A DNA stretch of 64,000 nt from Dactylosporangium aurantiacum. GTDB taxonomy: Bacteria > Actinomycetota > Actinomycetes > Mycobacteriales > Micromonosporaceae. The notes beneath the pieces are model-generated. The model was not told the origin of the DNA. It saw nothing but the letters and a program-made list of their open reading frames with translations, and searched no databases. Below are positions 1 through 64,000 of the stretch, one piece after another (positions within the stretch are counted from its first letter, which is position 1; the number at the start of each line of letters is the position of its first letter). Made by a program: the position numbers and the translations under genes. Location of the stretch: assembly GCF_000716715.1 (NCBI RefSeq), contig NZ_JNYJ01000043.1, positions 124,001 to 188,000 on the forward strand, written 5' to 3'.

Positions 1-47
1 GCCTGCCCGGCAGCGCCGATGCGGCGCAGGTCGACCGGAGCAGACAT
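1..47 (-). CDS. Possible 5' end of a gene running off the window
   Basis: An ATG at 47 opens a minus-strand frame of 15 codons (MSAPVDLRRIGAAG...) that runs off the window edge without a stop. It starts 7 bases after the stop of the upstream GGDEF gene, so it could be the next gene of an operon. Third codon positions are mostly G or C, but no good ribosome binding site is seen. Too little sequence remains to identify it. Confidence 0.3.
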   Translation of the reverse strand, partial: MSAPVDLRRIGAAGQ

Positions 48-54
48 CCCGACA

Positions 55-1575
55 CTACTGGGCGGCTTCCGGGCGGGCCAACCGCAGCACCGGCATACCA
101 CCCGGAGCACCCGAACGATCACCGAACGCTGTCACCCGTCTGGTCACCTCGCCGGCGTGGCGGTTGCCCTTGACCAGGTACATCTCCCGATCGGCGGCCC
201 GCAGCGCGGCGCCCGCGTCCTCGATCGTGTCATCGATCACGGCCACGCCGACGCTGACCCGTACCCGCATGATGTGGCCGTCGTGCGGGACCGGCATGGA
301 GATCGACCGTTCGAGCCGGTCGACGAGCGCGCCGAGGTCGGGGACGCTCACGTTGCCGGTCAGGACGACGAACTCGTCGCCGCCGAGCCGCGCGACGGTG
401 TCGGTGGGGCGGACCAGCGACTGCAGGCGGTGCGCGGCGGCGACGAGGACCGCGTCGCCGGCGTCGTGGCCGAGGGTGTCGTTGACCACCTTGAAGTCGT
501 CGAGGTCGCAGAACAGCAGCGCGCTGAGCACGCCCTCGGTGCGGGCGAGCCGGATCGCGGCGGTGAGCGCCTCGGTGAACGCCTCGCGGTTGACCAGGCC
601 GGTCAGCGGGTCCCGGGAGGCCCGGCGGACCAGGTCGGCCTCGGTCGCCTTGCGGCCGGTGATGTCCTGCACCTGCGTGATCGCGAACGAGGGCGAGCCG
701 GCGACCACGGACATGGTGGCGGAGACCCAGATCGTCTCGCCGTCGCCGCGCACGCAGCGGACCTCGTAGTCGCGGATGGATCCGGTGCCGCCGGCGAAGA
801 TCTCCCGGCTGTGGTCGAGGTCGTCGGGGTGGATGACGTCGCCGAAGCGCATCGAGACGAGCACGTCGGCGTCCCGGCCGAGCAGCTCGCACATGGCGGG
901 GTTGACCCGCACGATGCGGGCCAGGTCGGCGCCCTCCAGGCCGATCATGCACATGCCGGTGCCGGCGCCGTTGAACGCGAGCCGGAATGCAGCCTCGCTG
1001 GCCGCCAGGTGCTGGCGCTCCCGGCGCAGCGCCTCGACCAGGTTGGCATTGTTGATCGCGATGCCGGCCTGCGCGGCGAGCATCTCCAGCAGCTCCCGCT
1101 GGAACGCGCCGGGCCGCCTGCCGTCCGCGGGCAGGTCGACGCTGAGCACCCCGACGAGCGAGCCGTCGGGCGCGCGCAGCGGCGCGAACAATGCGTCGAG
1201 GGGGTGCCACCGCTCCCCGTCGGGGACGCCGTCGGGAAGGTCGGCGGCGTCGGGGACCCAGGACTGGATGCCGGCGTTGTGCCGCTCGTGCGGCAGGTAC
1301 AGCAGCTGCCCCCACCGGTCGGCGGCGGCGAGGTGCGCGTCGAACTCGGCCGCCGGGTACCGCGCACCGAGCAGCTCGGCGCGGGCCTCCTCGGAGCCGG
1401 CGATGGCGACGGCCTCGTACACGCCGTCGGGGTGCAGGTAGTTGACCACGGCGGCACCGAAGCCGACGCCCTCGACGACGGCCTCCGCGATGCGGTCGAG
1501 GGTCTCGGTCACGGTGTCGCCGGTGTTGATCCGCCCCGTGATGGTGTAGACGGAGCGGATCGCGGCCATTGCCAT
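55..1575 (-). CDS. GAF-PAS-GGDEF diguanylate cyclase
   Basis: This protein probably makes the second messenger cyclic di-GMP from two GTP. It has a GAF-like sensor domain (about residues 10-170), then a PAS domain ending in the ITQVQDITGRK linker (about 185-310), then a GGDEF domain (about 325-485). The catalytic GGDEF sequence is intact. An RPTD (RxxD) product-inhibition site sits five residues before it, so feedback control by c-di-GMP is expected. There is no EAL or HD-GYP phosphodiesterase domain and no membrane segment. A GTG at 1626 would add 17 basic, non-domain residues. The ATG at 1575 is chosen because the sensor fold starts right after it, although neither start has a convincing ribosome binding site. 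The gene is transcribed divergently from the two-component remnant at 1729. The signal sensed is unknown. Confidence 0.85.
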   Translation of the reverse strand: MAMAAIRSVYTITGRINTGDTVTETLDRIAEAVVEGVGFGAAVVNYLHPDGVYEAVAIAGSEEARAELLGARYPAAEFDAHLAAADRWGQLLYLPHERHNAGIQSWVPDAADLPDGVPDGERWHPLDALFAPLRAPDGSLVGVLSVDLPADGRRPGAFQRELLEMLAAQAGIAINNANLVEALRRERQHLAASEAAFRLAFNGAGTGMCMIGLEGADLARIVRVNPAMCELLGRDADVLVSMRFGDVIHPDDLDHSREIFAGGTGSIRDYEVRCVRGDGETIWVSATMSVVAGSPSFAITQVQDITGRKATEADLVRRASRDPLTGLVNREAFTEALTAAIRLARTEGVLSALLFCDLDDFKVVNDTLGHDAGDAVLVAAAHRLQSLVRPTDTVARLGGDEFVVLTGNVSVPDLGALVDRLERSISMPVPHDGHIMRVRVSVGVAVIDDTIEDAGAALRAADREMYLVKGNRHAGEVTRRVTAFGDRSGAPGGMPVLRLARPEAAQ

Positions 1576-1728
1576 GTCCCGGTCACGATCCACGGCTCGC
1601 CTACCCCGCTCCGGCCGACCCTGCACCTCTACATCGACGCATCAGCTCCGATCCTAAGCAAACGTGCGCTGCCGCACGACCAAGAACCGCAACCCTGGCC
1701 CCGTCGCGGCGGTGGCTATCCTGCATGC

Positions 1729-2701
1729 ATGTCAGAGCAGGTCAGGCTGCTGATCGCCGATGACCAGGCGATGATCCGGGCCGGCCTGCGGCTGGTCCTG
1801 GAGACCGCGGCGGCCGGATCCGTCACCGTCGTCGGGGAGGCGGCCGACGGGGTGGAGGCGGTCGCGGCCGCCCGCCGGCTGCGGCCCGACGTGCTCGTCA
1901 TGGACATCGCCATGCCGCGGCTGGACGGTCTCGGCGCGGCCCGGCAGCTGCTCGCCGACCCGCGGCCGCCGAAGATCGTGCTGCTCACCATGTTCGACAC
2001 CGACGAGCACCGGCATCCTGCTGCACCGCCAGACGCAGCGCACGATCCGGATGGCCGAGCGCGCCGCGGTCGCCGCCGCCGAGGAACGCACCCGCATCGC
2101 CCGCGAGCTGCACGACGTCATCTCCCACCACGTCAGCCTGATGACGTTGCAGGCCGCCGGGGTACGGCTGCTGCTGGCCGACGACCCCGCCCGCGAGCGG
2201 GAGCGCGACCTGCTGCACGGCGTCGAACGGGCCGGCCGCGACACGGTCGAGGAGCTGCGGATGCTGCTCGGCGTGCTGCGCGACGGGCGGGCCCCGGCCG
2301 GCCTGGACAGCCTGGAGGACCTGGCCGCGCCGCTGCGGGCGGCGGGGCTCGACGTGCGGGTCGCCACCACGGGCACGCCTCGCCCGCTGCCGCCGGCGCT
2401 GGGCCTGGCGGTGTACCGGGTCGTGCAGGAGGCGCTCACCAACACCCTCAAGCACGCGGGGGCGGCGGGCGTCGAGGTCGCGGTCGGCTGGACGGCGCAC
2501 GCCGTCACCGTCGAGGTGCGCGACGACGGCCGGGCCGGCGCGGCACCCGACCCGGCCGGCGACGGGAACCGGGCGGCCGGGCACGGGCTGGCCGGCATGC
2601 GGGAGCGCGTCGCGCAGCACGGCGGCACCCTGCGCACCGGGGCCGGCCCGGGCGGCGGCTACACGGTCGCGGCGACGTTCCCGCTGGGCGCGGGCGCCTG
2701 A
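1729..2701 (+). pseudogene. Chimeric two-component remnant: truncated receiver joined out of frame to a histidine kinase transmitter
   Basis: From the ATG at 1729 a NarL/LuxR-type receiver domain is clear for about 94 residues, with the acidic pocket (LLIADDQ) and phospho-acceptor Asp in VMDIAMPRLDG. It stops abruptly after LLTMFDTDEH near 2010. The rest of the receiver and the helix-turn-helix domain are missing. From about 2012, in the +1-shifted frame, a NarL-family histidine kinase begins mid-protein with GILLHRQTQRTIRM. It has the H-box ARELHDVISHH, the N-box VVQEALTNTLKHA, and the G boxes RDDG and GHGLAGM, and ends at 2701. The kinase's sensor and membrane part is missing. This fits one deletion spanning the end of a regulator gene and the start of a downstream kinase gene, or an assembly join. 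An ATG at 2051 could still give a soluble transmitter fragment. The last 43 bases overlap the convergent gene at 2659. Confidence 0.75.
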
Positions 2702-3321
2702 GCCCAGTCGGCGTCGCTCATCCGCAGCATCCGTACGCCGATGACGCCCGCACCGGCCAGGTACAGCAGGCTCCCGACGACCATGCCGATCGGGTACACC
2801 GGCGCGGCGAGCATCCCGGCCACCATCGCGGGCGGCGCCCACCACGGGACCTGCCGGTCGTACGCGAGCGCCAGGCCGAGCAGGAGCACCCCGAGCAGCC
2901 CGAGGAACCCGGGCACCTGGAACCCCCACACCGCCCCGCCCGCGCCGAGCGACGCGTCGGCGAGCCGGTCGCCCTCCGCGGTGCCCAGGTCGGCCTCCAG
3001 CCGGGCGTAGAAGAAGTCGCCGAGCATGAGCGAGGAGAAGTTGACCACGCCGAGCAGCGCGACCGCGCCGGCGATGTGCCCGAACAGCACCGCCCGCCGC
3101 CGGACCAGGTGGATCATCCCGAGGATGCCGGGCACCAGCAGCACCCAGCTCCAGTGCAGCAGCGCGGCGCTCACCGACACCTGCCCGGGGTGCCGGCCGT
3201 AGGCGCCGTCGGCGGCGTCCCCGGCGCGCAGGGCAGGGTCGACGACCAGCCCGGCCACGTAGACCAGCGGCGCGGCGACCAGGCAGGCCCCGGCCAGGAG
3301 ACGTCGAAGCGTGTGTGGCAT
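2659..3321 (-). CDS. Polytopic membrane protein of unknown function
   Basis: A 220-residue protein with about six hydrophobic segments, starting with LLAGACLVAAPLVYVAGLVV and including HWSWVLLVPGILGMIHLV and FLGLLGVLLLGLALAY. It looks like an integral membrane protein of the small uncharacterised actinobacterial DUF4386-like type, but I cannot name the family with certainty. The ATG at 3321 is preceded by AAAGG. It lies downstream of an HxlR regulator on the same strand, and an inverted repeat sits just upstream of its ribosome binding site, so it may be the target of that regulator. Its 3' end overlaps the chimeric kinase remnant on the opposite strand. Confidence 0.7.
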   Translation of the reverse strand: MPHTLRRLLAGACLVAAPLVYVAGLVVDPALRAGDAADGAYGRHPGQVSVSAALLHWSWVLLVPGILGMIHLVRRRAVLFGHIAGAVALLGVVNFSSLMLGDFFYARLEADLGTAEGDRLADASLGAGGAVWGFQVPGFLGLLGVLLLGLALAYDRQVPWWAPPAMVAGMLAAPVYPIGMVVGSLLYLAGAGVIGVRMLRMSDADWAQAPAPSGNVAATV

Positions 3322-3331
3322 GACGACCTTT

Positions 3332-3356
3332 CGGCTCGAACGGATGTGTCGAGCCG
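3332..3356. promoter_or_regulatory. Inverted repeat upstream of the membrane protein gene (operator candidate)
   Basis: A perfect inverted repeat, CGGCTCGA - 9 bases - TCGAGCCG, lies 11 bases upstream of the membrane protein start at 3321, between it and the HxlR regulator gene. Position and symmetry fit a repressor site. The partner protein is inferred only from neighbourhood. Confidence 0.4.
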
Positions 3357-3441
3357 GAACCGTAGGCCGGGACCCGCCGCGGCGTCGTCAGCCGCGGCAC
3401 CGACCGGGGTCAGCGTCGCGGCTGACCCGGCGCGGGCCCGC

Positions 3442-3792
3442 TCAGCCGACCTCGGGGTGGCGCATCGACCACGCGATGAGCGGCTCGAGCGTGGCGACCA
3501 GCTCGGCGGCCGCGGCCGTCGGCGCGTAGAGCACCTGCACCGGGGTGCTCGGGATCACGGACCGCTCGATCAGGCCCCGCTGCTCGAGCTCCTTGAGCCG
3601 CTGCGCCAGCACCCGGTCGGAGATGCCGTCGGCGAACGCCCGGTAGTGCCCGAAGCGGCGGGCGCCGCGCAGGCCGGCGAGCAGGATCATGCCGATCCAG
3701 CGGCGGCCGACGAACTCCAGCGTCGGCTGGAACGCCCGGCAGGCGGCGTCGCTGGGGGTCCGGTCGAGCGGGGCGGGCACCACGGCAGTCAC
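3442..3792 (-). CDS. HxlR-family winged helix-turn-helix regulator
   Basis: A 116-residue DNA-binding protein with the HxlR signature. An early Cys (AACRAF) precedes the winged helix core RRWIGMILLAGLRGARRFGHY, followed by the recognition region ISDRVLAQRLKELEQRGLIERS. HxlR proteins act as dimers and often respond to electrophiles or redox stress through the conserved Cys. The start is a GTG at 3792 with a weak ribosome binding site. It diverges from a hemerythrin gene over a short gap that holds a perfect inverted repeat, and it precedes a membrane protein gene on its own strand. Control of one or both neighbours is likely but inferred. Confidence 0.85.
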   Translation of the reverse strand: MTAVVPAPLDRTPSDAACRAFQPTLEFVGRRWIGMILLAGLRGARRFGHYRAFADGISDRVLAQRLKELEQRGLIERSVIPSTPVQVLYAPTAAAAELVATLEPLIAWSMRHPEVG

Positions 3793-3800
3793 TTACCAAA

Positions 3801-3815
3801 GGTTAGTAGCTAACC
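3801..3815. promoter_or_regulatory. Perfect inverted repeat between hxlR and the hemerythrin gene
   Basis: GGTTAG-TAG-CTAACC is a perfect 6-3-6 palindrome, 9 bases upstream of the HxlR GTG and 43 bases upstream of the hemerythrin ATG. It is much less GC-rich than its surroundings. It is a good candidate for the HxlR autoregulatory operator in this divergent promoter. Confidence 0.5.
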
Positions 3816-3857
3816 CCGTGATTGCCCAGCGCGGCGGCGCTGCGGAGGGTGGAGGGC

Positions 3858-4361
3858 ATGACGCAGACACAGGCCGCCCACAACCCGCTCCTCGCGGAGC
3901 TGCGCTGGGTGCACGACATGGTCCGCCGCGACCTCGCCACGGTGCGCAGGCTCGCCGCCGACGCCGCGCGGGGCGCGCCGGCACCGGCGATCGAGGAGGG
4001 GCTGCGCGGGCTGCGCACCCAGGGCGGGCTCTTCCAGCTGCGGGTCAACTGCCTGCGGTACTGCCGCTTCGTCCACGAGCACCACACGAACGAGGACGTG
4101 GCGCTGTTCCCCGCGGTGCGCCGCGCGGCGCCGCAGCTCGCCGCGACCGTCGACCGCCTGGAGGCCGACCACCGCGCCGTCGCCGGCCTGCTCGACGAGA
4201 TCGAAGCGGCGGCCGGTGACCTCGCCGCGGCGGGCGCCCGCACCCGCCTGGTCGAGGCCCTCGACACGCTGTCGGCGCACCTGCTGGCGCACCTCGCCTT
4301 CGAGGAGGAGGCCCTCGCCCCGGTCCTCGCCACCTGGACGGCGTGGCCGTTCCACGGCTGA
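3858..4361 (+). CDS. Hemerythrin HHE cation-binding domain protein
   Basis: A 167-residue four-helix-bundle protein likely to bind a di-iron centre. The metal ligands are visible as H in LRWVHDMVRRDL, the HEHHTNED motif with E/H near VALFPAVR, HRAV in the third helix, and HLLAHLAFEEE in the last. Family members bind oxygen, NO or act in iron and redox homeostasis; which applies here cannot be told. The ATG at 3858 is chosen because GGAGGG lies 8 bases upstream; an upstream ATG at 3822 adds only non-conserved residues. The gene is divergent from hxlR and could be under its control. Confidence 0.85.
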   Translation: MTQTQAAHNPLLAELRWVHDMVRRDLATVRRLAADAARGAPAPAIEEGLRGLRTQGGLFQLRVNCLRYCRFVHEHHTNEDVALFPAVRRAAPQLAATVDRLEADHRAVAGLLDEIEAAAGDLAAAGARTRLVEALDTLSAHLLAHLAFEEEALAPVLATWTAWPFHG

Positions 4362-4416
4362 GCCTCCGCCGGCGGGCAGGGGCTCAGTGTGAGCGCTCGG
4401 TGTGAGGGACCGGCGG

Positions 4417-5661
4417 TCAGCCGAGCAGCTCGCCCAGCGGCGCCTTCGGGTCGGCGAGGCGGTCCAGGTCCACGGTGGTGCCCGCCCAGCCGGCGCGGAC
4501 CAGGGCCTGGATGTCGTCGGTGACGTCCCAGACGTTGACGTTCATGCCGGCCAGGACCCGGCCGTCCTTGACCCAGAAGGCGACGAACCCGTCCGGCACC
4601 GACGTGCCGCCGCGGAACACGACGCGGTCGTAGCCGCCGGGCTCGGCCAGGCCGGAGTACTCCATGCCCAGGTCGTACTGGTCGGAGAAGAAGTACGGCA
4701 CCCGGTCGTACACGGCCTCACCGAGCAGCGACTTCGCCGCGACCTTGCCGCCGTTGAGGGCGTTGGTCCAGTGCTCGACGCGGACCCGGCGGCGCAGGCC
4801 CGGGTGCTCGAGGTTGACCACGTCGCCGGCGGCGTAGATGTCGGGGTCGGAGGTGCGCAGGGCGGCGTCCACGACGATGCCGTTGTCGACCTCGAGGCCC
4901 GCGTCGACGGCCAGCTCGGTGTTGGGCTGGATGCCGACGCCGACGACGGCGACGTCCGCGGGCAGCTGCGTGCCGTCGGCGAGCACGACGCCGGTCAGCT
5001 TGCCGTCCGTGCCGCGGAACTCGGCGACGGACGCGCCGAAGCGGAACTCGACGCCGTTGGCCCGGTGCAGGTCGGCGAAGATCGTCGCGACCTCGTCGCC
5101 GAGGACGCGCTGCAGGGGCAGGCCGGCGACCTCGACGACGGTGACGCTCGCGCCGTGCTTGCGGGCCGCGGCGGCGGTCTCCAGGCCGATCCAGCCGGCC
5201 CCGACGACGACCACGTGCGCGGCGGTGCGCAGGTGCGCCAGCAGCGCGTCGGACTCGTCGACGGTGCGCAGGTAGCGCACTCCGGTCAGGTCGGCGCCGG
5301 GCACGTCGAGGGTCCGCACCCGCGAGCCGGTGGTGAGCAGCAGCTTGTCGTAGCGCAGCTCGTCGACGCCGTCGAGGGTGACGGTGTGCGCGGCCGGGTC
5401 GACGCGGGTGACCCGGGTGGCGAGGCGCAGGTCGACGTCGTGCTCGGAGTACCAGCCCTCGGGGTGGACGAAGGCCTTGCCGCGGGCGTCCTCGTCACCC
5501 TGCAGGTAGCCCTTGGACAGCGGGGGCCGCTCGTACGGCCGCTCCGTCTCCTCGCCGATCAGCACGATCCGGCCGGTGAAGCCCTCGGCGCGCAGCGTCT
5601 CCGCCGCCTTCGCCCCGGCGAGGCTCGCGCCCACGATCACAAATGTCCGCTCGTCAGCCAT
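4417..5661 (-). CDS. NAD(P)/FAD-dependent ferredoxin/putidaredoxin reductase-like oxidoreductase
   Basis: A 414-residue flavoprotein of the ferredoxin reductase type (as in P450 electron chains). It has an FAD-binding dinucleotide fold at the N-terminus (FVIVGASLAGAKAAETL), the ERPPLSKGYL element, an NAD(P)H-binding GAGWIGLETAAAARK motif near residue 155, and the second FAD motif TSDPDIYAAGDV. A C-terminal reductase domain follows. The family passes electrons from NAD(P)H to a ferredoxin or rubredoxin partner. No ferredoxin or P450 gene is adjacent, so the partner is unknown. It sits 40 bases downstream of dgt start-side sequence on the same strand. Confidence 0.88.
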   Translation of the reverse strand: MADERTFVIVGASLAGAKAAETLRAEGFTGRIVLIGEETERPYERPPLSKGYLQGDEDARGKAFVHPEGWYSEHDVDLRLATRVTRVDPAAHTVTLDGVDELRYDKLLLTTGSRVRTLDVPGADLTGVRYLRTVDESDALLAHLRTAAHVVVVGAGWIGLETAAAARKHGASVTVVEVAGLPLQRVLGDEVATIFADLHRANGVEFRFGASVAEFRGTDGKLTGVVLADGTQLPADVAVVGVGIQPNTELAVDAGLEVDNGIVVDAALRTSDPDIYAAGDVVNLEHPGLRRRVRVEHWTNALNGGKVAAKSLLGEAVYDRVPYFFSDQYDLGMEYSGLAEPGGYDRVVFRGGTSVPDGFVAFWVKDGRVLAGMNVNVWDVTDDIQALVRAGWAGTTVDLDRLADPKAPLGELLG

Positions 5662-5701
5662 AGGTTCCAGCCTTCCCTACCGGTCCGCGATCTGCCACAG
5701 G

Positions 5702-6955
5702 TCAGACACCCGCGGTGGCCGCCGGGTGCAGTCGCTGGTGCCAGGCCGTCGCGGACAGGTCGGTGAGGCTGGCGACCTGGTCGATGACGACCCGCAGCCG
5801 GGCCGCGTCGTCGGGGGCGGCCCGCCACATCGGGGCGAAGACCGCGTCGAGGCCGTCGGGGGCGCGGTCGGCGAGCGCCGCGACGAGCTCCGTCAGGATG
5901 GTGATCTCCTGCGCGTAGCGCTGTTCCGAGCCCGGGCGGCGCATCACGTACCGCAGCGCCATGCCCTTCAGCAGCGCGCACTGCGCCCGCACGGCCGGCG
6001 GGACGAGCAGGTCCGCCGCGTAGCGCCGCACGGGCGCGCCGCCGTGCACGGCCCGGGTCGCGGACACGGCCGCCGCGGCGAACCGGCCGGTGAGCACGCT
6101 CGTCACCCGCTTCAGGGCGACCTGCGCGGCGTGGCTGCCGTCGTAGTGGTCCAGCGGCGCCAGGACCGGGTCGGCGAGCAGGTCGAGCAGCACCGCCTCC
6201 AGGTCGGCGGCGGACTCGGTGGAGTAGGCGGCGGCGACGTCCCGGCACAGCGCGGCCCGCTCGCCGGCGTCGGCGCGCAGCGCGGCCAGGTGCACGTAGC
6301 CGCCGTGGATGCCGTCCTCGACGTCGTGCACGGAGTACGCCACGTCGTCGGCCCAGTCCATGACCTGCGCCTCCAGGCACCGCGCGTCGTCGGCGCGCCC
6401 GTCGCGCAGCCAGGCGAAGACGGCGGCGTCGTCGTCGTACACGCCGAACTTGCGGCTGCCGGCGCGGCGCGGCCAGGGGTACTTCGACACGGCGTCCAGC
6501 GACGCGCGGGTGAGGTTGAGCCCGGCGGAGGTGCCGTCCTCCGCCAGGACCTTCGCCTCCAGCCGGGTCAGCACCCGCAGGGTCTGCGCGTTGCCCTCGA
6601 AGCCGCCGCACGGCTGGGCGACCGCGTCGAGCGCGTCCTCGCCGTTGTGCCCGAACGGCGGGTGGCCGAGGTCGTGGGCGAGCCCGGCGGTGTCCACGAC
6701 GTCGGGGTCGCAGCCGAGGCGGGCGCCCATCTCCCGGCTGAGCTGCGCCACCTCCAGCGAGTGGGTGAGCCGGGTGCGCAGGAACGCGTCGGCGCCGGCG
6801 GTGTGCACCTGGGTCTTGGCGGCCAGGCGGCGGAAACCGGCGGAGTGCAGGACCCGGGCCCGGTCGCGCTGGAACGGGGTGCGGCCGTTGTCGGCGGTGG
6901 TCGTGGTGCGGTCCTTCTGCGGCTCGTGCACGAAGCGTTCCGCGTCCGGGTTCAC
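5702..6955 (-). CDS. dgt: Deoxyguanosinetriphosphate triphosphohydrolase-like protein (HD domain)
   Basis: A 417-residue dNTP triphosphohydrolase that cleaves dGTP or other dNTPs to the nucleoside and triphosphate, controlling dNTP pools. The HD-domain metal ligands are visible as RTRLTHSLEVAQ, LAHDLGHPPFGHNGE, and the later WADDVAYSVHDVEDG. The N-terminal RDRARVLHSAGFRRLAAKTQV segment is typical of the bacterial family. The gene starts with a four-base overlap with the AI-2E-type permease upstream, so the two are translationally coupled. A dgt gene near dusB, ppdK and glyS is usual in actinobacteria. Confidence 0.92.
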   Translation of the reverse strand: MNPDAERFVHEPQKDRTTTTADNGRTPFQRDRARVLHSAGFRRLAAKTQVHTAGADAFLRTRLTHSLEVAQLSREMGARLGCDPDVVDTAGLAHDLGHPPFGHNGEDALDAVAQPCGGFEGNAQTLRVLTRLEAKVLAEDGTSAGLNLTRASLDAVSKYPWPRRAGSRKFGVYDDDAAVFAWLRDGRADDARCLEAQVMDWADDVAYSVHDVEDGIHGGYVHLAALRADAGERAALCRDVAAAYSTESAADLEAVLLDLLADPVLAPLDHYDGSHAAQVALKRVTSVLTGRFAAAAVSATRAVHGGAPVRRYAADLLVPPAVRAQCALLKGMALRYVMRRPGSEQRYAQEITILTELVAALADRAPDGLDAVFAPMWRAAPDDAARLRVVIDQVASLTDLSATAWHQRLHPAATAGV

Positions 6956-8109
6956 GCTTCGAGCTTAGAGGTCTCGCCCGGCTCCAGATCCCGTGGCGCG
7001 GGAAGATCCCGCGCCGCGGGCGGGATCGGCACCGGCGGCTCGGCGGGCGGGTCCCGCTCCGCGGGTGGCTCGTTGAGCGCCTCGACCATCGGGGTCATGA
7101 GCACCTTGACCGCCGCCACGACCGGGATCGCCATGAGCGCGCCGACGACGCCGAGGATCGCGCCGCCGACGAGCGCGGCGAGCAGCACCGCGATCGAGGA
7201 CAGGTCGACGGTGTTGCGCAGCACGCGCGGGGCGATCAGGTAGTTCTCCAGCTGCTGGTACAGCAGGAAGAACACGGCCACGACGACGGCGGTGGGCCAC
7301 AGGTCGCCGGTCACCAGCGCCACGACGGTGCAGCCGACCGCGCCGACGGTCGCGCCGATGAGCGGGATGAGGTCGGTGACCGCGACGAAGAACGCCAGCG
7401 GCAGCGCGAACGGCACGTCCAGCAGGAAGAGGCAGACGAACGACGACACGCCGGCGAACAGCGAGATGATCAGGTTGCCGATCATGTACCCGCCGACCTT
7501 GTCGACGACCACGTTGATCGCCTGCGCGGCGCGGGGCCGGCCCTGGCGGGGCACCAGCCGCACGATGCCGCGGCGGACGCGGGGCAGGTCCGCCATGAAG
7601 TAGATCGTGAGCACGGTGACCAGCAGGACGTTGAGCAAGGCGCTGAAGATGCCGGTGAGGACGCCGAGCGCGCCGCCACCGACCTTGGCCGGCAGGGTCT
7701 TGGCGTACTCGGTGAGCTTCTCCGTCAGCCCGTAGCGGTCGGCCACCTCGCGGTAGGTCTGCGAGCGTTCGGGCAGCTCCTGCAGGTACTGCGGGATGTT
7801 GCGCAGCAGGTCGCCGCCCTGGCCGACCAGCGGCGGGACCATCGACCAGACGAACCCGGCGAGCACCAGCAGGGCGAGGACCACGATCACGGCGACCGCG
7901 ACCGAACGGCGCACCCCGCGGCGGATCAGCAGCCGCACCGCGGGGTCGAGGCTGACCGCGACGAAGACGGCGATGATCACCTGCACGAGGATCTGCCGGA
8001 CGGTGTACAGCGCGAACGCGCCGGCGGCGACGGTGAGCAGGCCCAGCCCGGCGGCGACGGCCCACCGGTACGCCCGCCCGAAGTCGGTGCCACCCCCCGG
8101 ACTGGTCAT
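6952..8109 (-). CDS. AI-2E family transporter (PerM/YdiK-like)
   Basis: A 385-residue membrane protein with about eight hydrophobic segments, the usual topology of the AI-2E transporter family (N-terminal pair, central soluble stretch, then a C-terminal block with IPLIGATVGAVGC and the QQLENYLIAPRVL motif). Some members export autoinducer-2, while others act in ion or osmotic homeostasis; the substrate here is unknown. The C-terminal tail is rich in Pro, Glu and Asp and probably cytosolic. The ATG at 8109 lies inside an 89-bp repeat that supplies its GGAGG ribosome binding site, and it overlaps the stop codon of a 30-residue micro-ORF. It is coupled at its end to dgt. Confidence 0.88.
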   Translation of the reverse strand: MTSPGGGTDFGRAYRWAVAAGLGLLTVAAGAFALYTVRQILVQVIIAVFVAVSLDPAVRLLIRRGVRRSVAVAVIVVLALLVLAGFVWSMVPPLVGQGGDLLRNIPQYLQELPERSQTYREVADRYGLTEKLTEYAKTLPAKVGGGALGVLTGIFSALLNVLLVTVLTIYFMADLPRVRRGIVRLVPRQGRPRAAQAINVVVDKVGGYMIGNLIISLFAGVSSFVCLFLLDVPFALPLAFFVAVTDLIPLIGATVGAVGCTVVALVTGDLWPTAVVVAVFFLLYQQLENYLIAPRVLRNTVDLSSIAVLLAALVGGAILGVVGALMAIPVVAAVKVLMTPMVEALNEPPAERDPPAEPPVPIPPAARDLPAPRDLEPGETSKLEA

Positions 8110-8198
8110 GCCGTCGCCTCCGCTGCGCTCCGGCGCCGTCCTGACCTGAACCCTGCGCCCATGATGACCGGCCCTCCGCTGCGCTCCGGACCGGTCAT
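8106..8198 (-). CDS. 30-residue micro-ORF, copy 2, coupled to the AI-2E permease
   Basis: An ATG at 8198 opens 30 codons reading MTGPERSGGP... and ending in FRSGRRRSAAEATA, closed by a TGA that overlaps the permease ATG (ATGA). A GGAGG lies 7 bases upstream of the start. It differs from copy 1 by one synonymous base (a Ser codon). The basic, Arg-rich C-terminus is shared with the micro-ORFs between znuC and znuB. Whether the peptide is stable, or only its translation matters, cannot be told. Too short for standard gene callers. Confidence 0.5.
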   Translation of the reverse strand: MTGPERSGGPVIMGAGFRSGRRRSAAEATA

Positions 8199-8287
8199 GC
8201 CGTCGCCTCCGCTGCGCTCCGGCGCCGTCCCGACCTGAACCCTGCGCCCATGATGACCGGCCCTCCGCTGCGCTCCGGACCGGTCAT
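8195..8287 (-). CDS. 30-residue micro-ORF, copy 1, downstream of the VOC gene
   Basis: The first copy of the micro-ORF starts at an ATG at 8287, seven bases after the stop of the VOC gene, and ends in a TGA overlapping the ATG of copy 2 (ATGA). It has no ribosome binding site of its own. Reinitiation after the VOC gene would therefore be needed to start the chain VOC, micro-ORF, micro-ORF, permease, dgt. The protein is identical to copy 2. Confidence 0.45.
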   Translation of the reverse strand: MTGPERSGGPVIMGAGFRSGRRRSAAEATA

Positions 8288-8294
8288 GCCGGCG

Positions 8295-8648
8295 TCATTC
8301 GCGGGTCCGCAGGATGCAGAACTCGTTGCCCTCCGGGTCGGCGAGGACGACCCAGGCGGCGTCGTCAGGCTGGCCGACGTCCACGTGGCGGGCGCCCATG
8401 TTGACCAGACGCTCCAGCTCGGCGTCCAGGTCGTCGGGGCGCAGGTCGAGGTGGAGGCGGTTCTTGGCGTGCTTGGCGTCGGCGTGGCGCAGGAAGATCA
8501 GCCGCGGCTGACCCTCGAGGCCGGAGCCGACCACGACCTCCTGCGGCGACACGCGCTCCACCCGGTGGTCGAGCACCTCCGCCCACCACCGGCCGAGCCG
8601 CTCGGGGTCGAGCGCGTCGACGATCAAGGCATCCCACCGGCTCCCCAT
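8295..8648 (-). CDS. VOC (glyoxalase/bleomycin-resistance fold) family protein
   Basis: A 117-residue single-domain VOC protein (WDALIVDALDPERLGRWWAEVL... ending in VVLADPEGNEFCIL). The fold pairs beta-alpha-beta-beta-beta units and often binds a divalent metal. Members include glyoxalases, dioxygenases and drug-binding proteins, and this small actinobacterial subgroup has no assigned substrate. The motif NRLHLDLRPDDLDAELERL and the C-terminal Glu-containing strand are typical. It is the first gene of a run leading through the micro-ORF cassettes to the AI-2E permease and dgt. Confidence 0.8.
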   Translation of the reverse strand: MGSRWDALIVDALDPERLGRWWAEVLDHRVERVSPQEVVVGSGLEGQPRLIFLRHADAKHAKNRLHLDLRPDDLDAELERLVNMGARHVDVGQPDDAAWVVLADPEGNEFCILRTRE

Positions 8649-8771
8649 GCGTACCTCCGTGGTCGGCGTGGGGACTCACCATACGCCGCGTCGTCAGGCG
8701 TCGCACCGCGCCGACGCGCGAGGGGACGCCACCCTAGCGCTTCTCCAGCGCCACCGTGCCGTAAACGTGCA

Positions 8772-8835
8772 TTTTGCAAAAACCGCTGACTGATCAGCTT
8801 CTTGTTATCACCCGAACGCACGGAGTAGCTGATCA
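8772..8835. promoter_or_regulatory. AT-rich palindrome and long inverted repeat upstream of the roadblock operon
   Basis: The 290 bases between the VOC gene and the roadblock operon hold a perfect palindrome TTTTGCAAAA at 8772-8781. Just after it is an inverted repeat, TGATCAGCT at 8791-8799 and AGCTGATCA at 8827-8835, 27 bases apart. Both stand out against the GC-rich background and lie 100-170 bases upstream of the GTG at 8939. They probably mark the promoter and a regulator site or a structured leader. Confidence 0.4.
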
Positions 8836-8938
8836 AGAGGCGCGGGGTAATTTGCCCCAAGCGCATCGTTACGGCCGCTCCCCCACGTCTGGCCGTCGTG
8901 TGCCACTTCTCCGTGCCCGCCCGCGAACGGGAGACTCA

Positions 8939-9325
8939 GTGCCTGCGATCGATGACTGCCTGCGGCGTGCCATGACCATTCGCGGTGCCATCGGCGCAAG
9001 CCTCATCGACTACACGACGGGGCAGTCCCTGGGCCTGCAGGGCGGCCGGGAGTCGGTGGCGCCGCACGCGGACGCGACCGCGGCGGCGCTGGGCACCGCG
9101 AGCGTCGTGCACGCCGCGATGCAGACCGCCGCGTACGCCCCGGCGGTCCCCGGCGACACGGTCGAGGACGTCATCATCAGCACCTCGGCGGCGTACCACC
9201 TGATCCGCCCCGTGCGCACCGGCTTCGACTCGCGGCTGGTGCTCTACGTGTGGCTCGACCGCGCCGAGGGCAACCTGGCGATCGCCCGGCGCCGGATCCG
9301 CTCGCTCGCCGAAGACCTCGCGTGA
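8939..9325 (+). CDS. Roadblock/LC7-like protein, first of the operon
   Basis: A 128-residue protein, paralogous to the one at 10901: both share an MTI.GA.GASLIDY..G..LG core and a ....YHLIRPV stretch before a final helix. It looks like a roadblock/LC7 domain, a small dimerising fold that in bacteria usually regulates Ras-like GTPases such as MglA. No GTPase gene is nearby. The GTG at 8939 is chosen because GGGAG lies five bases upstream and the conserved core follows at once. Its stop overlaps the next gene's GTG (GTGA), so the two are translationally coupled. Confidence 0.7.
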   Translation: MPAIDDCLRRAMTIRGAIGASLIDYTTGQSLGLQGGRESVAPHADATAAALGTASVVHAAMQTAAYAPAVPGDTVEDVIISTSAAYHLIRPVRTGFDSRLVLYVWLDRAEGNLAIARRRIRSLAEDLA

Positions 9326-10341
9326 ACAGCGGCACGCGGCACCCCGGCAAGTCCACCCGGCAGCAACCGAAGTTCGGCAAGGGCGTCACCCCGGCGAAGG
9401 CCCTCGAGCAGCTCGCCGCGCTCGGCGCGACCGGCGCGCTGACCGTGCTCGGCGAGCCCGGCGGCGTCATCTTCCTGCGCGACGGGCTGGTCAACGGCGT
9501 CGAGTCGCCGGCCGCGCCGAGCGTCGACCGGCTGCTCACCGCCGCCGGCGTGGTCGAGGAGCGGGTGTGGGAGACCATCCCGTCCCGGCCGGCCCGGGCC
9601 CTGGTCGAGGGCGGGCACGTCACCGCCGCCCAGATCGAGCTGTGCGCGCTCAACGCCCTGTACGACGCCGCGTTCTTCGTCCTGTCGACCGGGCGGGCCG
9701 AGCTGCGCTTCGCCCCGGACATCGAGCACTGGCTCGGCGCCGACTGCACCGTGACGGCGGACCAGGTGTGCGACCACGTCGCCCGGCAACGGCGCATCCT
9801 CGACGAGGTGCACCCTTCTGACGTCACAGACACCGCCCCGGTCAGGCCTGTCCTGCGGCCGGGCCTCGACCGTGTGCTGGTGTCGGGGCTGCAGTGGGAG
9901 ATCGTGCTGCACGCCGACGGCGAGCGGACCCCGCAGGAGCTGGCCGGCCTGCTGGGGCGGTCCGCGTACGCGGTGACCCTCGACGTGCGGCGGCTCGCGG
10001 CGGCGGGACTGATCGAGTCGCCGCCCGCGCCGGCGCCCGCCCCGCCCGAGGCCGCCCCGGCCGACGCCGAACCGGCCGACGCCGAACCGGCCGCGGAACA
10101 CCCGGACCCCGCTCCGGAACCGGACCCGCACCCGGTGGCGGCGAACGGCACCGTACCGGCGACGGAGCTGCTGCCGCAGCGGGTGCCGGGGACGTTCACG
10201 TTCGAGGACCCGCCGGCCGACACCCGGCGGCACCTGCCGGCGGGCGTCAGCGCCCTCGCCGTGCTGCCGGGCGCGATCGACAAGGTGCCGGACGACTCGC
10301 TGCTCAAACGCATCCGCTCGGCGCTGCAGTCCCTGCGGTGA
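9322..10341 (+). CDS. DUF4388 (PATAN-like) domain protein
   Basis: A 339-residue soluble protein. The N-terminal part (ALEQLAALGATGALTVLG... GGVIFLRDGLVNGVE) has the layout of DUF4388/PATAN domains, which occur with roadblock proteins and response regulators in signalling and motility systems. A second segment (about residues 170-235) resembles a winged-helix-like region ending in LDVRRLAAAGLIE. It is followed by a linker of repeated Pro-Ala-Glu and ADAEP units, then a short conserved tail ending in LLKRIRSALQSLR. The start GTG overlaps the previous stop. It probably acts as an adaptor among the roadblock proteins of this operon; the pathway is unknown. Confidence 0.7.
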   Translation: MNSGTRHPGKSTRQQPKFGKGVTPAKALEQLAALGATGALTVLGEPGGVIFLRDGLVNGVESPAAPSVDRLLTAAGVVEERVWETIPSRPARALVEGGHVTAAQIELCALNALYDAAFFVLSTGRAELRFAPDIEHWLGADCTVTADQVCDHVARQRRILDEVHPSDVTDTAPVRPVLRPGLDRVLVSGLQWEIVLHADGERTPQELAGLLGRSAYAVTLDVRRLAAAGLIESPPAPAPAPPEAAPADAEPADAEPAAEHPDPAPEPDPHPVAANGTVPATELLPQRVPGTFTFEDPPADTRRHLPAGVSALAVLPGAIDKVPDDSLLKRIRSALQSLR

Positions 10342-10373
10342 GACCCGCCGGAGGAAAGGGAGGTAAAACACCG

Positions 10374-10799
10374 ATGACCACCGACACGCAACTGCGCGGC
10401 GAACTGCTCGCGGAGCTGCACCGGCTGCGCCGGACCGTGCCGGAGCTCACCGGCTGCCTGGTCGCCAGCACGGACGGGCTGCTCATCGTGGACGACGCCG
10501 ACATGGTCGTCGCCGAGGGGGTCGCCGCCCTCGCCGCCGCGTGCCTGGGGGTCAGCCAGCGCATCGCCGACAGCGCCGGCCACCAGGACTTCCAGGAGGT
10601 GCTGATCAGCAGTACCGGTGGCCACGTCGCCATGTACATGGCCGGCAACGGCGCCGTGCTGGTCCTGCTCGCCGACCACCGGGCGAACGTCGCGCGGCTG
10701 CACCACGAGGCGCGCCGGGCGATCACGGTGGTGGCCCGGGTCGTGGCCGCCGCCGCGCTCACCTTCTCCCAGGCGATCCCGGAGCCGGCCCGATGGTAG
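10374..10799 (+). CDS. Roadblock/LC7 domain protein
   Basis: A 141-residue protein with a recognisable roadblock/LC7 fold: LLAELHRLRRTVPELTGCLVASTDGLLI, then VAEGVAALAAACLGVSQRIA and a beta-rich end (EVLISSTGGHVAMYMAG). Such proteins in Streptomyces conservons and in MglB regulate small GTPases. The ATG at 10374 has a strong AGGGAGG upstream. It follows the DUF4388 gene by 32 bases and precedes a third roadblock-like gene, so all four genes form one operon. Confidence 0.8.
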   Translation: MTTDTQLRGELLAELHRLRRTVPELTGCLVASTDGLLIVDDADMVVAEGVAALAAACLGVSQRIADSAGHQDFQEVLISSTGGHVAMYMAGNGAVLVLLADHRANVARLHHEARRAITVVARVVAAAALTFSQAIPEPARW

Positions 10800-10900
10800 G
10801 CCGCAACGGCGGGGTCCACCGCAGGCCGAGACGAACGAACGACCCTGCCCCGAAACCCAGCAGTGACACTCCCCCCACCCACCAGCTCACGGAGGTAGCC

Positions 10901-11272
10901 ATGGCGGACATGGAAACGGCGCTCAAGGAACTCATGACCATCGACGGCGCGGTCGGCGTCGCGCTGGTGGACTACAACAGCGGGATGGCGCTCGGCGTCC
11001 TCGGCGGTTCGAAGGACCTGGACCTCACCGTGGCGGCGGCCGGCAACACCGACGTGGTCCGCGCCAAGATGCGCACCATCGAGATGCTCAACCTCAAGGA
11101 CGGCATCGAGGACATCCTGATCACGCTGAACAACCAGTACCACCTGATCCGGCCGGTCACGGGCCGCTCCGGCAAGGGCCTGTTCCTCTACCTGGCGCTG
11201 CTGCGGTCCCGGGCCAACCTGGCGCTGGCCCGGCACCACCTGTCCCGCATCGAGGAGGACCTGGACGTCTGA
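10901..11272 (+). CDS. Roadblock/LC7-like protein, last of the operon
   Basis: A 123-residue protein closely related to the product at 8939: MTIDGAVGVALVDYNSGMALGVLGG matches the same place in that paralogue. An ATG at 10901 follows GGAGG. Length and the central YHLIRPVTG stretch fit the roadblock/LC7-like family common in Streptomyces and relatives. It ends the operon; a strong hairpin lies directly downstream. Confidence 0.72.
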   Translation: MADMETALKELMTIDGAVGVALVDYNSGMALGVLGGSKDLDLTVAAAGNTDVVRAKMRTIEMLNLKDGIEDILITLNNQYHLIRPVTGRSGKGLFLYLALLRSRANLALARHHLSRIEEDLDV

Positions 11273-11276
11273 TCCT

Positions 11277-11312
11277 CCTGACGGGCGTCCTGTCGGACGG
11301 ACGCCCGTCAGG
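11277..11312. terminator. Strong hairpin between convergent genes
   Basis: CCTGACGGGCGTCC and GGACGCCCGTCAGG form a perfect 14-bp stem with an 8-base loop, between the last roadblock gene (+) and ppdK (-). It has no U tract, but its position between convergent 3' ends makes a bidirectional terminator likely. Confidence 0.75.
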
Positions 11313-11320
11313 GACACCGC

Positions 11321-13525
<2,205 letters not shown>

Positions 13526-13673
13526 TGACGCCTCCACTACCCTTACCTGGTGCGGGCTTAGCCATCGTTAGGGTTCCCGTGTGCGGCACACCGTAAAGCG
13601 GTGCACTGCCCTTTGGCAGCGCGATATGACAAGTCGCACAAGGAACGGCACAAGTGGCTCGTACGGGTGCATT

Positions 13674-13686
13674 TGGGAGCGCTCCA
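13674..13686. promoter_or_regulatory. LacI/CebR-like palindrome upstream of ppdK
   Basis: TGGGAGCGCTCCA contains the perfect palindrome GGAGCGCTCC and matches 12 of 14 positions of the CebR operator TGGGAGCGCTCCCA of streptomycetes. It lies 149 bases upstream of the ppdK start and 179 bases upstream of dusB, in the 339-base gap between these divergent genes. Nothing else is evident in that gap. A sugar-responsive LacI-type repressor is a reasonable guess. Confidence 0.4.
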
Positions 13687-13864
13687 CCAAGCAACTTCGC
13701 GCATCGTTCCGTATCGCGCCCGGTTTGCCGCATTTCCGTTCCCGCACTTCGGGATGCGTGTACCTGCATTCAGTCGATACTTTTCGAGCACCAGCGAGCA
13801 TCGTTTCTGCGCGCTGTTGATCGCCGCGTCAGCCTTCGCGACGCCGGCATGGCATGCTTTTTGC

Positions 13865-14980
13865 GTGACCCTGAAGCTCGGCCCCTACGTCGTCGACCCG
13901 CCCGTCGTGCTCGCCCCGATGGCCGGGATCACCAACGTGGCGTACCGGCAGCTGTGCCGCGAACAGGGCGCCGGCCTCTACGTCTGCGAGATGATCACCA
14001 CCCGCGCCCTGGTCGAGCGCAACCCGAAGACCATGAGCATGATCCAGTTCGGCGCCGACGAGAAGCCGCGCAGCCTGCAGCTGTACGGCGTCGACCCCGC
14101 CACCATCCGCAAGGCCGTCGAGATGGTGGTCGAGCAGGACCTCGCGGACCACATCGACATGAACTTCGGCTGCTCGGTGCCGAAGGTGACCCGCCGCGGC
14201 GGCGGCTCGGCCCTGCCGTGGAAGCGCCGCCTGTTCCGGGACATCGTCACGTCCGCGGTGCAGGGCGCCCAAGGGCTCCCGGTCACCGTCAAGATGCGCA
14301 TCGGCATCGACGAGGACCACCAGACCATGCTGGACGCCGGCCGCATCGCCCAGGACGCGGGCGTGGCCTGGGTCGCCCTGCACGCCCGCACCGCCGCCCA
14401 ACGCTACTCAGGGACGGCCTCCTGGGACGCCATCGCCCACCTGAAGTCCACATTGGACATCCCGGTCCTCGGCAACGGCGACATCTGGGAAGCCGAGGAC
14501 GCCCTGCGCATGATGGCCTCGACCGGCTGCGACGGCGTCGTCATCGGCCGCGGCTGCCTCGGCCGCCCCTGGCTCTTCGCCGACCTCGCCGCCGCCTTCG
14601 CCGGCTCCTCCGCCCGCGCCCTGCCCACCCTGGGCGAGGTCGCCACCCTCATGCACCGCCACGCCACGCTGCTGGTCGAGTGGTGGGGCAAGGAGAAGGA
14701 AGGCGTGACGGACTTCCGCAAGCACGTCGCCTGGTACCTCAAGGGCTTCCCCGTCGGCGGCGAGCTGCGCGCCGCCATGGCCACCTCGTCGTCGCTGGCC
14801 GAGCTCGGCGCCCTCCTCGCCCAGCTCGACCCGTCCGTGCCCTTCCCCCGCGAGATCCTCGGCCAGCCCCGCGGCCGCACCGGCACCCCGGCCAAGGTCG
14901 TCCTCCCGCAGAACTGGCTCGACGACCGCGACGACGACACCATCCCCGAGGGCGCCGAGCTCGACGACAGCGGCGGCTGA
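13865..14980 (+). CDS. dusB: tRNA-dihydrouridine synthase
   Basis: A 371-residue FMN enzyme that reduces uridine to dihydrouridine in tRNA D-loops with NADPH. The flavin-barrel start PPVVLAPMAGITNVAYR, the catalytic Cys103 in MNFGCSVPKVTRRGGGSAL, the KMRIG motif, the HARTAAQRYSG motif and the VIGRGCLGRPWLF phosphate-binding loop are all present. The GTG at 13865 is used because the conserved LGPYVVDPPV region starts right after it; there is no clear ribosome binding site. dusB next to ppdK and dgt is the usual actinobacterial order. A decayed second copy lies about 0.9 kb downstream, beyond a toxin-antitoxin pair. Confidence 0.93.
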   Translation: MTLKLGPYVVDPPVVLAPMAGITNVAYRQLCREQGAGLYVCEMITTRALVERNPKTMSMIQFGADEKPRSLQLYGVDPATIRKAVEMVVEQDLADHIDMNFGCSVPKVTRRGGGSALPWKRRLFRDIVTSAVQGAQGLPVTVKMRIGIDEDHQTMLDAGRIAQDAGVAWVALHARTAAQRYSGTASWDAIAHLKSTLDIPVLGNGDIWEAEDALRMMASTGCDGVVIGRGCLGRPWLFADLAAAFAGSSARALPTLGEVATLMHRHATLLVEWWGKEKEGVTDFRKHVAWYLKGFPVGGELRAAMATSSSLAELGALLAQLDPSVPFPREILGQPRGRTGTPAKVVLPQNWLDDRDDDTIPEGAELDDSGG

Positions 14981-15083
14981 CGGCGGAGGGGTCATGCTCA
15001 ATACAGCCGTCCGGAAGCCATGACCGGAAGGCCAAGGATCGGACCAAGTCACCTCAACCACGGAGCCGCACGGCGAACAGGTC

Positions 15084-15422
15084 TCAGCCGAGTACGTACG
15101 ACTCGTCGCCGAAGTCAGCGATGATCTTCAGCTTTCCACCAAGGGCCTGGACGTAGGCGGCAAGCGTGTCCACCTCGCTGCGCGAGATCTCACCCTTTTC
15201 GATCCGGGAGACTCGCGCTTGCGTCACTCCCATCACCTTGGCGATGTCGGTCTGCGTCGCGTGTTGGCGGCGGCGGACCTCGGCCAAGCGGTAGGCACGC
15301 GCCTGGGCGATCAACTCTTGCGCGCCCATCCGGATCTCGTCGCGCTCGGCGTCAGTGAAGCCGAGCTCGGCCTTCATGTCATCCCAAGCAATGGCCTGCG
15401 GATCCTTGAGGTGGTCCATCAC
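15084..15422 (-). CDS. XRE-family antitoxin (HigA-like)
   Basis: A 112-residue protein with a central-to-C-terminal helix-turn-helix of the XRE/Cro type (TQTDIAKVMGVTQARVSRIEKGE), resembling antitoxins of HigBA pairs such as M. tuberculosis Rv2021c. Antitoxins of this type bind the toxin and repress their own promoter. The start codon overlaps the toxin stop by four bases (ATGA), and the toxin-first order is characteristic of higBA. Confidence 0.85.
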   Translation of the reverse strand: MMDHLKDPQAIAWDDMKAELGFTDAERDEIRMGAQELIAQARAYRLAEVRRRQHATQTDIAKVMGVTQARVSRIEKGEISRSEVDTLAAYVQALGGKLKIIADFGDESYVLG

Positions 15423-15796
15423 TGCTCACCGTCCTTCTCTTGCAGCCGCCGCAGATGCTCGGCATACGCCGTCTCAGCGATCGGTATCGCCGTCCTGTAC
15501 CAACCCTGCCAGTTGCCGGCCTTGTCACCGCCGACCAGCAGCACCGCCTGCCGGACCGGATCGAACACGAACAACAACCGCACCTCGCTGGAGCCCGCCG
15601 AGCCGGGTCGCGACTCCTTCAGGTTCGCCAGCTTCGAACCCCGCACCGTATCGACCAGCGGTCTGCCCAGCGCGGGTCCCTCCGCCGCGAGCGCATCGAC
15701 CGCCGCGCTGATCAGCACCAAGGTGCGCCGATCGGAATGTCGCAGATCATGCAGCCACGAGCGCACCGGCTCGACAATCACGATCGTCCACGCCAC
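15419..15796 (-). CDS. RelE/HigB-like toxin (phage Gp49-like family)
   Basis: A 125-residue protein of the Gp49-like/HigB family: VRSWLHDLRHSDRRTLVLISAAVDALAAEGPALGRP..., the SKLANLKESRPG core and the RLLFVFDPVRQAVLLVGGDK strand with downstream W.GWY. These toxins are ribosome-dependent mRNA endonucleases. The N-terminus WTIVIVEPVRSWL and the GGDKAGN motif are typical. It is the first gene of a two-gene operon with the antitoxin. The GTG at 15796 gives MAWT. It lies between dusB and a decayed dusB copy, in a less GC-rich stretch, which suggests acquisition by transfer. Confidence 0.85.
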   Translation of the reverse strand: MAWTIVIVEPVRSWLHDLRHSDRRTLVLISAAVDALAAEGPALGRPLVDTVRGSKLANLKESRPGSAGSSEVRLLFVFDPVRQAVLLVGGDKAGNWQGWYRTAIPIAETAYAEHLRRLQEKDGEQ

Positions 15797-15818
15797 GTCG
15801 CGCCTCCGAACATGCCGC

Positions 15819-15833
15819 TGACAGCATATGTCA
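15819..15833. promoter_or_regulatory. Toxin-antitoxin operator candidate
   Basis: TGACA-GCATA-TGTCA is an inverted repeat with 5-base arms, 22 bases upstream of the toxin start in a locally AT-rich patch. Position and symmetry fit autorepression by the antitoxin-toxin complex. Confidence 0.4.
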
Positions 15834-15889
15834 CGAGTGTTATGTCGGCCAGATATTACGATCAGTAGCCGCTGGATCGCAAAGTCGGG

Positions 15890-16218
15890 CAGCTCGGCCC
15901 CTGCCCTGGAAGCCGCGACATCGTCACGTCCGCGGCGCTCGGGCGCTCAGGGATGCCGGTCACTGTCAAATATGCGCATCAACTTCGACCACGTGACCAT
16001 GCTCGATCCGGCCCGCGCCGCCCGGGACGCGGGTGTGCGTAGGTCGCCGTACACTCCCCACCGCTGCCCAACGCTATTCCCGCACTGCATGCTCGGGCAG
16101 GCTCGCGCCCCGAAGTCCAGGTTGAACCTTTGTATTCGGCAACGGCGACGTCCGGGGAGAAGCCTCAGCTGACCGTGCTCTTCCCTGGCGAGATCCTCGG
16201 CCAGCCGCGAGCTCGTGG
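15890..16218 (+). pseudogene. Decayed partial copy of dusB
   Basis: No long frame exists here, but the DNA is collinear with dusB. Matches in order include CTCGGCCC-CTGCC-TGGAAG, GACATCGTCACGTCCGCGG, CCGGTCAC-GTCAA, ACCATGCT, GCCCAACGCTA, GAAGTCCA, TCGGCAACGGCGAC and finally CGAGATCCTCGGCCAGCC. These correspond to dusB positions from about 14205 to 14890. A gap of about 340 bases of dusB (14495-14838) is missing, and many substitutions and indels are present. The copy has the same orientation as the intact gene and abuts the next gene's stop. It implies an old duplication of dusB, now split from the intact copy by the toxin-antitoxin genes. Confidence 0.75.
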
Positions 16219-16220
16219 GC

Positions 16221-17126
16221 TCACCGTGGTGTCATGGCCGCCGCGACGAAGTCGCGCACGCTGGTGGGCGGGTGGCCGGTGACGGTCTCGACGTCGTGGG
16301 TGAGGCGGTCGTAGCGGCCCTCGCGGTGCAGGCGGGCCATCGTGGCGAGGTGGTCGCGCAGGTGCTCGGGCAGGCCGAGTGGGGCGAGGTCCTCGTCGAG
16401 CCACTGGCGCAGGGGCACGTCGACGTACGTGATCGGCCGGCCCAGGGCGGCGGAGAACTCGGCCGCCGTGGCGGTCATGTCCTGCGAGCGGGGGCCGGTG
16501 AGCTCGTACACCTTGCCGAGGTGCGGGGCCGGGTCGGTGAGCACCGCGGCGACCACGCCAGCGACGTCGCGGGCCGCGACCGGGGCGGTGCGGCCGGAGC
16601 CGAACGGCAGCCGGATCGTGCCGTCGGCGGCGATCGACCCGGCGGCGAACGTCGTGAAGATCGGGTTGTCGAGGAAGATCGTCGGCCGTACGTGCACGAC
16701 CGGCAGGCCGGACCAGTTCAGGACCTGTTCGCTGAGCCAGTGCAGGCGGTGCTGCTTCGACTCGGTGGTGCTGGTGAGCGTCATCTGCGACACCGTCATC
16801 TGTGACATGTTGACCACCACCGCGAGGTCGGCCTGCGACCGGGCGGCGGCTGCGACGGTGACGGTCGCCTGCAGGTACCGCGACGACACGCTCATGCCGA
16901 AGTACATGCGGCCGCAGCCGTCCAGGGCGCGCACGACGTCGCCGGCCTCGGTGAGGTCCCCGGCCACGACCTCGGCGCCGGTGGCGCGCAGCGCGTCGGC
17001 CCGGTCGTCGTCGTGGTGGACGAGGGCCCGCACCGGCACATCCTGCCGCCGCAGCAGCTCCACGACGGTACGGCCGACCGACCCTACGCCGCCCGCCGCA
17101 CCGGTCACCAGCACAGGCGCCGCCAT
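16221..17126 (-). CDS. NmrA-like NAD(P)-binding Rossmann protein
   Basis: A 301-residue short-chain-dehydrogenase-like protein of the atypical NmrA/NAD(P)H-binding group. The N-terminal nucleotide-binding loop is VLVTGAAGGVGSVGRTVVELL, and the substrate side has VVHVRPTIFLDNPIF and the DVAGVVAAVLTDP segment. Such proteins are redox sensors or quinone/ether reductases; the substrate is not evident. It lies alone between the decayed dusB copy and the phosphoesterase gene. The ATG at 17126 gives MAAPVLVTG. Confidence 0.85.
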   Translation of the reverse strand: MAAPVLVTGAAGGVGSVGRTVVELLRRQDVPVRALVHHDDDRADALRATGAEVVAGDLTEAGDVVRALDGCGRMYFGMSVSSRYLQATVTVAAAARSQADLAVVVNMSQMTVSQMTLTSTTESKQHRLHWLSEQVLNWSGLPVVHVRPTIFLDNPIFTTFAAGSIAADGTIRLPFGSGRTAPVAARDVAGVVAAVLTDPAPHLGKVYELTGPRSQDMTATAAEFSAALGRPITYVDVPLRQWLDEDLAPLGLPEHLRDHLATMARLHREGRYDRLTHDVETVTGHPPTSVRDFVAAAMTPR

Positions 17127-17187
17127 GGCCGCAATCCTCGCCCGCGGCGGACACCGCCTGCCCCACCCGGTCCGGGGGACGCGGCGG

Positions 17188-17970
17188 TCAGTCGGAGAAC
17201 TCCAGGCCCTCCGCGTGCGCGGTCAGCCCGGCCACCGACGGCGGGCTGGTGAGCAGGTCCGTGATCGTGTCGGCCTTCGGGTCGCCCGCGTCGGCGGTGG
17301 CGGCGAGGGCCAGGCGCACGTCGTACCGGCTGCGACGCAACGACACGTCCGGGCCCAGCAGTGCCCAGTAGGCGGTGCCCGGGGCGCCGTCGTGGTAGGG
17401 CAGGCCGACGCTGCCCGGGTTGACGCTGCGCAGGCCGCCGACGGTGCGATCGAACTGCAGGTGGGTGTGGCCGCCGACCAGGATCCGCTCGGGGACGCCG
17501 GCGCTCAGGGCGGCCATCCGCGCGGCGGGCGTGGCGGGGGTGACGAGCTCGGTGTCCGCACGGGGCGAACCGTGGCAGCAGCGCACCGGACCGAGGCCGG
17601 CGACCTCGACGACGACGCCGAAGTGGAAGCCGGCGAGGAACGCGACCGCGTCGACAGGGTGCCGGGCGAGCATCCACGCCTCGCGCGGGGTAGCGGCGGC
17701 GCGGTCGCCGGCGGCGAGCTCCAGCACGGCGCGGTCGGCGTTTCCGCGGACGAAGACGGCGCGCGGGCCCAGAGCGCGGACCAGCTCGACGGTGCGGACC
17801 GGTTCGGGACCCCAGGTCAGGTCGCCGCAGAAGAGGACAAGGTCGGCGGCGTGGACGTCGGGCTCGGCGAGGACGGCTTCCAGCGCCGGTACGTTGGCGT
17901 GCACGTCGGACAGCACGGCGAGCCGTTCGACGGGTTCACCGATGCGCAGGACCGAACCCCGGACGGTCAC
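17188..17970 (-). CDS. Metallophosphoesterase (YfcE/MJ0936-like)
   Basis: A 260-residue calcineurin-like phosphoesterase. The metal-binding motifs are all visible: LAVLSDVHANVPALEAVL, GDLTWGPEP, RGNAD, CHGSP and GGHTHLQF, with a two-metal centre expected. The family hydrolyses phosphodiesters or phosphomonoesters; the substrate is unknown. The GTG start at 17970 overlaps the stop of the upstream methyltransferase (GTGA), so the two are translated together. The same frame stays open upstream through the methyltransferase gene, but that is only an overlap of frames, not a fusion. Confidence 0.88.
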   Translation of the reverse strand: MTVRGSVLRIGEPVERLAVLSDVHANVPALEAVLAEPDVHAADLVLFCGDLTWGPEPVRTVELVRALGPRAVFVRGNADRAVLELAAGDRAAATPREAWMLARHPVDAVAFLAGFHFGVVVEVAGLGPVRCCHGSPRADTELVTPATPAARMAALSAGVPERILVGGHTHLQFDRTVGGLRSVNPGSVGLPYHDGAPGTAYWALLGPDVSLRRSRYDVRLALAATADAGDPKADTITDLLTSPPSVAGLTAHAEGLEFSD

Positions 17971-18764
17971 GGCTTGCGGCCGACGGCGGCGTACATCGCC
18001 ACGTCCGCCGGGGTGGCCTCCGGGTACGACCCGCGCCAGTCGCAGACCGCCACGATCCCCGGCGGCACCAGGTCCAGGCCGTCGAAGAAGGCGCCGAACT
18101 GGGCGGCGGTGCGGGCGTACCCGTCGGTGCGGCCGGCGGCGAACATCGCCCGGTACGCGGCGGCGCCCGCCTCGTCGGTGAAGTCGACGGTCGCGTTCGT
18201 GGCGACCAGGTAGCTGCCGGACGGCAGCGCCGACAGCAGGGTCCGCACGACCGGCAGCGCGGCCTCGTCGGTGTGGATGAAGTGCAGGATCGCCACGAGC
18301 AGCAGGGCGACGGGGCGGTCCAGGTCGAGGGTGGCGCGCAGCTCGGGGTGGTCCAGGATGGCGGCCGGATCGCGCAGGTCGGCCTCCAGGTAGGCGGTCC
18401 TGCCCTCGGGTGTACCGGTGAGCAGTGCCCGCGCGTGGGTGAGCACGATGGGGTCGTTGTCGACGTAGACGACGCGGGACGTGGGGTCGGCGCGCTGCGC
18501 GAGCTCGTGGGTGTTGTCCGGGACCGGCAGGCCGGTGCCTATGTCGAGGAACTGGCGCACACCGGCCTCCTCGGCGAGGTACCGCACCGCCCGGCGCAGG
18601 AACGCGCGGTTGGCCAGGACGGCCGTGCGCACCGTCGGGAACGCCGCGGCGATCTCGTCGCCGGACGCCCGGTCGGCGGCGAAGTGGTCCTTGCCGCCGA
18701 GCCAGTAGTTGTAGCGGCGGGCCGGGTGCGCCACCGACGTGTCGATCCGGTCCTGTGCGGCCAC
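17967..18764 (-). CDS. SAM-dependent methyltransferase of the PF04672 (DUF574) family
   Basis: A 265-residue protein of an actinobacteria-specific SAM methyltransferase family. It has the typical start DTSVAHPARRYNYWLGGKDHFAADR, a SAM-binding loop FLDIGTGLPVPDNTHE, VVYVDNDPIVLTHARALL, and a C-terminal PPGIVAVCDWR region. Family members are numerous in Streptomyces and relatives and mostly lack known substrates. It is coupled by a four-base overlap to the metallophosphoesterase. Confidence 0.9.
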   Translation of the reverse strand: MAAQDRIDTSVAHPARRYNYWLGGKDHFAADRASGDEIAAAFPTVRTAVLANRAFLRRAVRYLAEEAGVRQFLDIGTGLPVPDNTHELAQRADPTSRVVYVDNDPIVLTHARALLTGTPEGRTAYLEADLRDPAAILDHPELRATLDLDRPVALLLVAILHFIHTDEAALPVVRTLLSALPSGSYLVATNATVDFTDEAGAAAYRAMFAAGRTDGYARTAAQFGAFFDGLDLVPPGIVAVCDWRGSYPEATPADVAMYAAVGRKP

Positions 18765-18835
18765 GCCCGACTCCCCTCACCTGGTGACGTTCAGGCTAGT
18801 CGATGCGTTGCCGCCACCCGTGCCCGCCGCTGCCG

Positions 18836-19882
18836 CTACGCGCAGGCCTGCTGTTTCGGGGCGAGCGCCGCCGCCGGCGCGTCCGCCGCCACGGTCACCG
18901 ACAGCTGCGCGCTCGCCGCGACCTCGGCGCCGCCGGCGGTGACGGTCCGGGAGCCGAGGTACGCGAACGTGACCGGGTCGAAGATCAGGTCACGGCGCGA
19001 GCCGTCGCGGGCGTCGCGGTACCCGACGGCGGTGCCGGGGCGGCCGGCGGCGTCCGTCACGTCCCCGACGAGCTGGGCGCCAGGGATGCGCTTGAGCGCC
19101 TGGAACACCGCCGCGCGCTGCGCCTGGGGCATCGGCGCGGCGGCCAGCTCCGTGCCGGCCTTCCACAGGTAGGAGTTCTTGTCGGCGCCGCCGCCGGGGA
19201 ACCTCGCGAAATACGCCAGCATGCCCTGCGCGTCGGTGGGCAGGGTGGCGTTGAACGCGTAGTCCTGCCGGGCCGCGCCGCCCTTCACCGGGCAGAGCAC
19301 GCGCACCTCGACGGTGCCGCCGGCGGGCGCGTCCGCCGGGACGGGCTCGCCCGGGTAGGGCCGCGGCGCCAGCTGCTCGGTCCGTACCGCGCCCGGCCTG
19401 GAGTTGTCCGAGGAGCTCCAGGTGGTGCGCTTCATCCGGTACAGGTAGCGGCCGCCGGCACCGAGCTCCGCCACGTCGGAGACGAGCGACTCGGTGACGA
19501 CGAACTGCCCCGGCGCCGGGGTGAGCGCGCCGGGCGCCGCCGCGGCGAGGTCGAGCACCTCGGCGACGGAGACCGGCCGCAGCGTCGGCGCGGCGGCGGA
19601 CGCGGAACCGGGCGCGGAGCCGGGCGCCGTCCTGCCCGTCGTGGTGGTCGGCGCGCCGCCCGGCGTGGTGCCGGTGCTCAGCAGCACCGCGACGGCCACG
19701 CCGGCCGCCGCCGTGGCGAGCCCGGCCGCGGCCAGCAGCGGGCGCCGCGACGTGCGACGGCCGGGTGCCGGGCGCTCCTGGCGCAGCATGGTCACGAAGG
19801 ACCGTTCGGCCTCCGTCAGTGCTGGGCCGGACAGCTCTGGCAGCTCGCCGCGGAACTCGCGGAGTTGTCGCATGTCGTTCAC
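18836..19882 (-). CDS. CU044_5270 family membrane protein, partner of the ECF sigma factor
   Basis: A 348-residue protein with a cytosolic N-terminus (about 45 residues), one transmembrane helix (LLAAAGLATAAAGVAVAVLL), a Ser/Thr/Pro/Ala-rich linker and a large extracytoplasmic domain. This layout, and its position after an ECF sigma gene, match the CU044_5270 family, thought to act as anti-sigma or signal-sensing partners. The GTG at 19882 overlaps the sigma factor stop (GTGA). It probably senses an envelope signal; which one is unknown. Confidence 0.85.
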   Translation of the reverse strand: MNDMRQLREFRGELPELSGPALTEAERSFVTMLRQERPAPGRRTSRRPLLAAAGLATAAAGVAVAVLLSTGTTPGGAPTTTTGRTAPGSAPGSASAAAPTLRPVSVAEVLDLAAAAPGALTPAPGQFVVTESLVSDVAELGAGGRYLYRMKRTTWSSSDNSRPGAVRTEQLAPRPYPGEPVPADAPAGGTVEVRVLCPVKGGAARQDYAFNATLPTDAQGMLAYFARFPGGGADKNSYLWKAGTELAAAPMPQAQRAAVFQALKRIPGAQLVGDVTDAAGRPGTAVGYRDARDGSRRDLIFDPVTFAYLGSRTVTAGGAEVAASAQLSVTVAADAPAAALAPKQQACA

Positions 19883-20481
19883 AGGTCCTCCTGGATGGAC
19901 GTCGGGTCCGCCCCGCCGAGTGCCGCGCGCATCCTGCTTCGAGCCCGGTTCACCCGGGACCGCACCGTTCCCACGGGCACACCGAGTGCGACCGCGATCT
20001 CCTCGTACGTGAGGTCGCCCCACGCGACGAGCAGCAGCGCGTCGCGGTACCCGGGACGCAGCCCGGCGAGGGCCGCGGCGAGCCGCCGGTTGACGGCCTC
20101 CGCGCCCAGCCGGGCGTCGCTGCCGGCCTCGAACCCCTCCGTCACCGGGTCGACCCCGGTGCGTTCGAGGGCCTTCAGCGCCCGGACCTCGGCGCGGCGC
20201 TGCCGGCCGACGAGGTTGGTGGCGATGCCGAACAACCACGGCCGGGCGTCGAGCCGGTCGGGTGCGTAGCGGTGCCGCTGCCGGAACGCCGCGAGGAACA
20301 CCTCGGCGCACACGTCCTCGGCGACGGACACGCCGAGGCGGCGGGACACGTACCGGTGGATCACCGGCGCGTGCCGGCGGAAGATCAGGGCGAAGAGCTC
20401 GGGCTCATCCAGGGACCGCGCGATGATCGCGGCGTCGCCCACCGGTTCGGTGGCCACCGCTGTCCCGTTCGGTCTGGTCAT
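19879..20481 (-). CDS. RNA polymerase ECF-type sigma factor
   Basis: A 200-residue sigma-70 family protein with region 2 (FALIFRRHAPVIHRYVSRRLG... AEDVCAEVFLAAFRQRHRY.. RPWLFGIATNLV) and region 4 (LRPGYRDALLLVAWGDLTYEEIAVALGVPVGTVRSRVNRARSRMR). Region 1.1 and region 3 are lacking, as in ECF factors. It is cotranscribed and translationally coupled with the CU044_5270 family protein, the likely regulator of its activity. ECF operons are often autoregulated. Confidence 0.93.
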   Translation of the reverse strand: MTRPNGTAVATEPVGDAAIIARSLDEPELFALIFRRHAPVIHRYVSRRLGVSVAEDVCAEVFLAAFRQRHRYAPDRLDARPWLFGIATNLVGRQRRAEVRALKALERTGVDPVTEGFEAGSDARLGAEAVNRRLAAALAGLRPGYRDALLLVAWGDLTYEEIAVALGVPVGTVRSRVNRARSRMRAALGGADPTSIQEDL

Positions 20482-20553
20482 CGGGCATCAGGCCTCTCGG
20501 CTGTCGGTCAGTACACCCGGTACTTGCCCGACCGCCGCGGCGCGGTTCCCGGT

Positions 20554-21558
20554 TCAGTCGGTGGCGGTCGCGGCGGCGCCGAACACCCACGGCGTGGTCT
20601 GCTCGATGAAGTCCGTCGGGAAGCCGGCCTTGAACGCCGTCGCCTCCTCCAGCCGCGCGACCAGCTCCGCGGGCAGCTCGACGGCGAGCGCGCCGAGGTT
20701 GTCGGTGAGCTGGTCGAGGGAGCGCGCGCCGACGATCGGGTGCACGGCCCGCGACCGGACCCTGGTCCACGCGAGCGCGACCTGCGCCGGGGTCACGCCG
20801 AGCTCGTCGGCGACGCCCTGCACCGCCCGGGCCACGGCCAGGTCGTGCTCGGAGATCGACGCCGGGTCGAGCCGCCGGGTCGGTGAGCTGCCACCGGTGT
20901 ACTTGCCGGAGAGGACCCCGTTGCCGAGCGGGCTCCACGCGGCGACGGTCATCCCGAACGCCTCCGCCATCGGCAGCAGCTCCCGCTCGATGTCGCGGTT
21001 GAGCAGGCTGTACGGCACCTGCAGCCCGGCGAACGCGGTCCAGCCGCGCCACTGCGCGAGCGTGTTGGCCCGCGACACCACCCACGCCGGCGCGTCGGAG
21101 ATGCCGATGTGCAGCACCTTGCCGGAGCGCACCGCGTCGTCGAGGGCCCGCATCGTCTCCTCGACCGGGGTGTGCCGGTCCCAGATGTGCACCCAGTACA
21201 CGTCGAGGTGGTCGGTGCGCAGCCGGCGCAGGCTCGTCTCCAGCGACAGCCGCAGGTTCTTGCGGTGGTTGCCGCCGCCGTTGGGGTCGGCCGCGTCGCG
21301 GGTCACGCTGTACTTCGTGGCCAGCACGAACCGGTCCCGCCGGCCCTGCAGCAGCTCGCCGAGGATCTCCTCGCTGGCGCCGCCGCGGTAGTTGATCGCG
21401 GTGTCGAGCACGTTGCCGCCGGCGTCGGCGTACGCGTCGAGGATCCTGGCGCACTCCTGCAGCGGCGCGCCGACACCGCCCTGCTCACCGAATGTCATCG
21501 CGCCCAGGAACAGCTCTGACACGCGCAGCCCCGTCTGCCCCAGCGTGCGGTACCGCAT
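20554..21558 (-). CDS. Aldo/keto reductase family protein
   Basis: A 334-residue NADPH-dependent oxidoreductase. The beta/alpha barrel motifs are MRYRTLGQTGLRVSELFLGAMTFG, VLDTAINYRGGASEEILG with the catalytic Tyr, FVLATKYSV with the catalytic Lys, and the cofactor-binding end HPIVGARSLDQLTDNL. This subgroup (voltage-gated-potassium-channel-beta-like or YajO-like) reduces aldehydes and ketones. The ATG at 21558 is chosen because the fold starts there. It follows the sigma factor operon on the same strand after a 72-base gap. Confidence 0.92.
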   Translation of the reverse strand: MRYRTLGQTGLRVSELFLGAMTFGEQGGVGAPLQECARILDAYADAGGNVLDTAINYRGGASEEILGELLQGRRDRFVLATKYSVTRDAADPNGGGNHRKNLRLSLETSLRRLRTDHLDVYWVHIWDRHTPVEETMRALDDAVRSGKVLHIGISDAPAWVVSRANTLAQWRGWTAFAGLQVPYSLLNRDIERELLPMAEAFGMTVAAWSPLGNGVLSGKYTGGSSPTRRLDPASISEHDLAVARAVQGVADELGVTPAQVALAWTRVRSRAVHPIVGARSLDQLTDNLGALAVELPAELVARLEEATAFKAGFPTDFIEQTTPWVFGAAATATD

Positions 21559-21641
21559 CCCGACCCCCGTGATCTCGACCGATGTCCGGCGCAATCGTAG
21601 CCACACGGGAACTTCCCCGGCCGCGGCGGCGACTACCCGTC

Positions 21642-22481
21642 GTGGAGTGCATGCGGTACCGGGAGGCGCTGTCCGCCCGGATGGACGGCGAGGACGAGCC
21701 GGTCGCGCCGGCACTGGTCGACGCGCACCTGGCGCAGTGCGCGGCGTGCCGGCAGTGGCAGGAGCGGGCGGTCGCGGCGACGCGGATGGTCCGGCTGTGG
21801 CCGCTGCACCATGCGCCGCTGCCGGCCGAACGCCTCCTGGCCGGCTTCTCCCCGGCGACCGAAGCTCCCATCGCGGACGGCGCCGCCCCGGCGGTCTCCG
21901 GCGCCGCTTCGGCGGCTTCCCGGGCTGCGGGCGGGCGGGTCGGCAGGGCGTGGCCGGGCCGGGGACGGCTGAGCCGCGCCCGGCTGGTGCTCGGGCTGCG
22001 GGTGCTGCTCGGTGGGTTCGGCCTGGCGCAGTTCGTGCTCGGCATCGCCCAGGCGGCGAACGCCGCGACCGCCCACGTGCACCCGGCCGGGCACGTGTTC
22101 CACGAGTCGGCCGCGTGGAACGTGGCGATCGGCGCCGGGTTCGCCTGGATCGCGACCCGGCGGGCCACCCCGGCGGGCGCGCTGCCGATGCTGACGGCGT
22201 TCGTGGCGCTGCTCGCCCTGTTGTCCGCCAACGACCTGCTGGCCGGGGCGGTGGAGACGGCACGGCTGGTGAGCCACGGGTTCGTCCTGGCCGGGTACGC
22301 GATCGTCGTCGCCCTGTCCCGCCCCGCGCTCGACCCCGGCGGCCCGCCCGCCGACCGGCGGCGCCCGCCGCGCCGGTGGGGCCGCCCGCCGGGCCTCGAC
22401 CTCGATCCCGCCGCCGACCCGCCTCCCCCGGCGCCGCTGCGCCTGATCCAGGGCCACGCGCGGGCGAAGCGGGCCGCCTGA
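21642..22481 (+). CDS. Zinc-finger (zf-HC2) anti-sigma-like membrane protein
   Basis: A 279-residue protein starting with an anti-sigma-type zinc-binding domain: Cys3 and H29-x3-C33-x2-C36 in HLAQCAACRQW. Four hydrophobic segments follow (about residues 110-225), containing HVHPAGHVFHESAAWNVAIGAG, and the tail is Arg/Pro-rich. The GTG at 21642 is used because family members start with MECxxYREALSARLDGE and this one reads VECMRYREALSARMDGE. Related actinobacterial proteins are often near copper or redox genes, but not here. No sigma gene is on its strand; the ECF operon lies on the other strand beyond the aldo/keto reductase. Confidence 0.75.
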   Translation: MECMRYREALSARMDGEDEPVAPALVDAHLAQCAACRQWQERAVAATRMVRLWPLHHAPLPAERLLAGFSPATEAPIADGAAPAVSGAASAASRAAGGRVGRAWPGRGRLSRARLVLGLRVLLGGFGLAQFVLGIAQAANAATAHVHPAGHVFHESAAWNVAIGAGFAWIATRRATPAGALPMLTAFVALLALLSANDLLAGAVETARLVSHGFVLAGYAIVVALSRPALDPGGPPADRRRPPRRWGRPPGLDLDPAADPPPPAPLRLIQGHARAKRAA

Positions 22482-22488
22482 CCGCCGT

Positions 22489-23244
22489 TCAGACCCTGCG
22501 CAGCAGGTACGTGTCCATGATCCAGCCCTTGCGGGCGCGGGCGTCGCGGCGCACCGCCTCGATCTCGTCGATGACCTTGCCCAGCCGGCCGGCGATGAGC
22601 AGCTCGTCCGGGGTGCCGAGGTACGCGCCCCAGTAGATGTCGACGTCCTCGTCGCGGTACGCGCGGCAGGCCAGGTCCGCGTCGAGCATGACCACGACGT
22701 CGTCGCAGCCCTCGGGCCAGCCGGCGGCGAGGCGGCGCCCGGTCGTGATGTGGACCGGCCCCGCGACCCGGTTCAGCATGATCCGGTGCCGGGCGGTGAG
22801 CGCCTGCACGCTCGTGATGCCGGGGATCACCTCGTACGTGACCGGGACCGCGCCGCGGGCCGCGATCGTGTCGAGGATGCGGATGGTGCCGTCGTACAGC
22901 GCCGGGTCGCCCCAGGCGAGGATGCCGCCGACGCCGTCCTCGCCCAGCTCCGCGAGCAGCGCCTCCTCGATCAGCCGGGCCCGCTCGTCGCGCCAGTCCC
23001 GCACGGCGCCCGCGTAGTCGGCGGCGGCCCGGTCCCGGGGGGGGTCGGCGATGACCACCGTCCGGAACGGCCGCCGCGTGGCGAACCGCTCGCAGATCGC
23101 CCGGCGCGCCTCGGTCAGGTCCGCGGTGGTGTCCCCCTTGTCCAGGACGAAGAACACGTCGACCGCGTTCATGGCGTTGACCGCCTGCACGGTGACATGC
23201 TCCGGGTCACCCGCGCCGATTCCGATGATCAGTACCTTTCGCAC
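22489..23244 (-). CDS. cobF: Precorrin-6A synthase (deacetylating)
   Basis: A 251-residue SAM-dependent methyltransferase of aerobic cobalamin synthesis. CobF methylates precorrin-5 at C-1 with loss of the acetyl group, giving precorrin-6A. The start KVLIIGIGAGDPEHVTVQAV, the GILAWGDPALYDG loop and the VIPGITSVQALTARH segment are typical of the tetrapyrrole methylase fold. A GTG at 23244 starts the protein. No other cob genes are in the window, so it is an orphan here. It converges on the zf-HC2 gene with a 7-base gap. Confidence 0.92.
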   Translation of the reverse strand: MRKVLIIGIGAGDPEHVTVQAVNAMNAVDVFFVLDKGDTTADLTEARRAICERFATRRPFRTVVIADPPRDRAAADYAGAVRDWRDERARLIEEALLAELGEDGVGGILAWGDPALYDGTIRILDTIAARGAVPVTYEVIPGITSVQALTARHRIMLNRVAGPVHITTGRRLAAGWPEGCDDVVVMLDADLACRAYRDEDVDIYWGAYLGTPDELLIAGRLGKVIDEIEAVRRDARARKGWIMDTYLLRRV

Positions 23245-23307
23245 CGGCCCATGATGGCAGGCGGGGCGGTGCCGGCGGACCGGCGGACGCTTGCGCATGA
23301 TGGAGCG

Positions 23308-24393
23308 ATGACACAGGACCGGTGGAGCGAGGTCATGCGCCTGCTCGTCGAGGCGATCCCGTCGGGCGCGGCGGGCGCGGCGGGCGCGGCGGGCGCGGCG
23401 GGCGCGGCGGGCGCGTCGGGCGCGGCGATTCCGGCGGGCGTGGCGACGGTGGTGGTGGACGGCACCGATGAGCGGACCGGCCAGGTGGCCGACCGCCTGG
23501 CGGCCGCGCTGGACGCCGCCGGCCGTCCCTGCACCCGGCTGCCGTCGCCCACCGGTGACGTGCCCGACACCGGCGCGGTCCTGTCCGGCGGTGCGGTGGT
23601 GGTGGCCGACGGGCCGACCGCGCGTGAGCGGCCGCCGGCGGGCGGCTGGGACGTCGTGGTGTGGTTGCGCACGTCGCGCCGGCAGCACGCCGCCGACGGT
23701 GCCCGGGGCGACACCGCGGACGTCGTCGTGGACCTGCACGACCCCGAGTGGCCGGTGATCCGCCACGTCGCCCCGCGGCTGCTGCCGCACGAGCGCTGGC
23801 ACCTGGCCGAGTCCCGCGCGTTCTTCGGCGTCCGCGCCGACACCTGGGACGCGAAGTTCGGCGACGACCTTCCCGCGTACGCCGCCGCCGTCGAGGCCGC
23901 CGCCCTCCCACCCGGCGGCGTGGTCGTCGACGTCGGCTGCGGCACCGGCCGCGCCCTGCCCGCCCTGCGTGCCGCCGTCGGGCCCACCGGCACGGTGATC
24001 GGGCTGGACCACACGCCGCAGATGCTCGCCAAGGCCCGCGAGAAGGGCAACGGCGGTCTCGTCCTCGCCGACGCGGGCCGGCTGCCGTTCGCCGACGGCA
24101 GCGTCGACGCGGTGTTCGCCGCCGGCCTCGTCATGCACCTGCCGGACCCCGCCGACGGCCTGCGCGAGCTCGCCCGGGTCACCCGCCCCGGCGGCCGGCT
24201 CGTGCTCTTCCACCCCACCGGCCGCGCCACGCTCGCCGCCCGCCACGGCCGGGTCCTGCGCGCCGACGAGCCCCTCGCCGAGGGCCCGCTGACCGCGACG
24301 ACCGCCGCTTCGGGCTGGCGGCTCACCACGTACGACGACGGCGCCGACCGCTTCCTCGCGCTCGCCGACCGCACCGCCCACCCGGCCCTCTGA
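23308..24393 (+). CDS. Fusion of a degenerate nucleoside-kinase-like domain and a class I SAM methyltransferase
   Basis: A 361-residue protein in two parts. Residues about 40-165 follow the pattern of actinobacterial uridine-kinase-like proteins (VATVVVDGTDERTGQVADRLAAAL... HDPEWPVIRHVAPRL). The P-loop is destroyed, however: GxxGxGK[ST] is replaced by GTDERTGQ, so ATP binding is unlikely. The C-terminal part (about 165-361) is a methyltransferase with VVVDVGCGTGRALP, VIGLDHTPQMLAKA, LADAGRLPFADGSVDAVFA and LARVTRPGGRLVLF. Residues 20-40 are a Gly-Ala-Ala repeat encoded by seven 9-bp units. The ATG at 23308 has GGAG upstream. It is divergent from cobF and the substrate is unknown. Confidence 0.75.
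   Translation: MTQDRWSEVMRLLVEAIPSGAAGAAGAAGAAGAAGASGAAIPAGVATVVVDGTDERTGQVADRLAAALDAAGRPCTRLPSPTGDVPDTGAVLSGGAVVVADGPTARERPPAGGWDVVVWLRTSRRQHAADGARGDTADVVVDLHDPEWPVIRHVAPRLLPHERWHLAESRAFFGVRADTWDAKFGDDLPAYAAAVEAAALPPGGVVVDVGCGTGRALPALRAAVGPTGTVIGLDHTPQMLAKAREKGNGGLVLADAGRLPFADGSVDAVFAAGLVMHLPDPADGLRELARVTRPGGRLVLFHPTGRATLAARHGRVLRADEPLAEGPLTATTAASGWRLTTYDDGADRFLALADRTAHPAL
23365..23427 (+). repeat. 9-bp coding microsatellite (Gly-Ala-Ala)
   Basis: Seven in-frame 9-bp units GGCGCGGCG, one of them with TCG as last codon, encode (Gly-Ala-Ala)5-Gly-Ala-Ser-Gly-Ala-Ala near the N-terminus of the methyltransferase fusion. Units of this kind can expand or contract without a frameshift. Confidence 0.9.
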
Positions 24394-24398
24394 CCCCG

Positions 24399-24417
24399 CC
24401 GCGGCGGCCCGCCGCGG
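24399..24417. terminator. Short GC hairpin between convergent genes
   Basis: CCGCGGC-5-GCCGCGG forms a 7-bp stem just after the methyltransferase fusion gene (+) and before the end of the YcxB-like gene (-). It is a weak terminator candidate without a U tract. Confidence 0.35.
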
Positions 24418-24451
24418 TGACACGGCTGGACGGTGACGTGGCCGGGCGGCC

Positions 24452-24946
24452 TCAGATGCCCAGGGCCGACTGGCGCCCGGCGGGCAGCAGCCCCCGCCCC
24501 ACCAGGAACGCCCGCACCTCGGCGGCGTCGGCGGCCGGCAGCTGCTTCCACGGCACGGCGAGGGGGTTGATCCCGGCCACCGTCAGCACCCAGAACTCGG
24601 GCGTCTCCCGCACCGCCTGGACCGACTCCCAGCGGTACCCGACGTTCAGGCTCCTGGTGTGCGCCTGCACGTCGGCGTCGGTCAGCTCGTACGTGACCGT
24701 CTCCCCGAGCATCCCGGTCCTCGCCTGCGCGGCGGCCCGCGACACCAGCCACGGGAAGCACAGCAGCCCCGCCCCCAGCGCCACCGGCGCGGCCCCGGAC
24801 GGGATGTGGTTGACGGACATCACCACGCCGACCCCGGCGACGACCGCCCCGAGGATGTACAGCCGCAACAGCTTCCCACCCATCGTGGTGCGGATGGCTC
24901 GACGGGCACGCGCCGGGTCCGGCTCGACCGTGAAGCTGATGTGCAT
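24452..24946 (-). CDS. YcxB-like small membrane protein
   Basis: A 164-residue protein whose layout matches the YcxB family: an N-terminal strand (HISFTVEPDPARARRAIR), two adjacent transmembrane helices (LYILGAVVAGVGVVMSV and VALGAGLLCFPWLVS), and a PH-like beta domain with the family motif YRWESVQAVRETPEFWVLTV. Function is unknown. The ATG at 24946 follows GGGAGAG. It is monocistronic, with tandem-repeat DNA upstream. Confidence 0.7.
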   Translation of the reverse strand: MHISFTVEPDPARARRAIRTTMGGKLLRLYILGAVVAGVGVVMSVNHIPSGAAPVALGAGLLCFPWLVSRAAAQARTGMLGETVTYELTDADVQAHTRSLNVGYRWESVQAVRETPEFWVLTVAGINPLAVPWKQLPAADAAEVRAFLVGRGLLPAGRQSALGI

Positions 24947-25047
24947 CGCTCTCCCCCATCGACGCGCACACCGTACACCTCGCCGCCGCTTCCCACGGGG
25001 CACGGTCGACGCCCACGACCTATGGCCCTCGGCCCGGCGAAACCACC

Positions 25048-25133
25048 GCAACGCACGGCAACGCGAGACCACGCACGGCAACGCAAGGCAACGCGAGACA
25101 ACGCACGGCAACGCGAGACCGCGCACGGCAACC
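25048..25133. repeat. Decamer-based tandem repeat block
   Basis: About nine 10-bp units of the pattern ACGC(A/G)NGGCA or ACGCGAGACC occur head to tail, often alternating as ACGCACGGCA-ACGCGAGACC. The block lies in the 360-bp gap between the YcxB-like gene and the histidine phosphatase gene. No gene or known site is apparent in it. Confidence 0.8.
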
Positions 25134-25177
25134 GGGTGCGGCCCGCGGCCCTGGGCGCAGCCGACGCCCCGCGTGCG

Positions 25178-25280
25178 ACCCCCGCCCCACGTCCGACCCC
25201 GCCCCACGTCCGACCCCGCCCCACGCGCGACCGCGCCCCACGCGCGACCGCGCCCCACGCGCGACCGCGCCCCGGGCGCA
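25178..25280. repeat. 17-bp tandem repeat block
   Basis: Six tandem units of about 17 bp, ACCCCGCCCCACGTCCG changing gradually to ACCGCGCCCCACGCGCG, occupy the rest of the same intergenic gap, next to the 3' end of the phosphatase gene. There are no spacers, so it is a minisatellite rather than a CRISPR array. Confidence 0.85.
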
Positions 25281-25306
25281 GCCGAGCGGGCCGGGCCCCG
25301 GCCGGG

Positions 25307-26038
25307 TCAGATGCCGTCGGTGGCGGAGCCGACCGTCCAGTACACCCGGTTGTAGTCCTCCAGCTCGAGCTGCTCACCCGACGCGGCCAGCCGATACGTC
25401 GTCACGCCGCAGTTGGCGGGGGTCTGTCCCGCGGGCCAGCGCTGCGCCCGCTGGTAGTCCCAGCGCTCCAGCAGGAACCTGAAGCAGCGCAGGGTGCCGC
25501 CGTGCGTGACGACCATGATCTTCTGGCCGGGCCGGTCGCGGAAGAGCGTGTCGAGGAACGTGTGGACGCGGCCGGTCACGTCGGCGAGGCTCTCACCGCC
25601 GGGCGGGCGGGCCATGAAGCCGCCGAACGTCTGCCAGTACTCGTTCAGCCAGGGGAAGGCCGCCTCCGCCTCGGCGGTGGTCATGTCGTAGGCGAACCCG
25701 GGGTCACGCTCACGCACGAAGATGTTGGTGCGCAGCCGCATCTGCTCGCGCTCCTGCGGCGTATACGCCCCGAGGATCCCCTCGGCGGTCTGCACCGTGC
25801 GCGCGTAGCCGCTGGTGTAGACGTAGTCGAACACCCCGAAGCGGTCGCGGATCGCGTGGCCGGTCTGCGCCGCCTGCTTGTGCCCGTCGGCGGTCAGGTC
25901 GATGAGGTGGTCGGGCACGCCACGGACCACCTGGCGGGCGGCGTCGTCGGCGAAGTAGACGCTGCCCTTCTTCGCCTGGTTGCGCGCCGACTCGGCGTGC
26001 CGGACGAGCACGAGCAGCGCTGGACGTCTGGGCTCCAT
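25307..26038 (-). CDS. Histidine phosphatase (phosphoglycerate mutase-like) family protein
   Basis: A 243-residue enzyme with the catalytic RHxE-type motif LVLVRHAESARN at the N-terminus, the second arginine region YTSGYARTVQTAE, and the second catalytic His in VVTHGGTLRCFRFLLE. The family dephosphorylates phosphosugars, phosphoserine or proteins; the substrate cannot be predicted. It directly follows the TIGR03943 gene without a gap and is probably the last gene of a three-gene operon with the permease. Confidence 0.88.
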   Translation of the reverse strand: MEPRRPALLVLVRHAESARNQAKKGSVYFADDAARQVVRGVPDHLIDLTADGHKQAAQTGHAIRDRFGVFDYVYTSGYARTVQTAEGILGAYTPQEREQMRLRTNIFVRERDPGFAYDMTTAEAEAAFPWLNEYWQTFGGFMARPPGGESLADVTGRVHTFLDTLFRDRPGQKIMVVTHGGTLRCFRFLLERWDYQRAQRWPAGQTPANCGVTTYRLAASGEQLELEDYNRVYWTVGSATDGI

Positions 26039-26995
26039 CTACGACTCGTACTGCTCGGCGGGGGCCTCGATCAACGTGATCTCGGCAACCTCGATGAACG
26101 GGATGGTCTCGCCGTTGACGGTGTCCTTCACCTGCCGGCCCGTGTAGCTGCCGGTGACCCGCAGCCACTGCTCGTCGGCGAGACCGTCGGGCAGCTGCCC
26201 CGCCAGGGCGACCTTGACCGGCCGGGCGTCGGCGGCGCAGCAGCTGACCATCATGCGCGCCATCAGCCAGGTGTCCTCGGGCCCGCGCATCGCGAACCCG
26301 GTCAGCTCGACCCGGCGCTGCCCGAGCGACGTCCCGCGGTCGAACACCGCCCGCGACGCGTAGTCCAGCATGGTCAGCTTCACCGGGTCGCCGGCCGGCA
26401 GCGGCGCGAAGTCCGACTTCTCGACCAGCGCCGACCCGGCCCGCCCGGCCGCATACGACCCGAGCGCCGGCGGCGCCACCAGCAGCAGCCCGAACACCGG
26501 CGCGAGCAGCAGCCACGCCACCCTCGGCCCGCCGGCCCCGTGCCCGTGCCCGTCGTCGTCCGCGCCCGCGTGCCCGTGCCCGTCGTCGCCGCCGGCGGCC
26601 CCGTGCCCGTGCCCGTCGTCGCCCCCGCCGGCATGCCCGTGCCCGTCGCCCCCGGCCGCGTGCGCGAGCGCTCCGGCCGGCAGGAGCTCCCGCCCGTCCC
26701 GCGCCCCGTCACCGTCGACCGGTCCACCGTCGACCGGTCCACCGTCGACCGACCCACCGTCGACCGACCCACCGCCGACCGTGCCACCGGTCACACCACC
26801 GGTCGCGGCCGGTCGGGCCGGGCGCAGCTCGAACCACAACGAGAACAGCCCCGCGACCACCAGAATCGCCCCGGACAGGATCAGATACGGCTGCAACCCC
26901 GGCTTGACGTAGTTGAGGTACTGGTCGGTGAGGCTGGCCCGCAGGACCGCGCCACCGACGAGCAGGAGGATGACCGCCTGCGCCTGCCTGTTCAC
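26039..26995 (-). CDS. TIGR03943 family protein (YcgQ-like), with a His-rich loop
   Basis: A 318-residue membrane-associated protein with two N-terminal hydrophobic helices (AVILLLVGGAVLRA and LILSGAILVVAGLFSLW), a long central loop, a third helix (VAWLLLAPVFGLLLVAPPALG) and a C-terminal soluble domain with a GFAMRG... MMVSCCAADARPVKV motif. TIGR03943 proteins pair with UPF0718 permeases (B. subtilis YcgQ/YcgR). The loop holds repeated GG(S/P)VDGG units and then four DDGHGH-type units, which should bind Zn, Ni or Cu. The GTG at 26995 overlaps the permease stop (GTGA). Confidence 0.85.
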   Translation of the reverse strand: MNRQAQAVILLLVGGAVLRASLTDQYLNYVKPGLQPYLILSGAILVVAGLFSLWFELRPARPAATGGVTGGTVGGGSVDGGSVDGGPVDGGPVDGDGARDGRELLPAGALAHAAGGDGHGHAGGGDDGHGHGAAGGDDGHGHAGADDDGHGHGAGGPRVAWLLLAPVFGLLLVAPPALGSYAAGRAGSALVEKSDFAPLPAGDPVKLTMLDYASRAVFDRGTSLGQRRVELTGFAMRGPEDTWLMARMMVSCCAADARPVKVALAGQLPDGLADEQWLRVTGSYTGRQVKDTVNGETIPFIEVAEITLIEAPAEQYES

Positions 26996-27987
26996 AACAG
27001 CACCGTCCCGACCACTGCGGACACCCCGATCGCGAGCACGAACGTCGCCGGCGCGAACCGCAGCGCGAACCCGCGCCCGAAGATGCCGGCCTGCATGGCG
27101 AAGAGCTTGAGGTCGATCATCGGACCGACGACCATGAACGCGAGCCGGGCGGTCATGGAGAACTGGGTCAGCGACGCGGCGACGAACGCGTCGGCCTCGG
27201 AGCAGATCGACAGCAGCACCGCGAGCAGGCCGAGCACCACGATCGCGACGAACGGGTCGGCGGCGAGGTGCGCCAGCCACGTCTTCGGCACGACCACGGC
27301 GATGACGGCCGCCGACGCGGCGCCGATGACCAGGAACCCGCCGGCGTGCAGCACGTCGTGGCGGACACTGGCCCAGAACGCCGGCCACTTGTCCATCCCG
27401 TCGAGGTGCGCCCGCGACGGCATCCTCAGCCAGCTGCCCTTGCCGAACGCCTGCCACAGCCACCCCATGAGGCAGGCGACGACGAGGCTGGCGAGGGCCC
27501 GGGCGATCACGACCCGCGGCTGGCCGGGGAACGCGACGGCGGTCGAGACCAGCACGATCGGGTTGACCGCCGGCGAGGCGAGCAGGAACGCGAACGCGGC
27601 CGCAGGGGTCACGCCGCGGCGGACGAGGGCACCGGCGACCGGCACCGACGCGCACTCGCAGCCGGGCAGCACGACCCCGGCGACGCCCGCGGTCGGCACG
27701 GCCAGCGCCGGGTGCTTCGGCAGCGCCCTGGCGAAGAACGACGGCGGCACGAACACCGCGATGACCGCCGACAGCACCACCCCGAACACGAGGAACGGGA
27801 TCGCCTGGGTCATCACGGACACGAACACCGTCAACCAGGTCTGCAGCGCCGGCGCCGACAGCGACTCCGTCAGCGGCCCGCGGAACAGCACCACCAGGAC
27901 GAGCACCGCGGCGAGCACCTCGACGGAGCCGATGCGCCGCCGCGGCTTCTCGGCGACCGGCGGGTCCGACTGCTGAGTCAACGTCAC
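26992..27987 (-). CDS. Permease of the UPF0718/PF03773 family (YcgR-like)
   Basis: A 331-residue polytopic membrane protein with about eight helices. The family motif VVLPGCECASVPVAGALVRRGVTPAAAFAFLLASPAVNP is clear, with two Cys in a PGCEC sequence resembling metal-handling permeases such as ArsP. The partner downstream carries a His-rich loop, so transport of a metal or metalloid is likely. It starts with a GTG at 27987, and the short gap to the divergent XdhC gene (42 bp) must hold both promoters. Confidence 0.87.
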   Translation of the reverse strand: MTLTQQSDPPVAEKPRRRIGSVEVLAAVLVLVVLFRGPLTESLSAPALQTWLTVFVSVMTQAIPFLVFGVVLSAVIAVFVPPSFFARALPKHPALAVPTAGVAGVVLPGCECASVPVAGALVRRGVTPAAAFAFLLASPAVNPIVLVSTAVAFPGQPRVVIARALASLVVACLMGWLWQAFGKGSWLRMPSRAHLDGMDKWPAFWASVRHDVLHAGGFLVIGAASAAVIAVVVPKTWLAHLAADPFVAIVVLGLLAVLLSICSEADAFVAASLTQFSMTARLAFMVVGPMIDLKLFAMQAGIFGRGFALRFAPATFVLAIGVSAVVGTVLL

Positions 27988-28029
27988 GCCTGGAGGCTAC
28001 CGTCCTGGTATGACAGAACGGCCAATGCC

Positions 28030-28500
28030 ATGAGTACGGAATCCGAGGCGTGCGCGCTCGCGCACGGCACCGTCCAGCCGGCCGGCGACGGGCGGGCGCT
28101 GGTGGCGGTGTTCGACTCGCCGGTGGCCGCGCACCTGCTGCACTTCGCGGCCACCCTCGGCTACCGGGTGGCGCTGGCCGACCCGGACCTGAGCCGGACG
28201 CCGATCGACGCGCAGACCGACGTGGTGGTCACCGACCATGACCGGCCTGAGCTGGGTCCGGTCCTGCGCGACGCGCTCGCCTCACCGGCCCGCTGGATCG
28301 GCGTGATGGGCAGCCCGCGGCACGCCGGCCCGCACGTGGAGGCGCTGCGCGCCCTGGGCGTCGCGGACGGCGAGATCGCCCGCGTGCACCGCCCGATCGG
28401 CCTGAACATCGGCTCGAAGACACCGGCGGAGATCGCGCTCGCGACCCTCGCCGGCCTCCTCGCCGACCGCAACGGCCGACCGGGCGGAACGACGTTCTAG
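28030..28500 (+). CDS. XdhC-like Rossmann domain protein
   Basis: A 156-residue protein corresponding to the C-terminal Rossmann part of XdhC/CoxI accessory proteins, which help insert the sulfurated molybdenum cofactor into xanthine dehydrogenase-type enzymes. Visible elements are LVAVFDSPVAAHLLHFAATLGYRVALADPD, DVVVTDHD, WIGVMGSPRHAGPHVEALR and the conserved end HRPIGLNIGSKTPAEIALATLAGLLADRNG. The N-terminal XdhC_CoxI domain is lacking. No molybdenum hydroxylase gene is nearby, so its role is uncertain. Confidence 0.82.
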   Translation: MSTESEACALAHGTVQPAGDGRALVAVFDSPVAAHLLHFAATLGYRVALADPDLSRTPIDAQTDVVVTDHDRPELGPVLRDALASPARWIGVMGSPRHAGPHVEALRALGVADGEIARVHRPIGLNIGSKTPAEIALATLAGLLADRNGRPGGTTF

Positions 28501-28528
28501 GACCCGGCAGAAACCCGGGACGACCCGG

Positions 28529-29911
28529 TCAGCAGCCCGGCAGCCGCTCGATCAGGTAGGTCTCCACCTGGTCGAGCGACACCCGCTCCTGCGTCATCGT
28601 GTCGCGGTCGCGCACCGTCACCGCGTTGTCGTTGAGCGTCTCGAAGTCGACCGTGAGACAGAACGGCGTGCCGATCTCGTCCTGCCGGCGGTACCGGCGG
28701 CCGATGCCCTGCGCGTCGTCGAAGTCGACGGTCCACCGCTTGCGCAGCTGCTTGGCCAGGTCACGCGCCTTCGGCGACAGGTCCGCGTTGCGCGACAGGG
28801 GCAGCACGGCCGCCTTGACCGGCGCCAGCCGCTTGTCGAAGCGCATGACCGTGCGCTTGTCGACGCTGCCGCTGGTGTTCGGCGCCTCGTCCTCGTCGTA
28901 CGCCTCGAGCAGGAACGCCAGGACCGCGCGGGTCAGGCCGGCGGCGGGCTCGATGACGTAGGGGACCCAGCGCTCCTTCTTCTCCTGGTCGAAGTAGGAA
29001 AGGTCGACGCCGGAGTGCTTGGAGTGCGTGGTCAGGTCGAAGTCGGTGCGGTTGGCGATGCCTTCGAGCTCGGAGAACTCCTGGCCACCGAAGCGGAAGC
29101 GGTACTCGATGTCGACGGTGCGCTTCGAGTAGTGCGACAGCTTCTCCTTCGGGTGCTCGTAGAAGCGCATGTTGTCGGCGGACAGGCCGAGGTCCAGGTA
29201 CCAGTTCCAGCGCTCCTGGAGCCAGTACTCGTGGGCCTCCTCGTCCTTGCCCGGCTCGACGAAGTACTCCATCTCCATCTGCTCGAACTCGCGGGTGCGG
29301 AAGATGAAGTTGCCGGGGGTGATCTCGTTGCGGAAGCTCTTGCCGACCTGCGCGATACCGAACGGCGGCTTCTTGCGGGCCGCGCCCTCGATGTTCTTGT
29401 AGTTGATGAAGATGCCCTGCGCCGTCTCGGGCCGCAGGTAGTGCAGGCCCTCGTCGTTCTCGACCGCGCCGAGGTAGGTCTTCATGAGGCCGTTGAACAT
29501 CCGCGGCTCGCTGAACGTGCCCTTGTTGCCGCAGTTCGGGCAGTTGATCTCACCGAGGACGAAGGGCTTGTCGGTGCCGTGCTTCTCGACGAACGCCTCT
29601 TCGAGGTGGTCGGCGCGGAACCGCTTGTGGCACGAGGCGCACTCGGTCAGCGGGTCGACGAACGCGTCGACGTGGCCGGAGGCAACCCACACGTCGCGGG
29701 ACAGGATGACGGCCGAGTCCAGGCCGACGATGTCGTCGCGCTGCTGGACCATGGTGCGCCACCACTGCCGGCGGACGTTGTCCTTGAGCTCGACGCCGAG
29801 GGGGCCGTAGTCCCAGGCGGAGCGGGTGCCCCCGTAGATCTCGCTGGACGGGAAGACAAAGCCGCGGCGCTTCGCGAGGCTGACGACGGAATCGATGCGA
29901 TCGGCGGCCAT
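28529..29911 (-). CDS. glyS: Glycyl-tRNA synthetase (class II, dimeric type)
   Basis: A 460-residue class II aminoacyl-tRNA synthetase charging tRNA-Gly. Motif 1/2/3 landmarks include [50 protein letters not shown] and [17 protein letters not shown]. Two zinc-type CxxC pairs ([18 protein letters not shown]) are present. The C-terminal anticodon-binding domain ([11 protein letters not shown]...) is complete. The neighbouring zinc ABC locus is a conserved arrangement in actinobacteria. No T-box or other leader RNA is evident upstream. Confidence 0.97.
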
Positions 29912-30067
29912 GGTTCCTCCTCGGCCTCACGGCGACTGGCTGTCGGCAAGGCGGGTTTCGGGTGCTGGAATGTCGGTCAAGACGGGCAAACCGTCAACGT
30001 CCACATCGACGGTACGGTTACGCCCGGGCGAGCCGCACCAGATTATCCGCAGTGCCCGCGGGCGGGA

Positions 30068-30562
30068 TCAGTCGACCCCTCCGCAGATCACCCACCGGGT
30101 CGTCTGCTGCAGCATGGTGAAGGTCATCAGCGACTCGCCCTGCCCCCGCCGGGTGACCTCCGCCGGGACCTGCAGGAGGTTCACGTCGACCCGGTCCTCC
30201 TGCACGGTGAAGGCGGTGACCTCGGACCGGCTGTACTCGCGCTCGTACCAGGCGACGGTGTGCGTGCGCTGCTGCTCCGGGCACAGCTGCCCGCGGGCCG
30301 TCGCGTAGTCGGCGGCCCGCAGCGCGGTCAGGTAGTCGTCGACGACGCTGGCCAGCTGGGAGCGGGCGACGCCCTCCAGGCCGGTGAGCAGGAACCCGCC
30401 GCCGAGCGCGCCGCCGACGCAGCACAGCGCCAGCACGAGCCCGCCGACGCCGAGGCCGATCCACAGGCCACGCATGTCCCGGTCGCGCGGCGGCGCCGCG
30501 AACGGCGTCACCACGCCGGGGCCCGGCGGCGGCGCCGGCACCTCGGTCGGCGGGGGCATCAT
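30068..30562 (-). CDS. Membrane-anchored protein with extracytoplasmic DUF4878-like domain
   Basis: A 164-residue protein with a Pro-rich cytosolic N-terminus (PPPTEVPAPPPGPGVV), one transmembrane helix (LWIGLGVGGLVLALCCVGGALGGGFLL) and an extracytoplasmic domain starting with LASVVDDYLTALRAADYATAR. That pattern is typical of actinobacterial 'DUF4878-like' or NTF2-type export proteins. Function is unknown. The ATG at 30562 is preferred; a TTG at 30580 would add six residues. It follows the ABM gene closely on the same strand. Confidence 0.65.
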   Translation of the reverse strand: MMPPPTEVPAPPPGPGVVTPFAAPPRDRDMRGLWIGLGVGGLVLALCCVGGALGGGFLLTGLEGVARSQLASVVDDYLTALRAADYATARGQLCPEQQRTHTVAWYEREYSRSEVTAFTVQEDRVDVNLLQVPAEVTRRGQGESLMTFTMLQQTTRWVICGGVD

Positions 30563-30580
30563 GCCCCCAACAGTAGCCAA

Positions 30581-30904
30581 CTACGCCCGGTCGCTCGCGG
30601 TGACCGTGAGCGCACCGCCGGGCGCGACCTCGGCGAGCTCCTCGAACGCCGACGGCTCGTCGAGGGACTGGGCGAGCAGCGGGGTGGCGTGCATCTTCAC
30701 GTCGAAGGCCGACAATGCCCGCCGGTACGCGCCCACGGACTGCCACTCCGTGACGATGCTCCAGTGCGCGGGGTCGTCGAACGCGCGGGCGAGGCGGCCG
30801 CGGAGATACCCTGGGCAGGCCGCGAGCGCACCGAGCGCGGCGTGCGCGCGTTCCACGAAGCTTTCGTCGGCGTCGTCCAGCACGAACCGTGTCACCACCA
30901 GCAT
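30581..30904 (-). CDS. Antibiotic biosynthesis monooxygenase (ABM) domain protein
   Basis: A 107-residue dimeric alpha+beta barrel protein (VVTRFVLDDADESFVERAHAALGALAACPGYLRGRLARAFDDPAHWSIVTEWQSVGAYRRALS). The ABM fold appears in small monooxygenases and heme-degrading enzymes, but many actinobacterial members are uncharacterised. The Trp-rich middle (HWSIVTEW) is typical. It is divergent from a small membrane protein gene. Confidence 0.8.
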   Translation of the reverse strand: MLVVTRFVLDDADESFVERAHAALGALAACPGYLRGRLARAFDDPAHWSIVTEWQSVGAYRRALSAFDVKMHATPLLAQSLDEPSAFEELAEVAPGGALTVTASDRA

Positions 30905-30939
30905 GCCGCGAGCATACGGACCCGAGGAGCCCGACCGAG

Positions 30940-31188
30940 ATGACCCAGCGTGTTCTGACCCGGCTGGGACGGGTCAACCCGACGGCGGCGTTCCTCGGCG
31001 TCGGCGTGCTCGTGTTCGTGGCGCTGGTCCTGCCGGGGGTGGTGGGTGCCGTGGTGCTGCTCGCCCTGGCGGCGGGTGCCGGGTGGCTGCTGGCCCAGAC
31101 ATGGCGGGTGCACCCGCCGCGGGCGCGCGTGATGCGGCTGGTGATCCTGGGGCTGGTCGTGCTGCTGGCGGTCGCCAAGCTCACCTGA
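30940..31188 (+). CDS. Small membrane protein (DUF6703-like)
   Basis: An 82-residue protein with hydrophobic segments AAFLGVGVLVFVALVLPGVVGAVVLLALAAGAGWLLA and a last helix LVILGLVVLLAVAKL. Small proteins of this kind sit next to glyS and zinc genes in several actinobacteria and have been given the family name DUF6703. Function is unknown. The ATG at 30940 gives MTQRVLTRLGRVNPT. It ends three bases before a zinc-regulator-like box and the znuC gene. Confidence 0.65.
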   Translation: MTQRVLTRLGRVNPTAAFLGVGVLVFVALVLPGVVGAVVLLALAAGAGWLLAQTWRVHPPRARVMRLVILGLVVLLAVAKLT

Positions 31189-31190
31189 AG

Positions 31191-31212
31191 TTGACAACGA
31201 TTCCCATTATCG
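31191..31212 (+). promoter_or_regulatory. Zur-like operator upstream of znuC
   Basis: TGACAACGATTCCCATTA at 31192-31209 resembles actinobacterial Zur boxes (TGAAAACGATTTTCATTA type). It shares TGACAACG(A/G)TT with the operator-like sequence before the arsR gene at 33049. It lies 16 bases upstream of the GTG of znuC, so binding here would block transcription or the promoter. The same site could instead be read by the local ArsR regulator. Confidence 0.6.
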
Positions 31213-31227
31213 GGCACGCTCGGCGGC

Positions 31228-31983
31228 GTGGTACTTGAGGTGGACCGGGCCGTCGTCGCCTACGACGGCCGCCCCGTGCTCGACGGCGTGTCGCTGCGCG
31301 TCGACCCGGCGGAGGTCGTGGCGATCCTCGGCGCGAACGGGTCCGGCAAGTCCACCCTGGTGAAGTCCGCGCTGGGTCTGGTACCCCTCGCGCAGGGCGA
31401 GGTCCGGCTCTTCGGCACCCCCTTGCGACGCTTCCGCGCCTGGCACCGGCTCGGCTACGTCCCGCAGCGCGTCGGCGCCGGCAGCGGCGTGCCCGCCACG
31501 GTCGGCGAGGTCGTGGCCGAGGGCCGGCTCGCCCGCCGGGGGTTCCTGCGCCTGCCGTCGAGCGCCGACCGGCGCGCGGTCGAGGAGGCGCTCACCGCCG
31601 TCGGCCTCGCCGACCGGGCCCGCGAGCCGGTGTCGGTGCTGTCCGGCGGGCAGCAGCAGCGGGTCCTCATCGCCCGCGCCCTCGCCGGCGCGCCCGAGCT
31701 GCTGGTCCTCGACGAGCCGACGGCCGGCGTGGACGCCGCGAGCCAGGAGGCGTTCGCCGGGTGCCTGGGCCGGTTCGTCGGCCAGGGCGGCACCGTGGTC
31801 TTCGTCGCGCACGAGCTGGGCCCGCTGCGCCCCCTGATCACCCGCGCGGTCGTCGTGCACCACGGCGAGATCATCCACGACGGCGCGCCCCCGGAGCCGG
31901 CCGGCCACCACGCCGAGCCGGACCACGACCACGTCCACCCCCACGCCGCCGTCGAGGCGCCCGGCCTCCTGGGCAACGCATGA
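31228..31983 (+). CDS. znuC: Zinc-type ABC transporter ATP-binding protein
   Basis: A 251-residue ABC ATPase with Walker A GANGSGKST, signature LSGGQQQRVLIARAL and Walker B LLVLDEPTAG. It belongs to the family of ZnuC/MntB-like ATPases for Zn, Mn or Fe import. The C-terminus has a His-rich tail (HHAEPDHDHVHPHA), typical for zinc. It is followed by two micro-ORFs and then the permease gene, all joined by ATGA overlaps. No substrate-binding protein gene is next to it. The GTG at 31228 is used because it lies just after the Zur-like box and before the first conserved strand. Confidence 0.9.
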   Translation: MVLEVDRAVVAYDGRPVLDGVSLRVDPAEVVAILGANGSGKSTLVKSALGLVPLAQGEVRLFGTPLRRFRAWHRLGYVPQRVGAGSGVPATVGEVVAEGRLARRGFLRLPSSADRRAVEEALTAVGLADRAREPVSVLSGGQQQRVLIARALAGAPELLVLDEPTAGVDAASQEAFAGCLGRFVGQGGTVVFVAHELGPLRPLITRAVVVHHGEIIHDGAPPEPAGHHAEPDHDHVHPHAAVEAPGLLGNA

Positions 31984-32072
31984 GCGGCCCGCAGCGGAGC
32001 GAGGAGCCGCGAATCAGCAGCTCAGGGTGGAGCTCAGGCCGGCGCCGCAGCGCAGCGGAGGTGACGGCATGA
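31980..32072 (+). CDS. 30-residue micro-ORF, copy 1, coupled to znuC
   Basis: An ATG at 31980 overlaps the znuC stop (ATGA) and opens 30 codons: MSGPQRSEEP..., with a GWSSGRRRSAAEVTA end. Its TGA overlaps the ATG of the next copy. It has no recognisable domain. Its frame, length, overlaps and C-terminal Arg-rich motif match the micro-ORFs at 8106-8287. Whether the peptide itself matters is unknown. Confidence 0.5.
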   Translation: MSGPQRSEEPRISSSGWSSGRRRSAAEVTA

Positions 32073-32157
32073 GCGGCCCGCAGCACAGCGGAGGGCTGCG
32101 AATCGACAGCTCAGGGTGGAGCTCAGGCCGGCGCCGGAGCGCAGCGGAGGTGACGGC
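31980..32157 (+). repeat. Two tandem 89-bp cassettes (locus B of the micro-ORF repeat family)
   Basis: Two units of exactly 89 bp, 31980-32068 and 32069-32157, separate znuC from the permease gene. Their second halves are nearly identical (CTCAGGGTGGAGCTCAGGCC, GCAGCGGAGGTGACGGC) while the first halves differ at several places. Each unit ends in GGAGG-7 bases-ATGA. The unit aligns without gaps to the cassette at 8104-8281 (about 70% identical by eye), including the 3' block GGAGCGCAGCGGAGG. Confidence 0.9.
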
Positions 32158-32161
32158 ATGA
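32069..32161 (+). CDS. 30-residue micro-ORF, copy 2, coupled to znuB
   Basis: The second copy reads MSGPQHSGGLRIDSSG..., with the same GRRRSAAEVTA end, and its TGA overlaps the permease ATG at 32158. A GGAGG lies 7 bases before its own ATG. It is identical to the locus A peptide at 19 of 30 positions without a gap, with conservative changes (Phe/Trp, Ala/Val) among the rest. Confidence 0.5.
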   Translation: MSGPQHSGGLRIDSSGWSSGRRRSAAEVTA

Positions 32162-33051
32162 GCTTATTTACGTACGACTTCATGATCCGGGCCCTGATCG
32201 GGGCGCTGATCACCGGCGCGTCGGCGCCCGCCATCGGCATCTACCTGGTGCAGCGCCGGCTGTCGCTGATCGGTGACGGTCTCGGTCACGTGGCGCTCAC
32301 CGGTGTCGGCTTCGGCCTGCTGCTGCACCAGTCGCCGGTGTTCATGGCGGTCATCGCCGCCGCGCTCGGCGCCGTCGTCATCGAGCTGGTCCGCGAGCGC
32401 GGCAGGACCTCCGGCGACGTCGCCCTCGCCATGCTGTTCTACGGCGGCATCTCCGGCGGCGTGGTCCTGGTCAACCTGTCCGACGAGCAGAGCAACCGCA
32501 GTCTCGTCACGTACCTGTTCGGCTCGCCGCTCACGACGAGCCGGCAGGACCTGACGGTGATGCTCATCCTCGGCTGCGCGGTGCTCGCGGTGGCGGTCCT
32601 GCTCCGCCCGTGGCTCTTCGCGGTCTGCCACGACGAGGAGTACGCGCGCGTCTCCGGCCTGCCGGTCCGCGCCCTCAACCTCGTCCTCGCCGTGACGACC
32701 GCGGTCACGGTCACGGTCGCCATGCGGGCCGTCGGCCTGCTGCTGGTCAGCGCCCTGATGGTGGTGCCGGTCGCGACCGCGCAGCAGATCACCCGCGGCT
32801 TCCGCACCACGATGCTGGTCGCGGTGCTGCTCGGGCTGGCCGCCTCCGGCGGCGGCATCTGGGTCTCGACCGCCGCCGACACCGGCCCGGGCGCGACCGT
32901 GGTCCTGCTCGCCATCGGCGGCTTCTTCGCCGTCACCGTCGGCGTCTCGGCGTGGAAGGCGGTGCGGCGCCGCCGTACCGGACCACCACCGCCGGTCGCG
33001 GACCGCACTACGCCCGAGGTGGTGCTCGACCGTGTGGACCATGGTTACTGA
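32158..33051 (+). CDS. znuB: Zinc-type ABC transporter permease (ABC-3 family)
   Basis: A 297-residue membrane protein with about eight helices and the ABC-3 permease landmarks: ALITGASAPAIGIYLVQRRLSLIGDGLGHVALTGVGFGLLL, the FGSPLTTSRQDL loop and VGLLLVSALMVVPVATAQQITRGF. It forms the channel for ZnuC. The ATG at 32158 has an ideal GGAGG supplied by the repeat cassette. The family imports Zn or Mn; zinc is favoured because of the neighbours. Confidence 0.92.
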   Translation: MSLFTYDFMIRALIGALITGASAPAIGIYLVQRRLSLIGDGLGHVALTGVGFGLLLHQSPVFMAVIAAALGAVVIELVRERGRTSGDVALAMLFYGGISGGVVLVNLSDEQSNRSLVTYLFGSPLTTSRQDLTVMLILGCAVLAVAVLLRPWLFAVCHDEEYARVSGLPVRALNLVLAVTTAVTVTVAMRAVGLLLVSALMVVPVATAQQITRGFRTTMLVAVLLGLAASGGGIWVSTAADTGPGATVVLLAIGGFFAVTVGVSAWKAVRRRRTGPPPPVADRTTPEVVLDRVDHGY

Positions 33052-33069
33052 CAACGGTTACCGTTGCGC
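33049..33069 (+). promoter_or_regulatory. Operator-like palindrome before the arsR gene
   Basis: Directly after the znuB stop, CAACGG-TTA-CCGTTG (33052-33066) is a perfect inverted repeat six bases before the ATG at 33072. Together with the preceding TGA it reads TGACAACGGTTACC, nearly the same as the box upstream of znuC. It may be the binding site of the encoded regulator or of a distant Zur. Confidence 0.55.
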
Positions 33070-33071
33070 AT

Positions 33072-33368
33072 ATGTCGAGCATTGAGGGTTACGAGGCGGC
33101 CGGCGAGCTGTTGCGTGCCCTCGCCGCCCCGCTGCGCATCCGCATCGTGACCGAGCTGGCCGGCGGTCCCCGCTGCGTGCACGAGCTCGTCGACACGCTC
33201 GGCGCCCCGCAGCCGCTCGTGTCGCAGCACCTGCGTGTCCTGCGCGGCGCCGGTGTGGTGCGCGGCTCCCGGCGGGGGCGGGAGATCGCGTACGCGCTCA
33301 CCGACGACCACATCGCGCACATCGTCGCCGACGCCGTCTCCCACGCCCGCGAGGCCGGCGGCTCCTGA
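33072..33368 (+). CDS. ArsR/SmtB-family metalloregulator with a zinc-sensing alpha5 site
   Basis: A 98-residue winged helix repressor (LRALAAPLRIRIVTELAGGPRCVHELVDTLGAPQPLVSQHLRVLRGAGVVRGSRRGREIAYAL). Its last helix reads DDHIAHIVADAVSHARE, an exact DxH-x10-HxxE pattern, the alpha5 zinc site of SmtB/CzrA-type sensors. Its place after glyS and the zinc transporter matches SmtB (Rv2358) of M. tuberculosis, which is followed there by zur. No Fur-type zur gene follows here. It probably represses its own operon and lets go of DNA when zinc binds. Confidence 0.88.
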   Translation: MSSIEGYEAAGELLRALAAPLRIRIVTELAGGPRCVHELVDTLGAPQPLVSQHLRVLRGAGVVRGSRRGREIAYALTDDHIAHIVADAVSHAREAGGS

Positions 33369-33426
33369 GCGCACCCTGGCGCATGGTCACAGTGCGGCCA
33401 CAGCGTCGGTACGTCAGGCTTGACTC

Positions 33427-34023
33427 GTGAAGCTCTATGCCGACCGTGCCCCCACCGCCCTGCGGCAGTTCCTCACCGACGTGTTCGTGGTCGTCTGGAT
33501 CTACGTATGGATCAGGCTGGGCATGACGCTGTTCGATCTCATTCAGAAGCTGGCGGCGCCCGGCAGGAAGCTCGAAGGCGCCGGCACGGGCCTCGCGGAC
33601 AACCTCCAGGGCGCCGGCGACAAGATCAATGGCGTGCCGGGTGTACCGGACTCGGTCGCCGCCCCCTTCACCAACGCGGCGAACGCGGCCCGTTCCCTCG
33701 CCGACGCCGGCCGCGAGCAGCAGGAGATCGTCAACGACCTCGCCTGGATCATGTCGGTGCTGGTGATCGCGGTGCCGGTCGCCCTGGTCGTGCTGCTGTG
33801 GCTGCCGCTGCGGATCCGGTGGATGCGCCGGGCCGGGTCGGCGGCGCGCCTGCGCGGCGCGACGGCCGGCCGTGACCTGCTCGCCCTGCGGGCCCTGGCG
33901 ACCCAGCCGCTCGGCCGGCTGGTGAAGATCGACCCCGACATCGCGGCGCTGTGGCGCAAGGGCGACAAACAGGCGGTCGAGGCCCTCGCCACCCTGGAGC
34001 TGCGCAGCCTCGGCCTGCGCTGA
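33427..34023 (+). CDS. Membrane protein of unknown function with two transmembrane helices
   Basis: A 198-residue protein with an N-terminal helix (VFVVVWIYVWIRLGMTLFDLI), a Gly/Ala-rich periplasmic stretch with LADNLQGAGDKINGVPGVPDSV repeats of amphipathic type, a second helix (MSVLVIAVPVALVVLLWLPLRI) and a basic cytosolic tail. Homologues are common in Micromonosporaceae and Streptomyces, but no function is known to me. The GTG at 33427 starts MKLYADRAPT. Confidence 0.65.
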   Translation: MKLYADRAPTALRQFLTDVFVVVWIYVWIRLGMTLFDLIQKLAAPGRKLEGAGTGLADNLQGAGDKINGVPGVPDSVAAPFTNAANAARSLADAGREQQEIVNDLAWIMSVLVIAVPVALVVLLWLPLRIRWMRRAGSAARLRGATAGRDLLALRALATQPLGRLVKIDPDIAALWRKGDKQAVEALATLELRSLGLR

Positions 34024-34060
34024 CCCACCGCCACGGGCCGGAGATCGGCTCGACAAGCCG

Positions 34061-34090
34061 GCGGCCGCCGGCACGGATGCCGGCGGCCGC
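34061..34090. terminator. Perfect GC hairpin between convergent genes
   Basis: GCGGCCGCCGGC and GCCGGCGGCCGC pair over 12 bp with a 6-base loop, in the 90-bp gap between the membrane protein gene (+) and the acyl-CoA dehydrogenase gene (-). It is probably a bidirectional terminator; no U tract is present. Confidence 0.65.
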
Positions 34091-34113
34091 GGAAGGTGCG
34101 GACGGTGCGGTGC

Positions 34114-36066
34114 TCAGAAGCGGCGCCGGACGTCCTCGGCGGTCGACTCGCCCGGCTCCCACGTGGCCAGCCACGGCCCCGACGCGGCCGGCGGGATGAT
34201 GCCCTCCTCCAGCGACAGGTACCGGCCGGCGATGACCCGCTTCGCGGCGGCGGCCTCGACCGCGTCGGCGTTGTCCCACAGGTCGCGGAACAGCGCCTCG
34301 GCGCGCAGCGTCGCCTGGCGGCAGAACAGGTCCGCCAGCTCGATGCCCTCGGGGCGTCCGGCCCGCTCGCTGTTGGCCTTGACGCAGGCGGCGGACATCG
34401 CGAACAGCTCGGCGCCGATGTCGACGATCCGGCCGAGGAACCCCTGCTTGTGCTCGAGCCGGCCCTGCCAGCGGGCCATGCCGTAGAAGGTTTCCCGGGC
34501 CAGCCGGCGCGAGGCGCGCTCGACGTAGCGCAGGTGCTGCGCGAGCGGGCCGAAGTCGCTGAAGCCGGACGGGAGCTGGCCCTTGCCGGCGACCAGGGTC
34601 GGCAGCCACCTGGCGTAGAACCCGCCGGCCTTGCCGGCCGCCTTGGCCTTCGCGCCGAGCCCGGCGTCGGGGTCGATGATGTCGCCGGCGACGGACAGGT
34701 GCGCGTCGACCGCCTCACGGGCGATCGCCAGGTGCATGATCTCGGTCGAGCCCTCGAAGATGCGGTTGATCCGCAGGTCGCGCAGGATCTGCTCGGCGGG
34801 GATCGGGCGTTCACCGCGGGCGGCGAGGGAGTCGGCGGTCTCGTAGCCGCGGCCGCCGCGGATCTGGATCAGCTCGTCGGCGACCTTCCAGGCCAGCTCG
34901 CTGGCGTACAACTTGACGAGCGCCGCCTCGATGCGGATGTCGTTGCGGTCGTCGTCGGCGAGGCGGCACGACAGCTCCACCATCGCCTCCATGCCGTACG
35001 TGGAGCCCGCGATGAACGCGATCTTCTTCGCGATGGCCTCGTACGAGCCGATCGGGCGGCCCATCTGGACGCGTTCGGCGGCCCATTCGCGGGCCACGTT
35101 GAGGCACCACTTGCCGGCGCCGACGCACATCGCGGGCAGCGACAGCCGGCCGGTGTTGAGGGTGCTCAGCGCGATGCGCAGGCCCTGGCCCTCGCCGCCG
35201 ATGACGTTCGCGGCGGGCACCCGCACGTCGTGGAAGCGGGTCACGCTGTTCTCCAGGCCGCGCAGGCCCATGAACGCGTTGCGCCGCTCGATCGTCACGC
35301 CCGGCGCGTCGCCCTCGACCACGAACGCGGTGATGCCGCCGCGGTGGCCCTCACTCTTCGGTACCAGCGCCATCACCACGAACAGGGTGGCCAGGGTGCC
35401 GTTCGTGGCCCACAGCTTGACGCCGTTGAGCAGGTAGTCGCCGTCCTCGGTGGGCACGGCGGAGGTGCGCAGGTTCGCCGGGTACGAGCCGACCTCCGGC
35501 TCGGTGAGCAGGAACGCGGACACCTCCCCGCCGGCCAGCCGGGGCAGGAACCGCTGCTTCTGCTCATCGGTGCCGACGAGCTTCAGCGGCTGCGGCACGC
35601 CGATCGACTGGTGCGCCGACAGCAGCGCGCCGATCGACGGGTTGACCGACCCGACGAGCGCGAGGGCCCGGCAGTAGTCGAGGTTGGACAGGCCGAGCCC
35701 GCCGTACTTCGTGTCGATCTTCATCCCGAACGCGCCGAGGCTGCCCAGGTCGCGGAGCACGTCGTCGGGGATCCGGGCGTCGCGCTCGATCTGCTGGCCG
35801 TCGACGCCGCTGATGTACGCCCGCAGCTTGGCGAGGAACTCCTGCCCGGCCTCGGCCTCCTTGTCGGCCGGCGGCGGGTCGATCAGGTCGAGGCGGAAGC
35901 GGCCCAGGAACAGCTCCTTGCCGAAGCTCGGTTTGCGCCACTCCGTCTCGCGGCTGGCCTCGATGACCTTCCGCGCCTGCCGCTCGGTGTGCGTGTTCGC
36001 TGTTTCGCTCGTGGTCGTGGCCGTGCTCGCGTCCGTGTGCGCTGCGCTGTCGGCGACCTGCGTCAT
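34114..36066 (-). CDS. Acyl-CoA dehydrogenase family protein (long, about 650 residues)
   Basis: A 650-residue flavoprotein oxidising acyl-CoA to the trans-2-enoyl form. The acyl-CoA dehydrogenase core spans about residues 65-450: KYGGLGLSNLDYC, FLLTEPEVGSYPANL, WATNGTLATLFVV, RNAFMGLRGLENSVTRF, and the motif IRGGRGYETADSLAARGERPIPAEQILRDLRINRIFEGSTEIMHLAIARE. A C-terminal extension of about 180 helical residues follows, as in long ACADs of the fadE5/DmdC-like kind. The ATG at 36066 follows GGGGGTG; upstream in-frame codons look non-coding. Substrate unknown. It is divergent from the thiamine operon. Confidence 0.9.
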   Translation of the reverse strand: MTQVADSAAHTDASTATTTSETANTHTERQARKVIEASRETEWRKPSFGKELFLGRFRLDLIDPPPADKEAEAGQEFLAKLRAYISGVDGQQIERDARIPDDVLRDLGSLGAFGMKIDTKYGGLGLSNLDYCRALALVGSVNPSIGALLSAHQSIGVPQPLKLVGTDEQKQRFLPRLAGGEVSAFLLTEPEVGSYPANLRTSAVPTEDGDYLLNGVKLWATNGTLATLFVVMALVPKSEGHRGGITAFVVEGDAPGVTIERRNAFMGLRGLENSVTRFHDVRVPAANVIGGEGQGLRIALSTLNTGRLSLPAMCVGAGKWCLNVAREWAAERVQMGRPIGSYEAIAKKIAFIAGSTYGMEAMVELSCRLADDDRNDIRIEAALVKLYASELAWKVADELIQIRGGRGYETADSLAARGERPIPAEQILRDLRINRIFEGSTEIMHLAIAREAVDAHLSVAGDIIDPDAGLGAKAKAAGKAGGFYARWLPTLVAGKGQLPSGFSDFGPLAQHLRYVERASRRLARETFYGMARWQGRLEHKQGFLGRIVDIGAELFAMSAACVKANSERAGRPEGIELADLFCRQATLRAEALFRDLWDNADAVEAAAAKRVIAGRYLSLEEGIIPPAASGPWLATWEPGESTAEDVRRRF

Positions 36067-36227
36067 TGCGGCACCCCCAGGTGTCAGTCCTGTACCGACC
36101 AGGCTATTACCCGCGAGTAGCGAAGGCCATGCCCCGCGGAGAAGGATCAAGCGCCGTGATTTTGGCGACCGGAACTTCGACCGTGGTCCGTTCGCTGTTA
36201 CCGTCGGGAAACAACTGCACATCCGAC

Positions 36228-36312
<85 letters not shown>

Positions 36313-36402
36313 CGGTCACCTCACGCCACGCGCCGCGTCCGGACCCCCCGGGCGTGGCGTCGCGTCTCCTTCTGGCTCACCCCCGAACCAGGAGGCACTG
36401 CA

Positions 36403-36969
36403 ATGGAAACCCGTTGGCGGACCGTCGACATCATCGTCGCCTCGGTCATCGCGGTGGCGTTCGCCGCCGTGTTCTACGCGTGGAACAACCTGTGGAACGC
36501 GATGGAGAGCGTCGCGCTGCCGTGGCGCGCGTTCATCTACGGCGTCTGGCTCGTCCCTGGCGTGCTCGGCCCGCTGGTGATCCGCAAGCCGGGCGCCGGG
36601 CTCTACACCGAGTTCGTCGCGGCGCTGGTCTCGGCCCTGTTCGGCTCGACCTGGGGCCTCGGCGTGCTGCTGTCCGGCCTGGTGCAGGGGGTCGGCGGCG
36701 AGTTCGGGTTCGCGCTCACCGGGTACCGCAGCTTCAAGCTCGGCAACGCGCTCGTCGCCGGGGCCCTCGCCGGTGGCGGTGCGGCCCTGCTGGACCTCAA
36801 CCTGTACTACGGCGCGTTCAGCAACACCGACAAGGCCCTGTACGCGGCGATCGTCATGGCGAGCGGCGCGGTCGTCGCCGGCGCCGGCTCGTGGGCGCTG
36901 CAGCGCTCCCTCGCCACCACCGGCGTCCTCGACCGCTTCCCGTCGGGGCGCGAACGGGCCGCCGTCTAA
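36403..36969 (+). CDS. ykoE: ECF transporter S component for thiamine/HMP
   Basis: A 188-residue membrane protein with about five helices of the YkoE family, the substrate-binding part of a group I ECF transporter for hydroxymethylpyrimidine or thiamine. Landmarks are the AFAAVFYAWNNLW start, GVWLVPGVLGPLVIRKPGAGLYTEFVAALVSALFGS and the GVGGEFGFALTGY motif. A clear GGAGG precedes the ATG at 36403. The TPP riboswitch upstream indicates control by thiamine diphosphate. The ATPase gene follows after 6 bases. Confidence 0.92.
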   Translation: METRWRTVDIIVASVIAVAFAAVFYAWNNLWNAMESVALPWRAFIYGVWLVPGVLGPLVIRKPGAGLYTEFVAALVSALFGSTWGLGVLLSGLVQGVGGEFGFALTGYRSFKLGNALVAGALAGGGAALLDLNLYYGAFSNTDKALYAAIVMASGAVVAGAGSWALQRSLATTGVLDRFPSGRERAAV

Positions 36970-36975
36970 CTATCC

Positions 36976-38277
36976 GTGAGCGTTGTCGAGTTCCGAGGGT
37001 TCGGGTGGCGGCACGCCGGGCGCAAGGCCTGGGCGGTCCGCCACTTCGACCTGCGGATCGAGCACGGCGAGCGGGTGCTGCTCGCGGGCGCTTCCGGCGC
37101 CGGCAAGAGCACCCTGCTCGCCGCGCTGGCCGGCCTGCTCGCCGAGGACTCCGGCGAGCAGGAGGGTGAGGTCCTCGTCGACGGCCGGCCCGCGCGGCAG
37201 CACCGGGCCGGCACGGGCATCGTGTTCCAGGACCCGCAGACGCAGCTGGTGATGAGCCGCAGCGGCGACGACGTCGCGTTCGGCCTGGAGAACCGGGGGG
37301 TGCCGCGCGCCGAGATCTGGCCGCAGGTGGACGCCGCCCTGGCCGCCGTCGGGTTCCCGTACGGCCGGGACCGCGACACCGCCGCCCTGTCCGGCGGTGA
37401 GCAGCAGCGGCTCGCGATCGCCGGCGTGCTCGTGTCGCGGCCGGGGCTGCTGCTGCTCGACGAGCCGACCGCGAACCTGGATCCCGAGGGTGCGCAGCTG
37501 GTACGTGCGGCGCTGGGCAAGGCGCTGCACGACGTCGACGCCACGATGATCCTGGTCGAGCACCGGTTCGGGGAGGCGCTGACCCTGGTCGACCGGGTGG
37601 TGACCCTCGGCGGGGCGCAGCCGCCGCTGGTCGTGCCGGACCGCCGGGCCCGCACCGCCCCCGGCGACGTCCTGCTGACCGCGCAGCGGCTCGCCCTGCG
37701 GCACACCGGCAACGTGGTCGACGAGGTCGTCCGCGCCGGTGAGGCGCTCGCGGTCGAGGGCCCGAACGGCGCCGGAAAGTCGACCCTGGCGCTGCTGCTG
37801 GGCGGCCTGACGAAGCCGGCGGCGCCGGGCCGGGTCGTCGCGCGCGGCGAGCCCCGGCCGCCGCACCGGTGGCGGGCGGCGAAGCTCGCGGGCCGGATCG
37901 GCTCGGTGTTCCAGAACCCGGAGCACCAGTTCGTCACCGCGACCGTCCGTGACGAGCTGCTTCTCGGCGGGCGCGACCCGAAGGTCGTCGACGAGCTGCT
38001 GACCCGGCTGCGCCTGGACCGGTTGGCGCTGGCCAACCCGTACACCTTGAGCGGCGGTGAACAGCGGAGACTGAGCGTGGCGACGGCCCTGGCGGCCGCC
38101 CCTGAGCTGCTGATCCTCGACGAGCCGACGTTCGGCCAGGACCCGCTGACCTGGCGGGAGCTGGTCGAGCTGCTCGCGGACCTGCGCGACGAGGGGCGCG
38201 GCCTGGTGATCGTCACCCACGACGCGCAGCTCGTGGAGGCGCTCGCCGACCGCCGGCTGAGGCTGGAGCGGCGATGA
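36976..38277 (+). CDS. ykoD: ECF transporter ATPase with two ABC domains
   Basis: A 433-residue fusion of two ABC ATPase units energising the YkoEDC transporter. First unit: GASGAGKSTLLAAL, LSGGEQQRLAIAG and LLLLDEPTANLD. Second unit: GPNGAGKSTLALLLGG, LSGGEQRRLSVATAL and LLILDEPTFGQD. Both have a Q-loop with FQ(D/N)P (VFQDPQTQLVMS, VFQNPEHQFVTA). The GTG at 36976 starts the gene and its TGA overlaps the ATG of the T component. Confidence 0.93.
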   Translation: MSVVEFRGFGWRHAGRKAWAVRHFDLRIEHGERVLLAGASGAGKSTLLAALAGLLAEDSGEQEGEVLVDGRPARQHRAGTGIVFQDPQTQLVMSRSGDDVAFGLENRGVPRAEIWPQVDAALAAVGFPYGRDRDTAALSGGEQQRLAIAGVLVSRPGLLLLDEPTANLDPEGAQLVRAALGKALHDVDATMILVEHRFGEALTLVDRVVTLGGAQPPLVVPDRRARTAPGDVLLTAQRLALRHTGNVVDEVVRAGEALAVEGPNGAGKSTLALLLGGLTKPAAPGRVVARGEPRPPHRWRAAKLAGRIGSVFQNPEHQFVTATVRDELLLGGRDPKVVDELLTRLRLDRLALANPYTLSGGEQRRLSVATALAAAPELLILDEPTFGQDPLTWRELVELLADLRDEGRGLVIVTHDAQLVEALADRRLRLERR

Positions 38278-39068
38278 GCGTCTCCGGCGGCCTTTCCGGC
38301 GCGCGTCCGCGCGGGCTCTTCGGCGGGCGGGTCACCGGCTGGGTGCGGGACCGGGACGCGACCGCGAAGCTGCTCGCCGCGGCGCTGCTCACCGCCGCCG
38401 TGCTCAGCACCGTCGACCCGTTCGTCACCGCCGTCGCGATCGCCGTGGAGCTGGCGCTGCTGCCGCTGACCGGCCTGAGCGGGCCGGCCCTGTGGCGGCG
38501 CGGCTGGCCGCTGCTGCTGTCCGCGGCCGTGGTGCTGGTCTTCACGGTGCTGCTCGGCGCGAAGGAGGGGCCGGTCGTCGGCACCGTCGCCGGGTTCGAG
38601 GTGCACGAGCCGGCACTCGGGTACGCGCTGCGTCTCATCGCGATCGGCCTGCCCGGGTTCGTGGTGTTCGCGACGATCGACCCGACGGACCTCGCCGACT
38701 CGCTCATCGCGCACCTGAAGGTGCCGCCCCGGTTCGCGATCGGCGCGCTCGCCGCGTTCCGGCTGGTGCCGCTGCTCACCGAGGAGTACCGGCTGATCCG
38801 GCTCGCCCGCCGGGCCCGCGGCATCGACGGCGGCTGGAACCCGGCCCGCCACGTGCGGCTGGCCGTGTCCGCGACGTTCGGGCTGCTGGTCGGCGCGATC
38901 CGGCGCGGGATCCGGCTGGCGACCGCGATGGAGGCCCGCGGGTTCGACCGGGGCCTGCCCCGCACCAGCGCCCGCGAGACCCGTTTCGGCTGGTCCGACG
39001 GGTTGGTGGTGGCCACCGGCGCGATCCTCGCGGCGGCATTGATCTTGCTGAAGTTCGTGCACACATAG
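38274..39068 (+). CDS. ykoC: ECF transporter transmembrane (T) component
   Basis: A 264-residue membrane protein of the CbiQ/EcfT family. It has an N-terminal cytosolic piece with DRDATAKLLAAALLTAAVL, about five helices, and the coupling motifs ARGIDGG and EARGFDRG (the Ala-Arg-Gly signatures that contact the ATPases). It starts with a four-base overlap with ykoD and completes the thiamine/HMP operon ykoEDC. Confidence 0.92.
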   Translation: MSVSGGLSGARPRGLFGGRVTGWVRDRDATAKLLAAALLTAAVLSTVDPFVTAVAIAVELALLPLTGLSGPALWRRGWPLLLSAAVVLVFTVLLGAKEGPVVGTVAGFEVHEPALGYALRLIAIGLPGFVVFATIDPTDLADSLIAHLKVPPRFAIGALAAFRLVPLLTEEYRLIRLARRARGIDGGWNPARHVRLAVSATFGLLVGAIRRGIRLATAMEARGFDRGLPRTSARETRFGWSDGLVVATGAILAAALILLKFVHT

Positions 39069-39142
39069 CCACGTCGCTACCTGATGTTCGTTCGGGCGGT
39101 CGAGATTCCGAAGTGAGGACCATCGACCCGAACGGAGCCCCC

Positions 39143-40849
39143 ATGGGCCACGGCCACCACCATCACCACCACGAGGACATGCCGCAGGGCACCGGCGACG
39201 TGCCCGCCGTCTTCGACGCCTCGATCCCCGACACCGAGCTGTCCCCCGGCGACGTCTCCCGCCGCGGCTTCCTGCGCCGCGCCGGCCTCCTCGGCGCCGC
39301 GGCGGCCGCCGGCGGCGCCCTAGCCAACGCCGGTGCCGCGCACGCGCACGACGACGAGCACGCCGGCTTCGACAGCCACGGCCGCCCCGTCGGCAACGGT
39401 TACAAGTGGCTCGCCGGTGACCACCACATCCACACGCAGTTCTCCAGCGACGGCATGTACCGCGTCGGCGACCACGTGAAGCACGCGTCCGCCTACGGCC
39501 TGGACTGGATGGTCATCACCGACCACGGCAGCGTCCAGCACGCGAAGATCGGCGTCGAGAAGGTCAACCCGGCGATCCGGGACGCCCGCGACGACTACAA
39601 GGACATGCTGGTCTTCCAGGGCCTGGAGTGGAACATCCCGGCCGCCGAGCACGGCACCGTCTTCGTGCACCCCGGCGCCAACGAGGTCGCGGTGCTCAAG
39701 GAGTTCGAGCACAGCTTCGACGGCTCGGCCGTCGGCGCCGTCGACCCGTCCCTGGTCACCGAGGCCCTCGCCATCGCCGGCGTCAAGTTCCTCGGCGAGC
39801 AGGTCACGAAGCGCCGGGTCCAGGACGCCCTGTTCCTGGCCAACCACCCGGCCCGCAACGGCATCGACTCGCCGCACGAGATCCGCGGCTGGCGTGACGC
39901 CGACCCGCGCATCGCGATCGGGTTCGAGGGTGCCCCCGGCCACCAGGCGGCCGGCATCGCGAAGCCGAACGGCGGCGGCTCCGCCCGCGGCTTCTACGGC
40001 AACGCGCCCGGCGCCAGCTCCTTCGCCGGGTACCCGCCGGAGAGCTACCGCACCTGGGGCGGCTTCGACTGGATGACCTCCACCGTCGGCGGCCTCTGGG
40101 ACAGCCTCCTCGCCGAGGGCAAGGCGTGGTGGATCACCGCGAACTCCGACTCGCACGTCGTGTACGAGGAGACCGCGAAGCGCCCCGACAACACGGACTT
40201 CAACGCCAACGGGTTCCACTTCGACCCCGTCTACGGGCAGCCGACCAGCCTCACCCCCGGCGACTTCTGGCCCGGGTACTACAGCCGCACCCACGTCGGC
40301 TCGCGCAACTTCAGCTATGCGGCGGTGATGGAGGGCCTGCGCGCCGGCCGGATCTGGGTCGACCACGGCGGCCTGATCAGCGGGCTCGACGTGCAGGTGC
40401 GGGCCAAGGGCGCCTACGGCGGCGTCACCCTCGGTGACTCGCTCGTCCTGCGCCGCGGCCAGCGCGCCGAGCTCGTCATCCGGATCGACCTCGCGAACAC
40501 CCCGAACTGGGCGAACTTCGTGCCGACCCTCGCCCGCGTCGACGTGATCAAGGGCGACGTGACCGGTGCCGTGTCCGACAAGGACGCGTTCAAGGCCCCG
40601 AACACGAAGGTCGTCAAGTCCTTCGAGGTGAACAAGTCGACCGGCACGGTCTCCTTCACCTACGACCTCGGCCCCGCCGACCAGCCGTTCTACGTCCGCC
40701 TCCGCGGCACCGACGGCAACCGCACCGCCCCCGGCTACCACGGCGCCGCGGTCGACCCGGCGGGCCCCGCGATCGACGTGGTCGGCGACGCCGACCCGTG
40801 GAAGGACCTCTGGTTCTACGCCAACCCGATCTGGGTCCTGCCCCGGTGA
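39143..40849 (+). CDS. Tat-exported PHP-domain (CehA/McbA-like) metallohydrolase
   Basis: A 568-residue protein that begins with MGHGHHHHHHEDM, a natural hexahistidine tract. A twin-arginine signal follows (SRRGFLRRAGLLGAAAAAGGALANAGAAHA, with RR at about residues 37-38), so the folded enzyme is probably exported. The PHP hydrolase domain starts at AGDHHIHTQFSSDGM and includes DWMVITDHGS, ANHPARNG and ANSDSHVV. The family cleaves phosphate or carbamate esters (for example carbaryl hydrolase CehA). A C-terminal beta domain follows. The ATG at 39143 has GGAG upstream. Its stop overlaps the start of the next small gene. Confidence 0.88.
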   Translation: MGHGHHHHHHEDMPQGTGDVPAVFDASIPDTELSPGDVSRRGFLRRAGLLGAAAAAGGALANAGAAHAHDDEHAGFDSHGRPVGNGYKWLAGDHHIHTQFSSDGMYRVGDHVKHASAYGLDWMVITDHGSVQHAKIGVEKVNPAIRDARDDYKDMLVFQGLEWNIPAAEHGTVFVHPGANEVAVLKEFEHSFDGSAVGAVDPSLVTEALAIAGVKFLGEQVTKRRVQDALFLANHPARNGIDSPHEIRGWRDADPRIAIGFEGAPGHQAAGIAKPNGGGSARGFYGNAPGASSFAGYPPESYRTWGGFDWMTSTVGGLWDSLLAEGKAWWITANSDSHVVYEETAKRPDNTDFNANGFHFDPVYGQPTSLTPGDFWPGYYSRTHVGSRNFSYAAVMEGLRAGRIWVDHGGLISGLDVQVRAKGAYGGVTLGDSLVLRRGQRAELVIRIDLANTPNWANFVPTLARVDVIKGDVTGAVSDKDAFKAPNTKVVKSFEVNKSTGTVSFTYDLGPADQPFYVRLRGTDGNRTAPGYHGAAVDPAGPAIDVVGDADPWKDLWFYANPIWVLPR

Positions 40850-41229
40850 CGGTGTTCCCCGACGTCCAGACGGCCGACCATCACATCCTGGTGGCCGGCC
40901 GCCCGGCGTTCACCTGGTTCGAGTCCGGCCAGGTCCACGTCGGCTCCGAAGGCGTCCCACCGGAAGGCGCCCGCGCCGTGCTCTTCCCCGGCTCCGACAA
41001 GCTCACCGGCGTGATCCCCGTGTCGGCGGTACTGTCGGAGTCGGCGATCGAGCAGGTGGTCATCCTGGGCGGCCTGACCGCCGTCCCCGAGATGTTGATC
41101 GACACCGGCGACTTCGTCCGCCCGATCTGGCGCGCCGGCACACTCACCCTGGTCACCCAGTTCGCCCGCGGCGGCGTCCTGGTCCCCTTCGAGTCAGCCG
41201 CTCAGATCCCCTGCTGCGGCAGCCACTAG
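40846..41229 (+). CDS. Small conserved protein, translationally coupled to the PHP gene
   Basis: A 127-residue protein with mostly beta-strand character (DHHILVAGRPAFTWFESGQVHVGSEGVPPEGARAVLFPGSDK...) and a CCGSH end. I do not recognise the family. The GTG at 40846 overlaps the TGA of the PHP gene, so the two are cotranslated. A partner of the PHP enzyme is plausible but not shown. The Cys-Cys-Gly-Ser-His tail could bind a metal. Confidence 0.6.
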   Translation: MTVFPDVQTADHHILVAGRPAFTWFESGQVHVGSEGVPPEGARAVLFPGSDKLTGVIPVSAVLSESAIEQVVILGGLTAVPEMLIDTGDFVRPIWRAGTLTLVTQFARGGVLVPFESAAQIPCCGSH

Positions 41230-41508
41230 CAGTTCTCGCTTCGGCGGCTGTCGCCGCGGCGGCCGGGGGGTTCCCACCCCGGAGCCCCCCATGCTCGCTG
41301 GCGCTCGCACTGCCATGCGCTGCGCGCGGCAGCCTCACCCGCATGCGCGCCGCATCCCGGTGGCCGGGCGCCGCCCGGCCCGCCCGCCGATCTCGCCCAC
41401 TAACCCGCTCGATCGCAGCAACCCGACCACCGATCAACACGACGCGGCGACGATCCGTTCACCATCAGCACCAGCGGGCGCCGGCAGCCGACCAACCCGC
41501 CGCTGCTC
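41230..41508. other. Intergenic stretch with GC-rich hairpins, no gene seen
   Basis: Between the convergent small protein gene and uppS there are about 490 bases with no convincing gene. This part holds GC-rich folds, for example GGGGGG and CCCCCC around GTTCCCACCCCGGAG. It also has short ATGC-rich runs such as CATGCGCTGCGCGCG and GCATGCGCGC. It may be repeat-derived; no open frame has a plausible start. Confidence 0.5.
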
Positions 41509-41562
41509 GTTGACCTTGGACACTTTGACCGGCCCTGGGCGGCAAAAGTGTCCAAGGTCAAC
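41509..41562. repeat. Perfect 18-bp inverted repeat with an 18-base loop
   Basis: GTTGACCTTGGACACTTT (41509-41526) and AAAGTGTCCAAGGTCAAC (41545-41562) are exact reverse complements, with a GC-rich loop between them. The arms are far less GC-rich than the surroundings. It sits 280 bases after one gene and 160 bases after the convergent uppS gene, so it is too far for a usual terminator. It resembles an intergenic palindromic repeat or the ends of a small mobile element. Confidence 0.85.
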
Positions 41563-41721
41563 CGGGCCGGACTCGTCGACCCGAGCACAAGCGCCGCCAG
41601 CGCGCTCCCGCCTGGCGGGTCCGTCGCCGCCAGGCAGTCCCCGGTACGACGCCCGGCTCGGTCGCCGGAGTCCTCTTCGGTCAGCGGGCCCGGACGGCGT
41701 CCCGCCGAGGCGTCCAGAGCA

Positions 41722-42516
41722 TCAGGTGGTCAGGGTCGGCACGACCGGGTTGGGGATCGCCCCGCCGAAGCGGCGGTCGCGCTTCGCGTACACCTCGCAG
41801 GCGTACCACAGGTGGCGGCGGTCGAAGTCGGGCCACAGCGTGTCGACCGAGACGAACTCAGCGTAGGCCGCCTGCCAGATCATGAAGTTGCTGGTCCGCA
41901 TCTCGCCCGAGCTGCGGATCAGCAGGTCGACGTCGGGCAGGTCGGGTTCGTCGAGGTACCGGGCGAACGTCTTCTCCGTGATCCGGTCCGGCTTGAGGCG
42001 CCCGGCCTGCACGTCGGCGGCGATGCGGGCGGCCGCGTCGGCGACCTCGGCCCGGCCGCCGTAGTTGACGCACATGGTGAAGGTGAGCTTGTCGTTGCGC
42101 CTGGTGAGCTGCTCGGCGTACTCGAGCTCGTTGATGACGCTGCGCCACAGGCGGGGGCGGCGGCCGGCCCAGCGGACGCGGATGCCCATCTCGTGGAACT
42201 CGTCGCGGCGGCGGTGGATGGTGTCGCGGTTGAAGTTCATGAGGAAGCGGACCTCGTCGGGGGAACGCTTCCAGTTCTCGGTGGAGAAGGCGTAGGCGCT
42301 GACGTACTTGACGCCGAGCTCGAGCGCGCCTTCGATCACGTCGAAGAGGGCGGCCTCGCCGGCGGTGTGCCCGGCGGTGCGGGGCAGGCCACGCTGCTTC
42401 GCCCAGCGGCCGTTGCCGTCCATGATGATCGCCACGTGCTGCGGCACGGCCTCCTTCGGCAGTGCCGGCGGACGGGCGCCGGTGGGGTGCTGCGACGGCG
42501 GACGGAAGTTGCTCAC
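41722..42516 (-). CDS. uppS: Isoprenyl transferase (di-trans,poly-cis-undecaprenyl diphosphate synthase type)
   Basis: A 264-residue cis-prenyltransferase that elongates isoprenyl diphosphates to the lipid carrier used in cell wall synthesis. The catalytic Asp33 is in [37 protein letters not shown] and [24 protein letters not shown] are also conserved. The GTG at 42516 overlaps the recO stop (GTGA), so the start is set by coupling. recO-uppS order is conserved in actinobacteria. Confidence 0.95.
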
Positions 42517-43295
42517 GAGCTTTCCTTTCGGCCCCGGGCGGTGTCGTCCCGGTCTACGAGCGGGAGCGAGCGTAGCGCCCGCTCCATGTGCCACTGCAGA
42601 TGCGCCGCGACCAGCCCGCTGGCCTCGCGCCGATGGTTGGGTTCGCTGGCGTCGGCGACCACCCAGTCCGATTCCGCGAGCGCCACCATGAGCTCGATCG
42701 TCGCAGGCGCCGGGTGCGACGCGCCGGGCGGGCGGCAGTCGGGGCAGACCACGCCGCCGGCGGCGAGGGAGAAGCCGCGGTGCGGTCCGGGGGTGCCGCA
42801 GACCGCGCACTCGCGCAGCGCGAGGGCGAGGCCGGAGACGCCCATCGCCCGCAGCAGGTACGCGTCGAGGATGAGGCTGCTGGCGTGCTCGCCGTTGGCG
42901 AGGGCGCGCATGCCGCCGAGGGTGAGGTGGAACAGCCGCAGCGCCGGTTCCTCCTCGATCGGGGTCAGCCGGATCGCGGTCTCCGCGATGGCGGACGCGA
43001 CCGTGTACCGGGGGTAGTCGTCGAGGAACCGGCGGCCGTACAGCTCGATGCCCTCGACCTGGCTGACGACGTCGAGGGTGCGCCCTTCCAGCAGCTGCAC
43101 GTCGACGTGGCCGAACGGTTCGAGGCGGGCGCCGAACTTGGACATGGTGCGCCGGACACCCTTCGCGACCGCGCGGACGCGGCCGTGCCGGCGGGTGAAC
43201 AGGGTGATGATCCGGTCGGACTCGCCCAGTTTCTGCACCTGCAGCACGACCGCGTCGTCGCGGTACAGCTTGCCCTTGAACCCGACGCCGGACAT
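42513..43295 (-). CDS. recO: DNA repair protein RecO
   Basis: A 260-residue recombination mediator that helps load RecA on SSB-coated DNA. It has the N-terminal OB fold ([39 protein letters not shown]) and the zinc-finger region [25 protein letters not shown] near residue 165. Between era and uppS, as in other actinobacteria. Confidence 0.95.
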
Positions 43296-43306
43296 GTCGC
43301 AGCCCC

Positions 43307-44191
43307 TCAGAAGCCCAGGCGGCGCAGCTGCTTCGGGTCGCGCTGCCAGTCCTTGGCGACGCGGACGTGCAGGTCGAGGTAGACGCGGCCGCCGACGAGG
43401 TCCTCGATCTCGCGGCGGGCGCGGGTGCCGACGTCCTTGAGGCGGCTCGCCTGGTGTCCGATGACGATCGCCTTCTGGCTGGGGCGCTCGACGTAGATGT
43501 CGGCGAAGACCCTGGTCAGGCCGTCCTCGGGGATGACCTCCTCGACGAGGACGGCGATCGAGTGCGGCAGCTCGTCGCGGACGCCTTCGAGGGCGGCCTC
43601 GCGGATCAGCTCGGCCATCAGGACGTGCTCGGGCTCGTCGGTGAGCATGCCGTCGGGGTACAGCTGCGGCGACTCCGGCAGGTGGCTGATCATGACGTCG
43701 ACGAGGGTCTGGACCTGCGCGCCGGACACGGCGCTGACGGGCACGATGTCGGCGAACTCGCCGAGGTCCTGCACGGCGAGGAGCCGCTCGGCGAGCTTGC
43801 CGCGGTCGACGAGGTCGGTCTTGGTGACCACGGCGACGACGGTGGCCTTCAGCGCGGCGATCTCGCCGGTGATGAACCGGTCACCGCGCCCGATCTCCTC
43901 GTCGGCGGGCAGGCACAGCCCGATGACGTCGACCTCGCTCCAGGTGGCGCGAACCAGGTCGTTGAGCCGCTCGCCGAGCAGGGTCCGCGGCCGGTGCAGC
44001 CCCGGGGTGTCGACCAGGACGAGCTGCGCGTCCGGCCGGTGCACGACACCGCGCACGGTGTGCCGGGTGGTCTGCGGCTTCGCCGACGTGATCGCGATCT
44101 TCTGCCCGACGATCGCGTTGGTGAGCGTCGACTTGCCCGCGTTGGGCCGGCCGACGAAACACGCGAAGCCTGCGTGGTAGTTGTGCTGCAC
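43307..44191 (-). CDS. era: GTPase Era
   Basis: A 294-residue GTPase for 16S rRNA maturation and 30S assembly. The G1 loop [11 protein letters not shown]3 DTPG, G4 TKTD and G5 VSA are present, followed by the KH domain ([16 protein letters not shown]) at the C-terminus. The GTG start gives [14 protein letters not shown]. It follows the FHA/FtsK ATPase gene by 15 bases on the same strand. Confidence 0.97.
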
Positions 44192-44206
44192 GGTGGTTCA
44201 GCGTAC

Positions 44207-47200
44207 TCAGACCTCGAGCTGCAACTGGCGGGGGCGTTGTGCAGGAGTTGTGTGCACCGGCGCGCTGAGGGCGACCTGCAGCTCGATCGTGCCCTCGACG
44301 AGGCCCCGGCCGGCGTTGCGCAGCACGATCCGGCCCGGCATGAGCCGGGACAGGGCGGTCGGCACGGCGCTGCGCTGCTCGGTGGCGAGCACCACGTGGA
44401 CGCCGACGGCCTTGCCGCCGCCGGCCAGGCGGATCAGCGGTTCGTTGAGGCGCGGGTCGTGGCCGTCGACGAGGACGAGGACGCGGGCGCCGTCGTGCTC
44501 GGCGAGGGCGGCGCGCTCCACGACGATCTTCTCGATGGTGGCGAGCAGCGCCTCGGCGGCCTCCACGGCGGTGCCGTCGACGCGGTACACGCGCAGCCGG
44601 GTGCCGTCGAAGCGGGCGCCGAACGACGCGGCGACCGTGTCGAGCAGGGTGCTCTTGCCGGCGCCGGTCGGGCCGAAGACCAGCAGGTGGCCGAGCTCGT
44701 CGAGGTCGAGCTGCCAGACCTGGCGGGCCTGCGAGTTGGGCAGGTCGACCATGCCGATGGCGGCGGCGAACGCGGCCGTCTCCGGCTGGGTCAGCTCCTG
44801 CAGCTGGTACGTCGCGGTGAGCGGCGGCTGCCACGGCCGGGGCTGGTCGGGGACGCGGGCCTCGCGGTGCGCGGCGGTGACCGCCTCGACGAGGCGCTGC
44901 AGGTCGGTGGGGGCGGAGTCGTCGCCGCCGACGGGGGCGTCGAGCGCCTCCCGGTCGACGAGCCCGGACTCGAAGCGGACCTCGGTGACGGTGGTCGGGG
45001 TGGCCCGGCGGCCGGCCGGGGACCGGAACCCGCCGTAGGCGACCTGGACGGCCTGGAAGCCGCCGTCGACGGTCCGCACGAACGCCCGGCCGGCCAGCAG
45101 CGGCGACAGGTGCGCCGCGTCGGGCCGTTCGAGGACCTCGAGGCTGTCGGCCTCCTCCTCGACCCGCAGGGCGATGCGCAGGTCGGTCTCGGCGCGCAGG
45201 TCGTCGTCGACGGCGCCGTGCGGTTTGGCGGTGGCGAGCAGCAGGTGCACGCCGGCGTGCCGGCCGCGGCGGGCCAGCTCACGCAGGCCCGGTACGAAGT
45301 CCGCGGGGGCGTCGACGAACTCGGCGACGACGATGAGCAGGTTCGCCGGCGCCGCCGCCGGGAACTTGCGCTCCATCTCCACGATGTCCTTCACCGAGTG
45401 CCGGCGCAGGACGGCCTCGCGGCGGCGCACCTCGGCGTTGAGCGAGACGAGGAATCGCCGGACCTGGTGCGGGTCGGTGTCGCTGAACACCCCGAGGGTG
45501 TGCGGCAGCGCGGCGCACTCGGCGAACGTGCCCGCCGCCGGCGCCCCGAAGTCCACCAGGACGAACGTGAGGCGGTTCGCCGGGTACGTCGCGGCCAGCG
45601 CGGCCAGGTACGACCGCAGCAGCCACGACCGGCCGGAGCCGCCGACCCCGGCGATGAGCCCGTGCGGCCCGTCGCGGCGCAGGTCGACGGTGACGGGCCC
45701 GACCCCGCCGGGGGCCATGCCGCCGAGGCCGATGGGCGCGGCGAGGCCCCGGTCGCGGGTCGCGGGCACCCAGCGTTTCACGATCGCGCTGGGGCTCAGG
45801 TCGGTGAGGTTCAGCACCTCGGCGAGGGGGGCGACCCGCGGCGCGGCGCCGCCGGCGGCGTCCGGGGTGGCGGCGAGCGCGTGCGCGACCCGGGACGCGA
45901 CGTCGGCGGCGAGCGGCTCGCCGTCCTGCACCGGCACGCCGGCGGGCAGCTCACCGGGGGTCCGGGCGCCGACCAGCAGGCTGATGCCGCAGCGGGGTCC
46001 TTCCTCGACGAGCCGGGCGAGCGCCGCGGGCGGCACCAGGGACGGGTCGGGCAGCACGACGACGACGTGCGGCACGAACGACTCCGCGATGGCGTGCCGG
46101 CCGCGGCGGCGCTGCCGTTGCAGCGCCTCGACGAGGGCGAGGACCTGCCCGCGGTCCTCCTCGGCGGCGGCGACGGTGCGCGCGCCGGGGGCGATGGCCG
46201 CGGTCAGTGTCCGGGTGTGCGGCAGCCAGCCGGTCCACGTCCACTGGGGCGCGTCGCTGAGCACGACGACGGCGAGGTCGGTGGGGTTGGCGAGGGTCGC
46301 GAGCTGCACCAGCCAGGAGCGCAGGACCCCGTCGGTGACCTCGGTGGGCCCGGCGACCCCGAGGGCGCCGAGGACCCGCAGGTCCGCCTCGACGGGCACG
46401 TCCCGGTCGACGGCGTGCCGCTCGCGCAGCGCGTCGGTGCGTTCGACGTGCGCGGGGTCGGCGCCGGGGCCGGCGGGCGGCTGCTCGAAGCGCAGCCGGC
46501 CCGGCAGGTCCGCGGTCCGCAGCCGCAGGGTGAGGAAGTCCCGGTCGTCGGGGCGGCGGATCCACAGGCCGCTGCCGGCGCCGGGCCCCCGCTGCTCGGC
46601 CCGGTCGGGCCGGTCGGACCGGTCGGCGTCGGTGCCCTGGGTGGTTTCGGCGGCGGCGACGGTACGGCCGGTGCGCGGCTCGGCGTCGATGTTCGCCGCG
46701 TACCGTTCGGCGGCCCGGGCGAGGTGCGCGACGCTCGGCGTGGCGGACCGGCGGGTGCGCAGGACCGCCCGGTGCTTGATCGCGGCGTCGGCCTCGGCGC
46801 GTTCGACGGCGGCGGCGAACTCGGCGACGGGGTCGACCACCGACCGGCGGAACTGCAGCCGCCGCTTCTTCGCCGGCTGCGGCACCGCCGGCAGCCACAC
46901 CGCGGGCGGCGGGCCGGGTGGCGGGCCCGGCTCCGCCGGGACCTCCTCGACGGTGACGAGGGTGGCGCCGAGGCGCAGCAGCTGCCCGCCGGTGAGGGTC
47001 ACGGTGCCGTGCAGCGGTTCGCCGTCGATGGTGGTGCCGGCCGGTGAGCGCAGGTCGGTGGCGGCGACCTCGTGGCTGCCGATGCCCAGGTGCAGGTGGC
47101 GGCGGCCGGCGGACGGGTCGGCGAGGCGCAGGTCGCAGGCCGGGTCGGTGCCGATGACGAACTCGCCCGCCGGCAGCGGCAGCCACCGCCCGGCGTCGGG

Positions 47201-47548
47201 GCCGGCGACGACGAGCAGCTCGAAGCGGTGCCCGGGCGGCGCGACCGGGGTGTCGGGCGCCTGTTCGGGCGGGCCGAGCACGATCGTGTCGCCGCAGCGC
47301 AGCCCCTGCGCGCCGAGCGGGCGGGCCGGGTCGAGCCGCCGGCCGGTGCGCAGGTTCCACGCCCAGGTGGCCTGCTGGGGCCGGTCGGCGGGGTCGAGGC
47401 CGCCGAGGAGGGCGGCGATGAGGTCGGGGACGGTGCCGGTGTGGTCGGCCCGCAGGCGCACGGTGCGGTCCGCGGCGCCGGCCTCGGCCGTCCCGGCGGA
47501 CGCCGTGGAGTCTCGTCGCGCCACTCGCACGTCGATCAGCAGGTCCAT
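44207..47548 (-). CDS. FHA and FtsK/SpoIIIE-domain protein (EccC-like), with a degenerate first ATPase
   Basis: A 1113-residue protein with an N-terminal ubiquitin-like region (about 1-75), an FHA-like domain (FVIGTDPACDLRLADPSAGRRHLHL, about 128-205), then at least two FtsK/SpoIIIE ATPase units. The first unit has GVGGSGRSWLLRSYL instead of a Walker A Lys (K to R) and a Walker B with VVAEFVD, so it is probably inactive. The second has a normal GPTGAGKSTLLDTV and VLVLVDGHDP. This resembles the EccC ATPases of type VII secretion, but no WXG100 substrate, EccB, EccD or other ESX gene is nearby, and no transmembrane helix is evident. Role unknown; DNA or protein pumping is possible. Confidence 0.82.
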   Translation of the reverse strand: MDLLIDVRVARRDSTASAGTAEAGAADRTVRLRADHTGTVPDLIAALLGGLDPADRPQQATWAWNLRTGRRLDPARPLGAQGLRCGDTIVLGPPEQAPDTPVAPPGHRFELLVVAGPDAGRWLPLPAGEFVIGTDPACDLRLADPSAGRRHLHLGIGSHEVAATDLRSPAGTTIDGEPLHGTVTLTGGQLLRLGATLVTVEEVPAEPGPPPGPPPAVWLPAVPQPAKKRRLQFRRSVVDPVAEFAAAVERAEADAAIKHRAVLRTRRSATPSVAHLARAAERYAANIDAEPRTGRTVAAAETTQGTDADRSDRPDRAEQRGPGAGSGLWIRRPDDRDFLTLRLRTADLPGRLRFEQPPAGPGADPAHVERTDALRERHAVDRDVPVEADLRVLGALGVAGPTEVTDGVLRSWLVQLATLANPTDLAVVVLSDAPQWTWTGWLPHTRTLTAAIAPGARTVAAAEEDRGQVLALVEALQRQRRRGRHAIAESFVPHVVVVLPDPSLVPPAALARLVEEGPRCGISLLVGARTPGELPAGVPVQDGEPLAADVASRVAHALAATPDAAGGAAPRVAPLAEVLNLTDLSPSAIVKRWVPATRDRGLAAPIGLGGMAPGGVGPVTVDLRRDGPHGLIAGVGGSGRSWLLRSYLAALAATYPANRLTFVLVDFGAPAAGTFAECAALPHTLGVFSDTDPHQVRRFLVSLNAEVRRREAVLRRHSVKDIVEMERKFPAAAPANLLIVVAEFVDAPADFVPGLRELARRGRHAGVHLLLATAKPHGAVDDDLRAETDLRIALRVEEEADSLEVLERPDAAHLSPLLAGRAFVRTVDGGFQAVQVAYGGFRSPAGRRATPTTVTEVRFESGLVDREALDAPVGGDDSAPTDLQRLVEAVTAAHREARVPDQPRPWQPPLTATYQLQELTQPETAAFAAAIGMVDLPNSQARQVWQLDLDELGHLLVFGPTGAGKSTLLDTVAASFGARFDGTRLRVYRVDGTAVEAAEALLATIEKIVVERAALAEHDGARVLVLVDGHDPRLNEPLIRLAGGGKAVGVHVVLATEQRSAVPTALSRLMPGRIVLRNAGRGLVEGTIELQVALSAPVHTTPAQRPRQLQLEV

Positions 47549-47756
47549 CGACCGGCCCCTTCCTTCCCGCGCAGTGCTGTGGTTCGGCTACCCGTCGGTG
47601 TTTCAGTAGGCCTGGTGGCGGGGCGGGCGCACTGCAGGGCTCCGCATCCGACAGTAGGCGCCGCAAGGCCAGGTGGATCGCATCGACGCGCACCAGGATT
47701 CCGGCACATACAGGAGTAAAACTGCCTGAATGCCACGTCGGTTACCCTCGTTGCCC

Positions 47757-48455
47757 ATGACGGTACGAGTGGCGATGTGGTCCGGCCCCCGCAACATCTC
47801 CACCGCGATGATGCGCAGCTTCGGCGCGCGGGCCGACACGGTCGTCGTCGACGAGCCGCTGTACGCGCACTATCTGGCCGCGACGGGCCTGGAGCACCCG
47901 GGGCGGGAGGAGATCCTCGCCTCGCAGCCGGTGCGCTGGCAGGAGGCGACGGAGGCGCTGCTCGCGCCGGTGCCGGCGGCGGTGTTCTACCAGAAGCACA
48001 TGACGCACCACCTGCTGCCGCAGGTCGGCCGGGAGTGGCTCGGCGCGGTGCGCAACGCGTTCCTGATCCGGGACCCGGCGTACGTGGTCGCCTCGTACGC
48101 GAAGGTCCGCGGCGAGCCGACCCTCGCCGACCTCGGCTACCCGCAGCAGGTGGAGATCTTCCGCGCGTACGGCGGGCCGGTCGTCGACGCCGCCGACGTC
48201 CTGCGTGACCCGGCGGGCACCCTGGAGCGGCTGTGCGGTGCGCTCGGCATCGGCTGGGACCCGGGGATGCTGGCCTGGCCCGCCGGGCGGCGCGACACCG
48301 ACGGGGTGTGGGCGCCGCACTGGTACGCCGCCGTCGAGGCCTCGACGGGCTTCGCCGCGTACGACCCGCGCCCCGCCGACGTGCCACCGCGCCTGCGCTG
48401 GCTGGTCGAGGCGGCGACACCCCTCTACACGGAGCTGTCGGCCCACAGCCTCTGA
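47757..48455 (+). CDS. Sulfotransferase-like P-loop protein
   Basis: A 232-residue protein with a sulfotransferase-type fold: the phosphosulfate-binding-like start RVAMWSGPRNISTAMMRSFGAR, then FLIRDPAYVVASYAKV and the ending KTLY-like region RWLVEAATPLYTELSAHSL. Proteins of this group act together with branched-chain aminotransferase-like enzymes; in plants the two domains are fused. Here the class IV aminotransferase gene is the convergent neighbour and overlaps the last 31 bases. The ATG at 47757 is chosen at the conserved start; an ATG at 47730 with GGAG upstream is an alternative. Confidence 0.75.
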   Translation: MTVRVAMWSGPRNISTAMMRSFGARADTVVVDEPLYAHYLAATGLEHPGREEILASQPVRWQEATEALLAPVPAAVFYQKHMTHHLLPQVGREWLGAVRNAFLIRDPAYVVASYAKVRGEPTLADLGYPQQVEIFRAYGGPVVDAADVLRDPAGTLERLCGALGIGWDPGMLAWPAGRRDTDGVWAPHWYAAVEASTGFAAYDPRPADVPPRLRWLVEAATPLYTELSAHSL

Positions 48456-49339
48456 GCGTGCTCGCGGGCGTGCCGCTGGTAGACCCGCGCGAGCCGGGCG
48501 GTGACCGGGCCGACGGTGCCGCCGCCGATCGGCCGGCCGTCGATCTCGACGACGCCGGCGATCTCGCCCATGGTGCCGGTGCAGAAGACCTCGTCGGCGG
48601 TGTACATCTCGACCTGCGACACGTCGCGGACCTCGACCGGCAGGCCCTCGACCGGCGCGAGCCGCAGCACCGTGTCGCGGGTGATGCCCTCCGGGCAGGC
48701 GACCGCGCGCGGCGTGACGAGGCCGCCGCCGGCGACGGCGAACAGGTGCGTCGCGTTGGTCTCGGCGACGAACCCGCGGCCGTCGAGCATCATCGCGTCG
48801 TCGGCCCCGGCGAGGTTCGCCTCCAGCTTCGCCAGGATCGAGTTGATCAGGTTGTTGTGGTGGATCTTCGGGTCGAGCACGTCCGGGCCGGGGCGGCGCA
48901 CGCTGGAGGTGACCAGGCGCAGGCCGCTCGTGTCGTACACCGGCGGCTTGTGCTCGGCGAGCACGATCAGCGTGCAGCCGGCCTGGTTGAGCCGCGGGTC
49001 CATGCCGCTGGTGACCTTGACGCCGCGGGTCAGGGTGAGCCGGACGTGCACGCCGTCGCGCATGTCGTTGGCCTCCAGGGTGGCCCGGACCGCGGCGACG
49101 ATGTCGGCGTCGGCCGGCACCCGCTCGAAGCCGAGGGCCCGCGCCGAGCGGCGCAGCCTGGCCAGGTGCTCGTCGAGGCCGTAGACGCCGCCGTCGTAGA
49201 CCCGCAGCCCCTCCCACACCGCGTCGCCGCCCTGGACCACGGAGTCGAAGGGCGAGATGCCCGGCTCGTCCCGGTGCCGCAGCACCCCGTCGACCCAGTA
49301 GCGGATGTCGGCGTTGCGCGGGTCGTAGCGTTGCAGCAC
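48425..49339 (-). CDS. Class IV aminotransferase (branched-chain aminotransferase-like)
   Basis: A 304-residue PLP enzyme of the BCAT/DAAT/ADC lyase group. The catalytic Lys is in LDPKIHHNNLINSILAK, the PLP phosphate site in DVSQVEMYTADEVFCTGTMGEI, and the acidic residues in FVAETNATHLFAV. The substrate is uncertain: sequence features fit a branched-chain-like aminotransferase. It converges on the sulfotransferase-like gene with a 31-base overlap, and a MarR regulator lies upstream on the same strand. Confidence 0.88.
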   Translation of the reverse strand: MLQRYDPRNADIRYWVDGVLRHRDEPGISPFDSVVQGGDAVWEGLRVYDGGVYGLDEHLARLRRSARALGFERVPADADIVAAVRATLEANDMRDGVHVRLTLTRGVKVTSGMDPRLNQAGCTLIVLAEHKPPVYDTSGLRLVTSSVRRPGPDVLDPKIHHNNLINSILAKLEANLAGADDAMMLDGRGFVAETNATHLFAVAGGGLVTPRAVACPEGITRDTVLRLAPVEGLPVEVRDVSQVEMYTADEVFCTGTMGEIAGVVEIDGRPIGGGTVGPVTARLARVYQRHAREHAQRLWADSSV

Positions 49340-49346
49340 GGTCGGT

Positions 49347-49859
49347 TCAGACTCCCTCTTGGACGGCCTCGTCGCCGAGCTCGATCAGCAGCTGCCGCAG
49401 GTCGCCGATCGCGGCGCGCTGCAGGTCCTCCGGCACCGGCGCGAAGAGCCGCGCCTGCGCCCTCGTGACCGCCCGCACGACCCGCTCGGCGACCGTGACG
49501 CCGCGCGGCGTCAGCCTTACCCACGCCACCCGGGCGTCGGCGCTGTCGGCCTCCCGCTCGATGACGCCGTCCTGCTGCAGGCGCCGCAGCACGTTGCTGA
49601 TCCCGCCGGAGGTCAGCAGCAGGCCGCTGGCCAGGTCGGACGGTTTCAGCGCGAACGGCGGCCCGGCCCGGCGCAGCGCCGACAGCACGTCGAACTCCGC
49701 GGGCGTCAACCCGACCGCGGCGGTCTCGGCGCGCACGACCTCCTGGAGCCGGCCGGCGAGGCGGTGGATCCGCTTGCCGAGCTCCATCGCGGGCCCGACC
49801 GTGTCGGGCAGCTGGGCCCGCCACTCGTCGACGACCTCGTCGACCCGGTCCCTGCGCAC
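49347..49859 (-). CDS. MarR-family transcriptional regulator
   Basis: A 170-residue winged helix protein with TPAEFDVLSALRRAGPPFALKPSDLASGLLLTSGGISNVLRRLQQDGVIERE and the wing DARVAWVRLTPRG. MarR proteins are dimeric repressors often controlled by small aromatic ligands. It is 7 bases upstream of the aminotransferase gene and 6 bases downstream of the deaminase-like gene, so it is part of the phoH-ybeY-corC run. Confidence 0.88.
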   Translation of the reverse strand: MRRDRVDEVVDEWRAQLPDTVGPAMELGKRIHRLAGRLQEVVRAETAAVGLTPAEFDVLSALRRAGPPFALKPSDLASGLLLTSGGISNVLRRLQQDGVIEREADSADARVAWVRLTPRGVTVAERVVRAVTRAQARLFAPVPEDLQRAAIGDLRQLLIELGDEAVQEGV

Positions 49860-49865
49860 CGGGCG

Positions 49866-50222
49866 TCAGTCCGTGACGGTGGCGAAGACGGTGGCGTCGG
49901 GGGCGGCCAGGTGGATCGGGGCGGACGGCGACACGTCCCGGACCGCGGCCCGGCCGAGGGTGTCCAGCGACGACGCCTCCGTCACCACGGCGGCCGCCTC
50001 GAGCTTGCCGGCGCCCGACGCGACCGCGCTGGCGACCGCCAGCTGCAGCGCCGTCAGCGACAGCGACGGCAGGGCGATGGACGCGGCGTTGTAGGTGCGG
50101 CCGTCGCCGTCGCGGACCGCGGCGCCCTCCACGGCGCCGATGCGGGCCCGGGCGGCGCGGGCCAGGGTCACCAGCTTGGCGTCCTCCGCCGACAGGGGCG
50201 CGGGGACCTGGGACTCAGGCAT
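49866..50222 (-). CDS. Cytidine deaminase-fold protein without the catalytic motif (Rv2365c-like)
   Basis: A 118-residue protein that fits the short deaminase-fold protein found between corC and era in actinobacteria (M. tuberculosis Rv2365c). It has LVTLARAARARIGAVEGAAVRDGDGRTYNAASI and ALQLAVASAVASGAGKLEAAAVVTEA. The zinc-binding HAE and PCxxC motifs of cytidine deaminase are missing, so deamination is unlikely. The ATG at 50222 overlaps the corC end by 8 bases. Confidence 0.75.
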   Translation of the reverse strand: MPESQVPAPLSAEDAKLVTLARAARARIGAVEGAAVRDGDGRTYNAASIALPSLSLTALQLAVASAVASGAGKLEAAAVVTEASSLDTLGRAAVRDVSPSAPIHLAAPDATVFATVTD

Positions 50223-51537
50223 CGGCGTGCTGCCTTTCGCTGTCGTGGCTGGCCTGCTCCTCGTCCTCGGGCTCGGCCCGCCGGACGAGGAGGGTGTCGA
50301 TACGGTTGCGGCGGCCGGTGGTGCCCTCGGCGAGCAGGACCAGGCCGCCGACGACGGCCGTGGCGCCGGGGATCGGCACCCGGCCGAGCGCCTGCGCGAG
50401 CAGGCCGGCGACGGTCTCGACCTCGTCGGCGGGCAGCTCCACGTCGAACAGCTCGCCGAGGTCCTCCACGGGCAGCCGGCTGGTGACGCGGTACGCGCCG
50501 TCGGGCAGCTCCTCGATCGGGGGGCGCTCGGCGACGTCGTACTCGTCGGTGATCTCGCCGACGATCTCCTCGAGGATGTCCTCGATGGTGACGAGGCCGG
50601 CGGTGCCGCCGTACTCGTCGATGATGATGGCCATGTGGGTGCGGGCCGCCTGCATCTCGCGGAGCAGGTCGTCGACCGGTTTGGACTCCGGCACGAACGT
50701 GGCCTCCCGCATGACCTGGGCGACCGGCATGTCACCGGCGGCCGCGTCGCCGCCGGCGGTGCGCCGGACCAGGTCCTTGAGGTAGGCGACGCCGAGGACG
50801 TCGTCGACGTTCTCCCCGACGACGGGGATGCGGGAGAAGCCGCTGCGCATGGCGAGCATGAGGGCCTGGCGGACGGTCTTGTGCGTCTCGATCCAGACCA
50901 TCTCGGTGCGCGGGACCATGACCTCGCGGGCGATCGTCGTGCCGAGCGCGAACACCGAGTGGATCATGTCGCGCTCGCCGTGCTCGACGACGCCGCGCTG
51001 CTCGGCGAGGTCGACCAGCTCGCGCAGCTCGATCGTCGTGGCGAAGGGGCCCTCGCGGTAGCCCTTGCCGGGGGTCACCGCGTTACCGATGAGGATCAGC
51101 AGGCGGGCCAGCGGGCCGAGCACCGTGCCGAGCCAGCGCACCGGCGGCGCGGCGACCCGGGCCACCGCGTAGGCGTGCTGGCGGCCGATGGTGCGCGGGC
51201 CGACGCCGACGACGACGAAGCTGACCACCGTCATCGAGCCGGCGGTGATCAGCGCCGCCAGCCAGTCCCGGTCGCCGCCGACGGCGGCCGCGCTGACCAG
51301 GGCGACCAGGGTCGTCGCGGTCAGCTCGCACAGCAGCCGCAGCAGCAGGAGCAGATTGATGTAGCGGGCCGGGTCGGCCGCGATGACCTGCAGGGCGTTG
51401 GCGCCCGGCTTGCCCTCACGGGCCAGCTCGTGGGCGCGGGCCGGCGACACCACGTTGAGCGCGGCGTCGGACATCGCGAACAACCCTGCCAGCACGACCA
51501 GCCCGGCGGCGGTCGTCAGCAAGGTCACGTCACTCAC
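50215..51537 (-). CDS. Hemolysin family/CorC-like membrane protein with CBS domains
   Basis: A 440-residue protein with an N-terminal DUF21/CNNM membrane domain (about four helices: [55 protein letters not shown]), two CBS motifs ([54 protein letters not shown] and the following [21 protein letters not shown]... [28 protein letters not shown]) and a C-terminal CorC/HlyC domain. The family is linked to magnesium or cobalt efflux. The GTG overlaps the ybeY stop. Confidence 0.92.
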
Positions 51538-51986
51538 TTGCGCCAGCTCTCCAGCAGCCGCGCCTGCAGGCCGAACATCTCGGCCTCCTCCTCGGGCTCG
51601 GCGTGGTCGTAGCCCAGCAGATGCAGGGTGCCGTGCACGGTGAGCAGCGCCAGCTCGTCGATCGTGGCGTGCCCGGCGGTCGCGGCCTGCTTCGCCGCCA
51701 CCTCCGGGCACAGCACGATGTCGCCGAGCAGCGCGGGCTCGCCGCCGCCCTCGCCCGGGCCGTGGTCGACGCTGCCCTCGTCCATCGGGAAGGCCAGCAC
51801 GTCGGTCGGGCCGTCGCCGTCCATCCAGCGGTGGTTGAGCTCGGTCATGTACTCGACGTCGACGAGCAGGATCGACAGCTCGGCGAGCGGGTTGACCCCC
51901 ATCTCGTCGAGGGCGTGCCGGGCCACCGCGAGAATGGTGTCGGAATTGACGTCGACGCCGGACTCGTTGGCGATCTCGATGGACAA
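51534..51986 (-). CDS. ybeY: Endoribonuclease YbeY
   Basis: A 150-residue zinc metalloprotein involved in 16S rRNA 3'-end processing and ribosome quality control. The zinc motif [11 protein letters not shown] is intact, as is the [17 protein letters not shown] segment. The TTG at 51986 is chosen as the start because it gives the family N-terminus (M)SIEIANESG and has AGGAG six bases upstream. Its stop overlaps the corC GTG. Confidence 0.95.
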
Positions 51987-52009
51987 CAACTGCTCCTGGT
52001 TGAAGGGGG

Positions 52010-53074
52010 TTACCTGCGGCGTCCGCGGTCGGGGACGGCGCGCACCGGCGGCTTCTGGGCCTGCTGTGCTTCCTGTGCCTCGTCCCACTTCGCGTAGGCG
52101 TCGACGATCTCACTCACCAGCCGGTGACGCACGACGTCGGCGCTGCCGAGCTGGGCGAAGTGGACGTCTTCGACCCCGTCGAGGATCTCACGGACGACCC
52201 GGAGGCCGCTGCGGGTGCCCCCTGGGAGGTCGATCTGCGTCACGTCGCCGGTGACCACGATGCGCGAGCCGAAGCCGAGCCGGGTCAGGAACATCTTCAT
52301 CTGCTCGGGCGTGGTGTTCTGCGCCTCGTCCAGGATGATGAAGGCGTCGTTGAGCGTCCGGCCGCGCATGTACGCCAGCGGCGCGACCTCGATCGTCCCG
52401 GCGGCCATCAGCTTGGGGATGGACTCCGGGTCGATCATGTCGTGCAGGGCGTCGTAGAGCGGGCGCAGGTACGGGTCGATCTTGTCGTAGAGCGTGCCGG
52501 GCAGGAAGCCCAGCCGCTCGCCGGCCTCGACCGCCGGCCGGGTCAGGATGATCCGGTTGACCTGCTTGGCCTGCAGCGCCTGGACCGCCTTCGCCATGGC
52601 GAGGTAGGTCTTGCCGGTGCCGGCCGGGCCGATGCCGAACACGATCGTGTGCTGGTCGATCGAGTCGACGTAACGCTTCTGGCCCAGGGTCTTCGGCCGG
52701 ATGGTGCGGCCGCGGCGGGACAGGATGTTGAGGGTCAGCACCTCGGCGGGGCGCTCGGCGGAGTTCTGCTGGAGCATGCCGACGGTGCGCCGGACATTGT
52801 CCGGGGTGAGGGTCTCCCCCTTGCGCACCAGCTCGATGAGCTCGCTGAAGATGCGTTCGGCCAGGGCGTTGTCCGCGGCCGCGCCGGTGATGGTGATCTC
52901 GTTGCCCCGCACGTGCACGTCGCTGCTGACGGCCCGCTCGACGAGCTTGAGGATCTCGTCTCCCGCACCGAGCAGCCTGACCATCGTGTGCGGGTCAGGG
53001 ACCGTGATCTTGGTGATGGCCCGCACGGGCGGCTCCGACGACACTGCCGGTGCGGGGGTTGGGGTCTCGGTCAT
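52010..53074 (-). CDS. phoH: PhoH family ATPase
   Basis: A 354-residue cytosolic protein with a KH-like N-terminal region ([33 protein letters not shown]) and a helicase-like P-loop domain: [59 protein letters not shown] and [12 protein letters not shown]. PhoH-type ATPases are linked to RNA metabolism. First gene of the phoH-ybeY-corC operon. The ATG at 53074 is used. Confidence 0.95.
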
Positions 53075-53360
53075 ACGTCGGCCACGTGGGGCCTCAAGCA
53101 CCTGCTTCCGGGGCTCGCTCCTGCTGGCTTCATGTCTGGGATCGTCTCCAGGCTCTTCATGGTATCGGCTGACCGGCCCTCAGGCCGTTCCCATTTCTTG
53201 CCGATGCCCGATTTGTACCTTATGCAGGCAACATCGGCCTCGCCCGGATCAGGGTCGCCCGAACATGCCGTTCGCGCCGAAAGTCCGGACACGCCCGCTG
53301 CGGCGGTGGTACTGAGGCAGTGAGACGTCAGCACGACCCAACGGCAGGAGGCCCCCAGGG

Positions 53361-54131
53361 ATGGTCGAGCGCAGCGGATATGTCGACGGCGAGCCGTGCT
53401 GGGCCGATCTCGTGGCTCCCGATCTGGCCGCCGCCCAGCGGTTCTACTCGGCGCTGTTCGGCTGGACGTTCCTGGACACCGGCGCCGACTTCGGGCACTA
53501 CGTCATGTGCCTGAAGGACGGCCGGGTCGTGGCCGGGATGAGCCCGCCCATGCCGGGCGCCGAGCAGGCCCCGGCCGCCTGGAGCCTGTACCTGATGTCG
53601 CACGACCTGGAGGACACCGCCCGGCGGGTCGACGCCGGCGGCGGCAAGATCATCGTCGAGCCGATGGACATCCCGGGCAACGGCCGGATGCTGTTCGCCC
53701 TCGACCCGTCCGGCGCCGCGTTCGGCGCCTGGGAGCCCGGCCAGCACACCGGCGCGCAGCTGTACGACGAGGACGGCGCGCTGTGCTGGGCCGAGGTCAA
53801 CACCCGCGACCCCGACGCCGTCGACGCCTTCTACCAGGGCCTGTTCGGATACCGGCAGACCAGGGTCGACGCCGACGAGCAGTTCGACTACACCGCGTGG
53901 AGCCTCGGCAACGCCGACCCCGTCGCCGGGCGGCTCACCATGACCGACGCGTGGGAGGGCATCCCGCCGCACTGGATGGTGTACTTCGCCACCGCGGACA
54001 CCGACCGCGCCGCCGAACGGATCCGTTCGGCGGGCGGCCAGGTCCAGCACGGGCCGTTCGACTCCCCGCACGGCCGCATCGCGGTCGTCGTGGACCCCAA
54101 CGGCGCCGTGTTCACGATCATCTCGCGCTAG
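53361..54131 (+). CDS. Two-domain VOC family protein
   Basis: A 256-residue protein with two VOC domains, the first starting GEPCWADLVAPDLAAAQRFYSALFGWTF and the second CWAEVNTRDPDAVDAFYQGLFGYR. Domain 1 ends MLFALDPSGAAFGAWEPG and domain 2 VVVDPNGAVFTII. Members of this group may act as glyoxalase-like or antibiotic-binding proteins; the substrate is unknown. The ATG has CAGGAGG upstream. It converges on the serine hydrolase gene. Nothing else is seen in the 286-base gap to phoH. Confidence 0.88.
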   Translation: MVERSGYVDGEPCWADLVAPDLAAAQRFYSALFGWTFLDTGADFGHYVMCLKDGRVVAGMSPPMPGAEQAPAAWSLYLMSHDLEDTARRVDAGGGKIIVEPMDIPGNGRMLFALDPSGAAFGAWEPGQHTGAQLYDEDGALCWAEVNTRDPDAVDAFYQGLFGYRQTRVDADEQFDYTAWSLGNADPVAGRLTMTDAWEGIPPHWMVYFATADTDRAAERIRSAGGQVQHGPFDSPHGRIAVVVDPNGAVFTIISR

Positions 54132-54148
54132 CAGCGGCACCGGTCCCG

Positions 54149-55498
54149 CTAGAAGCGGTACCGGTCGAAGGTCTCCTGCCCCCTGGTGAAGCGGTACGTG
54201 GCCCAGTGCAGCCGCTCGACCGTGCCGTCCGCGTCGCGGGTCAGCCGCAGCAGTTCCCCGGTCTCCCGGCCGGACACGGTGCGGAACACGTCCGGCTGGC
54301 CGTCGACCGGGGCGAACACCGCCGGTGGCCGGTTCGCCGGCTGGTCGGCGGCGCGCGCCTGCAGCGTGCCGTTGTGCCAGCTGAAGACGTACTCGAAGCC
54401 CTCACCCCACCAGCGACCCAGCACTGAGCGGTACCGCTGCGGCGGGGGCGGCGCGGGCACCCACGGCGTGATGTCGGCCGGGTCGGCCTCCACCGCCGCG
54501 GCGAGCAGCTGGTGCGCCAGGTCGATGACCTCACCGGCGGTGCCGGACGAGCCGAGCGCCGCCGCGCCGAACGCGCCCGGCGTGCCGGCCCCGCCGACCC
54601 GCCCGTAGGCGCCGGCCAGGAACCCCGGCATCGCGCCGTCGTGCCCCACGTGCACGATCCGCTCGGCGCCCTGCTGCGGCTGCAGGATCAGCCCGAGCCC
54701 CAGCCCGCGCGCCCACAGCACGTCCTCGGTGACGGCCCGCGGCGCCCGCATCTCCTCGACCGTCGCCGCGGCCAGCACCGTCTCGGCGGGGTCGACGGCC
54801 TTCGGGTCGGCCAGGAACGCCGCCCACTTCGCCAGGTCGGCCGCGGTGCTCCACAGCTGCGCGGCCGGGCCGACCGCACCGAAGTCGTCCGGCGGCTCCG
54901 GGTGCGCGTAGTCCGACCACGCGTCCACCTGGTACCCCACGACCGGGCGGCTCGGCGTCACGACCGTGTCGTCCAGGCCCAGCGGGTCGAGGATCCGCTC
55001 CCGCAGCACCTCCTCCCAGGTGCCGCCGCGCAGCCCCCCGGCGAGGTGGCCGAGCAGCGCGATCGCCAGGTTCGAGTAGTGGAACCGCTGCCCCGGCGGC
55101 AGCACCCGCTCCGCCCGGTCGAGCTGGTCGAGCAGCGTGTCGACGTCCGGCGCCTGCATCGTGTCCCAGACGTCGCCGAACGGCTCGCGCTGCAGCCCCG
55201 ACAGGTGCGACAGCATCCGCCCGACGGTCAGGTCGCCGTGCGCCTTCACCGGCAGGTGCCGCGAGATCGGGTCGTCGAGCTCCAGCAGCCCGTCGTCGCG
55301 GCACTGCATCACCAGCACCGCGGTGAAGGTCTTCGTGACCGAGCCGATCCGCAGCTGGCTGCGCTCGTCGACGTCGGTGCCGACGGTGAACGTCCACAGC
55401 GGCCGGTCGGCGCGGTGGATCGCCACGCTCAGCGCCGGCACCCGCGCGTCGGCCTGGACCTGCCGGGCGAGCCGCTCGTACCGCTCGTGCGCCGTCAT
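54149..55498 (-). CDS. Serine hydrolase (class C beta-lactamase/esterase family)
   Basis: A 449-residue protein of the penicillin-binding-protein-like fold. The catalytic SxxK is in RIGSVTKTFTAVLVMQ, and the YxN motif in FHYSNLAIALLGHL. A C-terminal extension of about 100 residues forms a separate domain. No signal peptide is visible, so it is probably cytosolic and acts as an esterase or D-amino peptidase. It starts with a four-base ATGA overlap with the HIT gene. Confidence 0.88.
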   Translation of the reverse strand: MTAHERYERLARQVQADARVPALSVAIHRADRPLWTFTVGTDVDERSQLRIGSVTKTFTAVLVMQCRDDGLLELDDPISRHLPVKAHGDLTVGRMLSHLSGLQREPFGDVWDTMQAPDVDTLLDQLDRAERVLPPGQRFHYSNLAIALLGHLAGGLRGGTWEEVLRERILDPLGLDDTVVTPSRPVVGYQVDAWSDYAHPEPPDDFGAVGPAAQLWSTAADLAKWAAFLADPKAVDPAETVLAAATVEEMRAPRAVTEDVLWARGLGLGLILQPQQGAERIVHVGHDGAMPGFLAGAYGRVGGAGTPGAFGAAALGSSGTAGEVIDLAHQLLAAAVEADPADITPWVPAPPPPQRYRSVLGRWWGEGFEYVFSWHNGTLQARAADQPANRPPAVFAPVDGQPDVFRTVSGRETGELLRLTRDADGTVERLHWATYRFTRGQETFDRYRF

Positions 55499-55845
55499 AC
55501 CGACAGCATCCGGCCGAGCGGCCGGCCGCCGAGCACGTGCCCGTGGACGTGGAAGACCTCCTGGCCGCCGTGCGCGCCGACGTTGAAGATGAGCCGGTAC
55601 CCGTCCCCGGTCAGCCCCTCCTGCTCGGCGACCGCGGCGCAGGCGGCCAGCACCGTCCCGGCCAGCGCCGGATCGGCGACGGCGAGCGTCGCGACGTCGC
55701 GGTGGTGCGCCTTGGAAATCACCAGCACGTGCACCGGCGCCTTCGGGTCGATGTCACGGAAGGCCAGGGTGTCGTCGGTCTCGTGGACGACCGTCGCCGG
55801 GATCTCACCCGCGACGATGCGGCAGAACAGGCAGTCATCAGTCAC
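55495..55845 (-). CDS. HIT family hydrolase
   Basis: A 116-residue protein of the histidine triad superfamily, hydrolysing nucleotide-phosphoramides or related bonds. The start CLFCRIVAGEIPATVVHETDD and the triad FHVHGHVLGGRPLGRM are typical of the HinT type. The GTG at 55845 is the start, divergent from the SDR gene. It is coupled to the serine hydrolase by an ATGA overlap. Confidence 0.93.
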   Translation of the reverse strand: MTDDCLFCRIVAGEIPATVVHETDDTLAFRDIDPKAPVHVLVISKAHHRDVATLAVADPALAGTVLAACAAVAEQEGLTGDGYRLIFNVGAHGGQEVFHVHGHVLGGRPLGRMLSV

Positions 55846-55878
55846 AGTCGCATCGTAGGCGGCCGGTAGGGTGCTGCC

Positions 55879-56616
55879 ATGGCTGGACGCAAGGTGTTGG
55901 TGACCGGGGCATCCCGCGGTATCGGCGAGGCGGTCGCGCGGGCGTTCGCCGCGGCGGGCGACACGGTGGCGGTGCACCACCGCGACTCGGCGGACCTCGC
56001 CGGCAAGGTCCGCGACGCGCTGCCCGGCGACGGGCACGTGATCGTCTCCGGCGACCTGACCGACCCGGCGGCGGTGCGGGCCTTCGTCGACGGCGCCGCG
56101 CTGTCCCTCGGCGGCCTCGACGTGGTGGTCAACAACGCCGCCGTCGCGGTCGAGCACCCGATCCTGGAGCAGGACTACGCGGCCTGGCAGGCGGCCTGGC
56201 GGGGGACCCTCGCGGCCAACCTCACCGGCCCCGCGAACGTCTGCTGGTGCGCGGCCCGGCACCTGGGCGAGGGCGGCAGGATCGTCAACGTCTCCTCGCG
56301 CGGCGCGTACCGCGGCGAACCCCGCTACCCGGCGTACGGCGCGGCGAAGGCCGGCCTCAACTCCCTGACCCAGTCCCTCGCCCTGGCCCTTGCCCCGCGC
56401 GGGATCGCGGTGACCGCGGTCGCACCCGGGTTCGTCGCCACGGACATGGGCAACGCCATCATGGACGCCGGCGACGGTGCCGCGATCCGCGCGCAGAGCC
56501 CGTTCAACCGGGTGGCGCGCCCCGAGGAGGTCGCCGAGGCGGTGCTGTTCCTCGCCGGCTCCGAATGGTCCTCGGGCGCCGTCCTCGACCTCAACGGCGC
56601 GTCGTACTTCCGCTGA
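55879..56616 (+). CDS. Short-chain dehydrogenase/reductase (FabG-like)
   Basis: A 245-residue NAD(P)-dependent oxidoreductase: TGASRGIGEAVARAF cofactor loop, NNAAVAVEHP, catalytic Ser in IVNVSSRGAYRG, and YGAAKAGLNSL with Tyr and Lys. The FVATDMG loop and C-terminal SSGAVLDLNGASYFR are typical. Close to FabG-type ketoreductases, but the substrate is uncertain. Divergent from the HIT gene; converges on rsmE. Confidence 0.92.
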   Translation: MAGRKVLVTGASRGIGEAVARAFAAAGDTVAVHHRDSADLAGKVRDALPGDGHVIVSGDLTDPAAVRAFVDGAALSLGGLDVVVNNAAVAVEHPILEQDYAAWQAAWRGTLAANLTGPANVCWCAARHLGEGGRIVNVSSRGAYRGEPRYPAYGAAKAGLNSLTQSLALALAPRGIAVTAVAPGFVATDMGNAIMDAGDGAAIRAQSPFNRVARPEEVAEAVLFLAGSEWSSGAVLDLNGASYFR

Positions 56617-56646
56617 CGGGCGCGATCTCCAGCGCCCGGCCGCCGG

Positions 56647-57342
56647 TCACCAGCGGCCGAGGCGGACCGACAGGACGGCCAGGGCGGCCGCGCCCGCCGT
56701 CGACGTGCGCAGGATCTCGCGGCCCAGCCGGACCGGCACCGCGTCCGGGAACGCGGCCAGCTCCTCCGGCGCGATGCCGCCCTCGGGGCCGACGACCAGC
56801 GTGATGTCGCCGGCGAGGGGCACCGTCGACAGCGGCGCCGACGCCTCCTCGTGCAGCAGGAGCACCGTGCCGGTCAGGGCGAGCTGCTTCGTGGTCCGCG
56901 CGTCGGTGACCTCGGGCAGCCAGGCCCGGCGGGACTGCTTGACCGCCTCGCGGACCGTGGCCCGCCAGCGCTCGACCGGCTTCGCGTCCTTCCACCGGGC
57001 GATGCTGCGGGCCGCCTGCCAGGGCACGATGCGGTCCACGCCCAGCTCGGTCATCAGCTGGACGGCCAGCTCCGCCCGCTCCCCCTTGGCGATGCCCTGC
57101 ACGACGGTGATCCGCGGGTCGTGCGGCGCGACCCGCTCACGGTCGAGCAGGTCGAGGTCGAGGGCGCCCTTGTGCGCCGCGGCGACCGTCGCGCGCAGCA
57201 GCCCACCCCGGCCGTCGGACAGCAGCAGCGCCTCCCCGGCACCGAGGCGCTGCACGTTGGCCGCGTGGTGCCCCTCGGGCCCGTCGAGCCGCCACCGGTC
57301 CCCGGCCGGCAGCTCGGGGACCAGGAACAGCGGCAGGCTCAC
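56647..57342 (-). CDS. rsmE: 16S rRNA (uracil-N3-)-methyltransferase RsmE
   Basis: A 231-residue SPOUT-class methyltransferase that modifies U1498 of 16S rRNA. The PUA-like N-terminus ([35 protein letters not shown]) and the SPOUT knot ([38 protein letters not shown]) are clear. The GTG start overlaps the dnaJ stop by four bases. Confidence 0.95.
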
Positions 57343-58463
57343 GCGTGGCCGTTGAACGCGTCGCGCACCCGGGAGAAGAACCCGCCCTGCTTCGACAGCT
57401 CCGCGACCTCCTCGCCGCGGGTGCGGGCGAACTCGCGCAGCAGCTTCTCCTGCTCCGGCTCCAGCCGGGTCGGGGTCCGCACGTCGAGGTGGACGTGCAG
57501 GTCACCGCGGCCGGTGCCGCGCAGGTGCGGCACGCCCTTGCCGCGGATGCGCAGGGTCTGGTTCGGCTGGGTGCCGGCCTTGACGTCGACCGTCTCCTCG
57601 CCGTCCAGGGTCTTGATCGTGAGCCGGGTGCCGAGCGCCGCCGCCGTCATCGGGACGGTGACCCGGCAGTGCAGGTCGTCGTCCTTGCGGGAGTACACGT
57701 CGTGCGGGCGCTCGTGGATCTCGACATACAGGTCGCCGGGCGGGCCGCCGCCGGGGCCGACCTCGCCCTGCTGGGCGAGGCGGATGCGCATGCCGTCCTC
57801 GACCCCGGAGGGGATCTTCACGGTCAGGGTGCGGCGGGTGCGGACCCGGCCGTCGCCGCCGCAGGTCGCGCACGGGTGCGGGATGACGGTGCCGAAGCCC
57901 TGGCAGGCCGAGCAGGGCCGGGCCGAGACGACCTGGCCGAGGAACGTGCGCTGCACCGACTGGACCTCGCCGCGGCCGCCGCAGATCTCACACGTCTGCG
58001 GGTGGGTGTTGGGCGCGGTGCCGGCACCACTGCAGGTGGAGCAGACGACCGCGGTGTCCACGGTGATCGGCGCCTCGACGCCGAACGCGGTCTCGTGCAG
58101 GTCGAGGTCGAGGCGCAGGATCGCGTCGGCGCCCGGCCGGATCCGCGGGCGCGGCCCACGGCTGGCGGTCGTGCCGAAGAACGCGTCCATGATGTCCTGG
58201 AACCCGACGAACGCGCCGCCCTGCGGCCCGCCACCGCCGCCACCGGGCGCGAGGGGGTCGCCGCCGAGGTCGACCATCTCCCGCTTGCGCGGGTCGGACA
58301 GCACCTCGTAGGCCGCGTTGATCTCCTTGAACTTCTCCTGTGCCACGGGGTCCGGATTGACATCCGGGTGGAACTCGCGCGCCAACCGCCGGTAGGCGCG
58401 CTTGATCTCGTCGGCCGTGGAGTCCCGCTTGACACCGAGAATCCCGTAGTAGTCCTTCGCCAC
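57339..58463 (-). CDS. dnaJ: Molecular chaperone DnaJ (DnaJ2)
   Basis: A 374-residue class I J-protein, co-chaperone of DnaK. The J domain has [10 protein letters not shown] at the HPD motif, a Gly-rich linker follows, and the zinc domain has four CxxCxGxG units ([32 protein letters not shown]). The substrate-binding C-terminal domains are complete. It follows hrcA by 32 bases and overlaps rsmE, an operon under CIRCE/HrcA control, as in other actinobacteria. Confidence 0.97.
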
Positions 58464-58495
58464 TGAGTCCTATGCCCCTGACTCGTCCATGAGGT

Positions 58496-59518
58496 TCAAC
58501 TTTGTCCCAGCAGATCGCCGACGTAGCGTGCCACGGCGCGCACCGTCGCGATGTTGCCGGGGTAGTCCATCCGGGTCGGCCCCAGCACACCCATGCCGCC
58601 GACGACGATGGAGCCCGGCCCGTAGCCGGTCGCCACGATCGACGCGCTGCGCAGGTCCTCGATCTCGTTCTCGTCGCCGATGCGGACCCTGGTCATGCTC
58701 GGCTCGACCTCGCCGAAGAGCTTGAGCAGGATGACCTCCTCCTCGAGCGCCTCCAGGATCGGTCGCAGGGAGCCCTGGAAGTCCAGCAGGCCGCCGCGGG
58801 CGAGGTTGGCGGTGCCCGCCAGGGCGATCCGCTCCTCGCTGCGCTCGACCAGGGTCTCCAGCAGCACCGTCGACAGGGCGGTCATCGGCGGTCGCAGGCT
58901 CGGTGCGGTCTCCTCGACGAGCGCCTCGACCAGGGGCGGGGTGTCGACGAGGCGCTTGCCGACCAGTTTCTCGTTGATCCTGCGGCGCAGCTCGGTGACG
59001 TCGTCGGCGAGGATCGGGCCGGGCAGGTCGACCAGGCGCTGCTCGACCCGGCCGGTCTCGGCGATCATGACGACCATCAGCCGGGTGGTGGAGATCGGCA
59101 CCAGCTCGAAGTGCCGCACGCTGGCCCGCGACAGGCTCGGATACTGCACGACGGCGACCTGCCGGGTCAGCTGCGCGAGCAGCCGCACTGTGCGGTGCAC
59201 CACGTCGTCGAGGTCGACCGCGCCGATCAGGAACCGCTCGATCGCCCGCCGCTCGGCGGGGCTGAGCGGCTTGACCCGCGACAGCTTGTCGACGAACAGC
59301 CGGTAGCCGGCGTCGGTGGGCACCCGGCCGGCGCTGGTGTGCGGCTGCCGGATGTAGCCCTCCTCCTCGAGGACGGCCATGTCGTTGCGGACCGTCGCCG
59401 GGGAGACGCGCAGGTTGTGCCGCTCGACGAGGGCCTTGCTGCCGACGGGCTCCTGGGTGGCGACGTAGTCCTCGACGATGGCACGCAGCACCTCGAGCTT
59501 CCGGTCGTCGAGCGCCAC
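58496..59518 (-). CDS. hrcA: Heat-inducible transcription repressor HrcA
   Basis: A 340-residue repressor of heat-shock genes. The winged helix ([70 protein letters not shown]) is followed by the GAF-like domain. The GTG at 59518 with GGGAGG upstream is chosen because family members start [11 protein letters not shown]. An ideal CIRCE site lies just upstream. Confidence 0.96.
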
Positions 59519-59535
59519 ACGCACCTCCCCAAGAA

Positions 59536-59562
59536 CTGGCACTCCCACTTTGCGAGTGCCAG
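59536..59562 (-). promoter_or_regulatory. CIRCE element (HrcA operator)
   Basis: CTGGCACTC-N9-GAGTGCCAG is a perfect 9-9-9 inverted repeat, differing from the CIRCE consensus TTAGCACTC-N9-GAGTGCTAA only at the outer bases. It lies 17 bases upstream of the hrcA GTG, so HrcA autoregulation of hrcA-dnaJ-rsmE is expected. Confidence 0.95.
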
Positions 59563-59702
59563 TCTACGTCGCGTCCGCCGCCCACGGAATGATCGTCATG
59601 TGTGCGAACCGCCGCTATTGGGATGGTCTGCGGGAACTTTGTCCAAAAGAAGTCATGCCGCGTCGCTGGCGATCCTTGATCGGTACCCCTACCGTGGCCC
59701 CC

Positions 59703-60329
59703 ATGAGTGAACCACCTCGCCCTGGGGAGTATGGCGTTCCGCAGGACCCCAACACCCCTCCCTCGTATTCGATGCCGGGCGGGGCACAGTATCCGCCGCC
59801 GGCACCCGACTACTCCCAGCAGCCGCCGGTCTCCGGTGGCGGGTACCCGCCGCCCACCAGCGGCGCGGGCTACCAGGACCCGAACGCCTACCAGCAGCCG
59901 GGCGGCTACCAGCAGCCCGGTGGCTACCAGCAGCCCGGCGGTTACCAGCAGCCGGGCCAGTACGGCTACCAGCAGCCGGGCGGCTACCCCGGCGCCGCTC
60001 CGGTCGGTTACGCCAACAGCGACGAGAAGACCTGGGCCCTGATCGCCCACTTCGGTGGCATCTTCTTCGGCTTCATCGCCCCGCTGGTCGCGCTGCTGGT
60101 CAAGGGCAACGAGTCGCCCACGGTCAAGGCGCACGCGAACGAGGCGCTGAACTTCCACATCACGTGGGGGATCATCCTGTTCGTCGGTGCCCTGCTGTCG
60201 ATCTGCACGTTCGGCGTGACCCTCATCGTGCCCTGGATCATCATCATCGTGTTCGCGATCATCGCCGGCATGAAGGCCAACGGCGGCGAGCTGTACCGCT
60301 ACCCGATGACGTACCGCTTCATCAAGTAG
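59703..60329 (+). CDS. DUF4870 domain membrane protein with a YQQPGG-repeat N-terminus
   Basis: A 208-residue protein with a Pro/Gly/Gln/Tyr-rich N-terminus containing several YQQPGG units (about residues 63-95), followed by DUF4870: ALIAHFGGIFFGFIAPLVALLVKG, the HANEALNFHITWGIILFVGALLSIC helix and a last helix IVPWIIIIVFAIIAGM. Such proteins are small integral membrane proteins of unknown function, common in actinobacteria. The ATG at 59703 gives MSEPPRPGEYG. A terminator follows. Confidence 0.9.
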   Translation: MSEPPRPGEYGVPQDPNTPPSYSMPGGAQYPPPAPDYSQQPPVSGGGYPPPTSGAGYQDPNAYQQPGGYQQPGGYQQPGGYQQPGQYGYQQPGGYPGAAPVGYANSDEKTWALIAHFGGIFFGFIAPLVALLVKGNESPTVKAHANEALNFHITWGIILFVGALLSICTFGVTLIVPWIIIIVFAIIAGMKANGGELYRYPMTYRFIK

Positions 60330-60344
60330 GCATCGACGCGCGAA

Positions 60345-60369
60345 GGGGCGGCCCGCGGCCGCCCCTTTT
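60345..60369 (+). terminator. Rho-independent terminator
   Basis: GGGGCGGCC-CGC-GGCCGCCCC-TTTT: a perfect 9-bp GC stem with a 3-base loop and a run of four T. It ends the DUF4870 gene on the + strand and precedes the convergent hemW gene end by 6 bases. Confidence 0.9.
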
Positions 60370-60375
60370 CCGTGC

Positions 60376-61572
60376 TCAGGTCAGGGCGCGCGCGACCCCG
60401 TCGGCGAGCAGCCGGCCGCGCAGGGTCAGCACCGCCCGGCCCGCCGCGAACGCCGCCGCGTCCAGCTGCCCGTCGGCGAGGCAGTCCCGGGCCCCGGCCA
60501 GGCCGGCCTCGTCGAGCACCGCCAGCGGCAGCCCGTCGGCGAGCCGGATGCGCAGCAGCACGTCCTCCATGTGCCGTTCCTGCGGCGTCAGTACCTCCCG
60601 CGCGTGGCCGGGCGACGCGCCGCCGGCCAGCCGGGCCGCGTACGCGTGCGGGTGCTTCACGTTCCACCACCGCACCCCCCGCACGTGGCTGTGCGCGCCG
60701 GGCCCGAGCCCCCACCAGTCGCCGCCGCGCCAGTAGAGCTCGTTGTGCCGGCAGGGCGAGTCGCGGGACCAGTTCGACACCTCGTACCACGTCATGCCGG
60801 CGGCGGTCAGGGCCTCCTCGGCGGCCAGGTAGCGGTCGGCGGCCACGTCGTCGTCGGGGAAGGGCAGCTCACCGCGGCGCATCCGGGCCGCCAGCCGGGT
60901 GCCGTCCTCGACGATCAGCGCGTACGCGCTCACGTGGTCGACCCCGGCGCCGATCACGGTGCGCAGCGAGGCGGCGAAGTCCTCGGGGCGCTCGCCGGGG
61001 GTGCCGTAGATGAGGTCGAGGTTGACCCGCTCGAACCCGGCGGCGTGCGCCTCGGCGACGGCGGCCGCGGGCCGGCCGGGCGTGTGCCGCCGGTCGAGCA
61101 CCGCCAGGACCCCGGGCGCGACGGACTGCATGCCGAGGGAGATCCGGTTGAACCCGGCGCCGCGCAGCCGCCGCAGGCCGGCCGCGTCGACCGACTCCGG
61201 GTTGGCCTCCGTGGTCACCTCCGCGTCGCCGGCCAGCCCCCAGGTGCGGTCGATGCCCTCCAGGATGCGGCCCAGCTCCGACGGCGGCAGCAGCGTCGGT
61301 GTGCCGCCGCCGAAGAAGATCGTGTCGACCCGGGGCGGCGCGACCACCTTCGCGGCCAGGGCCAGCTCGTCGAGCACCTGCTCGGCGTAGCCGGCGCTGA
61401 GCACGCCCTCGTCGGCGGTGTAGGTGTTGAAGTCGCAGTACCCGCAGCGGGTGGCGCAGAACGGGACGTGGACGTAGACCCCGAACCCGGCCTCCCCCGC
61501 CGCGTCGGCGACCCCGTCGGGCAGCGCGCCGTCGCGCGGGATCGGCTCGCCTTCTGGCAGTGTTCCGGGCAT
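60376..61572 (-). CDS. hemW: Radical SAM family heme chaperone HemW
   Basis: A 398-residue radical SAM protein with the cluster-binding CxxxCxxC motif in VHVPFCATRCGYCDFNTYT. Other typical parts are FFGGGTPTLLP and EANPESVD. HemW binds heme and inserts it into respiratory enzymes; older annotation calls it oxygen-independent coproporphyrinogen III oxidase. The ATG at 61572 is preferred to a GTG at 61617. It lies next to hrcA-dnaJ as in many Gram-positive bacteria. Confidence 0.93.
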   Translation of the reverse strand: MPGTLPEGEPIPRDGALPDGVADAAGEAGFGVYVHVPFCATRCGYCDFNTYTADEGVLSAGYAEQVLDELALAAKVVAPPRVDTIFFGGGTPTLLPPSELGRILEGIDRTWGLAGDAEVTTEANPESVDAAGLRRLRGAGFNRISLGMQSVAPGVLAVLDRRHTPGRPAAAVAEAHAAGFERVNLDLIYGTPGERPEDFAASLRTVIGAGVDHVSAYALIVEDGTRLAARMRRGELPFPDDDVAADRYLAAEEALTAAGMTWYEVSNWSRDSPCRHNELYWRGGDWWGLGPGAHSHVRGVRWWNVKHPHAYAARLAGGASPGHAREVLTPQERHMEDVLLRIRLADGLPLAVLDEAGLAGARDCLADGQLDAAAFAAGRAVLTLRGRLLADGVARALT

Positions 61573-61589
61573 TTCACTAGTGTGCCCGC

Positions 61590-62366
61590 ATGCCACTCGT
61601 ACGGTCACAGACGGCACAGGGCGTGGCCACCGTCACGCTCGACAGCCCGACCAACCGCAACGCGCTGTCGACGGCCCTGATCGAGGAGCTGCTCGCGGCC
61701 CTGGCGGCCGCCGACGCCGACGTCTCGGTGCGGGTCGTGGTCCTCACCCACACCGGCCCGGTGTTCTGCTCCGGGGCGGACCTGAAGGAGACCGCGGCCG
61801 CGTTCGGGTCGGGCCGGCCGCCGATCAACCGGCTCGGCGAGGTGCTGACCGCGATCTGGGAGAGCCCGAAACCGGTCGTCGCGCGGCTGACCGGCCCGGC
61901 GCGCGCCGGGGGCCTGGGGCTCGTCGCCGCCGCCGACATCGCGGTCTGCTCCCTCGACGCGACGTTCGCGTTCTCCGAGGTGCGCATCGGCGTGATCCCG
62001 GCGGTGATCTCCGCCACCGTGCTGCCGCGGCTGTCCCCGCGGGCCGCCGCCGAGCTGTTCCTGACCGGCGACGTCTTCGACGGTGCCCGGGCCCGCGAGA
62101 TCGGCCTCGTCACGGCCGCCGTGCCGGCCGACGAGGTCGACGCGGCCGTCGCGTCGTTCGTCGCGTCGCTGGTCCGCGGTGCGCCCGGCGCCCTGCGCGG
62201 CACCAAGGAACTGCTCCGCCGACGGAAAGCCGACACGTTCAGTGACGAGCTGGCGGCCATGACGGAGCTGTCGGTGTCGTACTTCGGTTCCGCGGAGGGA
62301 ATCGAGGGAATCATGTCATTCCGGGACAAAAGACGACCAAACTGGATCCCTGACGGCGTCAGCTGA
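61590..62366 (+). CDS. Enoyl-CoA hydratase/isomerase family protein
   Basis: A 258-residue crotonase-fold protein with oxyanion-hole segments PVFCSGADLKE and LTGPARAGGLGLVAAADIAVC, and the later FAFSEVRIGVIPAVISATVLPRL. The subgroup is close to methylglutaconyl-CoA hydratase-type enzymes. The catalytic Glu position is occupied by Glu in FSEVRIG, consistent with a hydratase. It is 17 bases from the divergent hemW start. Confidence 0.9.
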   Translation: MPLVRSQTAQGVATVTLDSPTNRNALSTALIEELLAALAAADADVSVRVVVLTHTGPVFCSGADLKETAAAFGSGRPPINRLGEVLTAIWESPKPVVARLTGPARAGGLGLVAAADIAVCSLDATFAFSEVRIGVIPAVISATVLPRLSPRAAAELFLTGDVFDGARAREIGLVTAAVPADEVDAAVASFVASLVRGAPGALRGTKELLRRRKADTFSDELAAMTELSVSYFGSAEGIEGIMSFRDKRRPNWIPDGVS

Positions 62367-62458
62367 ACGGCCGGACTCGCCTCCACCGCGTGTGGAACAC
62401 GGGAGGGCAGTGGCGGGCGGGACGTACGCTGGTCGAGTTCTCAGGTCGGGAGGTGACG

Positions 62459-63358
62459 ATGCGTACACGACACGTGCTGGCGGTCCTGGCGACGCTCGTC
62501 GTCGTCGCGGCCGTCGGCGTCTACGTGCTCGTCCAGCGGATCGGTGACCACCTGCCGCAGCTGCTGCCGCCGGGCCGGGCCTGCGTCATCAACACCGGCG
62601 ACGCCCCCGCCAACGTCAACAGCTCCGGCGCCTCCGCCGGCGCCGGCACCGCCGTCCCGCTCGACGCGGAGCAGGTGGCCAACGCCGCCACCATCACCGC
62701 CGTCGGCCTGCGCCGGGGCGTGCCGCAGCGCGGCCTGGTCGTCGCCCTCGCCACCGCCTGGCAGGAGTCGAAGCTGGAGAACCTCAGCGGCGGCGACCGC
62801 GACTCGATCGGCCTGTTCCAGCAGCGGCCCAGCCAGGGCTGGGGCACGCCGGAGCAGATCGCGGACCCCCGCTTCGCGGCGAACGCCTTCTACACCGCCC
62901 TGCTGAAGGTCAAGAACTGGCAGAAGATGCGGGTCACCGACGCCGCGCAGGAGGTCCAGCGCAGCGCCCACCCCGAGGCGTACGAGAAGTGGGTCGACGA
63001 GTCGGAGATCATGGCCCGCGCCCTGAGCGGCGAGGCCACCGGGGCGGTCGCCTGCACCGTCACCGAGGCGAGCAGCCACGGTGCCGAGGCCGCGAAGACC
63101 CTCGGCGCCAGCGTCAAGCTCGACTGGGGCGACGTGCGCACCGCCGACGTCACCGACCTGGTCGGCGTGGCGCTGAAGGTCCGCGAGCAGAAGACCGGCT
63201 GGCAGTATGCGCACTGGATGGTCGCGCACGCCCAGGACCACGGCGTCAAGCGGGTCGTCTTCAACGACATGGAGTGGACCGCGAAGAGCGGCGGCTGGAC
63301 CCGGGTCACGCAGCGTGGCGGCACCGCCGCTCAGCAGGTCGTCGCCGAGGTGTACTGA
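62459..63358 (+). CDS. Membrane-anchored extracytoplasmic protein of unknown function
   Basis: A 299-residue protein with an N-terminal transmembrane or signal anchor helix (VLAVLATLVVVAAVGVYVLV) and an extracytoplasmic part. The region around ITAVGLRRGVPQRGLVVALATAWQESKLENL...GLFQQRPSQGWGTPEQI is typical of actinobacterial cell wall lytic transglycosylase-like proteins. It also has a C-terminal beta domain (VVFNDMEWT). The ATG at 62459 has GGGAGG upstream. Peptidoglycan binding or cleavage is likely from the region with a catalytic-type Glu (WQESK), but not proven. Confidence 0.75.
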   Translation: MRTRHVLAVLATLVVVAAVGVYVLVQRIGDHLPQLLPPGRACVINTGDAPANVNSSGASAGAGTAVPLDAEQVANAATITAVGLRRGVPQRGLVVALATAWQESKLENLSGGDRDSIGLFQQRPSQGWGTPEQIADPRFAANAFYTALLKVKNWQKMRVTDAAQEVQRSAHPEAYEKWVDESEIMARALSGEATGAVACTVTEASSHGAEAAKTLGASVKLDWGDVRTADVTDLVGVALKVREQKTGWQYAHWMVAHAQDHGVKRVVFNDMEWTAKSGGWTRVTQRGGTAAQQVVAEVY

Positions 63359-63504
63359 GAGCCTGGACGGTGCGCACGACGCGCAGGTTGTCGGCCGTTC
63401 GGATGACTTTTGCGCGCTGTCCGGCAGCCAACTCCCGAGTCGGTTCCATGTACACCTCGCGTTACCATCGGTCGTTCCCTGGTTGACGAAAGTAAGGGGA
63501 GGAC

Positions 63505-64000
63505 ATGACGTCCGCTGCACCCGACTACGGCGGTCTGACCGGCTATGAGCCGATCAGCGAGGCCGACCGCAAGGAGTTCCTGGATCAGGGCTTCCTGCTG
63601 GTCCGCAACGTTCTGAAGGAAGACCACCGAGCGCAGCTCGAAGCGGCGATGGACCGGGTCTACGCCGAGGAGCAGGCGGCCGGCTCCAGCAGCATGAAGA
63701 AGGACGGCACGCTGCACCTGCTGGGCTTCCTCACCCGCGACGAACTGTTCGGGCACCTGCTGACCCAGCCGACCCTCTTCCCGTACATGTGGGGTCTGGC
63801 CGGCTGGAACATCTACACGCACCACAACCACCTCGACGTCACCCCGCCCGCGGCGGCGACGGAGGCCCCCTCGTGGGGCTGGCACCAGGACGGGTACCGG
63901 CAGAACTCCGACCCGGAGACCATGGACCCCAACCTGCCGCGGCCGATGTTCTCGCTGAAGATCGCCTACGTGATCTCGGACCTGTCCGAGAAGGGCCGGG
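63505..64000 (+). CDS. Phytanoyl-CoA dioxygenase (PhyH) family protein, partial
   Basis: The frame starts at an ATG at 63505 with AGGGGAGG upstream and runs off the window end (165 codons seen). The N-terminal EADRKEFLDQGFLLVRNVL and the metal motif WGWHQDGYR (HxD) indicate a 2-oxoglutarate/Fe(II) dioxygenase of the PhyH type, which hydroxylates varied small molecules. Substrate unknown. The 3' end lies outside the window. Confidence 0.85.
   Translation, partial: MTSAAPDYGGLTGYEPISEADRKEFLDQGFLLVRNVLKEDHRAQLEAAMDRVYAEEQAAGSSSMKKDGTLHLLGFLTRDELFGHLLTQPTLFPYMWGLAGWNIYTHHNHLDVTPPAAATEAPSWGWHQDGYRQNSDPETMDPNLPRPMFSLKIAYVISDLSEKGR

Follow-up and report, generated by a model that had tools for sequence, protein, structure and literature searches.

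A short cassette that lies in tandem between znuC- and znuB-like genes of Dactylosporangium aurantiacum is dispersed through the genome at RTGA junctions that are empty in relatives, and most of its arrays end in a unit with an internal arm matched to the start of the gene downstream. The reading that we favour, with some reserve, is that this is a non-autonomous dispersed cassette of the Micromonosporaceae, similar in design to the mycobacterial interspersed repetitive units (MIRUs; PMC12548453, PMC3914561, PMC2734929), which inserts at RTGA sites and serves as a translation relay, so that the downstream gene stays coupled.

Two cassette units between znuC and znuB

In the window, by which we mean the whole 64,000-nucleotide stretch of DNA analysed, two direct repeats separate znuC from znuB. 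They are 89 bp each and 90% identical (repeat-search register 31978-32155), and the locus is arranged as follows.

31228..31983, + strand: ABC transporter ATPase (ZnuC-like), upstream gene (PF00005, E 9e-29, and sequence; start codon putative)
31980..32068, + strand: cassette unit 1, 89 bp (direct repeat)
31980..32072, + strand: micro-ORF 1, MSGPQRSEEPRISSSGWSSGRRRSAAEVTA and a stop, 30 codons (sequence; open frame)
32069..32157, + strand: cassette unit 2, 89 bp (direct repeat)
32069..32161, + strand: micro-ORF 2, MSGPQHSGGLRIDSSGWSSGRRRSAAEVTA and a stop, 30 codons (sequence; open frame)
32069..32103, + strand: left hairpin H1 of unit 2, interrupted in this unit's subfamily (pair counts in 64 89-mers)
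32121..32163, + strand: right hairpin H2, with arm GCTCAGGCCGGCGCC, loop GGAGCGCAGCGGA and arm GGTGACGGCATGAGC (family covariation)
32146..32150, + strand: GGAGG, ribosome-binding site for znuB (sequence)
32158..33051, + strand: ABC-3 permease (ZnuB-like), downstream gene (PF00950, E 1.9e-61; congeners)

The TGA of the znuC stop codon (31981-31983) overlaps the ATG of unit 1, and a chain of ATGA junctions runs from znuC through micro-ORF 1 and micro-ORF 2 to znuB (ATG at 32158), each micro-ORF starting on the preceding stop and stopping on the following start. In both units 7 nt separate GGAGG from the next ATG. The sequence-only reading of this locus had described the two 89-bp units, their 30-codon ORFs and ATGA overlaps, and the GGAGG that each unit brings to the next ATG; all of this was verified, at matching coordinates. 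The start codon and second codon of znuB lie within the 3' arm of H2, and the H2 43-mer has a computed fold of -22.6 kcal/mol at this locus. Immediately 3' of the permease gene is an ArsR-family regulator (HTH_5; window 33072-33368).

The second locus, near 8 kb on the minus strand, holds two 89-bp copies that are 98% identical (repeat-search register 8097-8274); the array ends on the ATG (8109) of an AI-2E transporter gene. In gene order, the features are:

8295..8648, - strand: glyoxalase-like gene, upstream, with its stop 7 nt before the first unit (PF18029, E 2.4e-28)
8199..8287, - strand: cassette unit, first in gene order (direct repeat)
8110..8198, - strand: cassette unit adjoining the AI-2E transporter start (direct repeat)
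6952..8109, - strand: AI-2E family transporter gene, downstream (PF01594, E 4.2e-63)

The assignment of this locus to the same family stands for the two copies and for their junction with the transporter start; the left ATGA overlap is absent, since the first unit starts 7 nt past the glyoxalase-like stop. A search for MITE-type terminal inverted repeats found no inverted pair of 12 nt or longer around the znu units, whose ends are direct RTGA, and two 12-nt inverted pairs at the 8-kb locus, partly outside the units; the internal H2 falls below the criteria of that search. Elsewhere in the window, 25044-25273 and 26527-26789 hold dense short tandem repeats of 15-63 bp.

A family dispersed at start codons

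The genome (11.44 Mb) contains 138 exact copies of a 15-base core, or 268 with at most one mismatch, and 132 exact ends in which the core is followed by 7 nt and RTGA; the reversed core pattern has 0 copies. The 132 exact ends rule out a chance local duplication. For a census of arrays we took the first 100 places listed by the core search with at most one mismatch (contigs C1-C43), 400 kb of C1 and the window, which amount to 758 kb in 56 segments. From 114 candidate ends, excluding those without the 7-nt spacing, we obtained 107 units in 68 arrays of one to four units each. We number positions so that 1 is the R of the left RTGA and 90 the R of the right RTGA.

In 61 of the 68 arrays the right end coincides with the start codon of an ORF that has 90 or more codons and a GC3 of 0.88 or above; 615 of 1743 random RTGA sites meet the same description. 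Of the 60 arrays with a resolvable left end, 47 have it on the stop codon of a long ORF upstream (in 8 arrays it could not be set). The counts of copies and of positions relative to gene starts that the sequence-only reading had proposed thus reveal a family far beyond two loci, most of whose sampled arrays end on an ORF start.

Unit length is 89 bp in 64 of 99 measured units and 33-151 bp in the others; the distances of 143 and 151 may each span one unrecognised unit, and the unit at C9:56256 was measured as 65 bp but is more likely to be one of 33 bp. Inside arrays, 30 of 39 end-to-end steps are 3n-1. With first units added the figures are 3n-1 in 80 of 99, 3n in 14 and 3n+1 in 5, the 80 being an upper figure: where more than one left RTGA could be chosen, the rule for left ends favoured 89 and the other 3n-1 lengths, and eight first units were unmeasurable. 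The register is broken in at least 19 of the 99 units. A strict 3n-1 rule is therefore ruled out by the inside-array steps, and the idea that unit size always keeps the overlap register gives way to a tendency. The 33-bp units, which bring the left start into frame with the downstream gene, would have arisen when the two cores of a single unit recombined.

Distribution and empty junctions in relatives

Exact cores occur in 85 of the 354 genomes of the Micromonosporaceae: in all 7 genomes of the genus, which have from 17 to 138 each, and in 78 of the other 347, mostly at few copies. The extended pattern of core and RTGA was found in none of the 393 other sampled genomes of the class (394 including our own), a set made up of 391 from other families and 2 further members of this family. 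Named records with the extended pattern come from Dactylosporangium, Actinoplanes and Catenuloplanes (at least 67 stretches), a list of taxa that is a lower bound. The Actinoplanes units are typically 77 bp, with the same right half and a different left half.

The znuC-znuB junction is readable in four of the six congeners, and none of the four carries the element. An exact ATGAGC overlap is present in two of the four; the plain overlap (...GCATGAGC...) is found in G104 and G106, G105 reads GTGACGTGAGC, and G107 has a short gap with no RTGA start. For a wider comparison, 57 of the 68 arrays qualified, and every second one was taken, giving 28 downstream-gene queries; relatives with both flanks existed for 23 of these and for 5 there were none. 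At all 23 comparable loci at least one of three congeners has an RTGA junction without the element, as called by core search and reading by eye, so that relatives lacking the insert do show the target site, a check that the sequence-only reading had called for. In the reverse direction, 10 insertions of D. siamense yielded 7 with an orthologous gene in our genome, of which 4 are empty and 3 carry units; the remaining 3 queries had no match here.

The junctions are not uniform. At pieces 13, 16, 20 and 27 some relatives carry a different cassette subtype at the same junction; at piece 27, G104 carries a unit and G102 is empty, and at pieces 2 and 22 the G104 junction holds other, unrelated-looking sequence. 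Junction types vary as well: at piece 6 the relative's ATGAGA is also our own right end, and at pieces 0 and 25 our right RTGAS differs at R or S from each empty relative read. At some loci the element itself, rather than the host, seems to have brought the right RTGAS, so that part of the arm match is internal to the element. At pieces 23 and 24 the upstream gene seems to have lost its end. In the latter (own C38, about 21115-21204) the upstream gene is joined to the interior of a unit, the gene end and the first part of the unit being apparently deleted, and this junction is possibly an element-linked deletion.

Several orthologous loci hold other inserts. At L108 (G104), the orthologue of our C1:387332, where our genome has a cassette unit, the same upstream stop is followed by another kind of insert, about 96 bp long, with a palindrome of its own (GATGTCGG ... 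CCGACAT). L153, L118, L106 (G106) and L171-L173 carry other cassette subtypes with different arms at start codons, for example CATGCGGCC ... CGCATG in L106, and reading by eye suggests that the start codon may again lie within a hairpin. Similarly, L128, the orthologue of our C15:48246, has a tandem array of units beginning ATGACCGCCGGAGCGCAGCGGAGG at the junction where our genome has an 89-bp pair.

An internal arm matched to the downstream start

In the right hairpin, positions 53-67 pair with 81-95 around a loop at 68-80. Within its 3' arm lie the start codon (90-92) and bases from the second codon. The arm, recognised by TCA or TCG at 55-57, is present in 57 of our 68 terminal units and absent in 11. 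Positions 54 and 94 are Watson-Crick partners in 53 of the 57 arm-bearing units (3000 shuffles: mean 25.6, maximum 38), by way of all four pair types (CG 30, GC 19, TA 3, AT 1), whereas base 54 matches other partners in 18-25 of 57. Over all 68 terminal units, with or without the arm, the count is 57 (2000 shuffles: mean 32.6, maximum 46). In other genomes the arm is present in 65 of 76 terminal units, and 61 of the 65 pair 54 with 94 (shuffle mean 45.0, maximum 52). The pairing is weaker in units inside arrays (29 of 39; shuffle mean 21.0, maximum 29). Because related units inflate shuffle tests, we also used disjoint contrasts between nearest relatives differing at 94, and both members are complementary in 22 of 25 such pairs. 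This match between arm and downstream start was missed by the sequence-only reading and looks new.

Elsewhere in the stem, 58-90 and 60-88 covary in both the own and the other-genome sets, 53-95 is weak and 63-85 is unpaired. Cells with G-T outnumber those with A-C by 80 to 5 in our own units (47 of the 80 come from one fixed pair) and by 104 to 33 in other genomes (57 of the 104 and 29 of the 33 come from one pair each), as expected of a fold in the sense strand. Mutual information is highest for 54-94 (0.88), but non-pairing columns come near (0.86 and 0.85) through relatedness, and we therefore relied on the pairing tests instead. In the left hairpin, 5-31 pairs in 53 of 64 89-mers (shuffle mean 31.7, maximum 43) and 1-35 in 51 of 64 (shuffle mean 45.1, maximum 50); since 3-33 and 4-32 pair rarely (24 and 17 of 64), this hairpin is interrupted in many units.

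The 43-mer fold has a mean z of -1.69 against mononucleotide shuffles and lies below -2 in 33 of 68. The computed chance of an unpaired start codon is 0.42 in cassettes and 0.41 at 64 ordinary ATGA/GTGA overlaps, which is no difference, whereas fold energy does differ (-32.6 in cassettes against -29.4 at ordinary overlaps, p 0.003). The proposition that the start codon is hidden more than usual, and with it any extra occlusion, is therefore unsupported.

The micro-ORF

Across positions 36-52 we counted 182 synonymous and 448 non-synonymous differences where 163 and 467 were expected, which is near neutral; over the whole micro-ORF the counts are 560 and 1010 against 418 and 1152 expected, a mild non-synonymous deficit, so there may be some constraint on the peptide. 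The micro-ORF frame is open in 63 of 63 distinct 89-mers, which says little alone, since a second frame is open in 58 of the 63. The earlier view that the peptide itself is conserved is not borne out by this codon substitution pattern, and a functional peptide as the main constraint is disfavoured. With the middle near neutral and no more than a mild deficit overall, a delivery role is likelier than one for the peptide.

Discussion

How could an insert on a start codon leave an operon working? The cassette holds every part that a translation relay needs. Its insertion target would be RTGA, that is, a start codon beginning RTGA that often overlaps the stop of the preceding gene. A ribosome ending the upstream gene would re-initiate on the micro-ORF and, while translating it, would open the sense-strand hairpin that pairs the internal arm with the downstream start codon. 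It would then stop at the TGA that overlies this start codon, where it would re-initiate with GGAGG 7 nt upstream. In this way the operon would stay coupled despite the insert, and there would be a limit on uncoupled initiation at the ribosome-binding site that the cassette brings in. Transcription, translation, coupling and occlusion are the parts of this scheme that we infer. The original suggestion of a portable element at ATGA junctions has fared well: the cassette is dispersed at ATGA/GTGA junctions of which relatives show the empty form, it carries a ribosome-binding site, and its linkage of ORFs fits coupled translation. More tentatively, in a mobile cassette of this kind the internal arm may be matched by base pairing to the start and second codons of each gene entered, with the pairing either choosing the insertion site or being tuned later to hide the start. 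In both cases the cassette, if this is true, would belong to a class of elements that fit start codons with custom translational control.

MIRUs, reportedly the subject of Supply et al. in 1997, are widely used for strain typing. As described in extracts of two papers, they are dispersed repeats of 46-101 bp at 41 loci of strain H37Rv (PMC3914561) that are inserted at start codons, contain an ORF coupled at -4 nt, and are thought to be mobile with little effect on expression (PMC12548453). By these descriptions the cassette is MIRU-like in its start-codon placement, ORF, overlap, size and tandem variation. In one genome, 64 of 99 units are 89 bp, with others from 33 bp, in arrays of one to four; 61 of 68 arrays sit on ORF starts, 23 of 23 comparable junctions are empty in a relative, and 30 of 39 steps keep the -4 register. 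The claim that no described family has such properties is accordingly wrong, since the cassette has the design of mycobacterial MIRUs. Two differences remain: the hosts of MIRUs are mycobacterial, whereas the cassette pattern is absent from the 393 other sampled genomes of the class, and the extracts do not mention a start-matching hairpin. We therefore call the cassette MIRU-like and not a MIRU, a likeness drawn by description. No printed precedent outside mycobacteria was found in the open-licence literature searched. Similarly, the excerpted account of the SAS/ESAS of cluster K mycobacteriophages describes 13-bp repeats a few bases before start codons, with a Shine-Dalgarno core and in some cases inverted repeats, for which the authors saw little support for an mRNA hairpin (PMC3203893). 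These resemble the cassette as near-start repeats with a Shine-Dalgarno core and differ in belonging to phage genomes, in their 13-bp size and in having, in that account, no micro-ORF or tandem units. Their 13-mer GGGATAGGAGCCC is absent from the unit columns, which hold GGAGCGCAGCGGAGG (a by-eye comparison of unit columns alone).

Could the hairpin arms instead serve movement? Hairpins are found in the short dispersed repeats known as REP/RAYT and in those derived from IS200/IS605, in which guide and target pair, and IS200/IS605 elements have guide sequences that pair with the target in single-stranded DNA; the cassette differs from these repeats in its placement on start codons. By analogy, the internal arm would be a guide that pairs with RTGASC in single-stranded DNA, so that each subfamily enters only matching start codons. 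The right end does have its guide, hairpin and target arranged in the same order as the right ends of IS605; among 43 last units with a left RTGA at 89 bp, left and right agree in R in 40 and in S in 34; and the left 5-31 pair covaries too. Nevertheless we think this unlikely. Junctions within RTGASC vary. Moreover, the Y1 transposase family PF01797 was found neither in our genome (98.9% complete; 0 members) nor in 5 of 6 congeners, so that the genus shows it in 1 of its 7 genomes; the same search was positive in 5 of 14 control genomes. Rivals that invoke a Y1 transposase thus lose ground, and HUH/RAYT mobilisation by a resident enzyme is unsupported; another enzyme class, or an enzyme since lost, may be the mover.

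A mutational by-product, in which template switching during replication corrects an imperfect palindrome by copying the start-codon side into the arm, would account for rare starts that are matched (ATGAGA with TCTCA, ATGAGT with ACTCA, GTGATC with GATCA and three AAC starts with GTTCA). Mismatches in the same stem should also be mended by such copying, yet they persist in our units (G/A at 58-90 in 35 of 57 and at 63-85 in 41 of 57), and other rare starts are unmatched: ATGAAG keeps C at 54, and GTGAGA, GTGAGG and two ATGACG keep G at 53. We regard this origin as improbable. That start codons tolerate the cassette as a selfish or neutral repeat, its micro-ORF and hairpin being without effect on expression, agrees with the near-neutral middle of the peptide, with the loss of frame in at least 19 of 99 units and with the unchanged start-codon accessibility. 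It is very unlikely in view of the pairing with the downstream start, which is kept in our own and other genomes and in the nearest-relative contrasts.

Finally, in the MIRU literature, as far as its excerpts go, the function of MIRUs and their way of moving are unsettled. A large family of MIRU design in soil bacteria, with occupied and empty junctions and a covarying hairpin, makes two questions testable: is coupling preserved, and what moves the cassette? The translation relay proposed here suggests how a parasite-like repeat settles in operons without breaking them, and it might supply a ready-made coupling module for engineering.
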